NCBI RefSeq assembly: GCF_000189635.1
Contig: NW_002476559.1
Span: 1,364,001-1,428,000, forward strand
Length of the DNA: 64,000 nt
Origin: Tetrahymena thermophila SB210
Taxonomy: Eukaryota; Ciliophora; Oligohymenophorea; Hymenostomatida; Tetrahymenidae
Direction: 5' to 3'
Shown piece after piece: positions 1 to 64,000 of the stretch; positions within the stretch are counted from its first letter, which is position 1, and each line of letters opens with the position of its first letter. The position numbers and the translations under genes were made by a program. A model generated the notes under the pieces. The model worked only from the letters and a program-made list of their open reading frames with translations. It searched no databases and was not told the DNA's origin.

Positions 1-19
1 TATATTTAAATTTTTTATT

Positions 20-3000
20 TCATTTTAACTCAGTAGAGGCATTTAATTGATTATCATTAAAAGTAAAGAGAGCGTGCTCTGACACTGAGTAAATAGGATT
101 TTTTACTTAAGGTTAGAATGAAGTCAAGAATTTTTCATTTTTCTACTAATTACTGACTGAGTCAACGAAACTTAAATCTGATTTGCTTTTGTAATAAGGT
201 GTGCTTTAGTTTTACAATAGCTAAATAAATTCATCCTATCTATTTTTACGAAGCTTTTTCATAAAAATAAAAGAAACAAATATAAAACTGAGAGTTAAGA
301 AAAGAGGCAGTGCCACCAATCCTGTAAATTTAAGCCATTCTTTCATAGACTAATCATTTGTATCTATAATTGGATTTACAAAAATGGCCTAATTGCATAC
401 AGGTATCATATATTTATTATTTGTGCAAACCTCAACAGAGGATTTATCAGAGATATCACTTTTAACTATCAAGTAAGGTTGATCGTTTACAGGGTATTCA
501 AATAGTTTGAAATTACCATCTTATGATAAAATAATATCAAAGTATAGGTCCTAATTTTCTTATCTAAAAGACATAGAAGATAGCGCAATAGTTGGGTTAG
601 AGCCATTTGTATAGTTGATTGATTAAACCATAGAAACGGTTTGGTTGCTTACTAAGGTAGTTTTACCCTTCAATATTTTTTTGTTGGCTTAAATTTTTTA
701 AAATAAAAAAAATGAGTGATAAGAAAATGAGCATCAAACAACTTTCGTCTGCTTTACATAAAAGCATTAGAGATTGATTATAATAAATTTGTCAATAAAT
801 GTTGGCTATTAAATGAATGAATCAATTTTTATTTTGTATTTTTTTTAAATTAATCAAATATCAGGTAAAAATTTAATGGAAAAATAATGATTTTTAACTG
901 GCTGATTTTAGGGCTGACAAATAAAAAATTTAGTTTACAAATAAGTTCTTTTTAAATCGATTGTTACTTGTTGATATTGTTTTTTAATTAACTTCAATTA
1001 TTTTATATTCATTTTTAAATAAATAATAAAAAAGTATTCATTGAACATTTTTTTTTATTTTAATCAATTAAAATATTTCTCAAAGTTATTTTGTTTGAGA
1101 TTTTTAAGTTTAGCTTTTTGTTTTTTAAGTTTTCTTAATCCAATTTGAGTATTATTGATTTTAATTCATAAAAGTTAATTGATTACAATAAATTTCATTT
1201 TTAATCAATTTATGAATTTTTCCTGATAAATTCTAATAATAATAATAATTAAAACAAACTCATTTTTATTATATTTTTTCTGCCATATTTTGGTTACAAA
1301 AATAAGAAAATTTGAAAAAAGAATGTTTTTCCTTAAAATTAAAATTTTTTTTATAATAAATAAGAATAATTTACCCTTATTTTTAAAGAGTTTACCATCA
1401 GAATCATCAGAGTCGTCACCATCCTCACCATCGTCAGAATTTTGATGAATTTTATATACCTTGAGGATACTTTAAATTGTAGAATTTCTATCAGGTATTG
1501 TAGAATTAATACTAGGTTTATTTATTTGAGCACACATTATGATAAAAAAGTTATGGTATTTGAGTATAGTTTGCTAATTATTGTTGAAATAATTATTGCA
1601 CCAAGCATACTAGCTGTATGTAATAATTTTCGATATATTATCTGAATCTTTGAAATCAGAGTCATGCCAAAGCTGTTTTGAACTAATGTTTTTAGCGTCT
1701 TTCTTTTTTATTATAGCATATGGATCTTCCGATTAGAATGTTGTAAACTCTAAAATTGAAAATTCATTAATAATGATAACGCTCGAGTCATATGTGTTAG
1801 GCTGGAATGTAATTTAACTCCTCAAATGTGTAAAAGGTTATAAATATGTTTAATATGATTTAATAAAGCTGTTGAACAAATCAGAATATATGTCTTCGTA
1901 ATATGCATTGAAAACTAACTTTGCATTTCCTGTACTTTGTTTAGTGCTACTTTCACTGATTATAATTAAAACAGAAAAATATTTTAAATATATATTTTGC
2001 TATTTACGAGATTAACTAATTAACTATAATAAATAATTAATTACTTTTATTAAATGGGAGGCAAAGATAGCTTGAGCAAAGCGAGGATAACATATCTCTC
2101 CCCATCATCCCAGCCTATGTTAAAAATGAAATCTTTAATGACCTATTTGCTTTGATTTTCCTCTATAACTAATCTTGCTTAGTTAGGATAATGTTAAGGG
2201 AAGCTGGCAACAAAATTGTAGACAGAAATATAGTTCAAGCCAAAATCTGCACTATTTATCTATTCTATCTCATACATTTAGAAATATGTGCTGTAAGGAT
2301 CATGGCTTGACCATAAAATGTAAATGGTATTATCATGTTATGCTTTAACATCATTTGGATCTCCACTCAAATATCTCACCAACATAAATATAAAACCCTT
2401 GTTTAATAAATTAAAAAATGAATATAAATGGAATATATATCTAATGATTACAGTTAAATTATTGAGATCATCAGTAAGGGAAATAATCTAAATATTCTTA
2501 ATTTGAGATTAAGATACCATAGAGTCTAAATCTTCTTCAATGAAGTTTATGTCAACATATCTAACATTATTTTTCATTGCCTATTTAATAAAAGTATTTA
2601 AATTAAAATATAAAAACAAAAATTTATTTTTTATTTATTTATTTGATTACTATTTCCCAGTCTTTCTATTAATCTTCCAACGAAGAGTAGTGGTTAATGT
2701 CTACATTAAATGTGATGTAAATTTTATTTTTGGAATCGTAATTACAAAGGAGGATATACAGATAAGTAGTAGTAGTTTAGCTAGATAAAATACTGTTCGA
2801 ATAAATTTCAGAGCAATCGCATAACTTCAAATTATCAGGAAGCTTTGCTTCTAATTTTAAATTTTATTTTATTTCTATATCTGTATATTTTATTCTGAAT
2901 ATCTCTTTAAACTCATATTTCATATTTTGATTTATAACTAGGAGCTAGCTATCAAGCAAGTATACTATCTGATAAGGATTTCTGACAGTTTATTTAATAT

Positions 3001-6000
3001 ACCAATATGACGGAGACGAAATCATAGACAAACTTTGGTTTTAAATTTGGTCAGTATCTATGTACGCCTTAACCTTTACATTTTATTTATTTAAAGGCTA
3101 TAAATAATATTCTCCAATCGAACCTTTTACAAACGTAGTATTCAGCTTTAGTTTAATGTTTTTACCATCATTTTCTAATACAGTACTGTTATTCTATGCA
3201 TCATAATAAATAGGAGATTTATCTTCTTAAATCAAATTTGTATCAAAATTGCTAAAATCAGTCTAAAGAGTTATCTAAGTCTACTCAGGATTTAAGTCTG
3301 TGGACAAGTAAATAGAAAAATCAACTTGCTTGTCAGATGAGGTTTAATATCCGTCTTAATTGACTATATTAATTAATATTAATTTTTATAAATTAAAAAA
3401 AAAATTAAACTAAAAGTGCTATTTTATTTATTTTTTTTTTAAAGTTTTTTTTTATTAAAAATCAATAAGCTTAAATCTACTTTTTTTTAATTTGATTTAT
3501 AAATATCATAATTAAAAAAATAAACAACTGTTTATTTCTTTAAGTTTTTAAATAAAAAAAAAATATTTTTTAAAAATATATCTGAATAATGTGAAAAATA
3601 TGATAGAGTTTAGTTTTTAATAAAATTCAACTCAAAATTATTACATTTATGTTTAAAATTTCAATTTAAAAGTAAGTAATATTCCAGCTAGATACATAAT
3701 TAATTAAATGGTTTTACATGTTACTTAAATATTTTAATTTTACCTTAATTAGTTTTCTGATCTTAATTTTGTTTACTGTTAAGGCTATAATCAAAGTTTA
3801 ATTCTATTTATGGATAGAATATACACTTTATACTTGGAGAAGGTAATTAGAAAACTCCACAAAGAGTTCCTTCTTAGTATGGATTACCAAGAGATTGCTG
3901 AACCTAACTAAAGCTCTATTTATTAAATATAAAAGTTTAATTGATAAAAATAAAAAATTATATGAATAAAACTAAACTCTAACTTGTTTGTCTTATTGTA
4001 ATTCTATTTTTCTAATTTGGTTGATCGACTAGCCGTTAATCTCAAGTGAAATCAAGTAATCCAAGTTTTTCTTAGCTTTTTTTTATAAAAAATTATTTAA
4101 ATTATTTATTATTTCTAATTGTTTTTTTTCCACTATTAAATAATTTTATAATATTTAAATGATTTATATTGAAAAATTCTTACTAACGTGAAGTGAAATC
4201 ATATTATTTGTAATTTGGAACTACTAATTTGTTATAATTTAGAAGTCGTAGAGATTAACTTAGCGAATGAAAATGGGTTAAATTAAGTCATAGAGAAAAT
4301 AATCAAAGAGACAGTTGTTTTGGAAATCAATAAGCAAAAAGCGATATGTTTGTTTATCATCGTTTCTCCATACTTTGACTGAAAAATTATTCATGAAATT
4401 ATCAAAGTCGTTGACATAAACTATATTTTTTTATTTCATTTCTTTCAAGTATACTTAGAATTTTACATCATCATTGAGCTCTGATGTTTTAATCTTATTT
4501 TAAGAATTTTATTTACTGAACTAACCAGTGAAAATATTTTGCTAAAACTGTTGAATTTAGTGGAGCATATCTTGCTTAGTAAAGTATCTATCAACAGTAA
4601 TTTATTAAGAAATAAAATTCACTCTGTAAATTGTTATTCTTCCAGGAACGTTATCTTGCTAGTTATGAGCTGCAAAGATGATACCTTAGTCGAGCAAACT
4701 AACATCATAGCTGTCTTGTAGCTAGTCTGTGTCTTAAAAGGTATAGATACTAACATCTTGGATTTAATTTTAGATACTAAATATGACCATGCTTTTAATT
4801 TTAAACAGCTAAGATTAAACTATCAGAGCATACTTTATAGTGTTTGGAATACAGTAAATGAATACGAATTGTATTTTATCAAGGCTAAAATTAAGATTCA
4901 GATTAAGGTTCTTAGGAGGTGTGAAAGCTTTTCTTCTGAATTACCCAGAATTGATAGGTTTACCTTATTATGAATCATTTTATTCAGTTTGTAAATTTTT
5001 CTTTATATGGATTTTCTTTTAGTTTGACTATTTAGGTCCTTATTACAGGAAGTTACTAAACTATGGAGCATCACACTAATTCTATGGTAAAGTTGAGTTC
5101 TTTAAGTTTGTGTCAGTTGCATAGGGATTTTTCTTTCCACCTGAATCATCACCTTCAGTTGATAATTCATCATAAACGTTCATTAAAGTTAATGAAGGAG
5201 ATTATTAAAGGGTATTGCTGTTTGCTAACAGTGATTTTCCAAGAGCTAAAATTTTACTACCATCAAAGATAATACTCTCTATTTTTTGACTTATTTTCAT
5301 ACTTTTTGATTTCTAGCATGCAGGTGTATTTTATGATAAGCCTGTTGGAGTTTAAACAGTACATTTTTCAAACCAAAAAAGGCACAAACAATTTTAGTAA
5401 AATATGTAATAATCCTCTCCAACTTGTATAGCAGCTATCACCTTCTCATCACATGGACTTAGCTTACATATATTCTCATCTAAATTCAACGTGCTTTTGT
5501 TTTCTTGCTCCTCAAGCAATACTTTTTATTTATCTTAAATTGAATCAATTTCTATTTTTAGTTTAAATAATATTTATTAAATTGTCTTTGATAATTTTAA
5601 ATATTTGTTGTTTATTTTTTTAGTAAATATTAGCCATATGATAAATCAATTCAAACAAATAATAAATTCAAAAGTAAGTTTTTAAATCAAAAAAAAAACA
5701 TTACAATTTTGAAAATTATTGATTATATTTTATGTAAATTTTGAAAAGTTTTCATTAAATTTTATAAAAGTTAAGGCAAAATATATCAAAATTTTGTTTA
5801 AACTTAAGATTTTGCTATCAATATAAATTTTTAAAAAAGGTTTAAGGTGAAAAATAAGATAAGAGCTATGATAATTATAAAAAGACTGTTAATATGATAA
5901 ATAATAGATAATATTACCTTAAATTATAGTAGAAGAATTGTACTTAATAGCTAATGTTACATCTTATTTAGATTGATATGAATAGTTAATACCTGCTCCA

Positions 6001-8378
6001 AAAAACCAATCTTTAATTTCGAATATAGGCTTTGGATTAAAGAATTTCTTTTATATGTTTAATCCTACTTTAGAGATAACACCATTGAAATTTCTGGGAA
6101 TCAAGTTTATCATACCTTGTACTATTTTTGTTCCAACAGCTTAGCCTTTTATAATGAATAAATTCAAGTATATTTTAAAATAAAATTTAATTAAGTTACT
6201 GCTTGGCTTAGCTTCAAAATGCATTGTTATACTGCAAGAAGAGTATGTTTCAAATTGCTTGGTATATAATTTCATAATTTATGCACTCTTCCAAGAGTAT
6301 GTGGTAATTGAAAGATTGTTTTTTGCTTAAGATATTTAATCATCACTATACTTTTTAAGGATTATACTTCCAGTATCTTCACCAATTTAGAAAAGTCTTA
6401 CTCTTGTTCTTATATTGCTATAGAACAAACCTGGAATGAAATAGTGAAAGATTTTTGAATAATTATTTTGTGTTAACTGCTCTAATTCGATAGCTGTTTA
6501 ATTCCTAGTAAAATGTTAAATATATAATGATTAGAATAGTTTTTAACAATAACAAGTTTAAATAAATACATTTTGATACTGTTTGTGTTATCAGTTAGTG
6601 CTCTGTTTACCATCAAAAAGTAGCTCACATGACTTGGATCACTAAATTTTATTTCAATGTAGTAAAGATACTGATCAAAGTTGTATTTTATTGATCTAAA
6701 ATTACTGACATTTTTAATATCAGGAATTACAAAATCTGTTTTATCTTGTTCTGATTTATGCTTATCACCATCTTCTTTATTTTCTATATGGATAGTTTAT
6801 ACTGAATTAACAAAACGAGAAATAGATACAGTTTGAGGGAATGTGTTTATACCAACTTGAGATGAAGAGTTAAGTTGATACATCAAAATATACATTTGTG
6901 TGTTAACTACCATGTAGTTAGGAATGCTATCTTAAATAGAAAATTCTATATCTTTATTTTTTTAGATGAACAGATTGATATACTTTTGATCATAATAGTA
7001 TTTCACGAAGTAATCTTAGTTTTAGTACTGATTTGAAATGTTATCATAGATAAAGAAAAGTAGACCGTTATCATAGTCTAAAACTGTAATGCAGTTATCG
7101 ATTGCTTATTAAACTCCTTGTGTTTTTATAGTAAGATCTTTGTTTTCGTCTTTAAATTTAATTGTAGGGCTCTTTCCTGTAACTGATCCATCGCTTTGTA
7201 CAATTGATAAGTCATAGAATTCAAAAAAGCTCACAATATTATCCAAATAGATTTATTAGTCTGAGTTCGTTTACATAAGTGTTTCATGATACTTGCATGT
7301 ACGGAAATAGTGTTAGACGTTGGTATCACTATTAAAGTAAAATCCTGTATCTTTTACGCAATTTTAATATTCTTATAAGAAGAGCTAATAACTGGCTTCT
7401 AATTACTAAAATTTATAAAAAAATTATTAAATTCAGAATATCTAAAAAAAAATGTTGATTGATTTTATTGAGTTCACTAATTTGTGGTTTGAATTAGATT
7501 AATTATAAGTAAAAATATAATTGAAATTTAGATGATTGGAAATTATTTTGATTATTATTAAACTCTTTATAATGTTCTAATGATAAGAATATGATTGATA
7601 TATTTTATTATATATTAAATAATACCTGTGGACTTTAGTCAGGGCTCTTAGATTTAAAAGCAAATTTAGGATCAAAATTCAATGTAATTTACTGTGGTTG
7701 AATATTTGAAAGATCAATTCCATTAGCATTTGAGAAATCTTTAGAGTTGAATTTGTAAAGTGTAATAACATTTACTTATTTATTATTATCAAATTTTGAA
7801 CACTCAAAAATAAAAGAATCGCTGCTGGCTTTTTTAAGATTCTCACAGCTGTCTTAGTTGGCAATTGGATAGGCCTAGATATTCTTAAGATGTGTAGAGG
7901 TTTTGTCTGTTTCAGTGTCAAATGAAGATGCATCATCGATGAATGTGATTAAGGTAGTATTTGAAAGAAGTCCAACAGCATTTACTTTCAACATCTTTTA
8001 GCTAGCAAATGTTATTATATTAATAACAGGAGTGTTGATTGTATTTTCATAATATTAGACAAGCTTTTCATTCTAGCTTGTTATTATTTCGACATATTCT
8101 TTATTACAATTCGTGTCAATAGTGTTTTTAAATTGATAATCTAAATAAATATCATCCAAGTCTATTAATTTATACTCTTACTCGCTCAAATAATAGCTTT
8201 GAACTTAAACATTTTCTTTAAGTGCCTAATTATCTGTTTTTATATCCTGTTAATGATTTTAAGGCAACACATTCTCACATTTAACTACACTCACTGAAAG
8301 ATTAAGTACAAATACAAGTGTTAATGCAAGATATAGCTTTTGTAAACTGCTCTTCAAATAATGTTGTAAAACACTCAT
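20..8378 (-). CDS. Very large predicted membrane/secretory protein, multi-exon
   Basis: With TAA/TAG as Gln, minus-strand coding blocks run from an ATG at 8378 to a TGA at 20-22. The N-terminus (MSVLQHYLKSSLQKLYLALT...) carries a hydrophobic signal peptide of about 30 residues. The last exon (about 20-688) has one membrane span followed by Lys/Arg (MKKLRKN) and a cytoplasmic tail of about 60 residues. This is type I topology. Exon 1 is 7626-8378 (donor at 7625), and the next block starts at 7405. Further coding blocks lie at about 5918-7405 (at least one more splice must lie inside), 4192-5575, 3965-4080, 3745-3920, 2620-3365 and 1380-1980, separated by AT-rich introns. One loop near 1390-1440 is very acidic (Asp/Glu/Ser), and another near 5100-5200 is rich in Asn, Gln and Lys. 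Repeated beta-rich stretches hint at a propeller-like ectodomain, but I recognise no named domain. It could be two genes if an internal stop was missed. Existence is well supported; function is unknown. Confidence 0.78.
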
Positions 8379-9590
8379 GTTTTTTTTAAGCGCTTGTTGG
8401 CTATTTTATTTAAATATACTTTCTTTTAATCTCAATAATGTTTTTGAAGGTGATTCTCTCTCTCTTTGCTTAATTTTTCTATTAAATAGTAGAGATCTCC
8501 CTTTTTTATTAGTTTATTTGGTTACTGTTTATAATCAATCAATGATTTCTTAGTTGTCCTCCTTTTGATTTAATAAATATTAATTTATAAATTCTTTTAC
8601 TATTATTTTTAGTATTATTATCCACTTTAGAAATAATCTAATGATTCAAGAATCAAATTTCTATTCATTTTATCATATTAAAAGCATTAAAAACCTCAAC
8701 CCTAAAACAAAACAAAACAAAAAACAAACAAACAACCAAAATAATATCAAAACTTTATAAATTTATTTATTTTACTACTTTAAATCATAAATAGTAATAA
8801 AACCAAAATTTAGCAAATAATCTGGATTATTTTACTATTTAATTTCCTCTTTTCAAAATACTTCATATAATTTTCAGTCGTTCATGAAATAGTTTAGTTG
8901 TTTGATAGTTTAAATGACTCTGTAATAATAATATTTATATTTTTCATTATTAAGAACAGTTCAGTAAAATTTTAAAAATTATTATTTAAAACTTTCTACA
9001 AAAAAGTATTTATTATTTTAAAGGGAAATCTATTTCAGCATAAAATTAGAGTGAATTGAATATCACGATTCAAAGGTCTATCTTGATGTAAATATATTGC
9101 TCTAAAAAGTTAAATGCTATTCATTTTATATCTTAAAACAGAATTAACATCAAATGTAATTTAAATTATTTAATTTATTAACTTAAATGGAATAATAATG
9201 TAAAAAAATAGAAAAAAGTAGCTGTTTTTAATATATTTATTTAGATTATTTTTTTTAGATGCTTTTTTTTTTAAATACTTAAAATATATTAGAAAATTAA
9301 TTATCTTATTAAAACTGAGTATCTTTTTATACTATCATCAAACACTATTTAAAAAAATATCATTTTAGTTTTAGAAAAAATTAGATGGTATATTTTGATT
9401 TAGAATCAAATGTGAATCAAAAGTAAGGTTCTTATAAATTAAAAAAGTTAAACTGATCTTATAAAAATATGTACTTAATACAAGAAAATAAATATACCTA
9501 AAAAATAATTAAGATAGAACTATCTGCAATCAATTCAATATAAAAAATATTTTGTTTTTAAAAAATTATTTTTATTTATTGGTATTTTTT
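8379..9590. other. Intergenic, AT-rich, promoter side of the large membrane gene
   Basis: No gene is visible. A T-free run of A and C with CAAA/CAAAA units lies at about 8704-8740, upstream of the minus-strand start at 8378. The rest is poly-A/T sequence typical of intergenic ciliate DNA. Confidence 0.6.
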
Positions 9591-10955
9591 TCAGCTAAGT
9601 ATGCTTAGAGCCTTTTTTGCTAAATTAAATGGCGAAAAGAAAGAAATAAGTTTTAAAGGCATTTTAAAAGCACTTCTTGAGATGAAATTTACACTTTAAA
9701 ATACTGTTTATTTTAGTTGAGATAATAATTCATTTAGGGTTTCAATTTATTTTTCATCTAAATCTAACTCCAGTTTGTTTTAGCTACTTTAGGTTTTCAA
9801 ATTATCTTAATCTGAGATAACACTATTTGTTAAGCTTTTATTTTCATTTGAACCTAAACTCTTTTTTTCCTATAACAATTAAATTGTTTCTTACAGCTTG
9901 TTTATAGATTATTCATAATTGATTTAATTTTGTTGCAATTAGTTAAGCACTTATTTGATATTTTATATACTCTAATTCTATTCTTCCAGTTATTATTTTA
10001 TGTTATCTACTGTTGATTCAAATTATTTAAGTTAGATTTTGGAAGATTCTTAACTAGAAGTGTTAATGTTAATTATTTATTCTATCTATTAATCATATTC
10101 CACTTTTAGTAAATATATTTTTGAGTCTAATTCTTTATAATTGTCTAAGTTCTTTTTTTCATTAGCTTACATTTATTCCTCAAATTATTTTTTATTGGTT
10201 TCAAAATTTATCAATTATTTTTTCAATTAATTTTAATTTTCAGTCAGTTCATTTTAAGTTGATAATAATTTTTAAGTTTTTTCAGTTTAATCATTTATAA
10301 TAATTTATGCTTATGTCTAACTATTTTCTAATTAAGCATTTTTTTATTGTAAAGCATTAATTTGAGTTTTTAAATCAGATATATCTATTTATTCAAATAT
10401 TTAATCAAGTTAATCATTCTCTATCGATATTTATTAATTTAATATTTACTATCCTAAAAATAATTCATGATTGCTATTGTTGTTCTGACTCTCAAATTTA
10501 ATTATTTTTTGTTATTATTATCCAAGTTATTTAGATTATTAAGAATTATTTTAACTTTGAAAACTATTATTAAGTGAAGAATTTATATTTTTTAACTACT
10601 CAACACTTTTATTATTTTCATAGCAATTTATGTAACAAACAATTAATTCAAATTATTTGTATTATTAATAATTCTTTCTGGATTAACTTGAAATAAAGTT
10701 ATATTTTAGGCATATATCTCTTAATTATGTTAAGAATATAGTAGGATTAATATTTTTTTCAAGTTATATTTTAAAGGAAAAAAAAGACCCATCATAAGTA
10801 CTAGTTGTTCCTGGCTCATCAATTAATTCATCTTTAAATTCTACTCTAGACATATATATTTTTTTTATATCTTACTTAATTAAATCGTATATCAATTCTT
10901 TTGGATATTCTTGTTTCGATTTTACGTAGTTTACTTTAATTCTGAAAGACTCCAT
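9591..10955 (-). CDS. Coiled-coil protein, 454 aa, intronless
   Basis: One uninterrupted frame (455 codons, TGA stop at 9591-9593) from ATG at 10955, with dozens of TAA/TAG glutamine codons. Residues 1 to about 95 are a mixed, probably globular region (MESFRIKVNYVKSKQEYPKE...) followed by a short acidic, Asn/Gln-rich linker. From about residue 175 to 410 the sequence is a long heptad-like coiled coil rich in Gln, Lys, Glu and Asn (for example NELTENQNQLKKQL). The C-terminus is hydrophobic/basic (FSPFNLAKKALSILS). It begins a run of four same-strand, intronless coiled-coil genes. Its N-terminus resembles the gene at 17634-18665 in order and spacing (Met-Glu start, FxVK-type strand, then a Leu-rich helix at about residues 70-95), but this is weak. 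A structural or scaffold role is possible; no specific function is assigned. Confidence 0.85.
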
Positions 10956-11756
10956 TTTATTTGATTATTAATTTTTTTTTTTCTAGATAAATTATTTGAA
11001 TTTTGATATTTTTTAATTAAATTATCTAAATATGGTTAAGATAAATTAATTCCTTAAAGATACATAATTTGAGATTAAAATATTTATATCTCAAAAATAT
11101 CAGTATGTCAATTGTTAGATTAATTCATGCTTTACTATGAAATTTTTACATATTAACCAATAAATTTATCTCATCCTTTCACCCTTCTGATAAAATATAT
11201 TTCAAACAAAAATCGCGCTTAAATTTTGTTTGGAAATCTAAATTTATAATAAAAATTTAAAGAAGAACTAGACAAAATATTTTACATATATATAAAGGGT
11301 TCTATGTATCTGGTTTCATTTTTTATATTTTTTATTTCTTTTTTTTACAAACTACTGCTAAGAATAAATTCTTTTCGCATAAATTTAAAATGGATACTAA
11401 ACACTATTTTTAGCATATATAAGATTTTATTATTTCTAAACAAAGAATTTTATTTAAAAAATCTAAAAGAATTTCTTGTTTTATAAAATACTTTTATTTT
11501 TTATTTATAAAACACTTTTATTTTTTAATTATAAAACACTTTTATTTTTTATTAAATAAAAACTTTTATTTTTTCAATTAATAAAGAATTTTATTTTTAT
11601 TGAAAAAGAAAGATTAATAGATTGAGTGTATTAATCTAATATTTTTAATGAATTATTGATTTACAAACAAGCAGAAATATATTTAGTTTATTTTAAAATT
11701 GAATACTTACAAACTAACCTTTTCAATTTATTAATCTAATGTAAGAATATTTTTTA
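10956..11756. other. Intergenic with T-rich short tandem repeats
   Basis: Lies between the start of the coiled-coil gene at 10955 and the end of the next at 11757. It holds no convincing gene. The 60-codon standard frame at 11304-11486 is T-rich hydrophobic sequence without coding character. A block of AAAACACTTTTATTTTTT-like units lies at about 11487-11600. Confidence 0.6.
11487..11600. repeat. Short tandem repeat, unit about 26 bases (ACTTTTATTTTTT core)
   Basis: Four to five imperfect copies of a unit containing AAAACACTTTTATTTTTT. They lie 3' of the minus-strand gene ending at 11757. A related block with the same CACTTTTATT core occurs at 14578-14680, 3' of the paralogous gene, so the array was carried along in the duplication and then diverged. 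Confidence 0.7.
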
Positions 11757-13616
11757 TCATTTTTATTAAGATTATTGAATCTATTTAAGAATTTCTAACA
11801 TCTAATTCTTCAAAAATAGAATTTCTTCTCTATTTTGCTATTTAGTTTACTCTAACTCTTTTATGTACAAATCTTTATAAATATCTGAGCTTTTCTCTTT
11901 TTGTTACATTAGCTCGAACTAAGCTATATTCTGAGATAAAATATCTTCATTAAAATTTGCCACTTCAGTCTAGGCTAATTCTTTTTTCAATTCAATTACT
12001 TCATTTTTCAATTCAATTACTTATTATTTTAATTCAGAATTTTCCATTATATATTAAGTAGCGCTAGACTTTAGAATACTTAGTTCATGTTTGTCTTTTT
12101 TCTTTTCTTTTAGAAGCTAATGATTTTTCTATTTTTCTAATTTTATTTCTTTTCTAAGCATTTGAATCTAATAGTTTGTTTATTCATTATAGACCTGTTC
12201 TTTTTCTTGCTGCATATCTACAGTCTTCATTTAATGTATATCCTAAATATGATCTTTCTACTCTTCATATTTGATATCAGAGTCACTGAGATTGCTTTCT
12301 TATAACTTTGACTCACCTTGGTTTCTGCTATCATCAGTATTTTTTAATTTATTTGAAGAGCGTTAAGTATTATTCTGATGAATTTAACAATATATTTCTG
12401 ATTCTTCATCATTAAAAGAATTGTTATTTTAAATAGTTTAAACATTATTTTTAGATTCATTTTCTTTATTTTCTTCTCCTTCTTCTATTTTCGTTTCAAT
12501 ATTATCTTATTCCACTAGTTTTTTTATTAAAATATCTTAAATAGAATTGTTAGATTTATTTTCTTCTTTTTCTTCTCCTTCTTCTCTTTTCGCTTCAATA
12601 TCATCTTATGCAGCTGGTTTGTTTATTTAAATATCTTAAATAAAATTGTTAGGTTTAGTTTTTTCTTTTTCTTGTTCTTCTCCTATTTTCTTTTAAATAT
12701 TATCTTTTCCTACTATTAAACTTTAAAATGATTAATTCTTTAGAGATTCATCTATTTTTTCATTTATTTCATCAGTTTGCCATGATAAATTTTCCTAATT
12801 TTAATTTATTTGAGATTATTCTAAGTTAAAATTTTACTATTAAAACATTTAATTATTTTCATTATTAACATTTAAATTATTAAGAGGAGGCAATTTATTT
12901 TATTAGGAACTAGAAAATGATGAGGGTTATTAATTTTCTTTTTATTCCTCTTGATAATTTGTATCTTATTATTAAATATCAAGAAAAGCAACTTAATTTT
13001 ATACAATCAACCCATTTTGGTGTTATTAATCGCTAGAATTACTAATTTAGTTATTTAATCCGCTTTAATCATTCATTTAGTTATTTAACCCTCTTTAATC
13101 ATTTTAATTTTATTGATTCATTGCCATTTGATAGAACAAATGTATATTAGCATTATTATTTAAGTTATTGTTATTTTGATCTATGCAGGAAAGTATGTCT
13201 TATGAAGTAACATCACAAGTAGTTTCTTTTTAAGACTCTTATAAAAAATGATCTTAGTTTATAAATGGATTAGGATCAGATAAATATCTCTCTAAATCTT
13301 AATTAAGAATCCTTTAAGTAGGTAATCTACTTTAAGAAGTCGGAAATGAATTCCTATTAGGAGTCTAAAATATTATTTCGCTTTATGATCTACATTATTC
13401 AACTTTAAGCATTACTTCATGACTTCTTTTAGGAAACATATTTCTACTTTATAAGATGGTATAAATAGCTTTGTGAATTTGTTATTCAGTAGCCCATTTT
13501 GATGGATCTACATAGCAGCAGCATTAAAAAAATGAACCTACTCCTTGCTTACCTCCTAATTCGCTAAGATTTTCTGAACTAAATTTTAGACCATCTAACT
13601 AAATTAGTTCAGTCAT
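11757..13616 (-). CDS. Coiled-coil protein, 619 aa (duplicate copy A)
   Basis: One open frame of 620 codons from ATG at 13616 to TGA at 11757-11759, with no intron needed. Residues 1 to about 75 form a conserved head with a GKQGVGSF motif, a Cys-rich patch (CCCY) and a helix ending near residue 75. Residues about 80-300 are Asn/Gln-rich low complexity, including a short repeat in which a GLNNQ-type unit recurs. Residues about 300-390 contain two similar acidic blocks (IQDI...EEGEE). Residues about 440-619 are a strong coiled coil (ELKNEVIELKKEL). It is the near twin of the gene at 14881-16710, over almost its whole length and into upstream DNA. It is probably a filament, scaffold or tethering protein, but nothing in the sequence gives a specific function. 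Confidence 0.87.
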
Positions 13617-13631
13617 TTATAAAAAATAATT

Positions 13632-13990
13632 AATGCAGGAACCGAAACTACTTCTCACATAATGAATTTTCAAATTATATCTAACGTTCCCTGTAAAATT
13701 TAGTTTTAAAAATAAATTATTTTATATCTTTAGTCTTAAAAAGAAAAAAAAGTACAATTTTCTTTAATAATATATATAAAAATAAATAATTATTCATTAC
13801 TTTATTCCATTTACTCTAAATCACCTAATTTTTTAGTCAATCAACTAATTAATCAATTTATTAATAAATTTAAATAAAATCTAAAGAAATTGTACCTGAC
13901 AATTTAATAATTCAATTAAAAATACTTTTTTTATACTAAAAATTAATTAACATCATAAATTAATTTTGAAAGTGATTTTGACAATTTTAA
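13632..13990 (-). promoter_or_regulatory. Upstream region conserved between the two duplicated coiled-coil genes
   Basis: About 350 bases upstream of the ATG at 13616 align closely with 16726-17080 upstream of the twin gene. The tightest block is a CCGAAACTACTTCTCACATA segment and its AT-rich continuation (near 13641 and 16738). Since this is recent duplication, conservation may be descent rather than selection, but it bounds where a shared promoter and 5' UTR should lie. Confidence 0.5.
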
Positions 13991-14577
13991 ATTAATTTTT
14001 AAGTATTTACAAAACTAAAAATGTTCTTAATATAAAGAAATCAAATTTTATTTTTTATTAAAATTAAATTAAATAAGGAATAATCCCAAATTTTATTTTT
14101 TAGTAGAATTAATTTTAAAAATTTAAGAAAAAAGTGTAAAAATGAAAAAATGATGAACTATATTTCTGACGCCGCATTGCTAATAAATATCCTTTATATA
14201 TCATATTATTTACATCTATTATTATAAAAACCTTAAAAAAAGTAATTTAATTTATACTTATATCTATCTATATACTTTGTAAAAGAATAAATTTGAAAAT
14301 TATTATTCCTCATTTATTTCAATTTCCATAATTTAATTATTTCTTTGATTTTGCCTCTTTTCAAATATCCTTTTTTTATTTAAATTTTTTTTATATTCTT
14401 CAAAATTAATAGACATTCCTCGAGAATTGAGGAATTTTTAGATTATTTTGATAATATTTAATATACCTCAGCCATTCGTCTCAGCTACTTAAACAAGGAA
14501 TTACTATTTTTAAACACTTTTATTTGAAAATATAACATAATTTTTTATTTGAGATAGTAACACTTTTGTTATTTGTT

Positions 14578-14680
14578 AATTAAAAAAAACTTTTATTCGC
14601 TGCTAATTAAAAAACACTTTTATTAGCTACTAATTAAAAAACACTTTTATTCGCTGCTAATTAAAAAATACTTTTATTTT
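14578..14680. repeat. Short tandem repeat, unit CTTTTATTCGCTGCTAATTA
   Basis: Three to four copies of a unit of about 32 bases alternating AAAAACACTTTTATT with CGCTGCTAATTA or AGCTACTAATTA. It lies 3' of the gene ending at 14881 and shares its core with the array at 11487-11600. Confidence 0.75.
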
Positions 14681-14728
14681 TTTAGATAAAGAGAGATATT
14701 TATTTTGGGAATTAATTCAAAGATTAAT

Positions 14729-14762
14729 TGAATGAATGTATGTATGAATGAATGAATGAATC
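14729..14762. repeat. GAATG / GTATG microsatellite
   Basis: A run of GAAT and GTAT tetramers, simple repeat only. Confidence 0.8.
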
Positions 14763-14880
14763 TTTTGAATGAATTATTGATTTACAAACAAGCAGAAATA
14801 TAATGAAATATATTGTGTTTATTTTAAAATCGAATACTTACTTTTTGAATTTTTTTAATCTAATGCAAAGATATTTTTAA

Positions 14881-16710
14881 TCATTTTTTTAAAGATTACT
14901 GAATCTATTTAAGGATTTCGGACATCTCATTTTTTTGTGATAGTTCCTTCCTCAAAAATAAAATTTCATCTCTAGCTTGATTTAGAGTTTGCTCTAACTC
15001 TTTTATGTACAAATCCTTAAATATATCTGAGCTTTTCTCTTGTTGTTACATTAGCTCGTACTTTTCTTAGTTTATCTATTATAACTAAGCAATATTTTAA
15101 GATAAAATATCTTAATCAAAATCTCTTACTTCAGTCTAGGCTAATTTTTATTTCAATTCAATTACTTATTATTTTAACTCACAATTTTCTGCTATATATT
15201 AAGTAGCACTAGATTCTAAAATATTTATTTTATCTTTGTCTTTTTCTTTTTCTTTTAGAAGCTAATGATTTTTCTATTTTTATAAGTTTACTTCTTTTAT
15301 AAGCATTTTAATCTAATAGTTTGTTTATTCATTATAGACCTGTTCTTTTTCTTGCTGCATATCTACAGTTTTCATTTAATGTATATTCAGAACATGATCT
15401 TTCTACTCTTCATATTTGATATCAGAGTCACTGAGATTGATTTCTTATAACTTTGACTCACCTAGGTTTCTGCTATCATCAGTATTTTTTAATTTATTTG
15501 AAGTTATAGAATGGCATTAAGTATTATTCAGATGAATTTAAGAATTGATTTCTGATTCTTCATCATTAAAAGAATTGTTATTTTAAATAGCTTAAGCAAT
15601 ATCATTAGATTTATTTTCTTCTTTTTCTTATCTTTCTTCTTTTTTCTTTTGAACATGTTCTATTGCTACTAGTTTATTTATTTCAATAGTTTAAATAAAA
15701 TTGTTTGATTTAGTTTTTTCTTTTTCTTGTCCTTCTTCTTCTTCTTCTTCTGCTCTAGTTTCAATATTCTCTTGTGCTACTACTAGTTTATTTTATGTTT
15801 TTTATGTTGATGAATTATTTTCTGAAATATAATCATCATTAGATTTATTTAGAGATACATCTATTTTTTAATTGGTTTCTTCATTTTTTTGCAATGCTGA
15901 ATATTCCGTATTTTAATTTATTGAAGATTATTCTAAATTAAGATCTTATTATTAAGACATTATACTGCTTTCAGTATTATCTTTTAAAATACTAGGATGC
16001 CATTTATTTTATGAGGAATGAGAAGATGGTGAGGGCAGTGGATTTTATTTTTATTCATCTTGATAGCTTTTATCTGATTCTTAAACATCAAGAAAAGCAT
16101 TTTAATTTGATTCCTTTTAAGTCTATATCAACCCATTTTGGTGTTATTAATTGCTAAAAATATCAATTTAGCTATTCAATCCTCTTTAATCATTTTTATT
16201 TTATTGACTCACTTCCGTTTATGCAAATAAATTTATACTATCATTATAATTTAAGTTATTGTTGTTTTGATCTATGCAGGAAAGTATGTCTTATGAAGTA
16301 ACATCACAAGTAGTTTCTTTTTCAGACTCTTATAAGAAATCATCTTAGTTTATAAATGGATTAGGAGCAGATAAATATCTCTCTAAATCTTACATAGGAT
16401 ACCTTTAAGTAATTAATGTACTTTGAGTAGTCGGAAATTAATTAGTATGAAAAGTCTAAGGCATTATATCGCTTTATGATTTACAGAATTATTCAACTTT
16501 AAGTCTCTCTTCATAACCTCTTGAAGGAAACATATTTCTACTTTATAAGATAGTATAAATGGCTTTGTGAATTTGTTATTCGGAAGTCCATTTTTAAGGA
16601 TCTACATAGCAGCAGCATTCAAAAAATGAACCTACTCCTCGCTTTCCTCCTAAATCGCTAAGATTTTCTGAACTAAACTTTAGACCTTCCAACTAAATTA
16701 GTTAAGTCAT
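14881..16710 (-). CDS. Coiled-coil protein, 609 aa (duplicate copy B)
   Basis: The coordinates from ATG at 16710 to TGA at 14881-14883 give 610 codons; I read the start, the end and several internal parts in frame. It is the tandem twin of the gene at 11757-13616: same head (GKRGVGSF, Cys-rich patch), same Asn/Gln-rich middle, acidic blocks with a short Glu run near 15730-15755, and same C-terminal coiled coil. The middle has diverged most by indels and low-complexity changes, whereas head and C-terminal rod are close to identical, suggesting those parts carry the function. Spacing between the twins' starts is 3,094 bases and between their stops 3,124. Function unknown. Confidence 0.86.
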
Positions 16711-17633
16711 TTATGAAAAATAATTATAGCAGGTGCCGAAACTACTTCTCACATAATGAATTTTCAAATTATATCTAATGTTCCCTGTAAAATTTAATTA
16801 TAGTATAAATTATTTTATTTCTTTAGTCTTAAAGAGAAAAAGAAAGAAAGTATAATTTTCTTTAATAAAAAATATAAAAATAAATAATTATTCATTACTT
16901 TATTCCATTTACTCTAAATCACCTAATTCTTAAATCAATCAACTTATTAATAAATCTATCAATAAATTTAAATAGAATTTAAGAAATTGTATCTAACAAT
17001 TGAATAATAAATATGTATGTTTTCGTGCTAAAAATTAATTAGCATCAGAAATTAATTATTAAAGAGATATTGATTGAAAACCTTTAATTAATTTTTAAGT
17101 ATTTACAAAACTAAATAAAAATTTAAAGAAATCAATAAGTAAAAAAATATACTTTTTTATTAAAATTACATTAAATAAGGAATAATCCAAAATTATATTT
17201 ATAAGTTGAGTTAATATAATTTAAATATTTAAGAAAACATTTGCAATAAAAACTAAATAAAAACTATATTTTATTTTTAAATTAGTATGATTTAGACAAA
17301 TCTTTAATTATTATTTAGATAATGAATGGTGAGTAAAAACTATTGTTTGTTAAATCAAGTTGATAATATATGGAAAAATGGTCAGCTAGTTATATAAAAT
17401 GTTTTGTTTATCTTGATTAACTTAGATTTCATTTAACAAATAACAAATATTCTAAATAATTTAAATATACAACAGCACTATTTATTTTATTTTTATTCAA
17501 ATAATATAGTCTTTTTAAATTTGAATTATAAAATATTTTATTAGGATTTTATATTTTAATATTAGTTACTTTTTAAAAAAATGACTAATAAAAATTTAAT
17601 GATTTAAAAAAGTTAATTAATTTATTTCTTTAT
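16711..17633. other. Intergenic, AT-rich, upstream of copy B
   Basis: The first 370 bases match the upstream region of copy A. Beyond about 17100 the similarity fades into AT-rich sequence. No gene is seen. Confidence 0.6.
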
Positions 17634-18665
17634 TCATTTAAGATCTACAATCAAACAGTTTTTTAGTATGTCCTAAAGTTATGATTTAATGTGTTCAATC
17701 ATATCAATCAGTTGTTCATTTGATTTTTCCTTCAAATCTTTAATAGATTCTATTAATTCTTCTAATTTTTCTTTCTAATGAGAATTGCTTCTCATATTTT
17801 CAATTAATTATTCATTTCCTATCTCATTTTTTAATTATATGGATTATTTTTAAGAATTTGAATCTTCTTTATCAGATTTTTCTGTTTATATGATATTCTT
17901 ATTTTTCAAATCTTCGTCTTCTTCTTTGGATTAATCAATTTGCTATTAGTAATGATTATTATTAAAAGATTAGTTTACTTATTTTTATTAATACTATTAA
18001 TTTGTTTCATGAATATGATTATTCTAACTATTTGAAGTAATATCAAGTTAATTACTCTAATTCTGACTTGGATTTTTGCTTTATTATTTATTTTCAATCT
18101 CATTTTCTTATTATATTTAAATAACTTAACTACTATTATTAGTTAAATCATATGAACTATTTTTACAACTTTTTTTTGAAAGCTCTCTTTAGTTTTAATT
18201 TTCTACAATTTAGAGCAGCTATGAGGTATTAGTTTCATTAATCAAAGAATTATTTGCATGTTGAACTTAGCTTTATTTAAAATTATTGTTAATACTTTAA
18301 TTAGTATCTAAATTTAATTCTTAAGAACTTTGGTTAGCTAAATTATTTGAAATTTATAAGTTTTGGTATTCAATAAATTCTATTTTCTTATATTTAGCAT
18401 TTGAAGTAGTTGGGAACAGTTTTAATTTTTCTAATCTTTCTTCTAGTTATTTAAGAAGATTCATTTATGATAAATTGCCATAATATTTACCCGATAGATC
18501 TATATATGTTCCAATTCCTTAAATACCATATGTATTTAATTCTTAATCAGGAAATGAAACATTTAAATCTTAGGTGACCTCTCTTAGCTTAGTTAAATAA
18601 TATTCAGGTTTTTTAAATTCAGTCTTTTTGTATTAAATTTTCACTTTAAATTCTAATTATTCCAT
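17634..18665 (-). CDS. Small coiled-coil relative, 343 aa, intronless
   Basis: The frame from ATG at 18665 to TGA at 17634-17636 gives 344 codons. The head (residues 1 to about 90) contains YGIQGIGTY, matching GKQGVGSF of the duplicated genes in position and pattern (GxQG[VI]G[ST][FY]), followed by a Leu-rich helix (NLLKQLEERLEKLKLF). The middle is Asn/Gln/Ser-rich. The last 60 residues form a Glu/Lys coiled coil (EKLEELIESIKDLKEK). It is about half the length of its neighbours, with a short rod. It looks like a diverged member of the same local family. Function unknown. Confidence 0.85.
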
Positions 18666-19864
18666 TGCAACAAGTTTGTTTGTTTACTTCTACTTTATTT
18701 ACAAATTAATTAATTAATAAATTATTATTTATTAATTTTTTCATTACATAGATAGATACATTTATATGAAAATTAAAATACTTTTATTCTATAAAATACT
18801 TTTATTTTTTATATAAATGATTTAATAAAAAAATTATTTCTAAACAAATATTTTTAAGTTAAATAAATATTTTTTAATTTGATGGATATACAATATATTT
18901 AATTTAAAATAAGAAATTTTTAGCTTAACTGCATTAAAAGCTCCTTTTTATGATATTTTAATCATTTTTAAAAGTAAAATACAAAAATAAAGTTGATTCA
19001 ATTTTATTAAAAAAAATATATATTGAATAAGCTGACTTGTAATTTATCTGCATTGAATTATCTTTTAAATTATTTTAAATTTACAAATAAGATAATTTAG
19101 TCACAAAACTTATTAAATTTATTTGAAAAGTCATACTAATTAATATATAGGATAATCTCATTAATAAATCCTACTCCTATTAATTTCTCAAATTAAAAAA
19201 TTGGTTTTAAAAAAAAATAATATAAACATGATATTTTCTATTTTTTTTAATAGCTAGAAAAACTATAAATTTAAAGTATATCAAATTTTTTTTTTATTTT
19301 AGAATTCTAATAAAATTTTACAGTTATTATTTACAAACACTTAGAAAAATAAACTATTTATATTTGAAATTTTTGAGAAATATGTTTTTAAAAGAAAGTA
19401 GGTACTATATGAGATTTGTTTGCATTGTTATTATAGTTAAAAAATATCAAAAAATCTTAAATTATGAGATTAACGTTTAAAAAATAACCTTGCCTCAAAG
19501 AAAATTCAAATTAAAATTACAGGTTTTTATTTTTTAATATTTTATATGTAGTAAATAAAAATATGGAATGGCAGAGATAGTTAGCTAGTATCTAATACAA
19601 AGTAGAAATTGTGTGGAATTCAGATAGTTTTATATTCCCAGTAGTAAAAATATTAATTGTGATTACAAATATTATAAAAACAAAATCCACTAAATGAACT
19701 TTGAATATAAAGCACAATTACTTTTTAATAAGTGCTATTATTTATTTACATAGTAATGTTGATAGTGTTTTTGAATAAAACTTTATTTAATTAATTTTGG
19801 GATTATCAAAATTTATAAAGATTTTATAAGGAATTAATACTATTTGCTAATTAATAGTAATCAA
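18666..19864. other. Divergent intergenic region (shared promoter space)
   Basis: Separates the minus-strand coiled-coil gene from the plus-strand kinase gene, so it should carry two promoters. It is very AT-rich. Two CTTTTATT units at about 18780-18810 resemble the core of the arrays near the coiled-coil genes. Nothing else is recognised. Confidence 0.55.
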
Positions 19865-22800
19865 ATGAACAAAGAAGCAGAAAAAAATACAAGCGAAATT
19901 AATTAAGCTTATTAGGATTCAATACAATCACATAGTTTATAAGATGAGCAGATTAAAAAAAGCTCAAATGAAAAGATTTCTTAGCCATAATCTACAAGCA
20001 ATATATACCTTTAGATAATGAGCGATAAAAGACTTAATGAAAAATAATTGTAGAGAAGATCAAATAACTCAGTAAGGATGTTTAGTAATAGTCATATTCA
20101 AGATGAATAATCTGCTTAAACTAATATACAAAAATAGGAGAATTAAGGATAAACAAATGAATAAACTTAAGTTAGATAAAAGAAATAGGTTGATACATTT
20201 AATGAATTATAATAAGAAGATTCTTCATCGCAATCATCATCTTCTTCTAAGTCAAATTCTTCTTCAGATAGCGAAAGCGAAGCAGATAAAGATGAATCTC
20301 CTTCAAATGAATAGATTATAGATAATTAAAAAAATAGATCCTAAAGCAATTCAAGCTAAGATTCAAATAATAATAATATAAATTAATAAAAAAGCTGCAT
20401 GAACTAATAAAGTTTGTATTATATATAAAATACATAAACTGATTAATCTATGAGTAGCGTAAATTAAGATGAAGTTTTAGAAATGTTTAATTATTAAAGC
20501 TCTAATTACATTCCAAAATAAATAAGTTGCTAATAGTTTTATTCTTAATCGTGCAGTTAAATTCCGCTTCATTAAGCAGTCTAAGATCAAAAATACAAAG
20601 TATCAATTGAATATAAATGTGGATAAATAAATGAAGAAGGTGATAACTATGAAGAAAATGATTATCTAAAGAACAGCATGTAGATTAATAACGAAACAAA
20701 TAGCTTATTGTAATTTACTATGTTTAAATATTATTTTTTTAATTTATTTATTTTTTGATAGAATTCTTAATTGGTTAAAATTTTAAGGTATCTATAACAA
20801 TAATAATTGCTACCAATATTATTTATTCAAAGTAAATTGAGAGACAAATAGATAAATACTCTTAAAAGCAAAAAATATCTTCTAATTCAGATTTAATTCA
20901 CTCCTAAAAATTAATTAAAAAATTAATTTATTCTTCTATCTACTTTCGATTGATTTTGGTCGATAAAAAAAAACACCTCAGAACAATAAATCTAAAAAGC
21001 TTCATAATCAATTTTAACTTATTTAAATTTCTAATCATCAAATTTTATGCTTTTTTAAAGTGGATTTATGCTCAGAAAAGTCAAATCCAAAATAATTGTA
21101 ATTAACTTCTAATAAAAGCGTTCTAAAACAAGCTTTAAAATTTATTTAGTGCTTAGTTTAATTTTTAAATTAGTAATGAAATTATTTGAAATATTAAAAT
21201 TTGTTAAAATAAAAGAAGAAAAATAAGTTTTTACTCAAAAAATTTCATTAAATTGCTAGTTTTAAAAAAAAATAATAATAGAGAAGAGCATAAATTGCTT
21301 TTAAACATTAGTTTTATTGAAAAAGGGCATTTAAATTTATAGAAATTTACTTTGAAAATAGTTATTATGTTTTGAAGTAGAGTTGATTAATATATTCTTT
21401 TGAATGAAAAAAATTAGAGAGTATTTGCTTTAATTGTAAAATATAGACAAACATATTTCATTCAATAAAAACCATTTGGTTTAAACGTGAAAAAAAAATT
21501 GCTTCGAATTAAAGTTATATAATTGTATGAAATAATTCATAATATTATTATTTTTATTAAATAAGATCTTAAAATTTGAGAAATGAGAAAAAAGATAAAA
21601 ACTATTTTATGTTTTTTTTAATCAAAAAATAGAATCATTTTTTTTTATTAATTTAGGAATTCCAGGGAAATGAAAAAAAATCTCACGAAGGTTAGTGAAA
21701 TTAGTGAGAAAACTCCAAATGAAGAAGATTAGCATAGTTTCAATTAGAGTTAATATCACTAAAATTCAAAGAAACTAATGACACTTTTACCTAATATGAA
21801 TGAAGGAGACGAATTAACACTAGATATGCTCATTGGAGAAATGCAAAAATAAATTTCAATAGGTACAAATGAAAGTTCAAGAAATAATTCTTAAAGAGAA
21901 ATTCCTGCAAGCTGTGAAGAAATACACTTTCCTAACTCTCATAATAATGAAATGGGTAGAAACCCTTCTCAATAAAGGAACTCAAACAATAACATTAAAT
22001 AAATTGCTCGTAATGATAGATAAAGATAAGGTTTTAATGACATGTTTTACTTCTCTGACTAGATAAAAATATTGGAAAACATTGTCAAGCTAGAAAATCA
22101 TATTATGACTGAAGAAGTCAAATAAAAAATAAAAGCAGCTATTAGAAGACATTTTATATTTTCAAATTTAGAAGAGCAGCACATGAATCAAGTAGTTAAC
22201 AAAATGTTTGCATGCACCTGCAAATAAGGAGAATTTATATTTGAACAAAATGATGAAGCCTCACTATTTTTTTTCATTGAACAAGGAAATGTTAATATAA
22301 AAATTAACAAAGAATTCAAAAAGTGTTTAGATGAATTTACTTCCTTTGGAGAGTTAGCTTTGCTTTATAACTCCCCAAGATCAGCTTCTGCTTAGGCTGC
22401 TTAGGATGGTGTTTAATTAATTCTTTGGGCTATTGATCGTGTTACCTTTCTGTAAAATTATATTCTTATTATAATTTATGCTCATTTTATCATTAATAAT
22501 AAAATATTGCAAAAAATCAAATTATATTATGATTTATTGATTGATTGGATTGATTCATTAAAATTATTTATAAATATTTTAAAAAATAGAAATGTCATCA
22601 AACACATAAATTAGTAAGACCTAGAAGTTAATAGGAAATTTTTAGAAAATGTTTCATTTTTCTCCAACTTTACTCATGAACAAAAGGATTTGCTTGCTTC
22701 TTAATTTACCTATCAAAAATTTCATAAGGGAGAAACAATTGTCAACATAGGAGATGATGCTAACTCTTTTTATATAATTAAGTCAGGCTAAGTTAGCATT

Positions 22801-25635
22801 ATAAGCTAAAATTAGATAGAAGAAAGATAGCTTCAAGTAATTAAAAACTCTAAATTAAGTTAAATTTTAAATATTTTTTATAATTTAATTAGAGTGGTGA
22901 TTGGTTTGGTGAGAGTAGCTTATATTTAAATAAGAGTATTAGGACAAGGACTGTCTAGGCTAAGTAATTTATTAGCTTTTTTATGATATTTAGTTTATTT
23001 ATTATTGTTTAATAATTTAATATTGTTAATATTTTAAAGGAGCTTTGATGTAATTTTGCTTGCTCTATCTAGAAAAGCTACATAGGAAATATTAGGAGAT
23101 AAAATTTAATATCTAGCATTCAGAAATCTAATGAGATGGGCATTTGAGAAAGATAAAATTTTATGCAAACTCATAACTATGCAAAGAGAGAAACTTTTTA
23201 GCCATTTGAACATTAGAAAGGTGATGGATAAAGAAGAAGTCATTAATCAAGCTCGCCCAAACTAAATTTGTGTAATTTTGGAGGGAATTCTAGTATAAAA
23301 GGTAATTAATTAATTTATTTATTCAGCTTTTTTGAAATGGTGAGTGAATGATGCTATGTAAATATTTATATTTTAAAATAGTCTAACAATACTATGTACG
23401 AAAAAGCTTAAGTGGTAGGCAGTATGTGCTTGATAGCAAATTAATATACTGACAATTAATTAGTTTTCTCAGAAAAAGAGTCGCTAATAGCTGAAATTAG
23501 TAAAGAATAGATCGAAACTCTTCTTGGAGGTTCCTATGAACAGCTTGTAACTAGAAACAGAAAGAGTCATGAAAATTCTGTCTATTTCAGCAAGGGCAGT
23601 GATAAAAAACTATGTGAAGATGATGATTTACTTGGATTGAGGAACATGAAATTGATGGATTTAGTTTATATAAAAGAGCTTGGAAGAGGAAATTTTGGTT
23701 CAGTTAATTTGGTTTTTAACAACATTCAAACTCAAGATTTTACAACAAATAATAAAAGAATAAGCACACAACAAGATATAAATTAGAATTTTAATATAAG
23801 AAAGAGCAAATATTCTTAAAAAAATCCAGAAATTTAAATACAAAAGAAATCAAATAAATTTAATGAGAAATAAAAAGATAGACTATTTGCAATGAAAGTG
23901 TTCATAAGCAATTACATATTTTAAAGAGGGATCGAAAAATACATTCTTCGTGAAAAGAGTACTTTATAGAAATGTAACTTTCCTTTCATAATGAGGTATT
24001 ATCGTTCCTTTTATGATAACTACCATATCTATTTTATGAACGAATTCATTAATGGGATGGACTTTTTCACAGTCATGAGAGAAGTGGGTCTATTCAATAA
24101 ATAATAGGCATAGTTTTACACCGCATTCATTATACTCACATTGCAGTACCTAAATAATTAAGGTAAATTTAATTAATTTTTCATATTAATTATTTAATAT
24201 TAGATTTCAAAATTTAGAAAATGATAAATAATAAATAGTTAATTTATTTTAGTTACCTAATTATTAATTTATTAATTTTAGGTTTATTTATTTTTTAAGA
24301 TAACAAAAATTAAATAATTTTTTTAGTTAGATTATAAAAATTTAATTCTTAAATTGAAAATAAATGGTTTGTTGAATGTATGTTAATTAATCAACTAACT
24401 ATTTAAAAATTTTAGGAATCGTATATAGAGATTTGAAACCAGAAAATATACTAATAGATCATGAAGGATGGCCGAAATTAGTAGATATGGGTACAGCTAA
24501 GTACCTTTATGATAAAAATCAGTAATTAACCAGAACATATTCACTAGTTGGTAATAAAATTAAAATCTTTCTACTTCATTTTTAAATCAGAGTTTTTGTA
24601 AATGAAATTTTTTTAGATAACATATATATGACATGACACATGAGATGTTTATTTTCATTTATATTTTAAATTTTTAGTTTTCTTTAAATATTTTGATTTC
24701 TGTTTATTTTTATTTAAAAATAATAAATCTATAATATTAATAGTCCAAAATTTATTGTTTTTTATTAATTTTTTGCAATTTTTAGCTTTTTTATATTGAA
24801 TTCATGATAAGTGAGTATGTGAATGAGTGTGAAAGTAAATAGTAATCATAGTATTTTAATAGTTTTTATCTTATTTCAATATAAATTAAAAAAAAATCAA
24901 TTGAAAGCTTTTTAAATTTCATTTTTTTAAAGATAATAAAATTAAATCAAGTTTTACTATTGACTTACTTACTTACTTTCTTCATAAATAAATTGATATC
25001 CTGAAAAACATTTTTTGAATTATATTGATTTTTTCTCAAACAAAAAATCTAGGTACTCCTCATTACATGGCCCCTGAAGTAATTTAGTAGAAAGGTTATG
25101 GATTTGCTGTAGACATTTATTCTCTAGGTGTTATTTTATATGAATTACTAGTTGGATATTTACCATATGGAGAAGATGTAGATGATCCTATTGAAGTTTA
25201 TCAATTAATTCTTGAAGGAAGGCTAGGGTATATCAATCATATTTTATTAATAAATTGATTATTTATTTATTTAATAAATTAATTAGATTTCCAAATCACA
25301 TGAAAAATAGACTCAGCGATAAAAAATTGATTAGTTAACTAATGGCAAAATCACCAGAAGTTCGTTTAGGTGGTTCTTATGGTGCACTGAAATCTCATGA
25401 GTGGTTTGAAGATTTTGATTGGGATATATTTTTTAATAAGTAAGCAACTCCTCCATATATACCTCCAAAAAATAAATTATCTTCAGACTAATTTATTGAA
25501 GGTCAGATTCAAAATAATTCTAAAAACTCTTTCTAAACAATTATGATGATTTAAAGTGCCTAGTCAGGTAGATATGCAAAAGATTTTAAAATAACATAAA
25601 AACAAAGGGAGTTTTTAAATAACTTTAATTATTGA
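19865..25635 (+). CDS. Cyclic-nucleotide-dependent (PKG-type) Ser/Thr protein kinase, 9 exons, about 1,219 aa
   Basis: Phase-consistent exons: 19865-20709, 21657-22451, 22590-22836, 22893-22963, 23040-23301, 23382-24162, 24416-24550, 25053-25227, 25287-25635. Exon 1 encodes a Ser/Gln/Asn-rich acidic N-terminus. Then follow cNMP-binding domain A (phosphate cassette [18 protein letters not shown]), domain B ([19 protein letters not shown]) and a third, degenerate domain lacking the cassette. The AGC kinase domain shows the Gly loop LGRGNFGSV, Lys in FAMKVF, catalytic YRDLKPEN, activation end [10 protein letters not shown] and an AGC tail (RLGG...[13 protein letters not shown]). Odd points: the metal-binding DFG reads DMG, and about 60 Lys/Asn/Gln-rich residues are inserted between the Gly loop and the Lys strand. 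PKGs phosphorylate Ser/Thr when cGMP (or cAMP) relieves autoinhibition. Exon 1 could instead be a separate 297-residue gene (frame closes at 20758), since the first intron is long (947 bases). Confidence 0.92.
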
Positions 25636-25974
25636 AAATTTCAGCTTCTTTTTTAAATTTTAAAATATTTTTCACAAAAATTTAAAAAAAACACTCAAAT
25701 AAATAAACAAACAAACAAAAAAACCAATAACTAAATAACTAACTAACTAAATAAATAAATTGAATGTAAATAATATTAAAATAATAATCATATTATCAAT
25801 AAATAAATGAATAATTAATTGCTGAAGATCAATTTTACTTAAATTGTATTAATAGTTTAATTAAAATTATATAAATACTATTTATTTGCCATGCATATAT
25901 ATATCATATAGGTCTTACTTATATTTTGTGTTATATATTTATTTACCTAGATCACTCATTTAATAAAAATATAT

Positions 25975-26006
<32 letters not shown>

Positions 26007-26294
26007 ATACAAATTTAATAAACTATTTCACTATTTATCAAAAAACTTTACTTTTATGATATTTTTTTTGTAAAATTAATGATTATTAATTTATTTAATA
26101 AACAATTTGAATCTTTTTAATAAATTTATCCTCTTATTGTATTAAATAAATATTATTTTTTTATGTTATATTTTTATTATCTAATTAAATTGTTAAAGTT
26201 AATTTATTTTAAGATTAAAGTATTAAATAAATTTAAATACAAATAAATTATTTTGATTGCAATTAAATAATTAAAATAAATAAATTTAGTTTTT
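25636..26294. other. Convergent 3' intergenic region
   Basis: Lies between the stops of the kinase and channel genes. It contains AAAC/AAAT runs near 25690-25760 and a TCTA microsatellite. Both 3' UTRs and poly(A) sites must lie here; no gene is seen. Confidence 0.6.
25977..26006. repeat. (ATCT)n microsatellite
   Basis: About seven perfect ATCT tetramers. Confidence 0.9.
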
Positions 26295-29200
26295 TCATTA
26301 TATAAAATTTTTTTTGATTGGATATAATCTTGTTTTTTTTGAGCATATGCCATATGAAAGTGTGGTAGGATTATATTTAGTGTTTTAAGAGTCACCTAAT
26401 AAAGTAGTAAACTATTATCCAGTAAATACTTTTTATATAAACGATTTAATTTATTGTTAATCTTGCATATAAATATTTTATCTCCTCGTGTTTATTTTCT
26501 AGGTCAGTTTTTTGATATATTTTTAAGATTTTTTAACTTTGATATTATAAATTACTTAATTAAAATTATTATGAGGAAAAAAGCATGAAAAAATATACAT
26601 TTTATCGAAATTTTAGAATTAGTTGCTATTAATTAATATGTTTTTTTATTAGCTTGAGGCACTCTTTTTGGTAAGAATATCTGCCAGCATCAATTCAACA
26701 AGATTTTTATCTGTTATATGAGAATTTTAATGATCAAATGTTTATGCTAAGGCAGATAAATATTAATTATTCATGAATTGAACTCTTTAATTTTAATTTT
26801 AATTTTCAACTTACAAATTATGTTCAGAAGTTTATTTTTCATTCAGAGTAACTTATTTTTTATCATTTTATTCTTTGACAAGCTCTTCAAAAATTTAGAA
26901 AGAAGGTTACACTTTTTAAATTAATGGTTACAAGCTTGAATGCTATTATTATATTAAAACATTTTAGTCATCATCATTGAACTTAGTTCTGGATGAATTT
27001 TTTTTTCTTGAATAATTTTTAGTTTATTCATAATTTTCATACAGGTTTGAGTCAAAAACTTTTAATGTTTCTGTTGTTGTTGTTGAATTATTTGCTTTTA
27101 GTTTTTATTTATTGCTAATACTATTCATATTATTATTACTAACACTATTCATATTATTATTATTAACACTATTCATATTATTATTATTATTATTATTATT
27201 AACACTATTCATATTATTACTACTAGCAATATTACTACTATTATGAAATAAAATTGATTTATTATTCTCTATATCTCCAAATTACCTTGTTTATTCTTTA
27301 TGGCATCTTTATATGAAAGCTTACTTTGTGGGTTTAACATTATTTTCGTTTTTTAATTCAGTAAATGTTTTTGCTTTAATTTAATTTTCGAAAATTTCTA
27401 TATTTGATGAATTTATCTGCATACTATGCTTTTTGTTTTCTAAAAGTGAAGGAATTTTTAATTCGTTTATGCTTTATTATTAATATTAATTGATTAAACA
27501 CTTTTTTATAAAAATATGTATGATTAATTACTTTAACTATATTTCACTACAAGAGGGTGAATTCGAATGTACATCTTCTTAATTCAGCTTCTTTTCTGTA
27601 CCTGGGCAAAAGACTATTGAATTAGGGCATTCAATTGTCTTTATTGTATGTTTAGTATGTTCGCTATTTTATGTAGCATTTTCCTGAAATAACATCGAAA
27701 TTTATGATTAATTTGTTGTTTAAACTATTAATTTATTTTGGTTTTCCTACATAAATTTTTTTTTAATACTGTTCTAATTCTCTTGATAATCACTTGACTT
27801 CTTACTCTTCAATTCAATATCAGACTAGCTATTTGAAGATGTCTCACTATTGTCACTTATATAGGACTAATTTTGGATTATTTATTAACTTTGATAATTA
27901 TAGTCCTCAAGGCTATACATTTTAACTATATCATAAGCTTATCCACCTTATTAAGATATTTTATGCATCAACATTTTTGAAAATTCTTTATTCTTTTTGA
28001 TATCTAATCTATTTATTTATAATAAATAAATTGTTTACATTAATTCAATTTTAAATAAATAGAAAGTTTTTATTATTATTACAGAGGTGATTTAAGTTAA
28101 TTTTTTCTAAGTTTTCTTGCAATTTTAGAATTTCTATTTTAAAACTCATAATAATTGTGTCTTAGAGCTATAAATTATTAATCGAGGACTAAATGAATCT
28201 AATTGCAATCTTTAATGAAGTGGTCGATTGAATTACAAGCTTAACAACCTTTAATGTTAATGCCTGAAACAATTTTGCCTATGCAAGCCTTTTCCTCCAA
28301 CATTTTATATCTTTGAAAGTCTTCTTTACAATTTTTTATTACAAATAAGAAATCCTCTCTAGTCAAATAAAAGAGTGTTGATAAATTAACACTCCTAACT
28401 GAATAGCTCCTTTGTAAGCCTGTGAAAAATGAAAACTCTCCAAAGTATTGATTTTATTTTAATACATTTAATACAGTTTTATTATTACCATGATCTGAAT
28501 AAATTTCAATAAGCCCATCTAAAATAAAGTAGATAGCTTAATTGCCAATATCATTTTCGCAATAAATAACTTCATTAGGAGAAACTTCAATTTCTTTTAT
28601 ATGTTTCGACAAATTAATTAAGGTTTATTAAGAAAATAGTTTATAAAAAATAGAACAGGTCTTTAACATTTTGTTATTGACTTCTTAAGTCAGCTCATCT
28701 CTCAGTTTATTAGAAAGTATTCCAATTACTTTATCTTCTGCCTACTTGTTTCTATCTCTTTATTCTTGACTTAAAAAATTTAAATATTGCTTAATCCTGT
28801 CTTTTAGCTAAGTACGAACATTTCTTCTCCTCAAATATCTAATTGAATTATTATAGTGTAAAATGAATAAAATCTCTATTTATTTTTATTAATTACCTTT
28901 GCATAACAATTATATTGTCATTCATTTCTTTAGATGCTTTTTCAATTTCCTCCAATATAATACCAATATTATTTATAGAATATGCATATACACAGCTAAA
29001 TATTATCATAGAAACAGCACAAAACATACTTTCTAGTGAATTTTGAGGTGTAATGTCTCCATACCCAACTAAAATTTATATATTTAAATATAAACTCTTA
29101 ATTGTAGAATCTAAATTATTTATTTATTTATTAAATACCAGTAATCATTGTTGTGACACTCCAGTAAAAGCTGCAAATATATAGCTAAACACTTTGTTAT

Positions 29201-30891
29201 AAATTCTATTAATATTTAGTGTACCAAACTACTTCTATGCCTTGGAGCTGCTCATATAATCCCAATAAATACCAAAAAATCCCCACTAAAAATGATATAA
29301 TAAAATTGTGTTTTTTAATAAATAATGCGAATTTTTGAAAATTAATTTATATTTCTTTACTTATATGAGCAACTGTAACCATAAATACGAGTTGATTGAA
29401 TATTTTGATAGAATGTCTTTAGAAACTGCTTAGCTATTGTATATTATCAAAAACTCTCCTCTTTGAATAAATACCACAGAATCTTAAAAATATTAAAATA
29501 TTTATTAAGTAAATTTGAATTTAGTGATCAGGGTTGTACACAATAGTGTGATGGTAGTTGATTACCTAATACATCGAAGCAGAGAAACTAATAAAATCTA
29601 ATATGAAGTTAGATTTCATATAATTAATGATTATTTACTTTCTCTCAATCATAATCGAGTCGTTTACATAATAGGATGAATTGCAATTTATAAGTATATC
29701 TAAAAAAGAAAATAGAGTAAAAACTTTAAATGCATTGTTTAAATACTAAAGATCTTTATTTGTCTCTTAAAATATGAGAAATATCGAATAAGCAAAGAGA
29801 AAAATAAAATTGAAAATAATTTAAAAAGAGTCCCAAACTATTTTGAAATTATCTGTAGGCATGAAAATGTGATTAGATTCTGAATTATTTAGAAATTTAA
29901 AGAAGTGATAATTCATCAAATTTAAGAGAAAGTTAGACCTTGCAAAGCTTGAAAAGGTGTTAATTTGATCTGAATTATCATTTATTAATTTTCTTTACTC
30001 AACAGTCAAATTTTCAGGCCTTCTGTTTATTCTCTTATTTTTAAGTAGAGTGATAAATTTTTTACTATAAAGTTCTACTTTCTTGGCTAAGCTTATATTC
30101 TTTTTTTAGTGTTAACTCTTTTCAAAAATATTTTGCAATAATGTTCTTTAGCTCTTATTTTTTATTTATGACTCACATGCATCAATTTTTTTTAGCTTAT
30201 GCTAGGAATTATCATTATCTTATTATACTTATAAGCTACTCTAAAGTTTTTAACTAGTCTATATTTTTTAGTTTTTGATGCCTATCATTTCATTTTTAGT
30301 ATCATTAAGTGTTTCAATAGCGTTTTGGTGATCAAACAAATTCTCATATCTGCTTGAACTAACCTCTAAAGATTGCTAATTCTATTAAATTGTTTAAATA
30401 AATTGATAAAATAAGCAAAAATAATTTATATTACCATAGATGTCATTTATTTTAAAAGCGACTCTTCCTAAAATATAGATTTTCTATGCTTTTTTTAAAA
30501 ACCTTTGACATTTTTATTGTGATTCTCTAACATTTTAAATGGATTTATATATTCAATCGTCTAAGGAGGAGAGTCTTTATTTTTTAATAAAAAAATGTGG
30601 TGATTTCTATTTGAAAATATTTAGATATTTACTTATGACATATTTTTAATCTTCAAAACAGATTTAAACTTCTTAAGATTAATCTTAGCTATTTTCTTCC
30701 TGATTATCTCTACATTAATGCATACAATTAATCTGCTCAAATTAATTCTTAAGGTCTTTTATTTCTTAATTAAAATCTCCAAAGCTACCATAAGTGACTT
30801 CATCATCATCGCCTTATGGAATATTTTGTTAATTTTATAGGTTTTTCTACTTTTTTCGGTTTTGCAAGTTATCAACCTAATCAAAAAACAT
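26295..30891 (-). CDS. Cyclic-nucleotide-gated potassium channel (CNG/HCN/KAT-like)
   Basis: Starts at ATG 30891. Exon 1 is 30633-30891, then a 58-base intron, exon 2 30435-30574, and a long exon to about 29380 encoding the acidic N-terminus, S1 (IFMPTDNFKIVWDSF onward), S2-S3, a weakly charged S4 (RFCGIYSKRRVF) and S5. The pore is FYWSVTTMITVGYGD, a K+-selective filter, split by an intron just before the filter. Then come S6, a C-linker and a cyclic-nucleotide-binding domain (FGEFSFFTGLQRSYSVRS). Next is a CCHC zinc knuckle, CQACNSIDHFIKDC (CX2CX4HX4C), and a long Gln/Asn/Ser-rich tail with an MNSVNNNN repeat near 27110-27220. The frame ends at TGA 26295-26297. It should sit in plasma or ciliary membrane and open or be modulated by cAMP/cGMP. 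Exon limits after 29380 are approximate and the C-terminal end is the least certain part. Confidence 0.9.
27110..27225 (-). repeat. Coding minisatellite, MNSVNNNN-type repeat
   Basis: Four copies of a 24-30 base unit (ATTATTATTAACACTATTCAT on the plus strand) within the channel's C-terminal tail, encoding Asn-rich octamers. Repeat number probably varies. Confidence 0.75.
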
Positions 30892-32943
30892 GCTATTAAA
30901 TTACACTTAATTATTTCGCTAATTATTATTAAGATAATATACTATCTAATAATTGCACTTATAAATAAAAATACGTTAATACTTATTAGAATAGGTAATT
31001 GATTTATATAAAACTATTAATAAATTAAAAGTTTTTATAGCATTTTTGAATATGCCATAATAAATTTTCAACTTTCTCGTTATAGTAACTTTCTCTAAAA
31101 TAAATAGCATATGGATGGGTTAATGTTATATTATTTATGTTATTTTAGCTCATAATATTAAAATCAAATTTCATATAAATAATAAATTATAGGATTAATT
31201 TCAAAGTAAATGTTTAAATTTAAAGGAAAAATTTAAGGATAACATGAAAATGCATCAAATACTTTTTAAAATATTAAAATTTCTTCTTTTTATTTCAAAT
31301 ATTTTAATCTACAATATTTTTATTATTAATATTTATTAAAAATATTCTATAAGCAATTAATTTATTATCTTAAAATAAAAGTAAAATGTAAAAAATTTCA
31401 TGATCCAAAAAAATAAAATAATTTAATTTTCCTTGTCAACTAATCAAGAATATTTTTAATTTTTTGTTGTAATTAATTCGTAATATTTTACTGTAATTTC
31501 TTAAAAATATTGAATGTAGCACTTTTAGGAATTTTATTGCATGAAAATTTATAAATTTTTATTAATACCACAGACTTTTCAATTACCAAAAACTTATAAA
31601 ATTTATATTTTATTTTGAAATAAATTATTTAAGCCTTTTTACAAATCATTCTAAGTAAAAAAAGAATGTTTTAGGTTAGATTAATCTTAAAGTTAAATTA
31701 AAAAATACTTATGATAATTTTTTCTATAAATTACAGCAAGCATAAATAAATTGAGGATGAATTTTGGGGAAAAATTGATACAAGAGGATTGCTTTATAAG
31801 TATTAATTTGAGGTTGTTTTTAAGGAAAAGGTCTTTTTTTACCCCCTGATGAATAAAGACTCTGCTTGTTAATTCTCTTACTTAATATTCATTTAAGTAT
31901 ATTTTAAATAATTGAAAAGCTTAATTTAATAGAATATCATAATAAATATAATTATATTATTCAAAATTTTTAAATATTAAAAAAATAATAATGAATTAGT
32001 AAGAAATAAAATATGTAATACTAACTAATTAGTTATTAATAAAAAAAGTAGAATTTGATATTAAAATTATGATTAGCTATTTATGTATACTTTTGATTTT
32101 ATATTTTAGTCATAATCATATTTTTTAGTAAGCAAACATATTTTCCTTAAACTCCTTAAATAAATAAAAATTCTATCTTCTTAATAATATAAAAATGTTA
32201 TTTAAATTTTACAAATATTTAGGTTATGATAAATAAATAAATTAAGATTTTAAAAAATTAATATTTACTTCCTAGTAAGTTTTTGCTGTTTTTGTTTAAA
32301 AATTATGAAATTAAAATTAATATTTAAATTCAGGATTTATTAAAATAAATATATTTTTTTTTTAGAGTTCAATAAGCTTAAAAATCAATTGATAAAAGTT
32401 ATTACTTTAAAAGTAAAGTATTTTAGAATTAAATAATATTACTGCTAAAAAATAGTTTTGTAAGCTTTTATGAAATGCAGTTATTTTATTTCTGATATCT
32501 AATTTGTTAGTTGGTAAGATTTAAATTATTGACTATCAATATTACAAAAAAATCGCATAGAATATAGCTAATTTATTTTTAAAATATGATAGATATCTTA
32601 TATCTTGTTTGTATTTGTTAATATTTGTAAAAATATGAAATGAATAATCTTTTAAATCAATAATTGATAGCTAATTAGAAGATAAATAAGTATGTATGTA
32701 TCTTTCAGTATATTATATATATATATATATAGTTCGATTCTACTTTAATTTGTTTTTCTTTTTTTTTTCTGTTCTTAATAATAACTCTGATCAACCAAAT
32801 AGCTGTCTGTCTGTCTACATACATCAACAGAAAAAATTATACAGAGTAAATAAAATAATAAATTTATTACAAAATTTTGAAAAAAATTAAAAAAGAAAAA
32901 TTTAGAAGAGCAAATTATATTAAAAGATAACACATTAAAATAA
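30892..32943. other. Divergent intergenic region, about 2 kb
   Basis: Lies between the starts of the channel gene (minus) and RAD23 (plus). It is AT-rich throughout, with a short (TA)n run near 32712-32730. Short standard-code frames at 32696-32975 have no coding character and abut or overlap the RAD23 start. No further gene is seen. Confidence 0.6.
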
Positions 32944-34950
32944 ATGAAGATCAACATTAAGACTTTAAAGGGCACTGATTTTTTTGATGTTAACCTTGAA
33001 GAAACTGCTACAGTAAATTTATTAAAATGTTTTGTTTTAGGAGAGCTCGAATTCTTGTTGACATTTTAAGAATTAGCTAGATAAATACTTGTTTTCAACA
33101 TATTTTATAATCTTGTTAGGTTGCTGAATTGAAGGAGAAGATTGCTACTGAAAAGTAAAAGGAAAAAGATACTATTAAGTTAGTTCATAAAGGTAAATAA
33201 TTGACCGAAGACTCTAAGACTCTTGGCGAACTTGGTATTAAAGATAATGATTTTGTTATTCTCATGTTCTTTTAAAAGGTAATATTATCTTAGTTTTAAG
33301 ATTTCTTCAAAATGCGGCTATCTATTTATTTCTCTTTCTATGTGTGCTTTCTTTTAATCATGATTAAATTAGAAAAATTCTTCAAAAAATGAAGTAAAAT
33401 CAATATTTTCTTTGTCGAATTGTACACAATTTAATGTGACATGACACTGAAATCATCTTAGTGACTGTTAAGCATTTTAATAGATGAATAATAGATAAAG
33501 TAGCATAGAAAGCAGAGAAAATTTTATGGCTAGCATTTAATGAAAGAAAGAAAGAAAGAATGAAATTGCAATTATAATTTAAAAAATAATAAACTAAATA
33601 TAACATTATTATAGAAAGCAGAAAAAGAAGATGCTCCATAATAAGCTTAATCTGATACCACTTCTACTACCTCCGCTGCCTCAACAACTGCTACTAACCC
33701 CACTACTGTTCCTAAGCCTGCTGTTTCCTAACCCGCTACAACATAATAAACAGGAAGTTAAGGAACAGGTAGTGATCTCCTTTAAGGTCCTGAATTGGAA
33801 GCCAAAATTAAAGAAATTGAATCAATGGGTTTTGAAAGACCTAAGGTTCTTTAAGCTTTGAAGGCCGCTTATTACAATCCTGAAAGAGCAGTTGATTATT
33901 TACTCAGTGGTAATATTCCTAAAGAACCTAGTTAATAATAGAGTCCTTTACAAGGCTTACAAGGTCCTGGTGTTGAATAATTAGCTTAATTAGCTTAAAA
34001 TCCTCAATTCCAACACATTGCTTAAGCTATTCGTTAAAACCCTGCTCTTCTCCAACCTGTCATGTAATAATTAGCTTAAACTAACCCTGATGTTGCCAGA
34101 CTTTTACAATAAAACCCTCAAGCTTTCTTGCAACTCCTCCTTGCTGCCTCTGAAAACGAAGGTGGATAAAGTAATAATTTTAAATTGTTAATTTTTCATG
34201 GACTTTAAATGCTAAAATAATTGACAAAAGAAAGTCTTTTACTTTTCCATTAAAGACAAAAAGAATATAAATTCTTGTATCTGTCTTTCTTTCTTTCTAT
34301 CTATTTATCTTTCTATTGATTGATTTAAATAATCTGATCTGATTAAAGAAAATAGAAAAGAGCAGAATTGATTAGTTAGCATATCTTCTTCGTTTTTCTA
34401 TTTATTTTTTAATAAAAATTAATCTTTAAAATTAATTAGCCTTACCTCCAAATGCCATCCAAGTCACTCCTGAAGAAAAAGCTGATATTGATGACATTAT
34501 TTCTATGGGTTTTGATAAAAATGACGCCTTAGAAGCATATATTACCTGCGACAAGAACAAAGAATTAGCAATTAACTATCTTTTCGAAGCAAGGGAAAGC
34601 GGTACTCTTCTTTGTAAGAAATATTAACTTTTTTTTTTTTAATTCAAGAAAGCAAGCAAGTTTAAAAAAGCAATTGTGTATATAAATAAATCATTAAATT
34701 AAAATAAGAAATAGTTGAAAAAAAAGATATTCATTCATCCATTCACATAGTAAATATTCTAAATAAATTTTTATTTAATTAAATAGCTGAACACATCCAA
34801 AAGGAAGAATTAGAAGCTGCATAATAATAATCATAAAACTAAAATTAATAACAATAAGGTAATAACCCAAATCAATAATAATAATAAGGTGGATAAGGTG
34901 AAGGTGGTGATAATGATGATGAAGATGACGATGATTTTATGTATTAATGA
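32944..34950 (+). CDS. RAD23: UV excision repair / proteasome shuttle protein RAD23, 5 exons, 373 aa
   Basis: Exons 32944-33012, 33120-33278, 33615-34170, 34440-34613 and 34787-34950 give 1,122 in-frame bases ending in TGA. Residues 1-76 are a ubiquitin-like domain (MKINIKTLKGTDFFDVNLEE; KLVHKGKQLTED), ending exactly at an exon boundary. A Thr/Ala/Pro/Gln linker leads to UBA1 (IESMGFERPKVLQAL, about residues 135-175), then the STI1-like XPC-binding region with repeated NPQ/NPALL motifs (about 190-250) and UBA2 (IISMGFDKNDALEAY, exon 4). RAD23 binds the proteasome through UBL and ubiquitin chains through the UBAs, and stabilises XPC/Rad4 in nucleotide excision repair. The last exon adds a Gln/Gly-rich tail and a run of Asp/Glu ending DDFMYQ after UBA2, where most orthologues stop. 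Domain order and family assignment are unambiguous. Confidence 0.95.
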
Positions 34951-36644
34951 TTTATTTTGATAGCACTGTCTTTCTCACTAAATAAAATATTCTAATTGCC
35001 TTTATATTTATAAATTGATTGATATTAATTTAATTTAATATTTCTATAAATGACTTAATGTATACATTCAATTATTAAATATCACATTTTAGTTCATTCA
35101 TTCATTCTTTCATTCAATTATTCGTACATTACATACATGTTTTAATCCTCACTTTGCTTTTAAGTAATGAACCATTTAAAGTCTAATTAATTAATAATTA
35201 ATATTTCACATCAGTTTTTTGATGTGATGAGCATCATATTTTTTTGAGTAGTAATTATCTGCTTTGATTTTCTATCAACAGCACTTAAATTAATAATCAA
35301 TCATATTATTTTCTTAAAACAAATCACTAATACCATAATTTAATCATTAATTTATTTTCTAAATTAAATTAAATAAACAAAGGTTTTTTTTTTAGTTACT
35401 CAATAAATTTTATAATTGTGTTGAAATATTTTACACATCTATCTTATTTAATTCTTACATTTTATGTAAGTATTTATTTTTCTATTTTAAGAGTTAAAAA
35501 AGTCTTAAATTTAAATAAAAAATAAGCATTAATTCATTATATTTAAATATTAAATAAATTAAATTATTTATGATTGAAATATCTTTTTATTTAATATCAA
35601 GCTCAAGAGTATTTTAAAATTAAGCAATATTTATTATGTATTGTTTGTTACATGAAATTATGTTTTGCAGCTAATAAACTACTAAATACAAATTTTAAAT
35701 CAAATTTAAAAAAAATATATTTTTTAAAACATAAAAAATAAATTAGTTTTAACAATAATCTATCATAAAAATATAAAATTAAGAATATATTATCGGATAT
35801 CATTTTGTTTGTTTTTAATTTTAAAATTTTAGCTAATATCTATCCTCAATAAGTAAATTATCAATAAAACTTAAATAAAAATTAAATAATTTAAAAAAAT
35901 AATTGAGCAAAAATATATATAGTGTATCCTTATTGTGGAAGAATTATTTATTATTCCTTTACTATCTATTATGTGGCTATTGTAAGAAATATAAAAAAAG
36001 AACAAAATTTCTCATTAAAATAGTTATTTTAAAAATATATCATTAAAATATGAACAAATTATTAAATATTTTTTTTAATTTTTTTAGATGGTTTTTATTT
36101 ATTTGATTTAAAATATTCTTAGAAAATTTTTAATTAAATTTGTAATTATTTTTTAATAATTATTTTATATTATATATTTAAAAAGACATTAAACTGTAAT
36201 TTGAATAGACAATAACTTATTTATAGTAATCTAAGACATTTAATAATAGGAAATTATTTAATGTTTTTGTGTAGACATTTCAAATTAAAAAATAAATTAA
36301 ATTGTATGTTTTTATTCATTTAAATCAGTAAAAAAGTATGTTTTTATTTATTACAAACTATTTCATATTATCTTTTTTTTCTAATAACTTTTTGACCTGA
36401 AAAGTAATTAATTAAAAAAGACATATTTTTATTCTTCTATAATAAAAACAATAAAAAAGTTGTTTGTTAACCTATAAAAAATTTATTAAGTTATATTTGA
36501 TTATCTGTCAAAAAACTCACTTTTTTTTCTGGATTTTTTTTTAAATAAATAAATAGCTTAATCAATAATAATATTTTGATTAAATAGAAGATTCAAAAGA
36601 TATATTTTTTGTTAGCATATCAATATTTTGCAACAAGATTATTT
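34951..36644. other. Intergenic, AT-rich, 1.7 kb
   Basis: Lies between RAD23 and the first glycine-rich gene. It holds one small perfect hairpin (35206-35227) and otherwise only A/T runs. No gene is seen. Confidence 0.6.
35206..35227. repeat. Small perfect inverted repeat (TCACATCA, 6-base loop, TGATGTGA)
   Basis: Eight-base arms with loop GTTTTT, about 255 bases after the RAD23 stop. It could be a 3'-end structure or chance. Confidence 0.5.
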
Positions 36645-39600
36645 ATGATTAATTTTAATTATGATGGAGCTAGTGGTGAAAATGGTGTAAATGGATATCA
36701 CGGGCATTCAGGATCCCATGGAGAAAATGGCAGCAGAGGTGAGAATGGAAGTTCTGGCTCAATTGGATAAAATGCTACTAAATTAAGCTTAGAAATGAAA
36801 TCAGATTCTAACAAAATAGTGATGATTGAATTAAATAAATAAAATAAAATAACACTATTAACACTTGGGGACAGTTCTAATATGGTTATGCTTTCTGCTT
36901 AAGGAGGTAAGGGTGGTGATGGAGGAGCTGGTGGTACTGGAGGTAAAGGAGGAGATGGAAGGAAAGGTAAAAATGCTACTAGATATGAAAGTGGTGAAGA
37001 TGGAGAAGATGGAGGAGATGGAGGGAGAGGTGGAGATGGAGGTGACGGAGCTGATGGAGGAGATGGAGCTGATATTTTTGTAAAATTAGAAAAATAAGAT
37101 ATGGACTTACTAATGATAATTGAAAATGTAAATCCAAATGGTGGCTAAGAAGGTAAAGGAGGAGATGGAGGAGACGGAGGACACGGAGGTTCTGGTGGCC
37201 AAGGTGGTAGTAGTCATCATTGGAATGATGGGAGAGATCGTGGTTATAATCCTGGAGGAAGTCATGGCAGAAGTGGAAGTAGAGGCTCAAATGGATATCA
37301 AGGCAAGAATGGTAACAAAGGCAGAGATGGAATATATTCAATTATGGTTGGCTCTTAAATTCACAGTAGCCGATATGAATTAAATATAAAAAATGTTTAA
37401 AAAGTTGAGTCTGATGATCTTATTATAGAACCTGGTGAAGAACTCTAAATTAAAAATATGTTATTTGTTAATGAAGGGGGTATGCCTACGCCTATTAATT
37501 AATAAATTAGATTGGAATTAATTAGTAATAAATATTTAAATTTTAAAAAAGAAGATTGTGTATATATATAAAATAGTATCGATTCTGGTTAAAATTATCA
37601 GCTTGAAAAACCTTTGAAATTTAGTGTTAATCCTTTTATTAATATTGTAAATGAAGACACAGTTTACAAAGTGTAAACTTAACTGAAATATCAGGCAACT
37701 GTAGAAAGAGTTGAGAAATCTTTTCATAAAGTTTCTAATGTAGCAACAAATTATGAAATTAGGTTTCCTGTAGAACTATCTTTAATTGAAGTACAAAAAT
37801 CTATTCAATTTAAAGAAGAATCTCCAATAGCGTTTTGCATATGGAATCGCTCCTCTAAGCCCTTAGGTATTGAAAGTTCAAATAGATTGTTAAACGTTAG
37901 AATACTCTTAAACAATAAAGAAAATGTTGTTTAGTTTCTACCAAAAAAAGTATTTGATGATGATAAATAGCATAGGAACTCAAATAAACTTGCAACTCTT
38001 GCTTATTCTTAAAAAAATTACATAAATCCATAATTTGAGGATGATAGTAAAATAATGCTAGACTAGGAATTCATCACTAATTTAATGCCAAATGAAAAGA
38101 GAATAATTAGCGGAACCTTAAAATTCAATGAGAATTTTGATACTCCTTTTAATACTAAAGTCCATTTATAGATAAAAATGGATTTAGGATATTATTTCAA
38201 TTAGAGTTAATAATACTAAAATATATAGACGAGGAATTTCTCTCTTTAGCTATCATAAGCTTACACTTATAAGCCTAATTCTGAGTTTCTAATTATAACA
38301 AATCAGCAGATAAAAAAAGAGTTAATAGATTCATTTACTTCTTTTGCATATCAATTTGGATCATCTGTTGATATTTGGAATATCAGTAATTACTAAGGTT
38401 TTGATTTCGATTATATTGGCAAAGAAGATAAAGCCTTGAAGGAGCTATATAAGGAAAAAGTAGTTGTCATTCTTTGTAACAACTATGAGTTAAATGACGG
38501 AAAATAAATTAATCCTGTGAAGTTAATTTAAGAAAAAAACATTTATAAGGCAGCTAAATTTTATGATATACGCTAGTATATTTTTGGAGATAGAAAATTA
38601 TATGATGCTACTCTTATTACTAGTTAGTGCTAAGAAGAAATCGATGCTAACTTAAAAAAAGTTGAAAATGAAACTCAACTCTTTCATAGATTCAAAAAAG
38701 GATTTTTCAAAAATATTGTAATTTAACAAAATTTAAAAGAGAAGGAATTAACTGCATTATAAATGCAGCAATAAGCATACTCAATTGATTTTATTGACAG
38801 GCTATATTGTTGTTCTACTCCTAATCATTAACGTATCTATAAAAAAAGTGATGAAATCTACAAAAAAGCAGAATTACATAATTCAAGATTTAATCATAAA
38901 GTAGTTTACACTCATGAAGTTGAGTATATAGAAAAGTCAATATTTTCTAAAGTTTGTAAATTAGGCAATATATAAGTAATAGAATAGCTAAGAAAAGACT
39001 AGTGCAGCATAATCGAACGCTAATGTATTGCAGAAGAAAAACAAAGCTTAGACGAAATTGATTACTTTTCTCTTATAAAATTGATTTCATTTGAAAAAAA
39101 ACTTTTGTTTCTATCAAGATGTTTGAATAAAGTAGAAAATTCAAAATTAGTAATAGACTGTATTCTCTCTGATTTGGCTGATGAATATATAGCATACATT
39201 CATTCAGGGATTAATAAAACAGATATTCCCTATTATATGAACAAATGGAATCAATTCATGTAGTATTCTTTCTAGGAATACTTTTTGAAAAAGAACTAGT
39301 TTCATCTCCAAATAGAATAGTAAAGTTTGAACAATGTAAGAATTTAAGATGACTTCAATGTAAAAAATAAAATCAAGGAATATTTATACACTTAAATGTA
39401 TAAGATTTGGTATGCAATTGCTTTACAAAAAAAAGGTTGTTGCTCAGCTAATGTTTCTGAAATAATTAATTATTGCAAGCATGTTCTTGAATCAGTAATT
39501 GGCAAGATATTCACAGATAAAAATGAATATTTGTAATATTAATAAATATCACAATAACAAATAAAGCAGGCTTTACCAAATTTATATGAAATTTAAAAGT

Positions 39601-39842
39601 GCTATTAAAAAGATGTATTTGTGGAAAGGTAAACAAAAAATGCTAAATTCTATGAAAGTTTTATACAATTTAACGAACAGAGACTAATCAAATAAGTAAA
39701 TTAAAATTAAGATTAAAATACAATTCCAAATAGAATCTAAGAGGGATCTTTTTATTTTATTGATGATACCACACAAACAACAGATTAGTTTAAAAGGTAA
39801 TAAAAAATAGAACAACTTGAAAAACAGATTTAATTTCAATGA
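36645..39842 (+). CDS. Large glycine-rich, collagen-like N-terminus protein, 1,065 aa, intronless (copy 1)
   Basis: One open frame of 1,066 codons from ATG 36645 to TGA 39840-39842. Residues about 5-45 and 85-225 are Gly-X-X/GGDGG-type repeats ([19 protein letters not shown]), interrupted by short beta segments: [16 protein letters not shown], and an [10 protein letters not shown] box. The pattern ends in SSHHWNDG...NPGGSHG and GRDGIYSIM. The following 840 residues are not repetitive and share blocks with the downstream gene: a DxxIIEPGE box, FKEESPIAF and [10 protein letters not shown] (about 380-410), [13 protein letters not shown] (about 570) and a Cys-containing C-terminal region. No signal peptide or membrane span is evident. 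From memory, a similar Gly-rich architecture with ATRYSSG, SSYSW and NPGG boxes occurs in bacterial and amoebal proteins of unknown function; I cannot verify this here. Function unknown. Confidence 0.9.
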
Positions 39843-40551
39843 GTCAGAGAGTGATTGATTAAAATATAAATATTTACTTAGCAAAGTTAAAAATTAAAAA
39901 TCTTTACCAAATAAATAGAATCCAAAAGAAACTCTTTGATCTATACAGCCGATATTTATGCAAAAATAAATAAATAAATAAAAATATTTTGTTTTTATTT
40001 TAAAAATAACAATTAGAGTTGTTTAAACTTATTAAATTATAAAAGCATATTGTTTAATCTAAATATAAATGTAAATGTATTATATTTGTTTTCATTTTAC
40101 CTTAATAAACAAAAAAGAAAATGTAAATAAATAAACTATTTTGAATAGTAATTCATCCTAATAAAATCTAATTAAAATTATATATTGATATTATCAAATA
40201 TCTTTTCTATCTTAGATTCTAAAATTACCTTATTAGAAAAATCATAATAGACAGATATCAACATTTATTAGTTGATATGATCAGGTGTTTAATTCACATC
40301 AGGCTTTTATTAATTTAAGTAAACCCTAAAAAGGATACCAAACTATTTTGCTCAGAATTAATTAATATTTTGTATTTTGATAATTTTACAGTCTAAGGAT
40401 ATTATTAAATTATTATTATTACACTTTATCATATTTATATTACATTTTTTATGAAGATTAAGTTGTGTGGATATATGATTGATTATTATTATAATAATTA
40501 TAAATATATAAAAATTGTAGCTATTTTAATTAAAATAATCAATTAATAGTA
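39843..40551. other. Intergenic between the glycine-rich paralogues
   Basis: About 700 AT-rich bases after the TGA of copy 1. It should hold the 3' end of copy 1 and the promoter of copy 2. No gene is seen. Confidence 0.6.
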
Positions 40552-43500
40552 ATGCTTTCCTTTGATTATAGTGGAACAAACGGTTCAACAGGTATTAATG
40601 GCAGAAGCGGATCTTGTGGTATCATGGGCATGCGTGGGCAAGATGGCTCTGATGGTGGATTTGGAACTGATGCTACAAACGCTAGAAATATTAACTTAGT
40701 TCTAAGAACTGATGGATCAGCAAAGATCATTATAGATGAATTAAATTAGAGATCTCTTTTTGATAATTTGATTTTAGGTGATTCAAATAATAAAGTAAAT
40801 CTCATTTCCAACGGTGGCCATGGAGGACATGGAGGTGCTGGTGGAGATGGAGGTAGAGGAGGTGATGGTATGAGTGGACATAGTGCAACTAGATATTCTT
40901 GCGGTACTAATGGATAGAATGGAGGTAATGGTGGTGATGGAGGCAATGGTGGCGATGGAGGTAATGGAGGTGATGGTGGAGCTATTACTGTAACCGCTAA
41001 TAATTAAGATATGGATTTGTTTATGCTTATTGATTAAGTTTTCTATAAAGGTGGCAACGCAGGATTAGGAGGTCCAGGAGGTAGTGGAGGTTCTGGAGGA
41101 TTTGGAGGTAGAGGAGGTAGTAGCTACTCATGGTCAGAAACCTAAAATGGAGTTACAAGACACTACAGCAATCCTGGTGGTCATAGCGGTATGCCAGGTT
41201 TTAGAGGTAAAAAATTAAAATGGCTTATTTAAATTTTAATAAACATAAAACAATTTATTTTAAAATATCATTTCTTAGCTAACTTTTACCATGATATTTT
41301 GTTTAAATGATAGATTCATTCGATTTTTGTGATTATTTTGATATTTGTTTATAGAAAGATTTGTATGGATAAATTAATGCTTTTAAAATTGTATTTTCAT
41401 AATAAATATAGGTAGAGATGGTGTTAGTGGTCGAAATGGAAGACCAGGAAGAGATGGTACTTTTGCTTACATACTTGATGGGAAATAGTACTCATATCGT
41501 TATAATCTCAAAATAGACAGAGTTTGTGCTATTTAGTCTGACGATGGAATTATAGAACCTGGTGAATCGTTAATGATAAATGCAATGGAGGTTTTAAATA
41601 TTGGAGGTATGCATACTCCTATTGCTTAATAGATTGCATTATATTTGCAGGATAATTAATGGATTTACTTCAATCCGATTGATACTGTGTTTATTCCTCA
41701 TAGTATACCTATAGGACAAGTATTTAATATTACAGATGCAAATCCAATTTAATTTAAAATAAAAGATTACACTAAAGCTGCTATTGACTCTGTTTTTAAG
41801 TAAACTGCTGTAGTCGATTACAGGGCTAAGGTCGAAAGAATTAACAAAGAATTTTAGACTGTTACAGATTAAACTAATAAATACACTGTTAGATTTCCTG
41901 TTGAAATTTCCCCTGTTCAACTTTTAAGATCTGTCACATTTAGAGAAGAATCCCCTTTTGCGATAAGCATTTGGAACCGCTCTACTAAGCCTATTGGTAT
42001 TAATCACAATAGATTGCTTAACTTTAGATTAATTTTATGTGATACAAGACAAACAGTTGATTTTATCCCAAAAATGTTTGAAGACTAAGATAAAGATTAT
42101 CGCAATTCTAGCATTTGGGGGTAGAATGCAAGAAATCAAAAAAATTTTGTTAATCCTAGCATGAATGAAAATTTTAATTACATAATTGAGCAAGAGTTTA
42201 TTACTTCAATAGGCCCAAATGAAAAAAAAATTATCAGTGGAACAATTAAACTTAAAGATTAAAATTTGCCTTTGTACACAAATATAAGAATGCAAGCTAA
42301 GTTGGATTTAGGATATTACCACAATCAAGCAGAGGTGTTTTAAAACATTTAAACACGTAATTTCCATATTTAATTGACAGAAGGACATAACTTTGATCCA
42401 AATTCTGATTTTTTGCTTGTGTTTAACTGTGAAACATCTAGTATTTTTATAGATTCTGTAAAATAGTTTGCTGAATCCTTTGGTGGTAATGTTGATTTAT
42501 GGAATATATCAAATTATCAAGGATTTAATTATGATTATATTGGTCCAATTGATAAACCTTTGTCAACTCTATATAAAAATAAAGTAGTTATCATTTTGAC
42601 TAATGAATACTCACTTATCAATAGCGAAAAAACAAATGCTATGAAGTAAATTAGAGAACCTCATATCTACAAAGGAATTAAAGACTACAAAATAAATGCT
42701 TACATTTTGGGTCCTTGGTCAAATTATAATGAATTTTGGTTAATTCACCCTAATTGTGATAGCGATTCTAGTGTTACTATAGGAAATTAAGAGAATGAAC
42801 TATACAGGTAATTTGCCTCAGATTAAAAAGATAAAGAGGATTTAAATAAGGTAGATCCTGATGAAGAAACTAAAAAGGCATTAATAGGAAATTATCTCAT
42901 GGATTGTTCTTATACTTATGATTTTCACACTAGCATCTCTTGCTGCTCAAATCCATCTAGTGATAAAATATACACAAAAGCGAAAAGTGTCCTGAAAAAG
43001 ATTGATTAATTGAATCCCTCTTATAACCATATTCTTACCTATGCTTACAAGCCAGAATTAGTGAAAAAAGGTACCTTCTCATCAGAATATAATTTAGGTA
43101 AAATAACTGTTATTGAATCTATGAGAAAAGATGCAGCTACTCTAATTACTCGTAACAGAGCATAGCTAAATGAAACTATGTTAGATATTGTTGATAGATT
43201 TTGTTTAATTAAATTACTTTCTTTTGAGAAAAAGCTAAATTATCTTCAAAGAGCCATGGGAAACTTCGATAATGCTAAAATGGTAATTCAAGCTATAGTT
43301 TCAGATCTCTGCGATGAATATGTCACATTCCAAAAGTTACCTTAAAATAACAAGGAACTATAAGCCAATCTAAAGAATTGGACATAATTTATGAAATTTA
43401 ACTTTGATGAAGCCTTGAAGCCATTTAAGCCAAAATAAAAAAAGACATAAATTCATGGAGGTTTTAGATCAGAACCTGGATATAATAACCCAACTTATTA

Positions 43501-44398
43501 GGATCCTGCAATGCCTCCTTAAATGCAATTTTCTTCTGAACCTCCCCTCCCTCCTGCTCCTGCAAATTGTGAATTTGATGGATAATAACCCCCAATGTTC
43601 AACGCATAATAGGATATTAACATGTAACAAGGTAATTATGATTATCCTCCTTAAATGAATGAAATGGATAATAACTAATAATAAAACTAGCTCTTAGAAA
43701 ACGTTAAAGAAATAAATATTGTTGAAAAATAAGATAAATTCGAAATAAATATAAATGTTTAATAAGACTAAAACTAAAATATGTAAAATATGAATATGCC
43801 ACCACCAGTAATAGGTATTTCTTTAGATCAAGCCGCAGCAGCAACTCTATAACCAGAAATGCAATAGTAAGTTGATGGTGAGTAAGAAATTTTAATTTCT
43901 AATTAAGTAAGAAACTATTTAATTGAATATTTAATCCACTTTGAGGCTGCTTTAAAAAAACAAATATCCTTTGGATAAAAATGTTGCTGCTCTATTACAG
44001 CTAAAGTTAACTCCCATTGTCGTACAATTATTGGGTCAATTTTAATAAAAAAATTGTAAGTTGGCTCTGAATTAATTAATCAATAAGGTTAGGCATTTTA
44101 TAAAGAATTAGAGTAAAAAGATAAAAATGATGTATTTGAATTGTATTAAGCTCCTCATAAAGCTATGAATAGGGCAATTAAAAATTCTGATTTTGTCAGA
44201 CAAAACAATCTTAATTTGCAATCAACTGCATACAGCATAAGAGATTTTCCTCATTTTAATTTCAACAAAGATGAAAATGTCTATATTCAAGATGGATCAT
44301 TTATCTTTACTAACGAAATAACACAAGAAATCAATTACCAAAAAAGATAGAATAAAATAGAAAGATTCGAAAATTAAATATAATTTGACAAAGACTGA
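40552..44398 (+). CDS. Large glycine-rich, collagen-like N-terminus protein, 1,213 aa, 2 exons (copy 2)
   Basis: Exon 1 is 40552-41206 and exon 2 is 41412-44398. The 205-base intron splits a Gly codon (FRG|RDG). The spliced frame is 1,214 codons ending in TGA. The layout matches copy 1: FDYSGTNGSTG start, Gly-rich runs with NGGDGGNGGDGGNGG, an ATRYSCGTNG box, MDLFMLID, GGSSYSWSE, NPGGHSG and GRDGTFAY, then the conserved body with IIEPGE, FREESPFAI, IWNRSTKPIG and NVDLWNISNYQG (same order and spacing). It differs in having the intron and a longer C-terminal third with a Pro/Gln/Asn/Met-rich linker (about residues 890-1025) before a final conserved block ending in QDGSF. No signal peptide is seen. 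The two genes clearly arose by tandem duplication and have diverged strongly outside key boxes. Function unknown. Confidence 0.9.
41207..41411 (+). other. Intron inside the glycine-rich region of copy 2
   Basis: GTAAAA donor and ATATAG acceptor, with AT-rich content unlike the flanking GC-rich glycine codons. The splice is phase 1 and restores the Gly-x-x pattern. Copy 1 has no intron at the equivalent place. Confidence 0.85.
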
Positions 44399-46528
44399 GA
44401 TGTTATTCAATCTATCTAAAAAATTTGTTTAATTTTATACTTAATTAACACATTTTTTTATTATTGTTAAATTTATATTTTAATTTTTTGGAAATATTAA
44501 ATTAATTATTATAAAAATGTAAAATGTAATTATATCAATTCATATATAAATAAATTAATCTAATTAAAAATCTTCCATAAGGTCTAAAAGCTTTTTTCTA
44601 GTTTTACTTATTGAAGATAAAAATCATATTGTTAGTTTTTAATTTATTTTGTATTAAAAATCTGTCAAAAATAAGTATAGATTATAAAATAAATCTAGTA
44701 ATAATGTGGAATAAAAATGTAATTAAAAAAATTTAAAATTTTAAAAGATAAAAAATAAATCCATTTTTATCTTAAAGAAAAAGTTTATTTTTAATTTTAC
44801 AACAATCTCTTTAAAAGTATGACAGAATCAATATATAAATAATTTGATTTGATTTGTGAGAAAAATATACAAGAATATATCTGAAAAAGTTATAAATAAA
44901 ATAGCTTTATTATAAAATAATTATTAAATTGTAGATAAAAGTATTTATTAGATATTTAGTAAAAAATATTTTTAAAATTATTATCAGCTAATTTGTTAGA
45001 AATATGGGAATAGCTTATCAAATATCAACAATTATAAAAATGTATAAAAACAAACTAATTATTTTGCAAACAAAAGATATATATATTTTGCTTGTTTGTT
45101 TAATTTTTTTCTAAAAAATATCAAATATTTATTCACAAATTAATAATTTGAGAATTTATTGATTGATACAAATAATATTCAAATATTTAAGTCTCTTTTT
45201 ATTTATCATAAATATAAGAAAAAATTCTATACAAGCATTTCTTTAAAAAACAAACATATTTTGAAGGAATTTTTAAACATACTATGGCGAAAATTTTAAT
45301 TAAATAATAACCCATTTTTTTATGATACTAATATTAAATAATTTATTTCATAAACAAAAGATTAATCAGATATTCAAAAGTCAATATTAAGTTGAAATAA
45401 TATTTTTTTAAAATTATTTCCAAAGAATTTTTCAATTAGATTTTGGTTAACTTTATATTTATTAATTCTATTTTATAAATGACTTTGATAAAAAAAATTG
45501 AAATAATTCATATCTTTTTGTTATTGATCATAAATGTATGCAAGTAAATATTCGATTTTGTATGGGAAAATTTTCTTACAAAATTAATTTGTTAATCTAA
45601 AAATAAAATAATTACATATTTACTAAATTTTTATAAAATAAAAAAAATATAAATTTTCAAATTAAAATAGAAATATTTTGTAAAAAACTCATTTAAATTA
45701 TAAAAATAATCATAATATATTTTTTTACAATGATTCATATTTACATGTTAAACAGATAGAAAAATGAGCATAGAAAATCTTATTTTTATTTAAAAATTAA
45801 TTAATTAATCAATTGATCAGTTAATAATTAATGGGTAATAAAGATGAGAGATTTTATTTTAGTAAATTATAAACTTTTGAAGATTATTTTACTTAGTTAT
45901 TCATTTTTAATTAATTATCGCAAGTAAATATGAATGATTTAATTCTATTTTAAATATTAGGTTTAAATTTTATTAAAAAATGTATTAGATTATCTATTAT
46001 TTATTTATAAAAAATTAAGATATTATTATTTAAAATATTTTGCTACTAACTCATTTAGATTAGAAAAATGATTAGATAATATAATTTATATTGCTATTGA
46101 TCATATAGCAAAAAAATATCAAATTAGTATGGAAATTGTGCTTCTATTAGAAAGAAAAAAAATAATTTATGAATAGAAAAATAGAATTGATTAATAAATT
46201 TTTACTCTTTGAAAATATAAATATGAACATTCCTAGCTTTTTAGTCTTTTGCTTTGTTTGATAATTCTTTTCAAGATGGAAATAACAGAATTAATTAATT
46301 AACTAACTATTTGATTGTTTGAATTTTGAAAATAAATCAAATTTTAAAACTATTAAGTATTCAAGGGATTGTTAAGTATTTAATAAAATTTATGATTAGA
46401 ATTTAATTTTTGTTTTTTCTAAGATTTTCAATTTTTTGAATTTTTTTCTTAATTAAAGATATACTAATCGTTACGAATTAATAAGAAAAAAGTAAGAGGA
46501 GTATAATTAGTTTTATGGACATATAAAA
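44399..46528. other. Intergenic, AT-rich, about 2.1 kb
   Basis: Homopolymeric A/T-rich DNA without visible genes. On the minus strand a TGA-free frame covers much of 46060-47100, which at this base composition is expected often enough by chance and shows no domain. Confidence 0.55.
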
Positions 46529-46654
46529 ATGGCAAGAAACTATGAAAAATTGTTAGCTGAATTCGCTAGAATTTTCTCAAGTCTTGTGAAAATGTTCTTG
46601 TATTCTGGAACTCTCAGTCTACATCGCTTAGCAAGTAAAGATGTTGCTGTTTGA
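46529..46654 (+). CDS. Possible small gene or first exon, 41 codons
   Basis: ATG with a good ciliate context (AAAAATGG), then MARNYEKLLAEFARIFSSLV and about 20 further residues to TGA. Codon use and the amphipathic, Leu-rich sequence look protein-like. A GTAAAG donor-like site at 46639 could make it the first exon of a longer or broken gene, but no convincing second exon was found in the island downstream. It could be chance. Confidence 0.25.
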   Translation: MARNYEKLLAEFARIFSSLVKMFLYSGTLSLHRLASKDVAV

Positions 46655-48016
46655 GGCAACTTTAACTTCTTAAGCCTAATTTTCTCATTTTTTTTGTCTA
46701 TCTAATATAATTTACATAAATATAACATTTTATCCACGTTGATATTTGACATTTTAAAAAGTATCCTACCATCTTTGCTTAAGTTAACCACAGATGGGAA
46801 TAGGAAGATAAAGAGATAACTTATTTAAAATGAGTCAATACTTCTCTTTTTCTATTATTTCATTTTTCTTTCATCATATTTATTACCTTTGCCTCTTTTG
46901 ACTAGAGGAGAAGCATGATGATGGATGAAAAACATATGAAGTATAGGAAATGAATAGATGAAAAAAGTTAGTCTGTTTCTACTAAAGGATTGAAGATGAA
47001 ACTTTAAAGATGTAAGATGATTGATAGATCCCATTAATGGTGATTGGAGACTGACTGATAATCTATAGTCAGGCAAGTGGCATCTATTAAAAGGTAAACA
47101 GAGATGGTTATTCTACATGGGTGAAGAATTTTTGTGAAAAGGGAGGGGCACATTAGAGACTGACCACCTTTAATTGCTCTTGAGGCCTAACCTACCTCTA
47201 CCTGGCACCAGTAGATCTAATTCTTGAGGCTTTTCCCCCTCAAATAGAATGAAATTTTAAGATCTCTGTGCTTCCTTTACCCCTTTTGGCATTTTTAGAT
47301 GTTTAAGATAAAGGATGTGTTATGGAGACTTAGACCACCTTCATAGCACACTGCATGTTATCACCTTTATCGGGCATCGAAGTAGTCCATGTATGAGACC
47401 TCTTTCGTTAACCTCTTTTTAAAAGAAGTTTGATGCATAATTATTGCCTGATTGGATTAAATTAGATGTCTTTCGTTAACTCAATTATCTTGCATTCTCT
47501 AAGCAGATTTGAAAATTCGATAGTAGAAATGGATTTCTTTTAGATTCTATTTTCAAGATGCATATTGATTCCTTAATATCTCTTATCTTTCCTAAAGGTG
47601 CTTTTAGTCTTTCTGTCAACAAAAGGAGTTCTGCTTTTTTCAATTCATATTGAATATTAACAAGCAAGCAGTCATAAATTGCAACAAATAAGCAATTAAA
47701 ACATTCTTTCATTGGAATCCGATTTTACGCACACAATATCCAATAAAAAGAAATATTTAATGATAAGCTTATAATTGCAATAATGACCGAAAAAGAGTTA
47801 TATTTCATGATAGAAAGAATTTTGAGATCATGTAACTAAGAAGTTAAAATTTACTTTGTAAGATGTGTTGAAAGCCACTTGAAAATATGCTTTGACAACT
47901 CCAGTTAAGAGTCTTCCTTAGCAATAATTAGAGGATTATTATTAGATTTGTTTTATTGAAAATGAACTGAGAAAATTTATGATATTGGCTCTTGCTTTTT
48001 GAGATAGTTCCTAATA

Positions 48017-48301
48017 ATGGGATAAAGGTTCTATTTCTTTAAGAAAGTGAGATGTCTGATTGATTGGTTTGATCAGCTTATTTCTTCTCAAGAGTCAAAG
48101 AAGCTATTGATTCATACCTTTAGCCTATTATTTCTGGCTATTGAGTATTCTTCAATTTCAAGATTTCATTTTTATAGGGATCGTCTTGAGTTGATAGCTT
48201 TGAATCATATGGCTACTCTCTCTTTAGAAGATAGATAAAATGATGAAGATAAATTCCTTGGATTTATGATTGCTTAAGGCTCAAATGTGGCTAATGAATG
48301 A
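48017..48301 (+). CDS. Candidate ORF fragment, 94 codons
   Basis: ATG GGA TAA AGG... reads MGQRFYFFKKVRCLIDWFDQ and continues to a TGA at 48299-48301 using one internal TAA as Gln. It includes the first copy of the 85-base direct repeat. The second copy (48381-48465) is offset by 260 bases and out of frame. No homology is recognised; it could be a remnant of a duplicated, degraded gene or chance. Confidence 0.2.
48121..48205. repeat. Direct repeat copy 1 (about 85 bases)
   Basis: Matches 48381-48465 with high identity, including an uninterrupted core ATTTCAAGATTTCATTTTTA that continues through GGGATCGTCTTGAG. The copies are 260 bases apart. Confidence 0.85.
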
Positions 48302-48380
48302 ATTGGACTTCTTTTTAAGTGAAATTGCTTCTCTGAGTCTTTATTTATTTTTTATAAGAGACATACCACATTTCTACCAT

Positions 48381-48465
48381 TAGCCTGCTATGACTTGCTA
48401 CTGAGTAGTCTTCTATTTCAAGATTTCATTTTTATAGGGATCGTCTTGAGTAGATAGCTCTAAAT
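48381..48465. repeat. Direct repeat copy 2 (about 85 bases)
   Basis: Second copy of the repeat at 48121-48205. Differences cluster in its first 30 bases. Confidence 0.85.
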
Positions 48466-50371
48466 GTTTGTAAACCTCTTATTTTAAAAAATAAAGACTT
48501 GAACGCTGACTTTCTTAATTCTGAAGCTTACTTATTGATTCTAAATGAGCTAAATAAATAATCTTGCCTAAAAATTGCCTAAAGATATGTCCTATAGAAC
48601 TAACCTCTAAAATAAATAATAATGATTAAAAGAATTAATGTTAAAGCAATTAGAATAATGATATTCATAATAAGATTAAAGTAAAAAAGATTAAAAAATT
48701 AAATAAATAAACAATCAATCGTAACGATTAAATTCAAATTTAAATTAAATTAAGAAGAAATAAAAAGTAAAAAATGAGAAACACAAAAAACAAAATGAAT
48801 ATCATTAAAAATAATAACAAACAATGAGATGAAGTAAATAAAATGAAAAAGAAAAATCTTAGTCAAAACATAAATAATAACTAATCGAAGAAAATAATAA
48901 CCAACCATTTATGTCTGTGCTTTTTGCTGAGAATAATTAATGCTTCTGTTAGATCTTCATTTGAAAGTTCTTTGGACAAGCTAGACAATAAATTAAGGAG
49001 ATGATTGGAATGATTCTGAGAAGGCTATGTAAGGGATATGCGACATTTCGATGAATCTATGGACAATCTTGGATCTTCAATTCTACAAAATGTCTATAGT
49101 TAATATCTCTGTACATTATGGAAATTCCTGAGGAGATTACAAGTGAAGAAGTTTGAAGAGTGAGGAGACTCTTGTGTTTGAGAAGTTCATTATGGGGTCG
49201 CTTCGAATGCAGTTTCTTCTGCAGTAAAGCATGAGATGTCTAAGAGATTACTGAGCTAGTGGAATCTTTGAGGAGTATTTTGGAGATATTTGTGAAGGAT
49301 GCTGGTATTGATTGGAGATCTGCATAGCGAATGCAGGGATATCGCAATCACCAAGATTTAGAAGTATCTGAGATATTAGAGGAAGCTTAGAAAAGTTGAA
49401 ACTTTGTTTTCTTTTCATTATTATTGGGAAACTTGAATTGATTACAGAGTTGAGACCTAGTATTTGTGGAATCTTTTGTTTTAGAATACTTCTATGGTGA
49501 ACCGAGGAAGAGAAAAGAAGCACTTTATGGGAATATACAGCCTATTTTTTCTTTCTCACAGGCAGATCTCAAGCTTTATCGGTAGCTGTAGCATTGAAGG
49601 AAAAAAGACAAATCAAAGAGGAACACTTGTAAGGGAGTTTCTTTATTTTTATTCTTCTCTATTCTTCTTTCTGAATCACAAGGAAATCCTTTTGGTGATC
49701 CATTCTTGGAGAAATTACTAAATGCTCTGTCTAAAACATTCAGATTGAATCTAACTTTGAGGCGTTCTTCTCAGCTAAGTTTATTTATTATTTTATTTAA
49801 ATTTGTAATTTATCAAATAGGATTGCTGATTGCTATTTTTTACCTTTTAAATAAAGTTGCTAAAAAATTGAAGTAAGTTTTTTCTTTTGATTTCGTTTTT
49901 CTTTTAACAAAAAGCGTTCGACTTCAAAAATGCCTATTTTTGATTCGAATTTTATTTAGAGAATTTTGAGATTGTATGTGCTATGTGAAAGTAAGTTTAA
50001 AATTTTAGTGTTCCAAAGTCGCTGGAGAAACATATAATCGTAAGTATCCATAACCTTTATGTTATGTGACCGATAAGATTATGTGTACAGGGACAGGAAC
50101 AATCTCCTGGTAAGTCTTTCTCTTCCCCTTTTATTATTTTTACAAATATTTTCAAAATCAATGAAAATACATAGACTGTCGAATCAGTATAACTGGCAAT
50201 TCTATATTAAAAACCCAAAAAAATTGTGGATTTGGCTAATAAATTTTTTGTTAAGCCAACCACATAATTTTATTATATTAAACTTAGCAAGCGCTAATTT
50301 GAAACAAATATGATCAGCTTTTGAAAAAATGAATTTCTTTGCTATTTGCTTTTTATAAACCCCCTCATCTA

Positions 50372-50404
50372 ATCTATACATTTAATAATATTAAATGTAT
50401 AGAT
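50372..50404. repeat. Perfect 33-base palindrome
   Basis: Arms ATCTATACATTTAATA with a single central A. It would form a long hairpin or cruciform. It is followed by GAAGTAACATTT, similar to the sequence after the next hairpin. Confidence 0.85.
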
Positions 50405-50553
50405 GAAGTAACATTTGTTTTTTTAAAAGAATTTGTTGATACTCTTCCTTACTTAAATAAAAATTAGACACCTAAAAGACCTTCTTTTGACAAATGATTG
50501 ATCCTTTTAGTTAATTCTTTCCCATCCTTATGCTGCACCAAAAAAACTATTTA

Positions 50554-50588
50554 CAAGCCTATATTTAATATATTTATTTATAGGCTTG
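50554..50588. repeat. Inverted repeat, 10-base arms (CAAGCCTATA)
   Basis: Perfect arms around a 15-base AT loop, followed by GCGTAACATTATTTT, resembling the flank after the palindrome at 50372-50404. Confidence 0.8.
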
Positions 50589-51081
50589 GCGTAACATTAT
50601 TTTGCTTAAAATTAATTACTCTGGATTATTTTATTATATAAAAAAGTAGATGATGGATGCATGGTGAAGACAGGTGACAGACACATAAATTAATCATATG
50701 ATTATTTATTTGTTAATTAATTATACGTTTCATGTTCAGAGGGTATTGGGGAGGGACTTTTGTTATCAGTGACTTAGTTAGGCAGATGCAGGGAAGAAAA
50801 TACATTATCTATTGGAGAAATAATTCAAGTTTTTTAAATTAAGTTTTTAAATCCAGAGAGTCAACAGTAAAATTCGATTCACGGAACCGAACCTATTCGA
50901 TAGATAAAAAGTATTCCCTAAATCCAAAACTATATCAGTAGTCATTCTTACAAAAGTCGAGATTGTATGTATCCACCTCAACTGTATTACTCAGTCCTCC
51001 CTTCTTTTTCCACTTGTTCTCTTTTATTTCATTTCATTTATTTTTTCATTTTTATTTAATTTATGTTTGTCTATTTTTTAA

Positions 51082-51116
51082 AGCATTCATTATTCATATT
51101 TTGAATAATGAATGCT
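51082..51116. repeat. Inverted repeat, 15-base perfect arms (AGCATTCATTATTCA)
   Basis: Loop TATTT. It lies immediately before the GC-rich patch. Confidence 0.85.
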
Positions 51117-51128
51117 GTCCCTTCAAAT

Positions 51129-51183
51129 AAAGGATTCGCTAATAATGCCCATCAAAATCGTTCACCGATTATGCGAATCCTTT
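51129..51183. repeat. Inverted repeat, 11-base arms (AAAGGATTCGC), 33-base loop
   Basis: The arms enclose a GC-richer loop with the first of three GCCCATC words (51147, 51194, 51216). Confidence 0.8.
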
Positions 51184-51350
51184 ATATCGTTCCGCCCATC
51201 AAAGTTCACCGTACCGCCCATCGTAAAGCCGTGCAAAAAATCCTGAAGCCTTTATTTTTAATATTTTTTAAAAAAGCCCTCCTTGAATCATATATTAACC
51301 TATTTTTTAAAAATATTTTTTAAACAAATTTTAAAGTCCTCTTCGTAGGC

Positions 51351-52600
51351 CTCGCATTATATCTCGCATTTTTAATAAAAAAATTTTTGATAAATAAATA
51401 AATCATTAAATATTAAAAAAATCAATAAATAAATAAATTAATATTTTTAAGTCCTTACATGGCTCTCTCGCATTATATCTCAAAATTAAAAAATAAGTTA
51501 AAAAAATAAAAAAATTAATGAATGAATAAATAAAGATAAAGAAAATAAGAATACAATAAGATAAAAAATAACTAATAGAATAAAAAAACAAACAAATAAG
51601 CAAATAAATTAAAAAGATTAAAGAAAACAAATTAGAAGAATAAAGAAAACAAAACCAGATAAAAGAAAACAAAAAAAAAGATTAAAAAAATTAATTGAAA
51701 GAAAAAAACAATAAAAAAGAAAACAAAAAAACAAATAATTAATTAAAATAAGAAAAAAGATAAAAAAGAAAAAAAGAAAAAAAAATCAAATATCAATAAA
51801 AACAAACAACATAAAAATAAACAACATAAAAAATTAATTAAATACAAAAAGTAATGGGGCATGCCAAATTTTTTTTTGAAATTAATTAAATTTAATTAAA
51901 AATACAAAAAAATTTAATTTTTCATTCAAATTGACAAACTACCTCAGGAATTGTACAAAAATTTATTTGAACTAAAAAATCAAAGCCAAATTACTTCATC
52001 CTAAAAATAATAAGTAAAAGTAAAACTTTCAATAAAGCAAACATCCTATTTGACATGCTTAAATTTAGTTAAATTAATATCTATGTTGATCGCAATTGAT
52101 AAAGATATAATTATTCAAAAATATCTTTGAATTTATATAGCTCAAAAAGTTATTGACAAAAAGATATTTTTAATTAATTATTTTAAGCTATTTTGATGAT
52201 AGCAAATTTACATTTGATATTTTTTTACTAAAATACAAAGTAATCAAATTCATATAAATTTCCAAAATAAAAAAAATGATAGTGATCTATTAAAAAAAAT
52301 AAACAAAGTAATTTAATTAATCTATTTTGGTATAAAAAAGATAAATAAACAATTTTAATTATGAAAATTATAAATAAAAACTAATTAAATGCTAATTAGT
52401 GAAAGTAAAACAATAAATAAAATTATTTAAAAAAGCATGAAAAAACATTTATTAATTGAATATTGGCAATTAACTACAATTCATAAATTATTTTTAAGTT
52501 TAAAAATTAATTCGTTTGTTTGTTAATTTTTTAATAATCTCTTTTATATTACTTATTTATAATTAAAATAAGATATATTTTTTTCTAATTTTTAGCTAAA
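51351..52600. other. Intergenic, strongly A-rich on the plus strand
   Basis: From about 51480 to 51850 the plus strand is nearly all A with G and scattered C, and few T. The rest is ordinary AT-rich DNA. No gene is seen. Confidence 0.6.
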
Positions 52601-52606
52601 TATTCT

Positions 52607-53110
52607 GAAGTAAAAGCATCTTGAAGAATAATAATTAAATAAAACAATAAATAAAATTATTTATGGATAGATGGATGAAAGGTGTGACATGAAAACATAT
52701 TTTTTAATGAAATTTTAGATAGCATTAATTAATAAGTTATTTTGTTAATATATTTTTAACTATTTATTTTGAAGTAAAGTAGCTTGAAGAATAATTATTA
52801 TAAATAAAACAATAAATAAAATTATGTATGGATGGATGGATGGATGAATGGATGGATGGATGGATGAAAGGTATGACATAAAAACATATTTTTTAATGAA
52901 ATTTTAGATAGCATTAATTAATAAGTTATTTTATTGATATATTTTAAATTATATATTTTGAAGTAAAACAGCTTGAAGAACATATTAAAAATAAAACAAA
53001 AAATAAAATTATGTATGGATGGATGAATGGATGAAAGGTATGACATAAAAACATATTTTTTAATGAAATTTTAGATAGCATTAATTAATAAATTATTTGG
53101 TTAATATTTT
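52607..53110. repeat. Three-copy minisatellite with GGAT tetramers
   Basis: Units start at 52607, 52771 and 52960 (about 164, 189 and 150 bases). Each runs GAAGTAAA...CTTGAAGAA, an AAATAAAATTAT stretch, a GGAT/GATG tetramer run of variable length, then GAAAGGTRTGACAT and a highly conserved tail (TTTTAGATAGCATTAATTAA). Length differences come mainly from the tetramer run. A poorer fourth copy may lie near 52400-52500. Confidence 0.9.
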
Positions 53111-53160
53111 AGTTGATATAATTTTTCCAAAAAGAAAGAAATTAATTAGGAAAACTAATT

Positions 53161-54503
53161 TCAAACATCAATTTCTTTTTCTTTACTCTGTTAATTATCT
53201 ATATTGAATTAACTTCCTTAGTTAGAGTATACGTTTTATTAGAGTGTTGCTTATTTTTATTCTTTTTAGTTGATATTTTGAGGGGTATCTATTTAAACTC
53301 TGTTATCAACAAAAGGATCTTATAACTCAACATTATTTCTATCTTCTAAAGTAGTTGGCTATTTTGGAGGATATGGGCTCTTGCCATTTAAATATTGTCT
53401 TACTTTACCCATGAATCTGTTTTGTGGTTATAAATGTTGAGGCAATTCACTTCTTTCAACCTACAAATAGAAATCAAACTGAATAAAAGCCTTTTAAATT
53501 TCAAATTAATAAATTACGACTGGAGGTTCTTCGAATTCAATGTTTCTTTTAATGAATTGAACCCAAGTTTCACGAGGATCTATTACAGGATCAACTAATT
53601 CAGGTTCTATTTATGAAAATTAAGATTTTATTTATTTAAAAAACATTTATTAATTAATTACTAGTAGGTCTTTAATAGAAATTAGGGCAAGATTCAAATG
53701 GAATTCTAGCCTTCAAATGATCCAAGAACTATTCGTAATTGCAATAGCTTAAGTACTTACCCTCAGCTCCCTTTTAATATACTTCAGGAGTTTGTAAACT
53801 TCTATAGTATTATAGAATTGTTTGAGTTTTTAAAACAAAAGAAATTTATAATTTACTCTAATTAAGTTAGATCCAATGAAAGCAAGTATAAGCACATTTC
53901 ATATTAACCCATAACTATAGCGCATTCAAGAGGAGTAAATTCTTATTTAATAAATAAATAAACAAATTAATATTTCTTCGAATTTCAAAATTTCCATCAA
54001 TTATGAATAGATTATAAATTATAAACAATTTTACTTTGATTATCTTCTGATCTTTATAGAACTTATGCGCCATTTTCAATTAATAATTTTGCCATATCAA
54101 TATGTCCTCTTTTAGCTGCCCACATCAAAGGACTTATTCCTTTTGAGGCTGTGTTATTAACTTAACTGCCCATCTAATTTTTTTATAATATATGTTAAAA
54201 AATACATCAAAAATAAATAATATGTCTTTGATTACTCCTAAAATTAATTTAACTAGCTTTTAATCGTTCCTCCAAACACTTCTTGACAATGCTGTATTCT
54301 AGCAGTCCTCAGTTAGAGGAGCGTTAAGTAAAATGGGATTTTCCTATTTATTATTAAAAGTGAAATCAATCAAATGTTTCTCTGCTAAAAGCCATTTGAT
54401 AATAATATGCAATAGATAGTACTTTGATGAGCTAGGCAACTCTTGCTTCATCAGATTGTTCTACTGCTTCGTATAATTATTCTTTAACGTTGTTTGCTCC
54501 CAT
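53161..54503 (-). CDS. Ankyrin-repeat protein, multi-exon
   Basis: Starts at ATG 54503 (MGANNVKEQLYEAVEQSDEA), with exons near 54420-54503, 54255-54350, 54045-54180, 53890-53955, 53670-53815 and 53161-53610. Ankyrin helices are clear: ALSRSVWRNDQKLVKLIL, GISPLMWAAKRGHIDMAKLL and TPLECAIVMGQYEMCLYLL, giving about three to four repeats. The C-terminal half is a non-ankyrin region (YLSYCNYEQFLDHLK; PRETWVQFIKRNIEFEEPP; NRFMGKVRQYLNGKSPYPP) ending in a Gln/Asn-rich tail at TGA 53161-53163. A 57-base GT..AG segment at about 53471-53527 is in frame and without TGA, so it may be a retained or spliced intron. Ankyrin repeats bind partner proteins. The partner is unknown; an axonemal or cytoskeletal role is possible but not shown. 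Confidence 0.85.
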
Positions 54504-56287
54504 GCTATTTATATACTAATTAGCTTTATAGTTTTGATATACTTCTAAGTTAAGATAGATGAAAATAGTTAATTAATTTAAAGTTAATGCAATTAATTGT
54601 AATTAATTTAAGAATTTAAATTTGCTTTTTTGATAAAAATTTAGTGATAGCTAACAATATAGTTTTTTTTAAGCTATATAAAAAAATCTGATAAACATAT
54701 AATTCAAATATTGTTTATATCTATTACAAAATTTGAAATAGATAATCATCAATCAACCTACTTTCTAGCCTGAAAAATTCAAAAACTTAACTGAAAACAA
54801 TAATTTTCCCATTCACATAAAATTAATTCATAAAACATTTGGTCTCGAATTTCATTTTATCTTTATAAAAATAATGTTTCAATTCTTAACTTTTAACAAG
54901 TTAATATTTTACTCTTTCCTAGAAATGCAAGTAAATGTAGTGAAAGTCTATGAATTATTTATTAAGAAATAATTCAAGAAAAACACAAAAAAAATAAGTT
55001 TAAAAAATATTAAAATAGTAAAAAAACAAACAAAATAATTTAAGGTTTTTTAATTTATTTAAAAAAATTAATATTCTCGTTTAGCTCTCTTTATAATTTT
55101 TTGCTAATTTAAATAAATTTTAAGAAGTTCATTCTTAGATTCTTTCATCTAGAAAGCTTAATTGACTAGAAATATTTTTTTTAAATAATCTTTGTTTTCT
55201 ATTTTTGGTAAAAAAAAAATATATTTTAAAGATTAAAAAATAAATAAATAAATAAATAAATAAATACTTTATTTTTATTAATTAAATTATTATAAATTGA
55301 TAAAATATCTAAATATTTTAATAAATTTGAGTTATGAATCTTAATTTATTTATTTACTTACAATGAATTTATTTAAAATTTGAAATAATCTTTTAATACA
55401 AAGAATATTCTTCGCATTAGTAATTAGTTATTAACTTTTTCTAATGCTTAGAAAGGAAAAATGTTAAAATTAAATTGTAATTGTTTAATTGCTATTAATA
55501 AAAAATGAGTTGATGGACAAAAAAATTAGGTAGAAACTTATATTAATTTATACAAAATGAGAAAATTTAAATAAATCTATTTAATCTTAAAAGTATATAA
55601 TTTTTTAGCAATTAATTCTACCATATAAAAAATTATATTATAAATTATTAGGAAAAATATTTTAGTGTTTTTATTCATATTTACTACATAAAAAATAAAT
55701 AAATAAATAAATAAATCTTTTAAAATAATATTAAGGAATATTTAATTAAATTTTTTTGAAAGTAAGTAATTTGAGAAACAATTAAAAAGTATTTACACAA
55801 ATTTATAAAGAAAAGTGTAGAAATTTTATTAAATGATAAGATGATATCACAAATAAATAAAAACAAGTAAACAAATAATAAATTAATTAAAATATTTGTT
55901 TTTTATATACAAATAAGTAAACTATATATAAATATTTCTAAAAAGTGTAAGTAAATTAGTTCTATAGTAATTTATTATATATTTTTTAAATTATTTTTTT
56001 ATTAGTTTTTCCAAATGAATAAATAATTAATAAATAGCTAGTTATTTCAAATATTTGCTTGTTTGTTTGTTATGGCATAATAAGCGTCATTTATTTCTTT
56101 ATTTGGATGTTTTGTAATTATTGAAATTATGATGGTTGAGTAATTAATTTATGTCTGTTGAATATCCTAAACTTGATAAAACTATCTTCTCCTTCAATCA
56201 ATATATCACTTTATCTATCTAATTAATTAAATTATATAAGAATTTTTTTATTTAAGAGAGATTAGTGTAAATCCTTTCAAGAATATT
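54504..56287. other. Intergenic, AT-rich
   Basis: Long poly-A/T stretches with AAAT microsatellites (about 55238-55266 and 55692-55715). No gene is seen. Confidence 0.6.
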
Positions 56288-56713
56288 ATGAGTTTTTCAA
56301 ATAGTTTTTCTTTCTTTCTCTTAGCACTTGCTTTAGCTTGCATGCATTTAGTATTGAAATGCAAGTTTAACAATAATTATTCAAATTATAGCAAATTTTT
56401 TTAAGAATAATAAAACCATATCTAGTAGAAAGTTTCAAATAGACAACAAATCATTCTATTTTTTCTTAAGAGACTTTAATTTTTGCTGAATTCCTTTCGA
56501 GCAAGTGTACTGAAGTAGAAACTTAGAAAGATATAATAAATTTTTGTAATTTTAATAAATTAGAAATAGATTTAAATGATGGACTAATTGACTGATAATT
56601 TAAATCTGATTCAGAGTTTTATTTATTTATATTTATGTATGAATATGTATGTATTTATTATTGTATGTTCAATTATTGACTAAATAAATAGGTGTTAAAA
56701 AGATAGAGAGTGA
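56288..56713 (+). CDS. Candidate small secreted protein, 141 aa
   Basis: A 142-codon ciliate-code frame from ATG 56288 to TGA 56711-56713. The start (MSFSNSFSFFLLALALACMH) is a good signal-peptide shape. After about residue 30 the sequence is Gln/Asn/Lys-rich and becomes simple, with a hydrophobic stretch near the end (IYLYLCMNMYVFIIV). The real gene may use an intron or stop earlier. It is convergent with the gene ending at 56737. Confidence 0.35.
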
Positions 56714-56736
56714 TTTTCAGTTTTTGAAGAGTATTA

Positions 56737-57309
56737 TCAATTTTAAACCTAAAGCTGTTGGGTGTCATTTAATTCTGCTTATTCGCTCAAGTTAAAAGAA
56801 ACAACTTTGATTTAGTTTTTGCTATCTTTGCTTAGAGATTTTTTCATGTATTCAATTTGCTTAACTTAGATTTTAGGAGCAAAATTCATTTTCTTTAGTT
56901 AAGCTTATCTTTATTCAGAAATATATAGAGCATTGTAGACTGTATTTTCGAAAGTTGATTACAATAACTCATCTTCATGAGGTTCAAATCCATTTTCAAA
57001 TTCAAAGAAGGAGAAATCAAATTTTTTTCTCAATCTTTCGCGTAGCTTAGCATCTTCCTCACCTGCAACAAAGTTTATTTCATAAATTTCTCCAATTATT
57101 TTGTAAAGTGAGTGATATTTCTCAATCATGTTGGAAAAGTAAATCTTAATTTTAATAAACATCAAACCAAAGCTTAAAACTACTCTCTCCAAGAGAATAA
57201 TCAAAAACATTAAATACTCCTTTTCATTTTTTTTTGCATTCATTTCCTTTTAATTGTTCTGTAAAGCAGTTAAGTTATAGCACTCAGTCCCTATGAACCC
57301 GCTCAACAT
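56737..57309 (-). CDS. Uncharacterised 190-aa protein, intronless
   Basis: 191 codons from ATG 57309 (MLSGFIGTECYNLTALQNNQ) to TGA 56737-56739, with several in-frame TAA/TAG. Residues about 34-60 are hydrophobic (MFLIILLERVVLSFGLMFIK), perhaps one membrane helix or a buried helix. The rest is charged and helical (EEDAKLRERLRKKF; ISEQRQAQLKKMNFAPKIQV). An alternative start at Met 23 (57243) would give 168 residues. I do not recognise a family. Mixed, low-bias composition makes it a credible gene. Confidence 0.8.
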
Positions 57310-59347
57310 TTTATGATTAACTTCTTTTGTTGGTTAGTATAAATATCGAATAAGCTATTTAATTAATATGCTGTTTTTGTTTATTTAACACTATTGATTT
57401 TTTTAATTAATTAATTGAATATACCAAAAGTAGCTTGCCTTTTTTCTTTTTTGCTTATATTAGAAGTCAAACTTTACTCTTGTTTACCTCTATTTATCTA
57501 TCTATCTTAACAAAAATTTGTAAATGATAATAGATAGATAGATATATTTATTAAATTATTTATATTGAAAATTTTATTCTATTTAGCTCATTTTCTTATT
57601 ATAGCATTTTAAAACTAAATAAATACGTAATAAACAAGTAGAGTGCGCATTGAAATTTTTTCTCTGTTCAATAACAAAATAATCAATCAAACCTGCATAC
57701 ATTATAATTACTTACTAATATCAAAATCATTAAATTTAATTACTCATTTCACAAAATAATCAATCTTATTTTAAGAAAATTGATAAAATTATCCTAACTG
57801 ATTACATTTTGAAAGGTGCATATATATTTATTTTTGTTCAACACTCCTTAAATAAAATAAATTAAGCTAAACATTATTATTTTTTTTCAAACAAGGACAA
57901 AATTAACTTAACCAATTCTCACAATAAATTGTATGGAGCTAATACAAGCAAAATACAAATAAATCAATCAATTGGATTTTAAAATTGTCCCTGTTCAAGC
58001 ACTCAAACTTTTTAATAAAATTGAATAACTAAAGTATAAATAAATAAATGAATATTTTTCTTTCTTCGTCAATAAATTAAATTTGGTAGAATGCTAACTT
58101 ATTTAATAAAAAGCTAATTTTTGATCATTTTTATTGAATAAAAAGATAAATCTTAAATGCTTTTATTAATTCATTTGTTATTTAAAAAATATTCTAGCTT
58201 GCTATCTATTAATCCATCTATCCATCTATCTATCTATAAATCTAGATATATATTTAAGTTTTATTTTTAAAATTTTGAAAGATTTTTCAATATTTTAAAA
58301 CTTCTTTATTTACTAACATTTATAAAATCTATTAAATAATTAAAATATTATTTTATTTAGCTAAAAATTTACATTTAAATTGAATGTACTCAAAAATTAA
58401 TTTTCTTTCAAATTTTGTTTCTTTATAAATTAAAATATTTTTCAATTATAATAAATAAATAAAAATAATTAGCTAAACAAACTTAAAAATTTATTTGAAA
58501 AATAAAAAAATGTTTAGAATGTATTGAATTTTGTTTGAAAAATGTAATGAGTAAACAATTATTACTTATTATTACTTATTTAAATACCTTTTTCAGATTA
58601 GCTAAAATATTGTTAAAATTAGAGATCCTTTTCTCATACTTAAAGGATAATCGCTCTCTAAGTTAACTAATAATTACAATATGTAGAAAAAATCTAATTA
58701 ATTAAGAAATGTTTTTTATCATAGAAATTTTAAATCTTTCAAAATATTTTAGTTAATACATCAACAATTGATAATTTTTGAGATTTTAATTATTGCCAAA
58801 AAATTAAGATAGATTTCAAAATATTAAAATAAATTTAATATATTCAACTTTTAAGCTTTTGTATCAATAAATTTATTAATTTGTTAGATCTTCAAAAAAA
58901 AAAGATATTAAAATATTAAGAAATTTATTTTATTCAAAAATAAATAGATTATTAATAAAAAATTAAAATGGTATTGTTTTTTTGAATGAATTTTTCAAAA
59001 TCCTAAGCAAAATGAAAAGTAAGTTTGTTTGTATGAATAAATTCTAAGATTGAAATATTTCTATGTAATGAGCTAATGTTAATTTATCAATAATAAATAA
59101 AATTTCCTATTTATGTTTAAATAAAAATTAGATTTTTTGAATATTTCTAATTGTTTCAATATAAAATTTACATATTATTATAAAATAAATTATTTTATTG
59201 TCTATTTTTAATAATTAAAAGTATAAATAAATAAATAATTGATGATTTGTTTTATATAAGATGATTCGCTGATTTATGCATTCACTTGCATTGAATTTAT
59301 TAATTAATAAATACTATTTAGTTTGTTTTCTTTAAAATATTCCCTAA
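57310..59347. other. Intergenic, AT-rich, about 2 kb
   Basis: Contains ATAG/ATCT tetramer runs near 57528-57545 and 58205-58235. No gene is seen. Confidence 0.6.
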
Positions 59348-59932
59348 TCAGATAGCTTGATAGTTTTAATTGTTGCCATTATTTAAGGGTTACTGCTATG
59401 GGTCTTGCTATTACTATATAAGTTACTGCTAATCTTGTTATTATTATGGGATTTGAGCAAATTATTATTAATTAAAACCTGCATTATCTTCACTCCTTAT
59501 CGCAACCATGCCATAAAATATACAAAGAGTTAGGCAGAGTACAAAGAAAATTAAAATGTAAAGAGCATAAGAAATTATAATAAAAAATAAAGTGAGAGTG
59601 TATAATTATCCACAATCAGTATCTTTAGAAGAGTTGAGACCCATTAAGCATATATGGGAATATATAATACAAGCATAGAATGAGTATTCTAACAAATTTG
59701 AAAAGAATTTTTAGCCACATTATACTAAGATAATGGTGAAAAGAGACAATAAACCTATCAGAAAGCAAGAAAAAGCTGATATTAAAGTCCAATTTAAAAA
59801 TTCTTTGTTGTTGCAGTTGCCATGGTAGCTTGGTTCTTAGCGAAATAAAATAAATAAAGAACCAAATAAGATATTTACTAGCGTTATCATCAAAAAGAAA
59901 AACTTCCAATCCCTTTCATTAGCATACATCAT
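59348..59932 (-). CDS. Four-span membrane protein, 194 aa (family member 1)
   Basis: 195 codons from ATG 59932 (MMYANERDWKFFF; a second Met follows at once) to TGA 59348-59350. There are four hydrophobic spans at roughly residues 10-30, 48-70, 82-100 and 112-140. The first loop has a Cys followed by FLNWT (NCNNKEFLNWT), the second KDTDCGQLYTLTLFF. Both match positions in the two genes to the right, implying a conserved disulfide. The C-terminal tail is Gln-rich (many TAA/TAG codons), unlike its relatives. Probably an integral membrane protein of a tetraspan, MARVEL-like type. Its family name and role are unknown. Confidence 0.85.
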
Positions 59933-60343
59933 TTATTGATTATTTTTTTAGTTAGTTAGTTAGTTATTTACTTACTTCTATTTTTCTAATTAAATCTAAT
60001 ATTTATATATATATATTATTCTTTTCAAATCAGGCATTCATTCATAATATTTATTAAATTTTTTATAAAATCAATACATTTTTAATGTAAAAACCATTCA
60101 ATTACTCTATTTGCTTTTACAAGTACTTACAAGCAAATTAAATGTATTATGAATTACATATCAATAAATTTTTTATAAGACGTTTCTAATTTTATTCATA
60201 TAAAAACGAGTAATAAGGTTTTATGATATAATCCAAATTTATACTTCGAAATATTATATTTAGTTAGTTTCTAATTCGGTTACTGTTTACATTTTTAACT
60301 AAAAACATTAAATAAGCTTTTTACTTTTTTAAATATTTTTTAA
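59933..60343. other. Intergenic, AT-rich
   Basis: Includes a GTTA tetramer run near 59952-59970. No gene is seen. Confidence 0.55.
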
Positions 60344-60808
60344 TCATGAGCAAAAGTCTAAAAAATAATTAGTTTATTTGTTTAGAATATGAAGTAAGTT
60401 TTCAAATGAATAATTATTATAAACATACATAGAACCTGATTACTTTAAATCCTCATTAATTCTCACTGATATAAATTTCTTCGTATCCTCTAAATATTTC
60501 AAATTATGACCATTAATGTTTGCTGGATTTTTAGGAGGGTTTGTGAGAATTAATTTAAATTTAGGGTATATACTTTTTAACTAAAATGAATAAATTTAAA
60601 ACTATTAAATAAATTTTTTAGATAAATTATCAATAAATTTAACTAAATAGCAAATGACAAATGATATATATATATAAAGGAATTTGAATATTTATAATAA
60701 AGAAGGACACTTAATTTAAGTAAAATACCTATATTTATATTATTCATTGTATTTGTATGGTTTTTAGTGTATCATATTTTTATTTTGATCCTTATTATTA
60801 CACTTCAT
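60344..60808 (-). CDS. Small two-exon gene, 102 aa, unknown
   Basis: Exon 1 is 60729-60808 (MKCNNKDQNKNMIHQKPYKY) and exon 2 is 60344-60572, ending in TGA. Joining GTATTT donor to an AAAAAG acceptor gives 103 in-frame codons. Exon 2 is clearly coding-like (SIYPKFKLILTNPPKNPANI; YLEDTKKFISVRINEDLK). A stronger-looking TTTTAG acceptor eight bases upstream would break the frame, so the true splice, or the true first exon, may differ. It could be a C-terminal exon of a longer gene. Family not recognised. Confidence 0.45.
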
Positions 60809-61582
60809 TTTTGCTATTAAATAAATAATTGAGTTATTTAGTATTAGTCTCTGAAAAGTACCTTTTTAGTAAAGAGTTTCTTTGTCAATAAAATTTAAAC
60901 CTTATATAAACTTTTATAATAAAAGAATTAACATTTTTAAAAATACCAATCGAATAATAAAAGGATAAGAAATCTTAAAATATCAAATTTTAAATTGCAT
61001 ATCACTTATTTAATTAGTTAGTTAGTTAGTTAAATTAAACTTTAAAAGTAAAATTTATTCATATATTTTGTATGATTAATATTTAAAAAAAATTACACAA
61101 GTTTTAATTTACTAAAATTCAATTAACTTTTAAATGAATTTGCTTGGATTGAATCCTTTTGCCATACTATTTTTGCTTCTTGCATAACTAAAATTATAAA
61201 TTATTTATTTATTTGTTTCTTTACAGCCTATAAATAATTTGCACTTATATTAAATGATATGAATAGTTTTTTGGAATTATATTTTTGAAATGCTTAAATG
61301 TATGTAATGAAGTGAAAATTTTTGGTTAAATATATTTTAAATGAATAAAAATATTTTGGAATATACAATTTGAATTTTATATATTTGCATACACTTTTTG
61401 CTAATCTGTTATAAATAAAACTCAAAAAATCTTTAGTTACATTTTGATGTTTTGATAGGAATTAATTGAAGTATTATTAATTAGAAATATCTAAATTTAA
61501 TATTAATTAAAAAACGATAAAAACGACACATATATTTAGACAAATTTGCTGATAATATTTTATTTTTATATATCATAAATAT
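60809..61582. other. Intergenic, AT-rich
   Basis: Contains a GTTA/TTAG tetramer run near 61013-61033. No gene is seen. Confidence 0.55.
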
Positions 61583-62056
61583 TCAATTAGTGTAGGAAGA
61601 ATGTGAGTAGGAAACACTGACATAGCCTGAACCACTGGCATGATCTTTAGAGGCAAAACAGTTGTAAATGAAGAAAATAAGTACTAATGCTACAAAGGCA
61701 AAAATAACAATATAGAAAACCATGGCTAAGGTATGCAAGTCTCCACAAGTTTTGCTGTCTTTAAGTACCAATGCTACAGCGCAAACAAGGACAGCAATTG
61801 TTCCTAAAAGGTCTACTATTAGGTAGAATTAGAGAAATCTTTGTTGAATGGTGAAATATGCAATGATGTACTTAAGAACTAGAACACCTACAATAACAAA
61901 GCAAACAATGTATGTGTATTTACTCCAGTTAAGGAAATCAGTGGCTCTACAATAGCTAAATTTAGAGGAATCATCAAGGAAGAAGTAAAAGAGGGCACCA
62001 AATATTACATAGAATATGCCCATAACGAAATTAGCATAATCAAATCTAATTACCAT
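61583..62056 (-). CDS. Four-span membrane protein, 157 aa (family member 2)
   Basis: 158 codons from ATG 62056 to TGA 61583-61585, with one TAA Gln codon in the middle that splits it under the standard code. Four spans lie at about residues 10-28, 46-68, 78-97 and 106-132. Loop 1 has FSYCRATDFLNWSK, loop 2 has KDSKTCGDLHTLAMVFYI, nearly identical to member 3. The short tail is Ser/Tyr-rich (SVSYSHSSYTN). No signal peptide separate from span 1. Same strand and architecture as its neighbours, so it is part of a local family of tandem duplicates. Confidence 0.88.
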
Positions 62057-63313
62057 TTCTGCAATCCAAAGATATTTTATTAATTGAAAACTTATGAATT
62101 TTTCTATATTATTAATTATTTAATTAATTATTCAATGTATTAATCAAATTTGATTTAAATCTAAAAGATATCCATAGATAGATAGATAGATTAATTCAAA
62201 AATTAATCATCAAACAAGCAAACTATACTTTTCTGTTTATATCTTTAATGCCAAACCTTTCTTTATGATAATAAATCTGATATGAATCAAAAATCAATTA
62301 ATTTACCTATTTTTTTAATCACTTTTAATAATTTTAGTAATAAATCGCCTTTCAAATTTTAAATGAATGACAATAGTAAAAAGATGTATTTTCTTTAACA
62401 ATCATTCATTTTTTGTCTGAATATCTTTTGATTCAAATATTTCTATTTAAATTAATGCTAATACTGCATATTTACTTTAATCTGTATGCAAGTTTTAACA
62501 AACCTACATTTTTCTATGAAATATTCAAGTTAAAACGATGGTAAATATGGCTGATTATATCAGATCTAAAATATATTCTTTTTTGCAATAAAATGTGTAT
62601 TTTTATTTCTATTAAATCTTTTATTAATTGATTTTATAATTCTATAGAAATAAACACAGATTAATACAAATATTTTACTTTATGAAAAATAAATAAATAA
62701 ATCATTTGGTTTGTTTTTACGAATAATATATACAGTTAAGGTTCATATATTAAGGCCTGTTTTTAAAAATTTGAAATTAAGGCCGGTAATCGAGGTGTCT
62801 AAACAGAAATAAAGGTGGCCTTAATATATGAACCTTTACCGTATATATTTAAATATTTTAATTTTATGTGAATATGTATGTATTGTATGTGTTTATCTTT
62901 TGTTTGTTACTTACATTTTAAAAAAAATTAGGAATATAATTAGGCTCAAATAATACCAATATTAAAAAGTATAGATAGAATGCAATGATAGAAATAGAAA
63001 GTATAGTGATAAAATTAAGAAAATTAATCGAATCTATGAATAATACTGACATAAAAAATATATATTGTGCTATGTATGCATTTATTTATGTAGAATTAAT
63101 TATTTTACTTATAAAATGCATTTAATTTTACAATTAATTTTCAATAATTTGAAATTGCTTGCTTCTTTGCCATTTTGATTTATTGATTGATATCGCAAAT
63201 TTTGATATTAATTATAAAACGACCTAAAAACGGTCAAAAAAGTTCATCTGAATATATTAGTAAAAGTGGCTATACTTTTATTAGTATGTGGAGATAATGT
63301 GTTTTTTTCATAA
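62057..63313. other. Intergenic with a 121-base inverted-repeat element
   Basis: AT-rich, with an ATAG run at 62174-62190 and a MITE-like element at 62727-62847. No gene is seen. Confidence 0.6.
62727..62847. mobile_element. MITE-like element, 121 bases, 31-base terminal inverted repeats
   Basis: Terminal arms of 31 bases differ at only two positions, with a perfect core AAGGTTCATATATTAAGGCC on the left and its exact reverse complement on the right. The 59-base centre is not coding. The ends begin TATATAC and finish GTATATA, consistent with insertion at a TA target as in Tc1/mariner-type elements, though the AT background makes a target duplication hard to prove. No transposase is nearby. 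Confidence 0.6.
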
Positions 63314-63859
63314 TTAACCATCATATTGGGGAGCGGTATCGTTATTCATGGGTTTGCCTTCTAAATCATCTGTCTTTTGCATAGAAGCGCTAGCAACCAT
63401 TCCAGCACAGCAGATGCAAGAGCAGCAAATAACCAATCCTAAAATACCAAGACTAATGTAGACAAGAATATAGAAAACCATAGCTAATGTATGCAATTCT
63501 CCACAACTTTTGTTATCCTTTACAGTTAAACCAATTCCACAAATGATTACAAAAATACCGCCAACTGCTTCAAGAGAAGACCAAAGAGTAGGACACTTCT
63601 AAGTCAATTTGCAGATATACAAAGGAAGTTTGATTAAAGAAACAGCAGTATAAGAAAGACAAACAATCATAGTTAATTTGGTCCAATCTATAAATTGGCT
63701 ATCATCGCATTTAGAATATCTCTCAGGATTTGTTGAAAATGCATAGAACAAACCACCGAAAATACCATAAAAGATGACGATTATAAGATCTTTGCCCCAA
63801 GCAGAATCGTTGTTACCACCGAGTTGTGGGTTTATTTGGTTTAGTTGTTCGTATTGCAT
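63314..63859 (-). CDS. Four-span membrane protein, 181 aa (family member 3)
   Basis: 182 codons from ATG 63859 (MQYEQLNQINPQLGG) to TGA 63314-63316, with one in-frame TAG Gln. Four spans lie at about residues 25-43, 64-83, 92-110 and 120-146, the last ending in a Cys cluster (CCSCICCAG) that could be palmitoylated. Loop 1 has YSKCDDSQFIDWTKLT and loop 2 KDNKSCGELHTLAMVFYI, matching member 2. The tail is hydrophilic (DDLEGKPMNND). Codon use is richer in G and C than in neighbouring genes, often a sign of high expression in ciliates. Function unknown. Confidence 0.88.
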
Positions 63860-64000
63860 TTATTAAAACTCTATCAGTTTGTTTTGATGTTATTTGATTT
63901 ATTATTTTCAATTATTTCTCAATATGAATTTTAAAGAGTTTACTATAAAGAAAAAGATTATTGTCTTCAATCTGATATTATCTTATCTGATTTGTATATA

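Follow-up and report, generated by a model that had tools for sequence, protein, structure and literature searches.

The window, meaning the whole stretch of 64 000 nucleotides of Tetrahymena thermophila macronuclear DNA that was analysed, contains two large adjoining genes, both on the forward strand (Table 1). With the standard genetic code, no ORF of at least 250 amino acids was found anywhere in the window, and this code was therefore dropped for table 6, in which TAA and TAG specify Gln; the resulting ORFs, 36501-39842, 40483-41310 and 41342-44398, match the coordinates of a preliminary description made from the DNA letters. Gene 1 starts at the first in-frame ATG of the first of these. 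Gene 2 needs an intron, because the frame of its first exon stops at the TGA at 41308-41310; a splice from the GT at 41207 to the AG at 41411, a junction predicted from the sequence, restores the reading PGFRG/RDGVSG. The second exon also carries a Gln/Pro-rich insert close to the C-terminus. Structure models were made for gene 1, and the domains of gene 2 were placed by alignment to it.

Table 1. Features of the two DUF7932 genes; window positions are followed by strand, protein residues and remarks.
Feature	Position	Strand	Residues	Remarks
Gene 1	36645..39842	+		1065 aa, single exon, ciliate code, TGA stop
Gene 1 Gly-rich head	36645..37349	+	1-235	predicted polyglycine-II bundle
Gene 1 Gly runs			8-43, 87-110, 117-143, 167-190, 205-231	short strands between runs
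Gene 1 first Ig-like β-sandwich	37368..37664	+	~242-340	AlphaFold and fold matches
Gene 1 DUF7932 (PF25560) match	37407..37763	+	255-373	E 1.2e-16, 61.7 bits, cut-off 27
Gene 1 second β-sandwich	37665..38264	+	~341-540	contains EESP and IWNRS; AlphaFold, fold matches
Gene 1 C-terminal module	38265..39599	+	541-985	α/β core with inserted strand-helix-hairpin unit, then helical domain
Gene 1 receiver/flavodoxin-like α/β core, first four strands	38265..38624	+	~541-660
Gene 1 box DxWNISNYQG	38370..38399	+	576-585	second strand and start of next helix
Gene 1 C-terminal helix	39765..39836	+	1041-1064	after low-confidence linker
Gene 2	40552..44398	+		1213 aa with putative intron removed
Gene 2 exon 1	40552..41206	+		most of Gly-rich head
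Gene 2 putative intron	41207..41411	+		205 bases, GT...AG, in-frame TGA inside
Gene 2 exon 2	41412..44398	+		end of head, DUF7932, second sandwich, α/β and helical module
Gene 2 DUF7932 (PF25560) match	41537..41866	+		E 9.7e-17, 62 bits, cut-off 27
Gene 2 box DLWNISNYQG	42494..42523	+	580 onward
Box ATRY			111 (gene 1), 112 (gene 2)
Box SSxxW			189 (gene 1), 190 (gene 2)
Box NPGG			202 (gene 1), 207 (gene 2)
Box IIEPGE			260 (gene 1), 265 (gene 2)
Box EESP			391 (gene 1), 397 (gene 2)
Box IWNRS			399 (gene 1), 405 (gene 2)

The two proteins are 41% identical (375 of 912 columns, BLASTP) and have all seven boxes in identical order, in agreement with the tandem pair of common box order first described; judged by their sequences, they are a tandem pair of paralogues belonging to the DUF7932 family. 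Genes of this kind occur at six places in the T. thermophila genome, two on each of three contigs. The body had been described as being of unknown function, and it still is, but it does have a family: both genes exceed the curated cut-off for DUF7932, so that the body is already catalogued, as a Pfam domain of unknown function. Because DUF7932 is uncharacterised, this family match does not link the body to any characterised family. Our literature search found no paper naming DUF7932, PF25560 or TTHERM_00320360, and no paper on Tetrahymena and collagen-like proteins was, to judge by its title, about these genes.

Sequence searches placed the homology of the family members far above the chance level, although the boxes are unevenly conserved beyond the pair. 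The T. thermophila protein P0005 keeps SSxxW, IIEPGE and DxWNISNYQG strictly, with the other four altered. The bacterial relatives largely share the ATR, SSxxW, GG(S), EP(G/D) and W(D/N)xS positions, together with the neighbouring words GGMPTP and FPVE; EESP and IWNRS do not recur there as words. Conservation of the boxes thus extends outside the pair, if not for two of the seven as bacterial words.

Each head contains five blocks with Gly at every third position. The longest runs span 36 (gene 1) and 33 (gene 2) residues, whereas 1000 shuffles of each head never gave more than 24. Pro accounts for only 2 of 240 residues in the first head and 4 of 245 in the second, and GPx triplets number 0 and 1, respectively, which bears out the earlier view that the repeats are of the GGX type rather than Gly-Pro-X. 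Two further observations of that description were also confirmed: the runs are interleaved with conserved non-repeat strands, and no signal peptide is visible, the only in-frame start lying seven residues ahead of the Gly run. The spacing of runs and strands is nearly constant, and the central runs are nearly fixed in length from bacteria to ciliates. The head is predicted to fold as a compact monomer, since in the AlphaFold monomer of gene 1 residues 1-240, 21 of the 24 ten-residue blocks have pLDDT values of 84-97 (the remaining three 73, 51 and 76), and it is probably rigid; a polyglycine-II bundle is its likely fold. In one close Tetrahymena pair, amino-acid change in the head runs at roughly the synonymous rate and the rest of the protein is constrained, which suggests to us a possible recognition head that varies while the core to which it is joined is conserved.

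A four-row head profile found 11 PDB chains at E ≤ 1 (best E 0.0028), resembling Gly linkers or short Gly stretches, and the seven chains found at this threshold with the gene 1 sequence were mostly of the same linker-like kind. Matches of gene 1 in PHROGs to phrog_5073, 'tail fiber protein' (E 6.6e-8, residues 8-367), and to phrog_366 (E 0.0033) were ascribed to glycine composition, and gene 2 without its exon-1 head gave no PHROGs match. A single weak match to NCBIfam SclA (15.5 bits against a cut-off of 400) was also discarded. The head may resemble the Obg N-domain, and Pfam GTP1/OBG gave no match at E ≤ 1 for gene 1 or for either exon of gene 2.

Modelling predicts that the head is followed, in order, by a pair of Ig-like sandwiches, a divergent domain resembling receivers and flavodoxins, and a helical domain. 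The C-terminal part (gene 1 residues 538-985) was modelled with a pLDDT of 87.2 and a pTM of 0.87, and the terminal helix is kept in all five ciliate sequences aligned. A PDB fold search with the whole gene 1 model was dominated by Ig-like sandwiches, and the fold matches to the α/β module include flavodoxin, DJ-1 and MilB nucleotide glycosidase structures; the model and these matches are consistent with the Rossmann-type fold suggested earlier around DxWNISNYQG and KVVVIL. Residues 538-985 by themselves gave no Foldseek match below E 0.1, and profile A6 gave none in the PDB by sequence at E ≤ 0.1. Outside the DUF7932 segment neither protein has a Pfam match above cut-off, and the Pfam receiver and flavodoxin families gave none at E ≤ 1; a match to KCTD1-15_CTD, at 14.7 bits, fell below its cut-off and was set aside. 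In receivers the third strand ends in the phospho-acceptor Asp, and in flavodoxins the first strand is followed by the FMN phosphate loop. Here, the phospho-acceptor position is occupied by Asn612 (Asn in 25 of 37 rows, Asp in three) and the loop after the first strand, TNQQIKKEL (N..T in the family), is by eye not an FMN phosphate loop. The α/β domain is the best conserved part of the protein.

Relatives were found in Bdellovibrionota, Planctomycetota, Myxococcota and three Chlamydiota genomes. Their presence is patchy, with matches above cut-off in 3 of 232 Chlamydiota and 5 of 392 Planctomycetota genomes. A fourth chlamydial match (G061, E 3.7e-4, under the cut-off) was rejected, as it lies inside a valyl-tRNA synthetase, and the matches below cut-off in 8 of 28 Bdellovibrionota genomes may be false in the same way. 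Searches with ciliate queries, which reach only relatives with short exact shared words among about 8000 scored candidates, returned Tetrahymena proteins and one bacterial protein. The bacterial relatives suggested earlier were found, but no amoebal ones appeared among the matches, amoeba genomes lying outside the direct search. In a tree that left out the viral sequence, the nine ciliate rows form one group (support 98/95); together with all four chlamydial rows they lie opposite Planctomycetota, Bdellovibrionota and Myxococcota with support of 94/99, which is under the tool's starred level in a midpoint-rooted tree with several long branches. The same protein is apparently present in a giant virus, because a Terrestrivirus (Klosneuvirinae) protein was the top viral structure match in BFVD (E 5e-39, next best 1.1e-5). 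Scans of IMG/VR with queries P0081, A4 and A7 found no relative, a result that says nothing about absence because BFVD contains this Terrestrivirus member; tblastn against phages with gene 2 exon 2 gave no match.

Gene neighbourhoods were compared at 25 bacterial loci, 24 of them with a recognised family gene and two (L010 and L043) representing one place. At 3 of 12 Bdellovibrionota loci, a CxxC protein that reaches no Pfam cut-off is encoded downstream. In Planctomycetes, a sulfatase is the immediate right neighbour at four of seven loci (three Pfam-checked) and a 4HBT thioesterase the immediate left neighbour at three of seven (two Pfam-checked). Sulfatases are abundant in planctomycete-type genomes, and two of the loci, L007 and L009, are closely related; for these reasons no pathway was read from the neighbours. 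None of the neighbouring genes recurs across phyla among the 25 loci, only within a phylum, and the suggestion of an undescribed 'system' was not borne out.

Tentatively, and at somewhat less than even confidence, we interpret the DUF7932 pair as a multidomain recognition scaffold working inside the ciliate cell; the protein looks like a putative binding head attached to a conserved functional portion. The head would be a bundle of polyglycine-II helices with the glycines packed inward, presenting the X residues and loops as an exposed, fast-changing binding surface. Possible targets are the surfaces of microbes or endosomes, structures of the cortex, and other proteins. The Ig-like sandwiches would act as a spacer, and Asn553, Trp578, Ser581, Asn612 and Gly648, near the C-terminal ends of the α/β strands, may form a ligand or partner site through which the α/β domain would pass on or carry out a response. 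The variation of the head could instead reflect low constraint in a cytoskeletal or cortical building block, with the Gly-rich head and Ig-like domains purely architectural, but this we think unlikely: the Ig-like matches are generic, with complement, deiminases and transglutaminases among them, the best conserved part is the α/β domain with its polar strand-end residues, and so patchy a bacterial presence ill suits a core structural part. That conservation would fit an enzyme instead, the α/β and helical module forming a new family of hydrolases or transferases that the head delivers to the substrate. The conserved Asn, Trp, Ser and Asn do lie near the C-terminal strand ends, where folds of this type usually have their active site, and flavodoxin, DJ-1 and MilB were among the structures matched. 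We consider an enzyme unlikely too, given that by eye there is neither an FMN loop nor a receiver phospho-site, that no Pfam match rises above cut-off in this region and that no more than 25 of the 37 rows have Asn612.

The grouping of the ciliates with the chlamydial rows, and the margin of the Klosneuvirinae match, argue for a gene exchanged among Chlamydiota, giant viruses and protists, and retained by ciliates for defence or symbiont interaction. We regard this as somewhat unlikely, because the tree, within the limits given above, leaves the direction unsettled, the viral sequence is missing from both the tree and the IMG/VR scans, and the PADLOC defence-system library gave no match for the four proteins scanned (P0001, gene 2 exon 2, P0008 and P0076). 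A bolder and, to us, improbable extension would make these proteins a recognition-effector family of protist-associated organisms (ciliates, Chlamydiota and a Klosneuvirus, with a secreted form in Bdellovibrionota), in which a polyglycine-II head of constant glycine frame and diversifying side chains would be coupled to a divergent receiver-like switch and a helical output, which ciliates would have gained by transfer, duplicated in pairs and used to sense or disarm intracellular microbes or viruses. An ordinary extracellular collagen-like protein or a low-complexity artefact is scarcely credible: Pfam Collagen (PF01391) is touched weakly, at 22.6 bits for gene 1 and 18.7 for gene 2 exon 1, and there is a Gly-X-Y run at the extreme N-terminus, but these scores are under the cut-off of 27.2, and the scarcity of Pro and of Gly-Pro-X, the near-fixed central blocks across phyla, the lack of a signal peptide and the confident monomer fold led us to reject this identity.

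A polyglycine-II fold of near-fixed length in an apparently cytosolic eukaryotic protein whose body recurs in Bdellovibrionota, Chlamydiota and ciliates alike would, if true, be a new use of the fold. As the host is a genetically tractable model, a family with only a DUF number is open here to knock-out, tagging and structure determination. Polyglycine-II packing is rare among solved proteins according to PMC6851490, which in 2019 listed, gp38 aside, four PDB structures containing comparable motifs. In the gp38 adhesins of phages S16 and PP01, as PMC6851490 and PMC12892980 describe them, Gly-rich motifs form a polyglycine-II sandwich, and the Tetrahymena heads, to which no sequence relation was found, likewise have several interrupted Gly-rich motifs, folded rather than triple-helical if our predicted geometry is right. 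Those accounts give gp38 ten short motifs supported by a β-helix, whereas the Tetrahymena runs are of 24-36 residues and are joined to Ig-like domains. For the mycobacterial PE_PGRS proteins, PMC10216338 predicts packed polyglycine-II helices in a sandwich built from GGX triplets, much as we propose here, although with 7 to 54 helices per domain, in contrast to central blocks that are nearly fixed across phyla. From receivers and flavodoxins the family differs further in a large insertion ahead of the fifth strand. Among the closest are the other DUF7932 proteins: the Pfam model spans just a 130-position segment of these far longer proteins, but the bacterial members have the same head, several of the boxes and the C-terminal module.

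Under the standard code the window holds no open reading frame of at least 250 amino acids; read with table 6, both tandem genes of the preliminary description are open, and their products, 41% identical over 912 alignment columns, carry all seven boxes (ATRYxxG, SSxxW, NPGG, IIEPGE, EESP, IWNRS and DxWNISNYQG) in one sequence order, as it had also proposed. The family requires no new name, since DUF7932 (PF25560) is already catalogued. When the T. thermophila genome (101,022,631 bases, 445 contigs) was scanned with PF25560 at E ≤ 0.001, six places were found, every one above the cut-off. The two copies on contig C94 are 94% identical over 877 codons and are separated by 9.7 kb, over double the distance found in the C17 or C324 pair; the C94 gene in locus L001 was read for 878 residues, all matching the start of P0005, hypothetical protein TTHERM_00320360 of T. 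thermophila SB210, and the window is taken to be macronuclear DNA of this species. The C324 copies are more divergent, with the head broken across frames, presumably by introns. P0004 of T. malaccensis and, like it, P0007 of T. utriculariae are close to the C94 copies, and P0006 of T. utriculariae is the orthologue of gene 2, its annotated protein being without a head. Elsewhere in the window, adjoining frames match a cyclic-nucleotide-binding domain (E 1.5e-19, in two stretches) and a protein-kinase domain (E 4.6e-15); they may belong to a single cyclic-nucleotide-dependent kinase gene divided by introns.

Coordinates of the genes, residues and neighbouring features discussed
Feature	Location	Remark
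Gene 1	window 36645-39842	1065 aa, single exon
Gene 2	window 40552-44398	1213 aa; intron 41207-41411 inferred
Cys-Cys pairs, gene 1	residues 722-723, 932-933	
Cys-Cys pairs, gene 2	from residues 729, 1076	
Cyclic-nucleotide-binding and kinase frames	window 21580-22983 and 23352-24221, +	adjoining
PF25560 places, genome scan	C94	two
PF25560 places, genome scan	C17	the window pair; the window is C17:1364001-1428000
PF25560 places, genome scan	C324	two
Stretch between the C94 copies	G000:C94:179680-185000	another gene or copy could sit there
CxxC protein	L042:11703-12584	directly downstream of the DUF7932 gene
CxxC protein	L050:7248-8207	directly downstream of the DUF7932 gene
CxxC protein	L051:6929-7990	one gene further
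Stretch with the chlamydial DUF7932 gene	L015:4310-11161	

The head is not ordinary collagen, in agreement with the earlier reading: glycine occupies each third position in five blocks, prolines are few (two in 240 residues with no GPx in gene 1, four in 245 with one GPx in gene 2), and the Pfam Collagen model stays below its cut-off. The longest glycine run exceeded the maximum of 1000 shuffles in six of nine heads tested, and lay within it for those of P0008, P0076 and L041. Block lengths are nearly fixed in the centre of the head; among aligned rows with both ends (gene 1 numbering), T112-M157 is 46 long in 66/66, G167-W193 is 27 in 67/67 and G87-T112 is 26 in 65/66. These lengths are kept in 31/32, 32/32 and 30/31 rows of a diverse set and, once its ciliate and planctomycete rows are set aside, in 20/21, 22/22 and 19/20. 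The fifth block measures 31 or 32; variable are the N-terminal block (42 in 49/60), the strand region behind it (34 in 44/63) and the loop behind W193 (25 in 55/67). We infer a packed polyglycine-II bundle, because this would explain the near-fixed block length, the GGX pattern and the confident monomer model.

The C94 pair, compared by codon, shows 35 nonsynonymous and 11 synonymous differences in the head (codons 1-245; pN/pS 0.96) and 29 and 28 in the remainder (246-877; 0.26), with 0.20 in the sandwiches and 0.42 behind them. Nonsynonymous density is unequal between head and rest (Fisher p 2.4e-6), synonymous density is not (p 0.86), and changes fall on 4/76 glycines vs 24/169 other residues. 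Among P0004, P0005 and P0007, identity is 70-79% in the GGX part, 88-89% in the sandwiches, 93-96% in residues 541-660 and only 76-82% in 711-960. Residues 541-660 are also the most conserved among 56 non-ciliate rows, mainly planctomycete-type; over the 332 pairs whose sandwiches have an identity of 0.6-0.7, mean identity was 0.78 there, 0.73 in 711-960, 0.63 in the sandwiches, 0.68 in the GGX part (0.56 without shared glycines) and 0.39 in the first head segment. Such uneven rates fit a conserved core bearing a surface that varies while its frame stays fixed; relaxed constraint on the head fits them too. The exposed residues of the head would most likely bind some target, by analogy with the phage adhesin gp38, the sandwiches would keep it at a distance, and the alpha/beta core would most likely bind a ligand or partner and deliver the output. 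The conserved N553, W578, S581, N612 and G648 of this core lie near strand C-terminal ends.

The ciliate alignment reached the bacterial member P0008 at E 3e-33, and a search with P0008 residues 285-780 returned 76 proteins at E ≤ 0.01, mostly nameless, those with names coming from Pirellulaceae or other planctomycetes and two from Polyangiaceae. A species-genome scan gave 10 loci, from planctomycetes, one Bdellovibrionales and, for two of them, a single Chlamydiae assembly. With phyla assigned by us from record titles, PF25560 gave matches in 5/392 genomes sampled across Planctomycetota, in 17/199 sampled within the family to which planctomycete G004 belongs (single copy in each), in 28/240 sampled Bdellovibrionota at E ≤ 0.001 (20 above cut-off), in 3/232 Chlamydiota above cut-off and in 0/14 control genomes. 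A fourth chlamydial match, below cut-off and inside valyl-tRNA synthetase, was discarded. By predicted-structure comparison the best viral match was a Terrestrivirus (Klosneuvirinae) protein annotated DUF7932 (E 5e-39, 1242 alignment columns, TM-score 0.37; next viral match 1.1e-5). In a midpoint-rooted tree of the sandwich and alpha/beta region (37 rows, 395 columns), all nine ciliate rows cluster together (support 98/95) and, with the four chlamydial rows, stand opposite Planctomycetota, Bdellovibrionota, Myxococcota and unnamed rows at 94/99, slightly below the tool's starred level. Gene transfer, in either direction, is suggested, and no more than suggested because branches are long, composition is odd and the root was placed at the midpoint.

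Gene neighbours recur inside single phyla, none being common to all loci compared, so a fixed operon is probably unnecessary. A CxxC protein is encoded downstream of the DUF7932 gene in 3/12 Bdellovibrionota loci; the three are mutually related, with a hydrophobic N-terminus and no Pfam family above cut-off. A sulfatase is the next frame to the right in 4/7 planctomycete loci (L007, L009, L011, L013) and a 4HBT thioesterase the next to the left in 3/7 (L011, L013, L016), recurrences that may be due to chance. The chlamydial gene in L015 is flanked on one side by a TLC ATP/ADP-transporter-type gene (31.8 bits against a cut-off of 21) and on the other by a frame that resembles an M48 peptidase on visual inspection, which also showed no mobile element in the vicinity. 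A simple hydropathy criterion (highest mean over 12 residues >1.8, uncurated start codons of scripted ORFs) classed N-termini as signal-peptide-like in 9/10 Bdellovibrionota and 3/3 of proteins P0076-P0078, and in 0/13 planctomycete, chlamydial and myxobacterial proteins (highest mean 1.7, P0017); three ciliate N-termini have just seven residues ahead of the glycine run. Two Cys-Cys pairs are invariant across five aligned ciliate proteins, and P0008 has other residues or a gap at these places; the pairs might be lipidation sites anchoring the protein to a membrane.

In literature with little subscription coverage, we found no publication on the full architecture, the near-fixed head and the uneven rates, nor on the distribution across four phyla of bacteria, the ciliates and a giant virus. 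We rate the protein as a variant of the polyglycine-type recognition protein. The mycobacterial PGRS domains, predicted to be polyglycine-II, have a published range of 7 to 54 helices (PMC10216338), whereas the central blocks of the DUF7932-protein head are nearly fixed.
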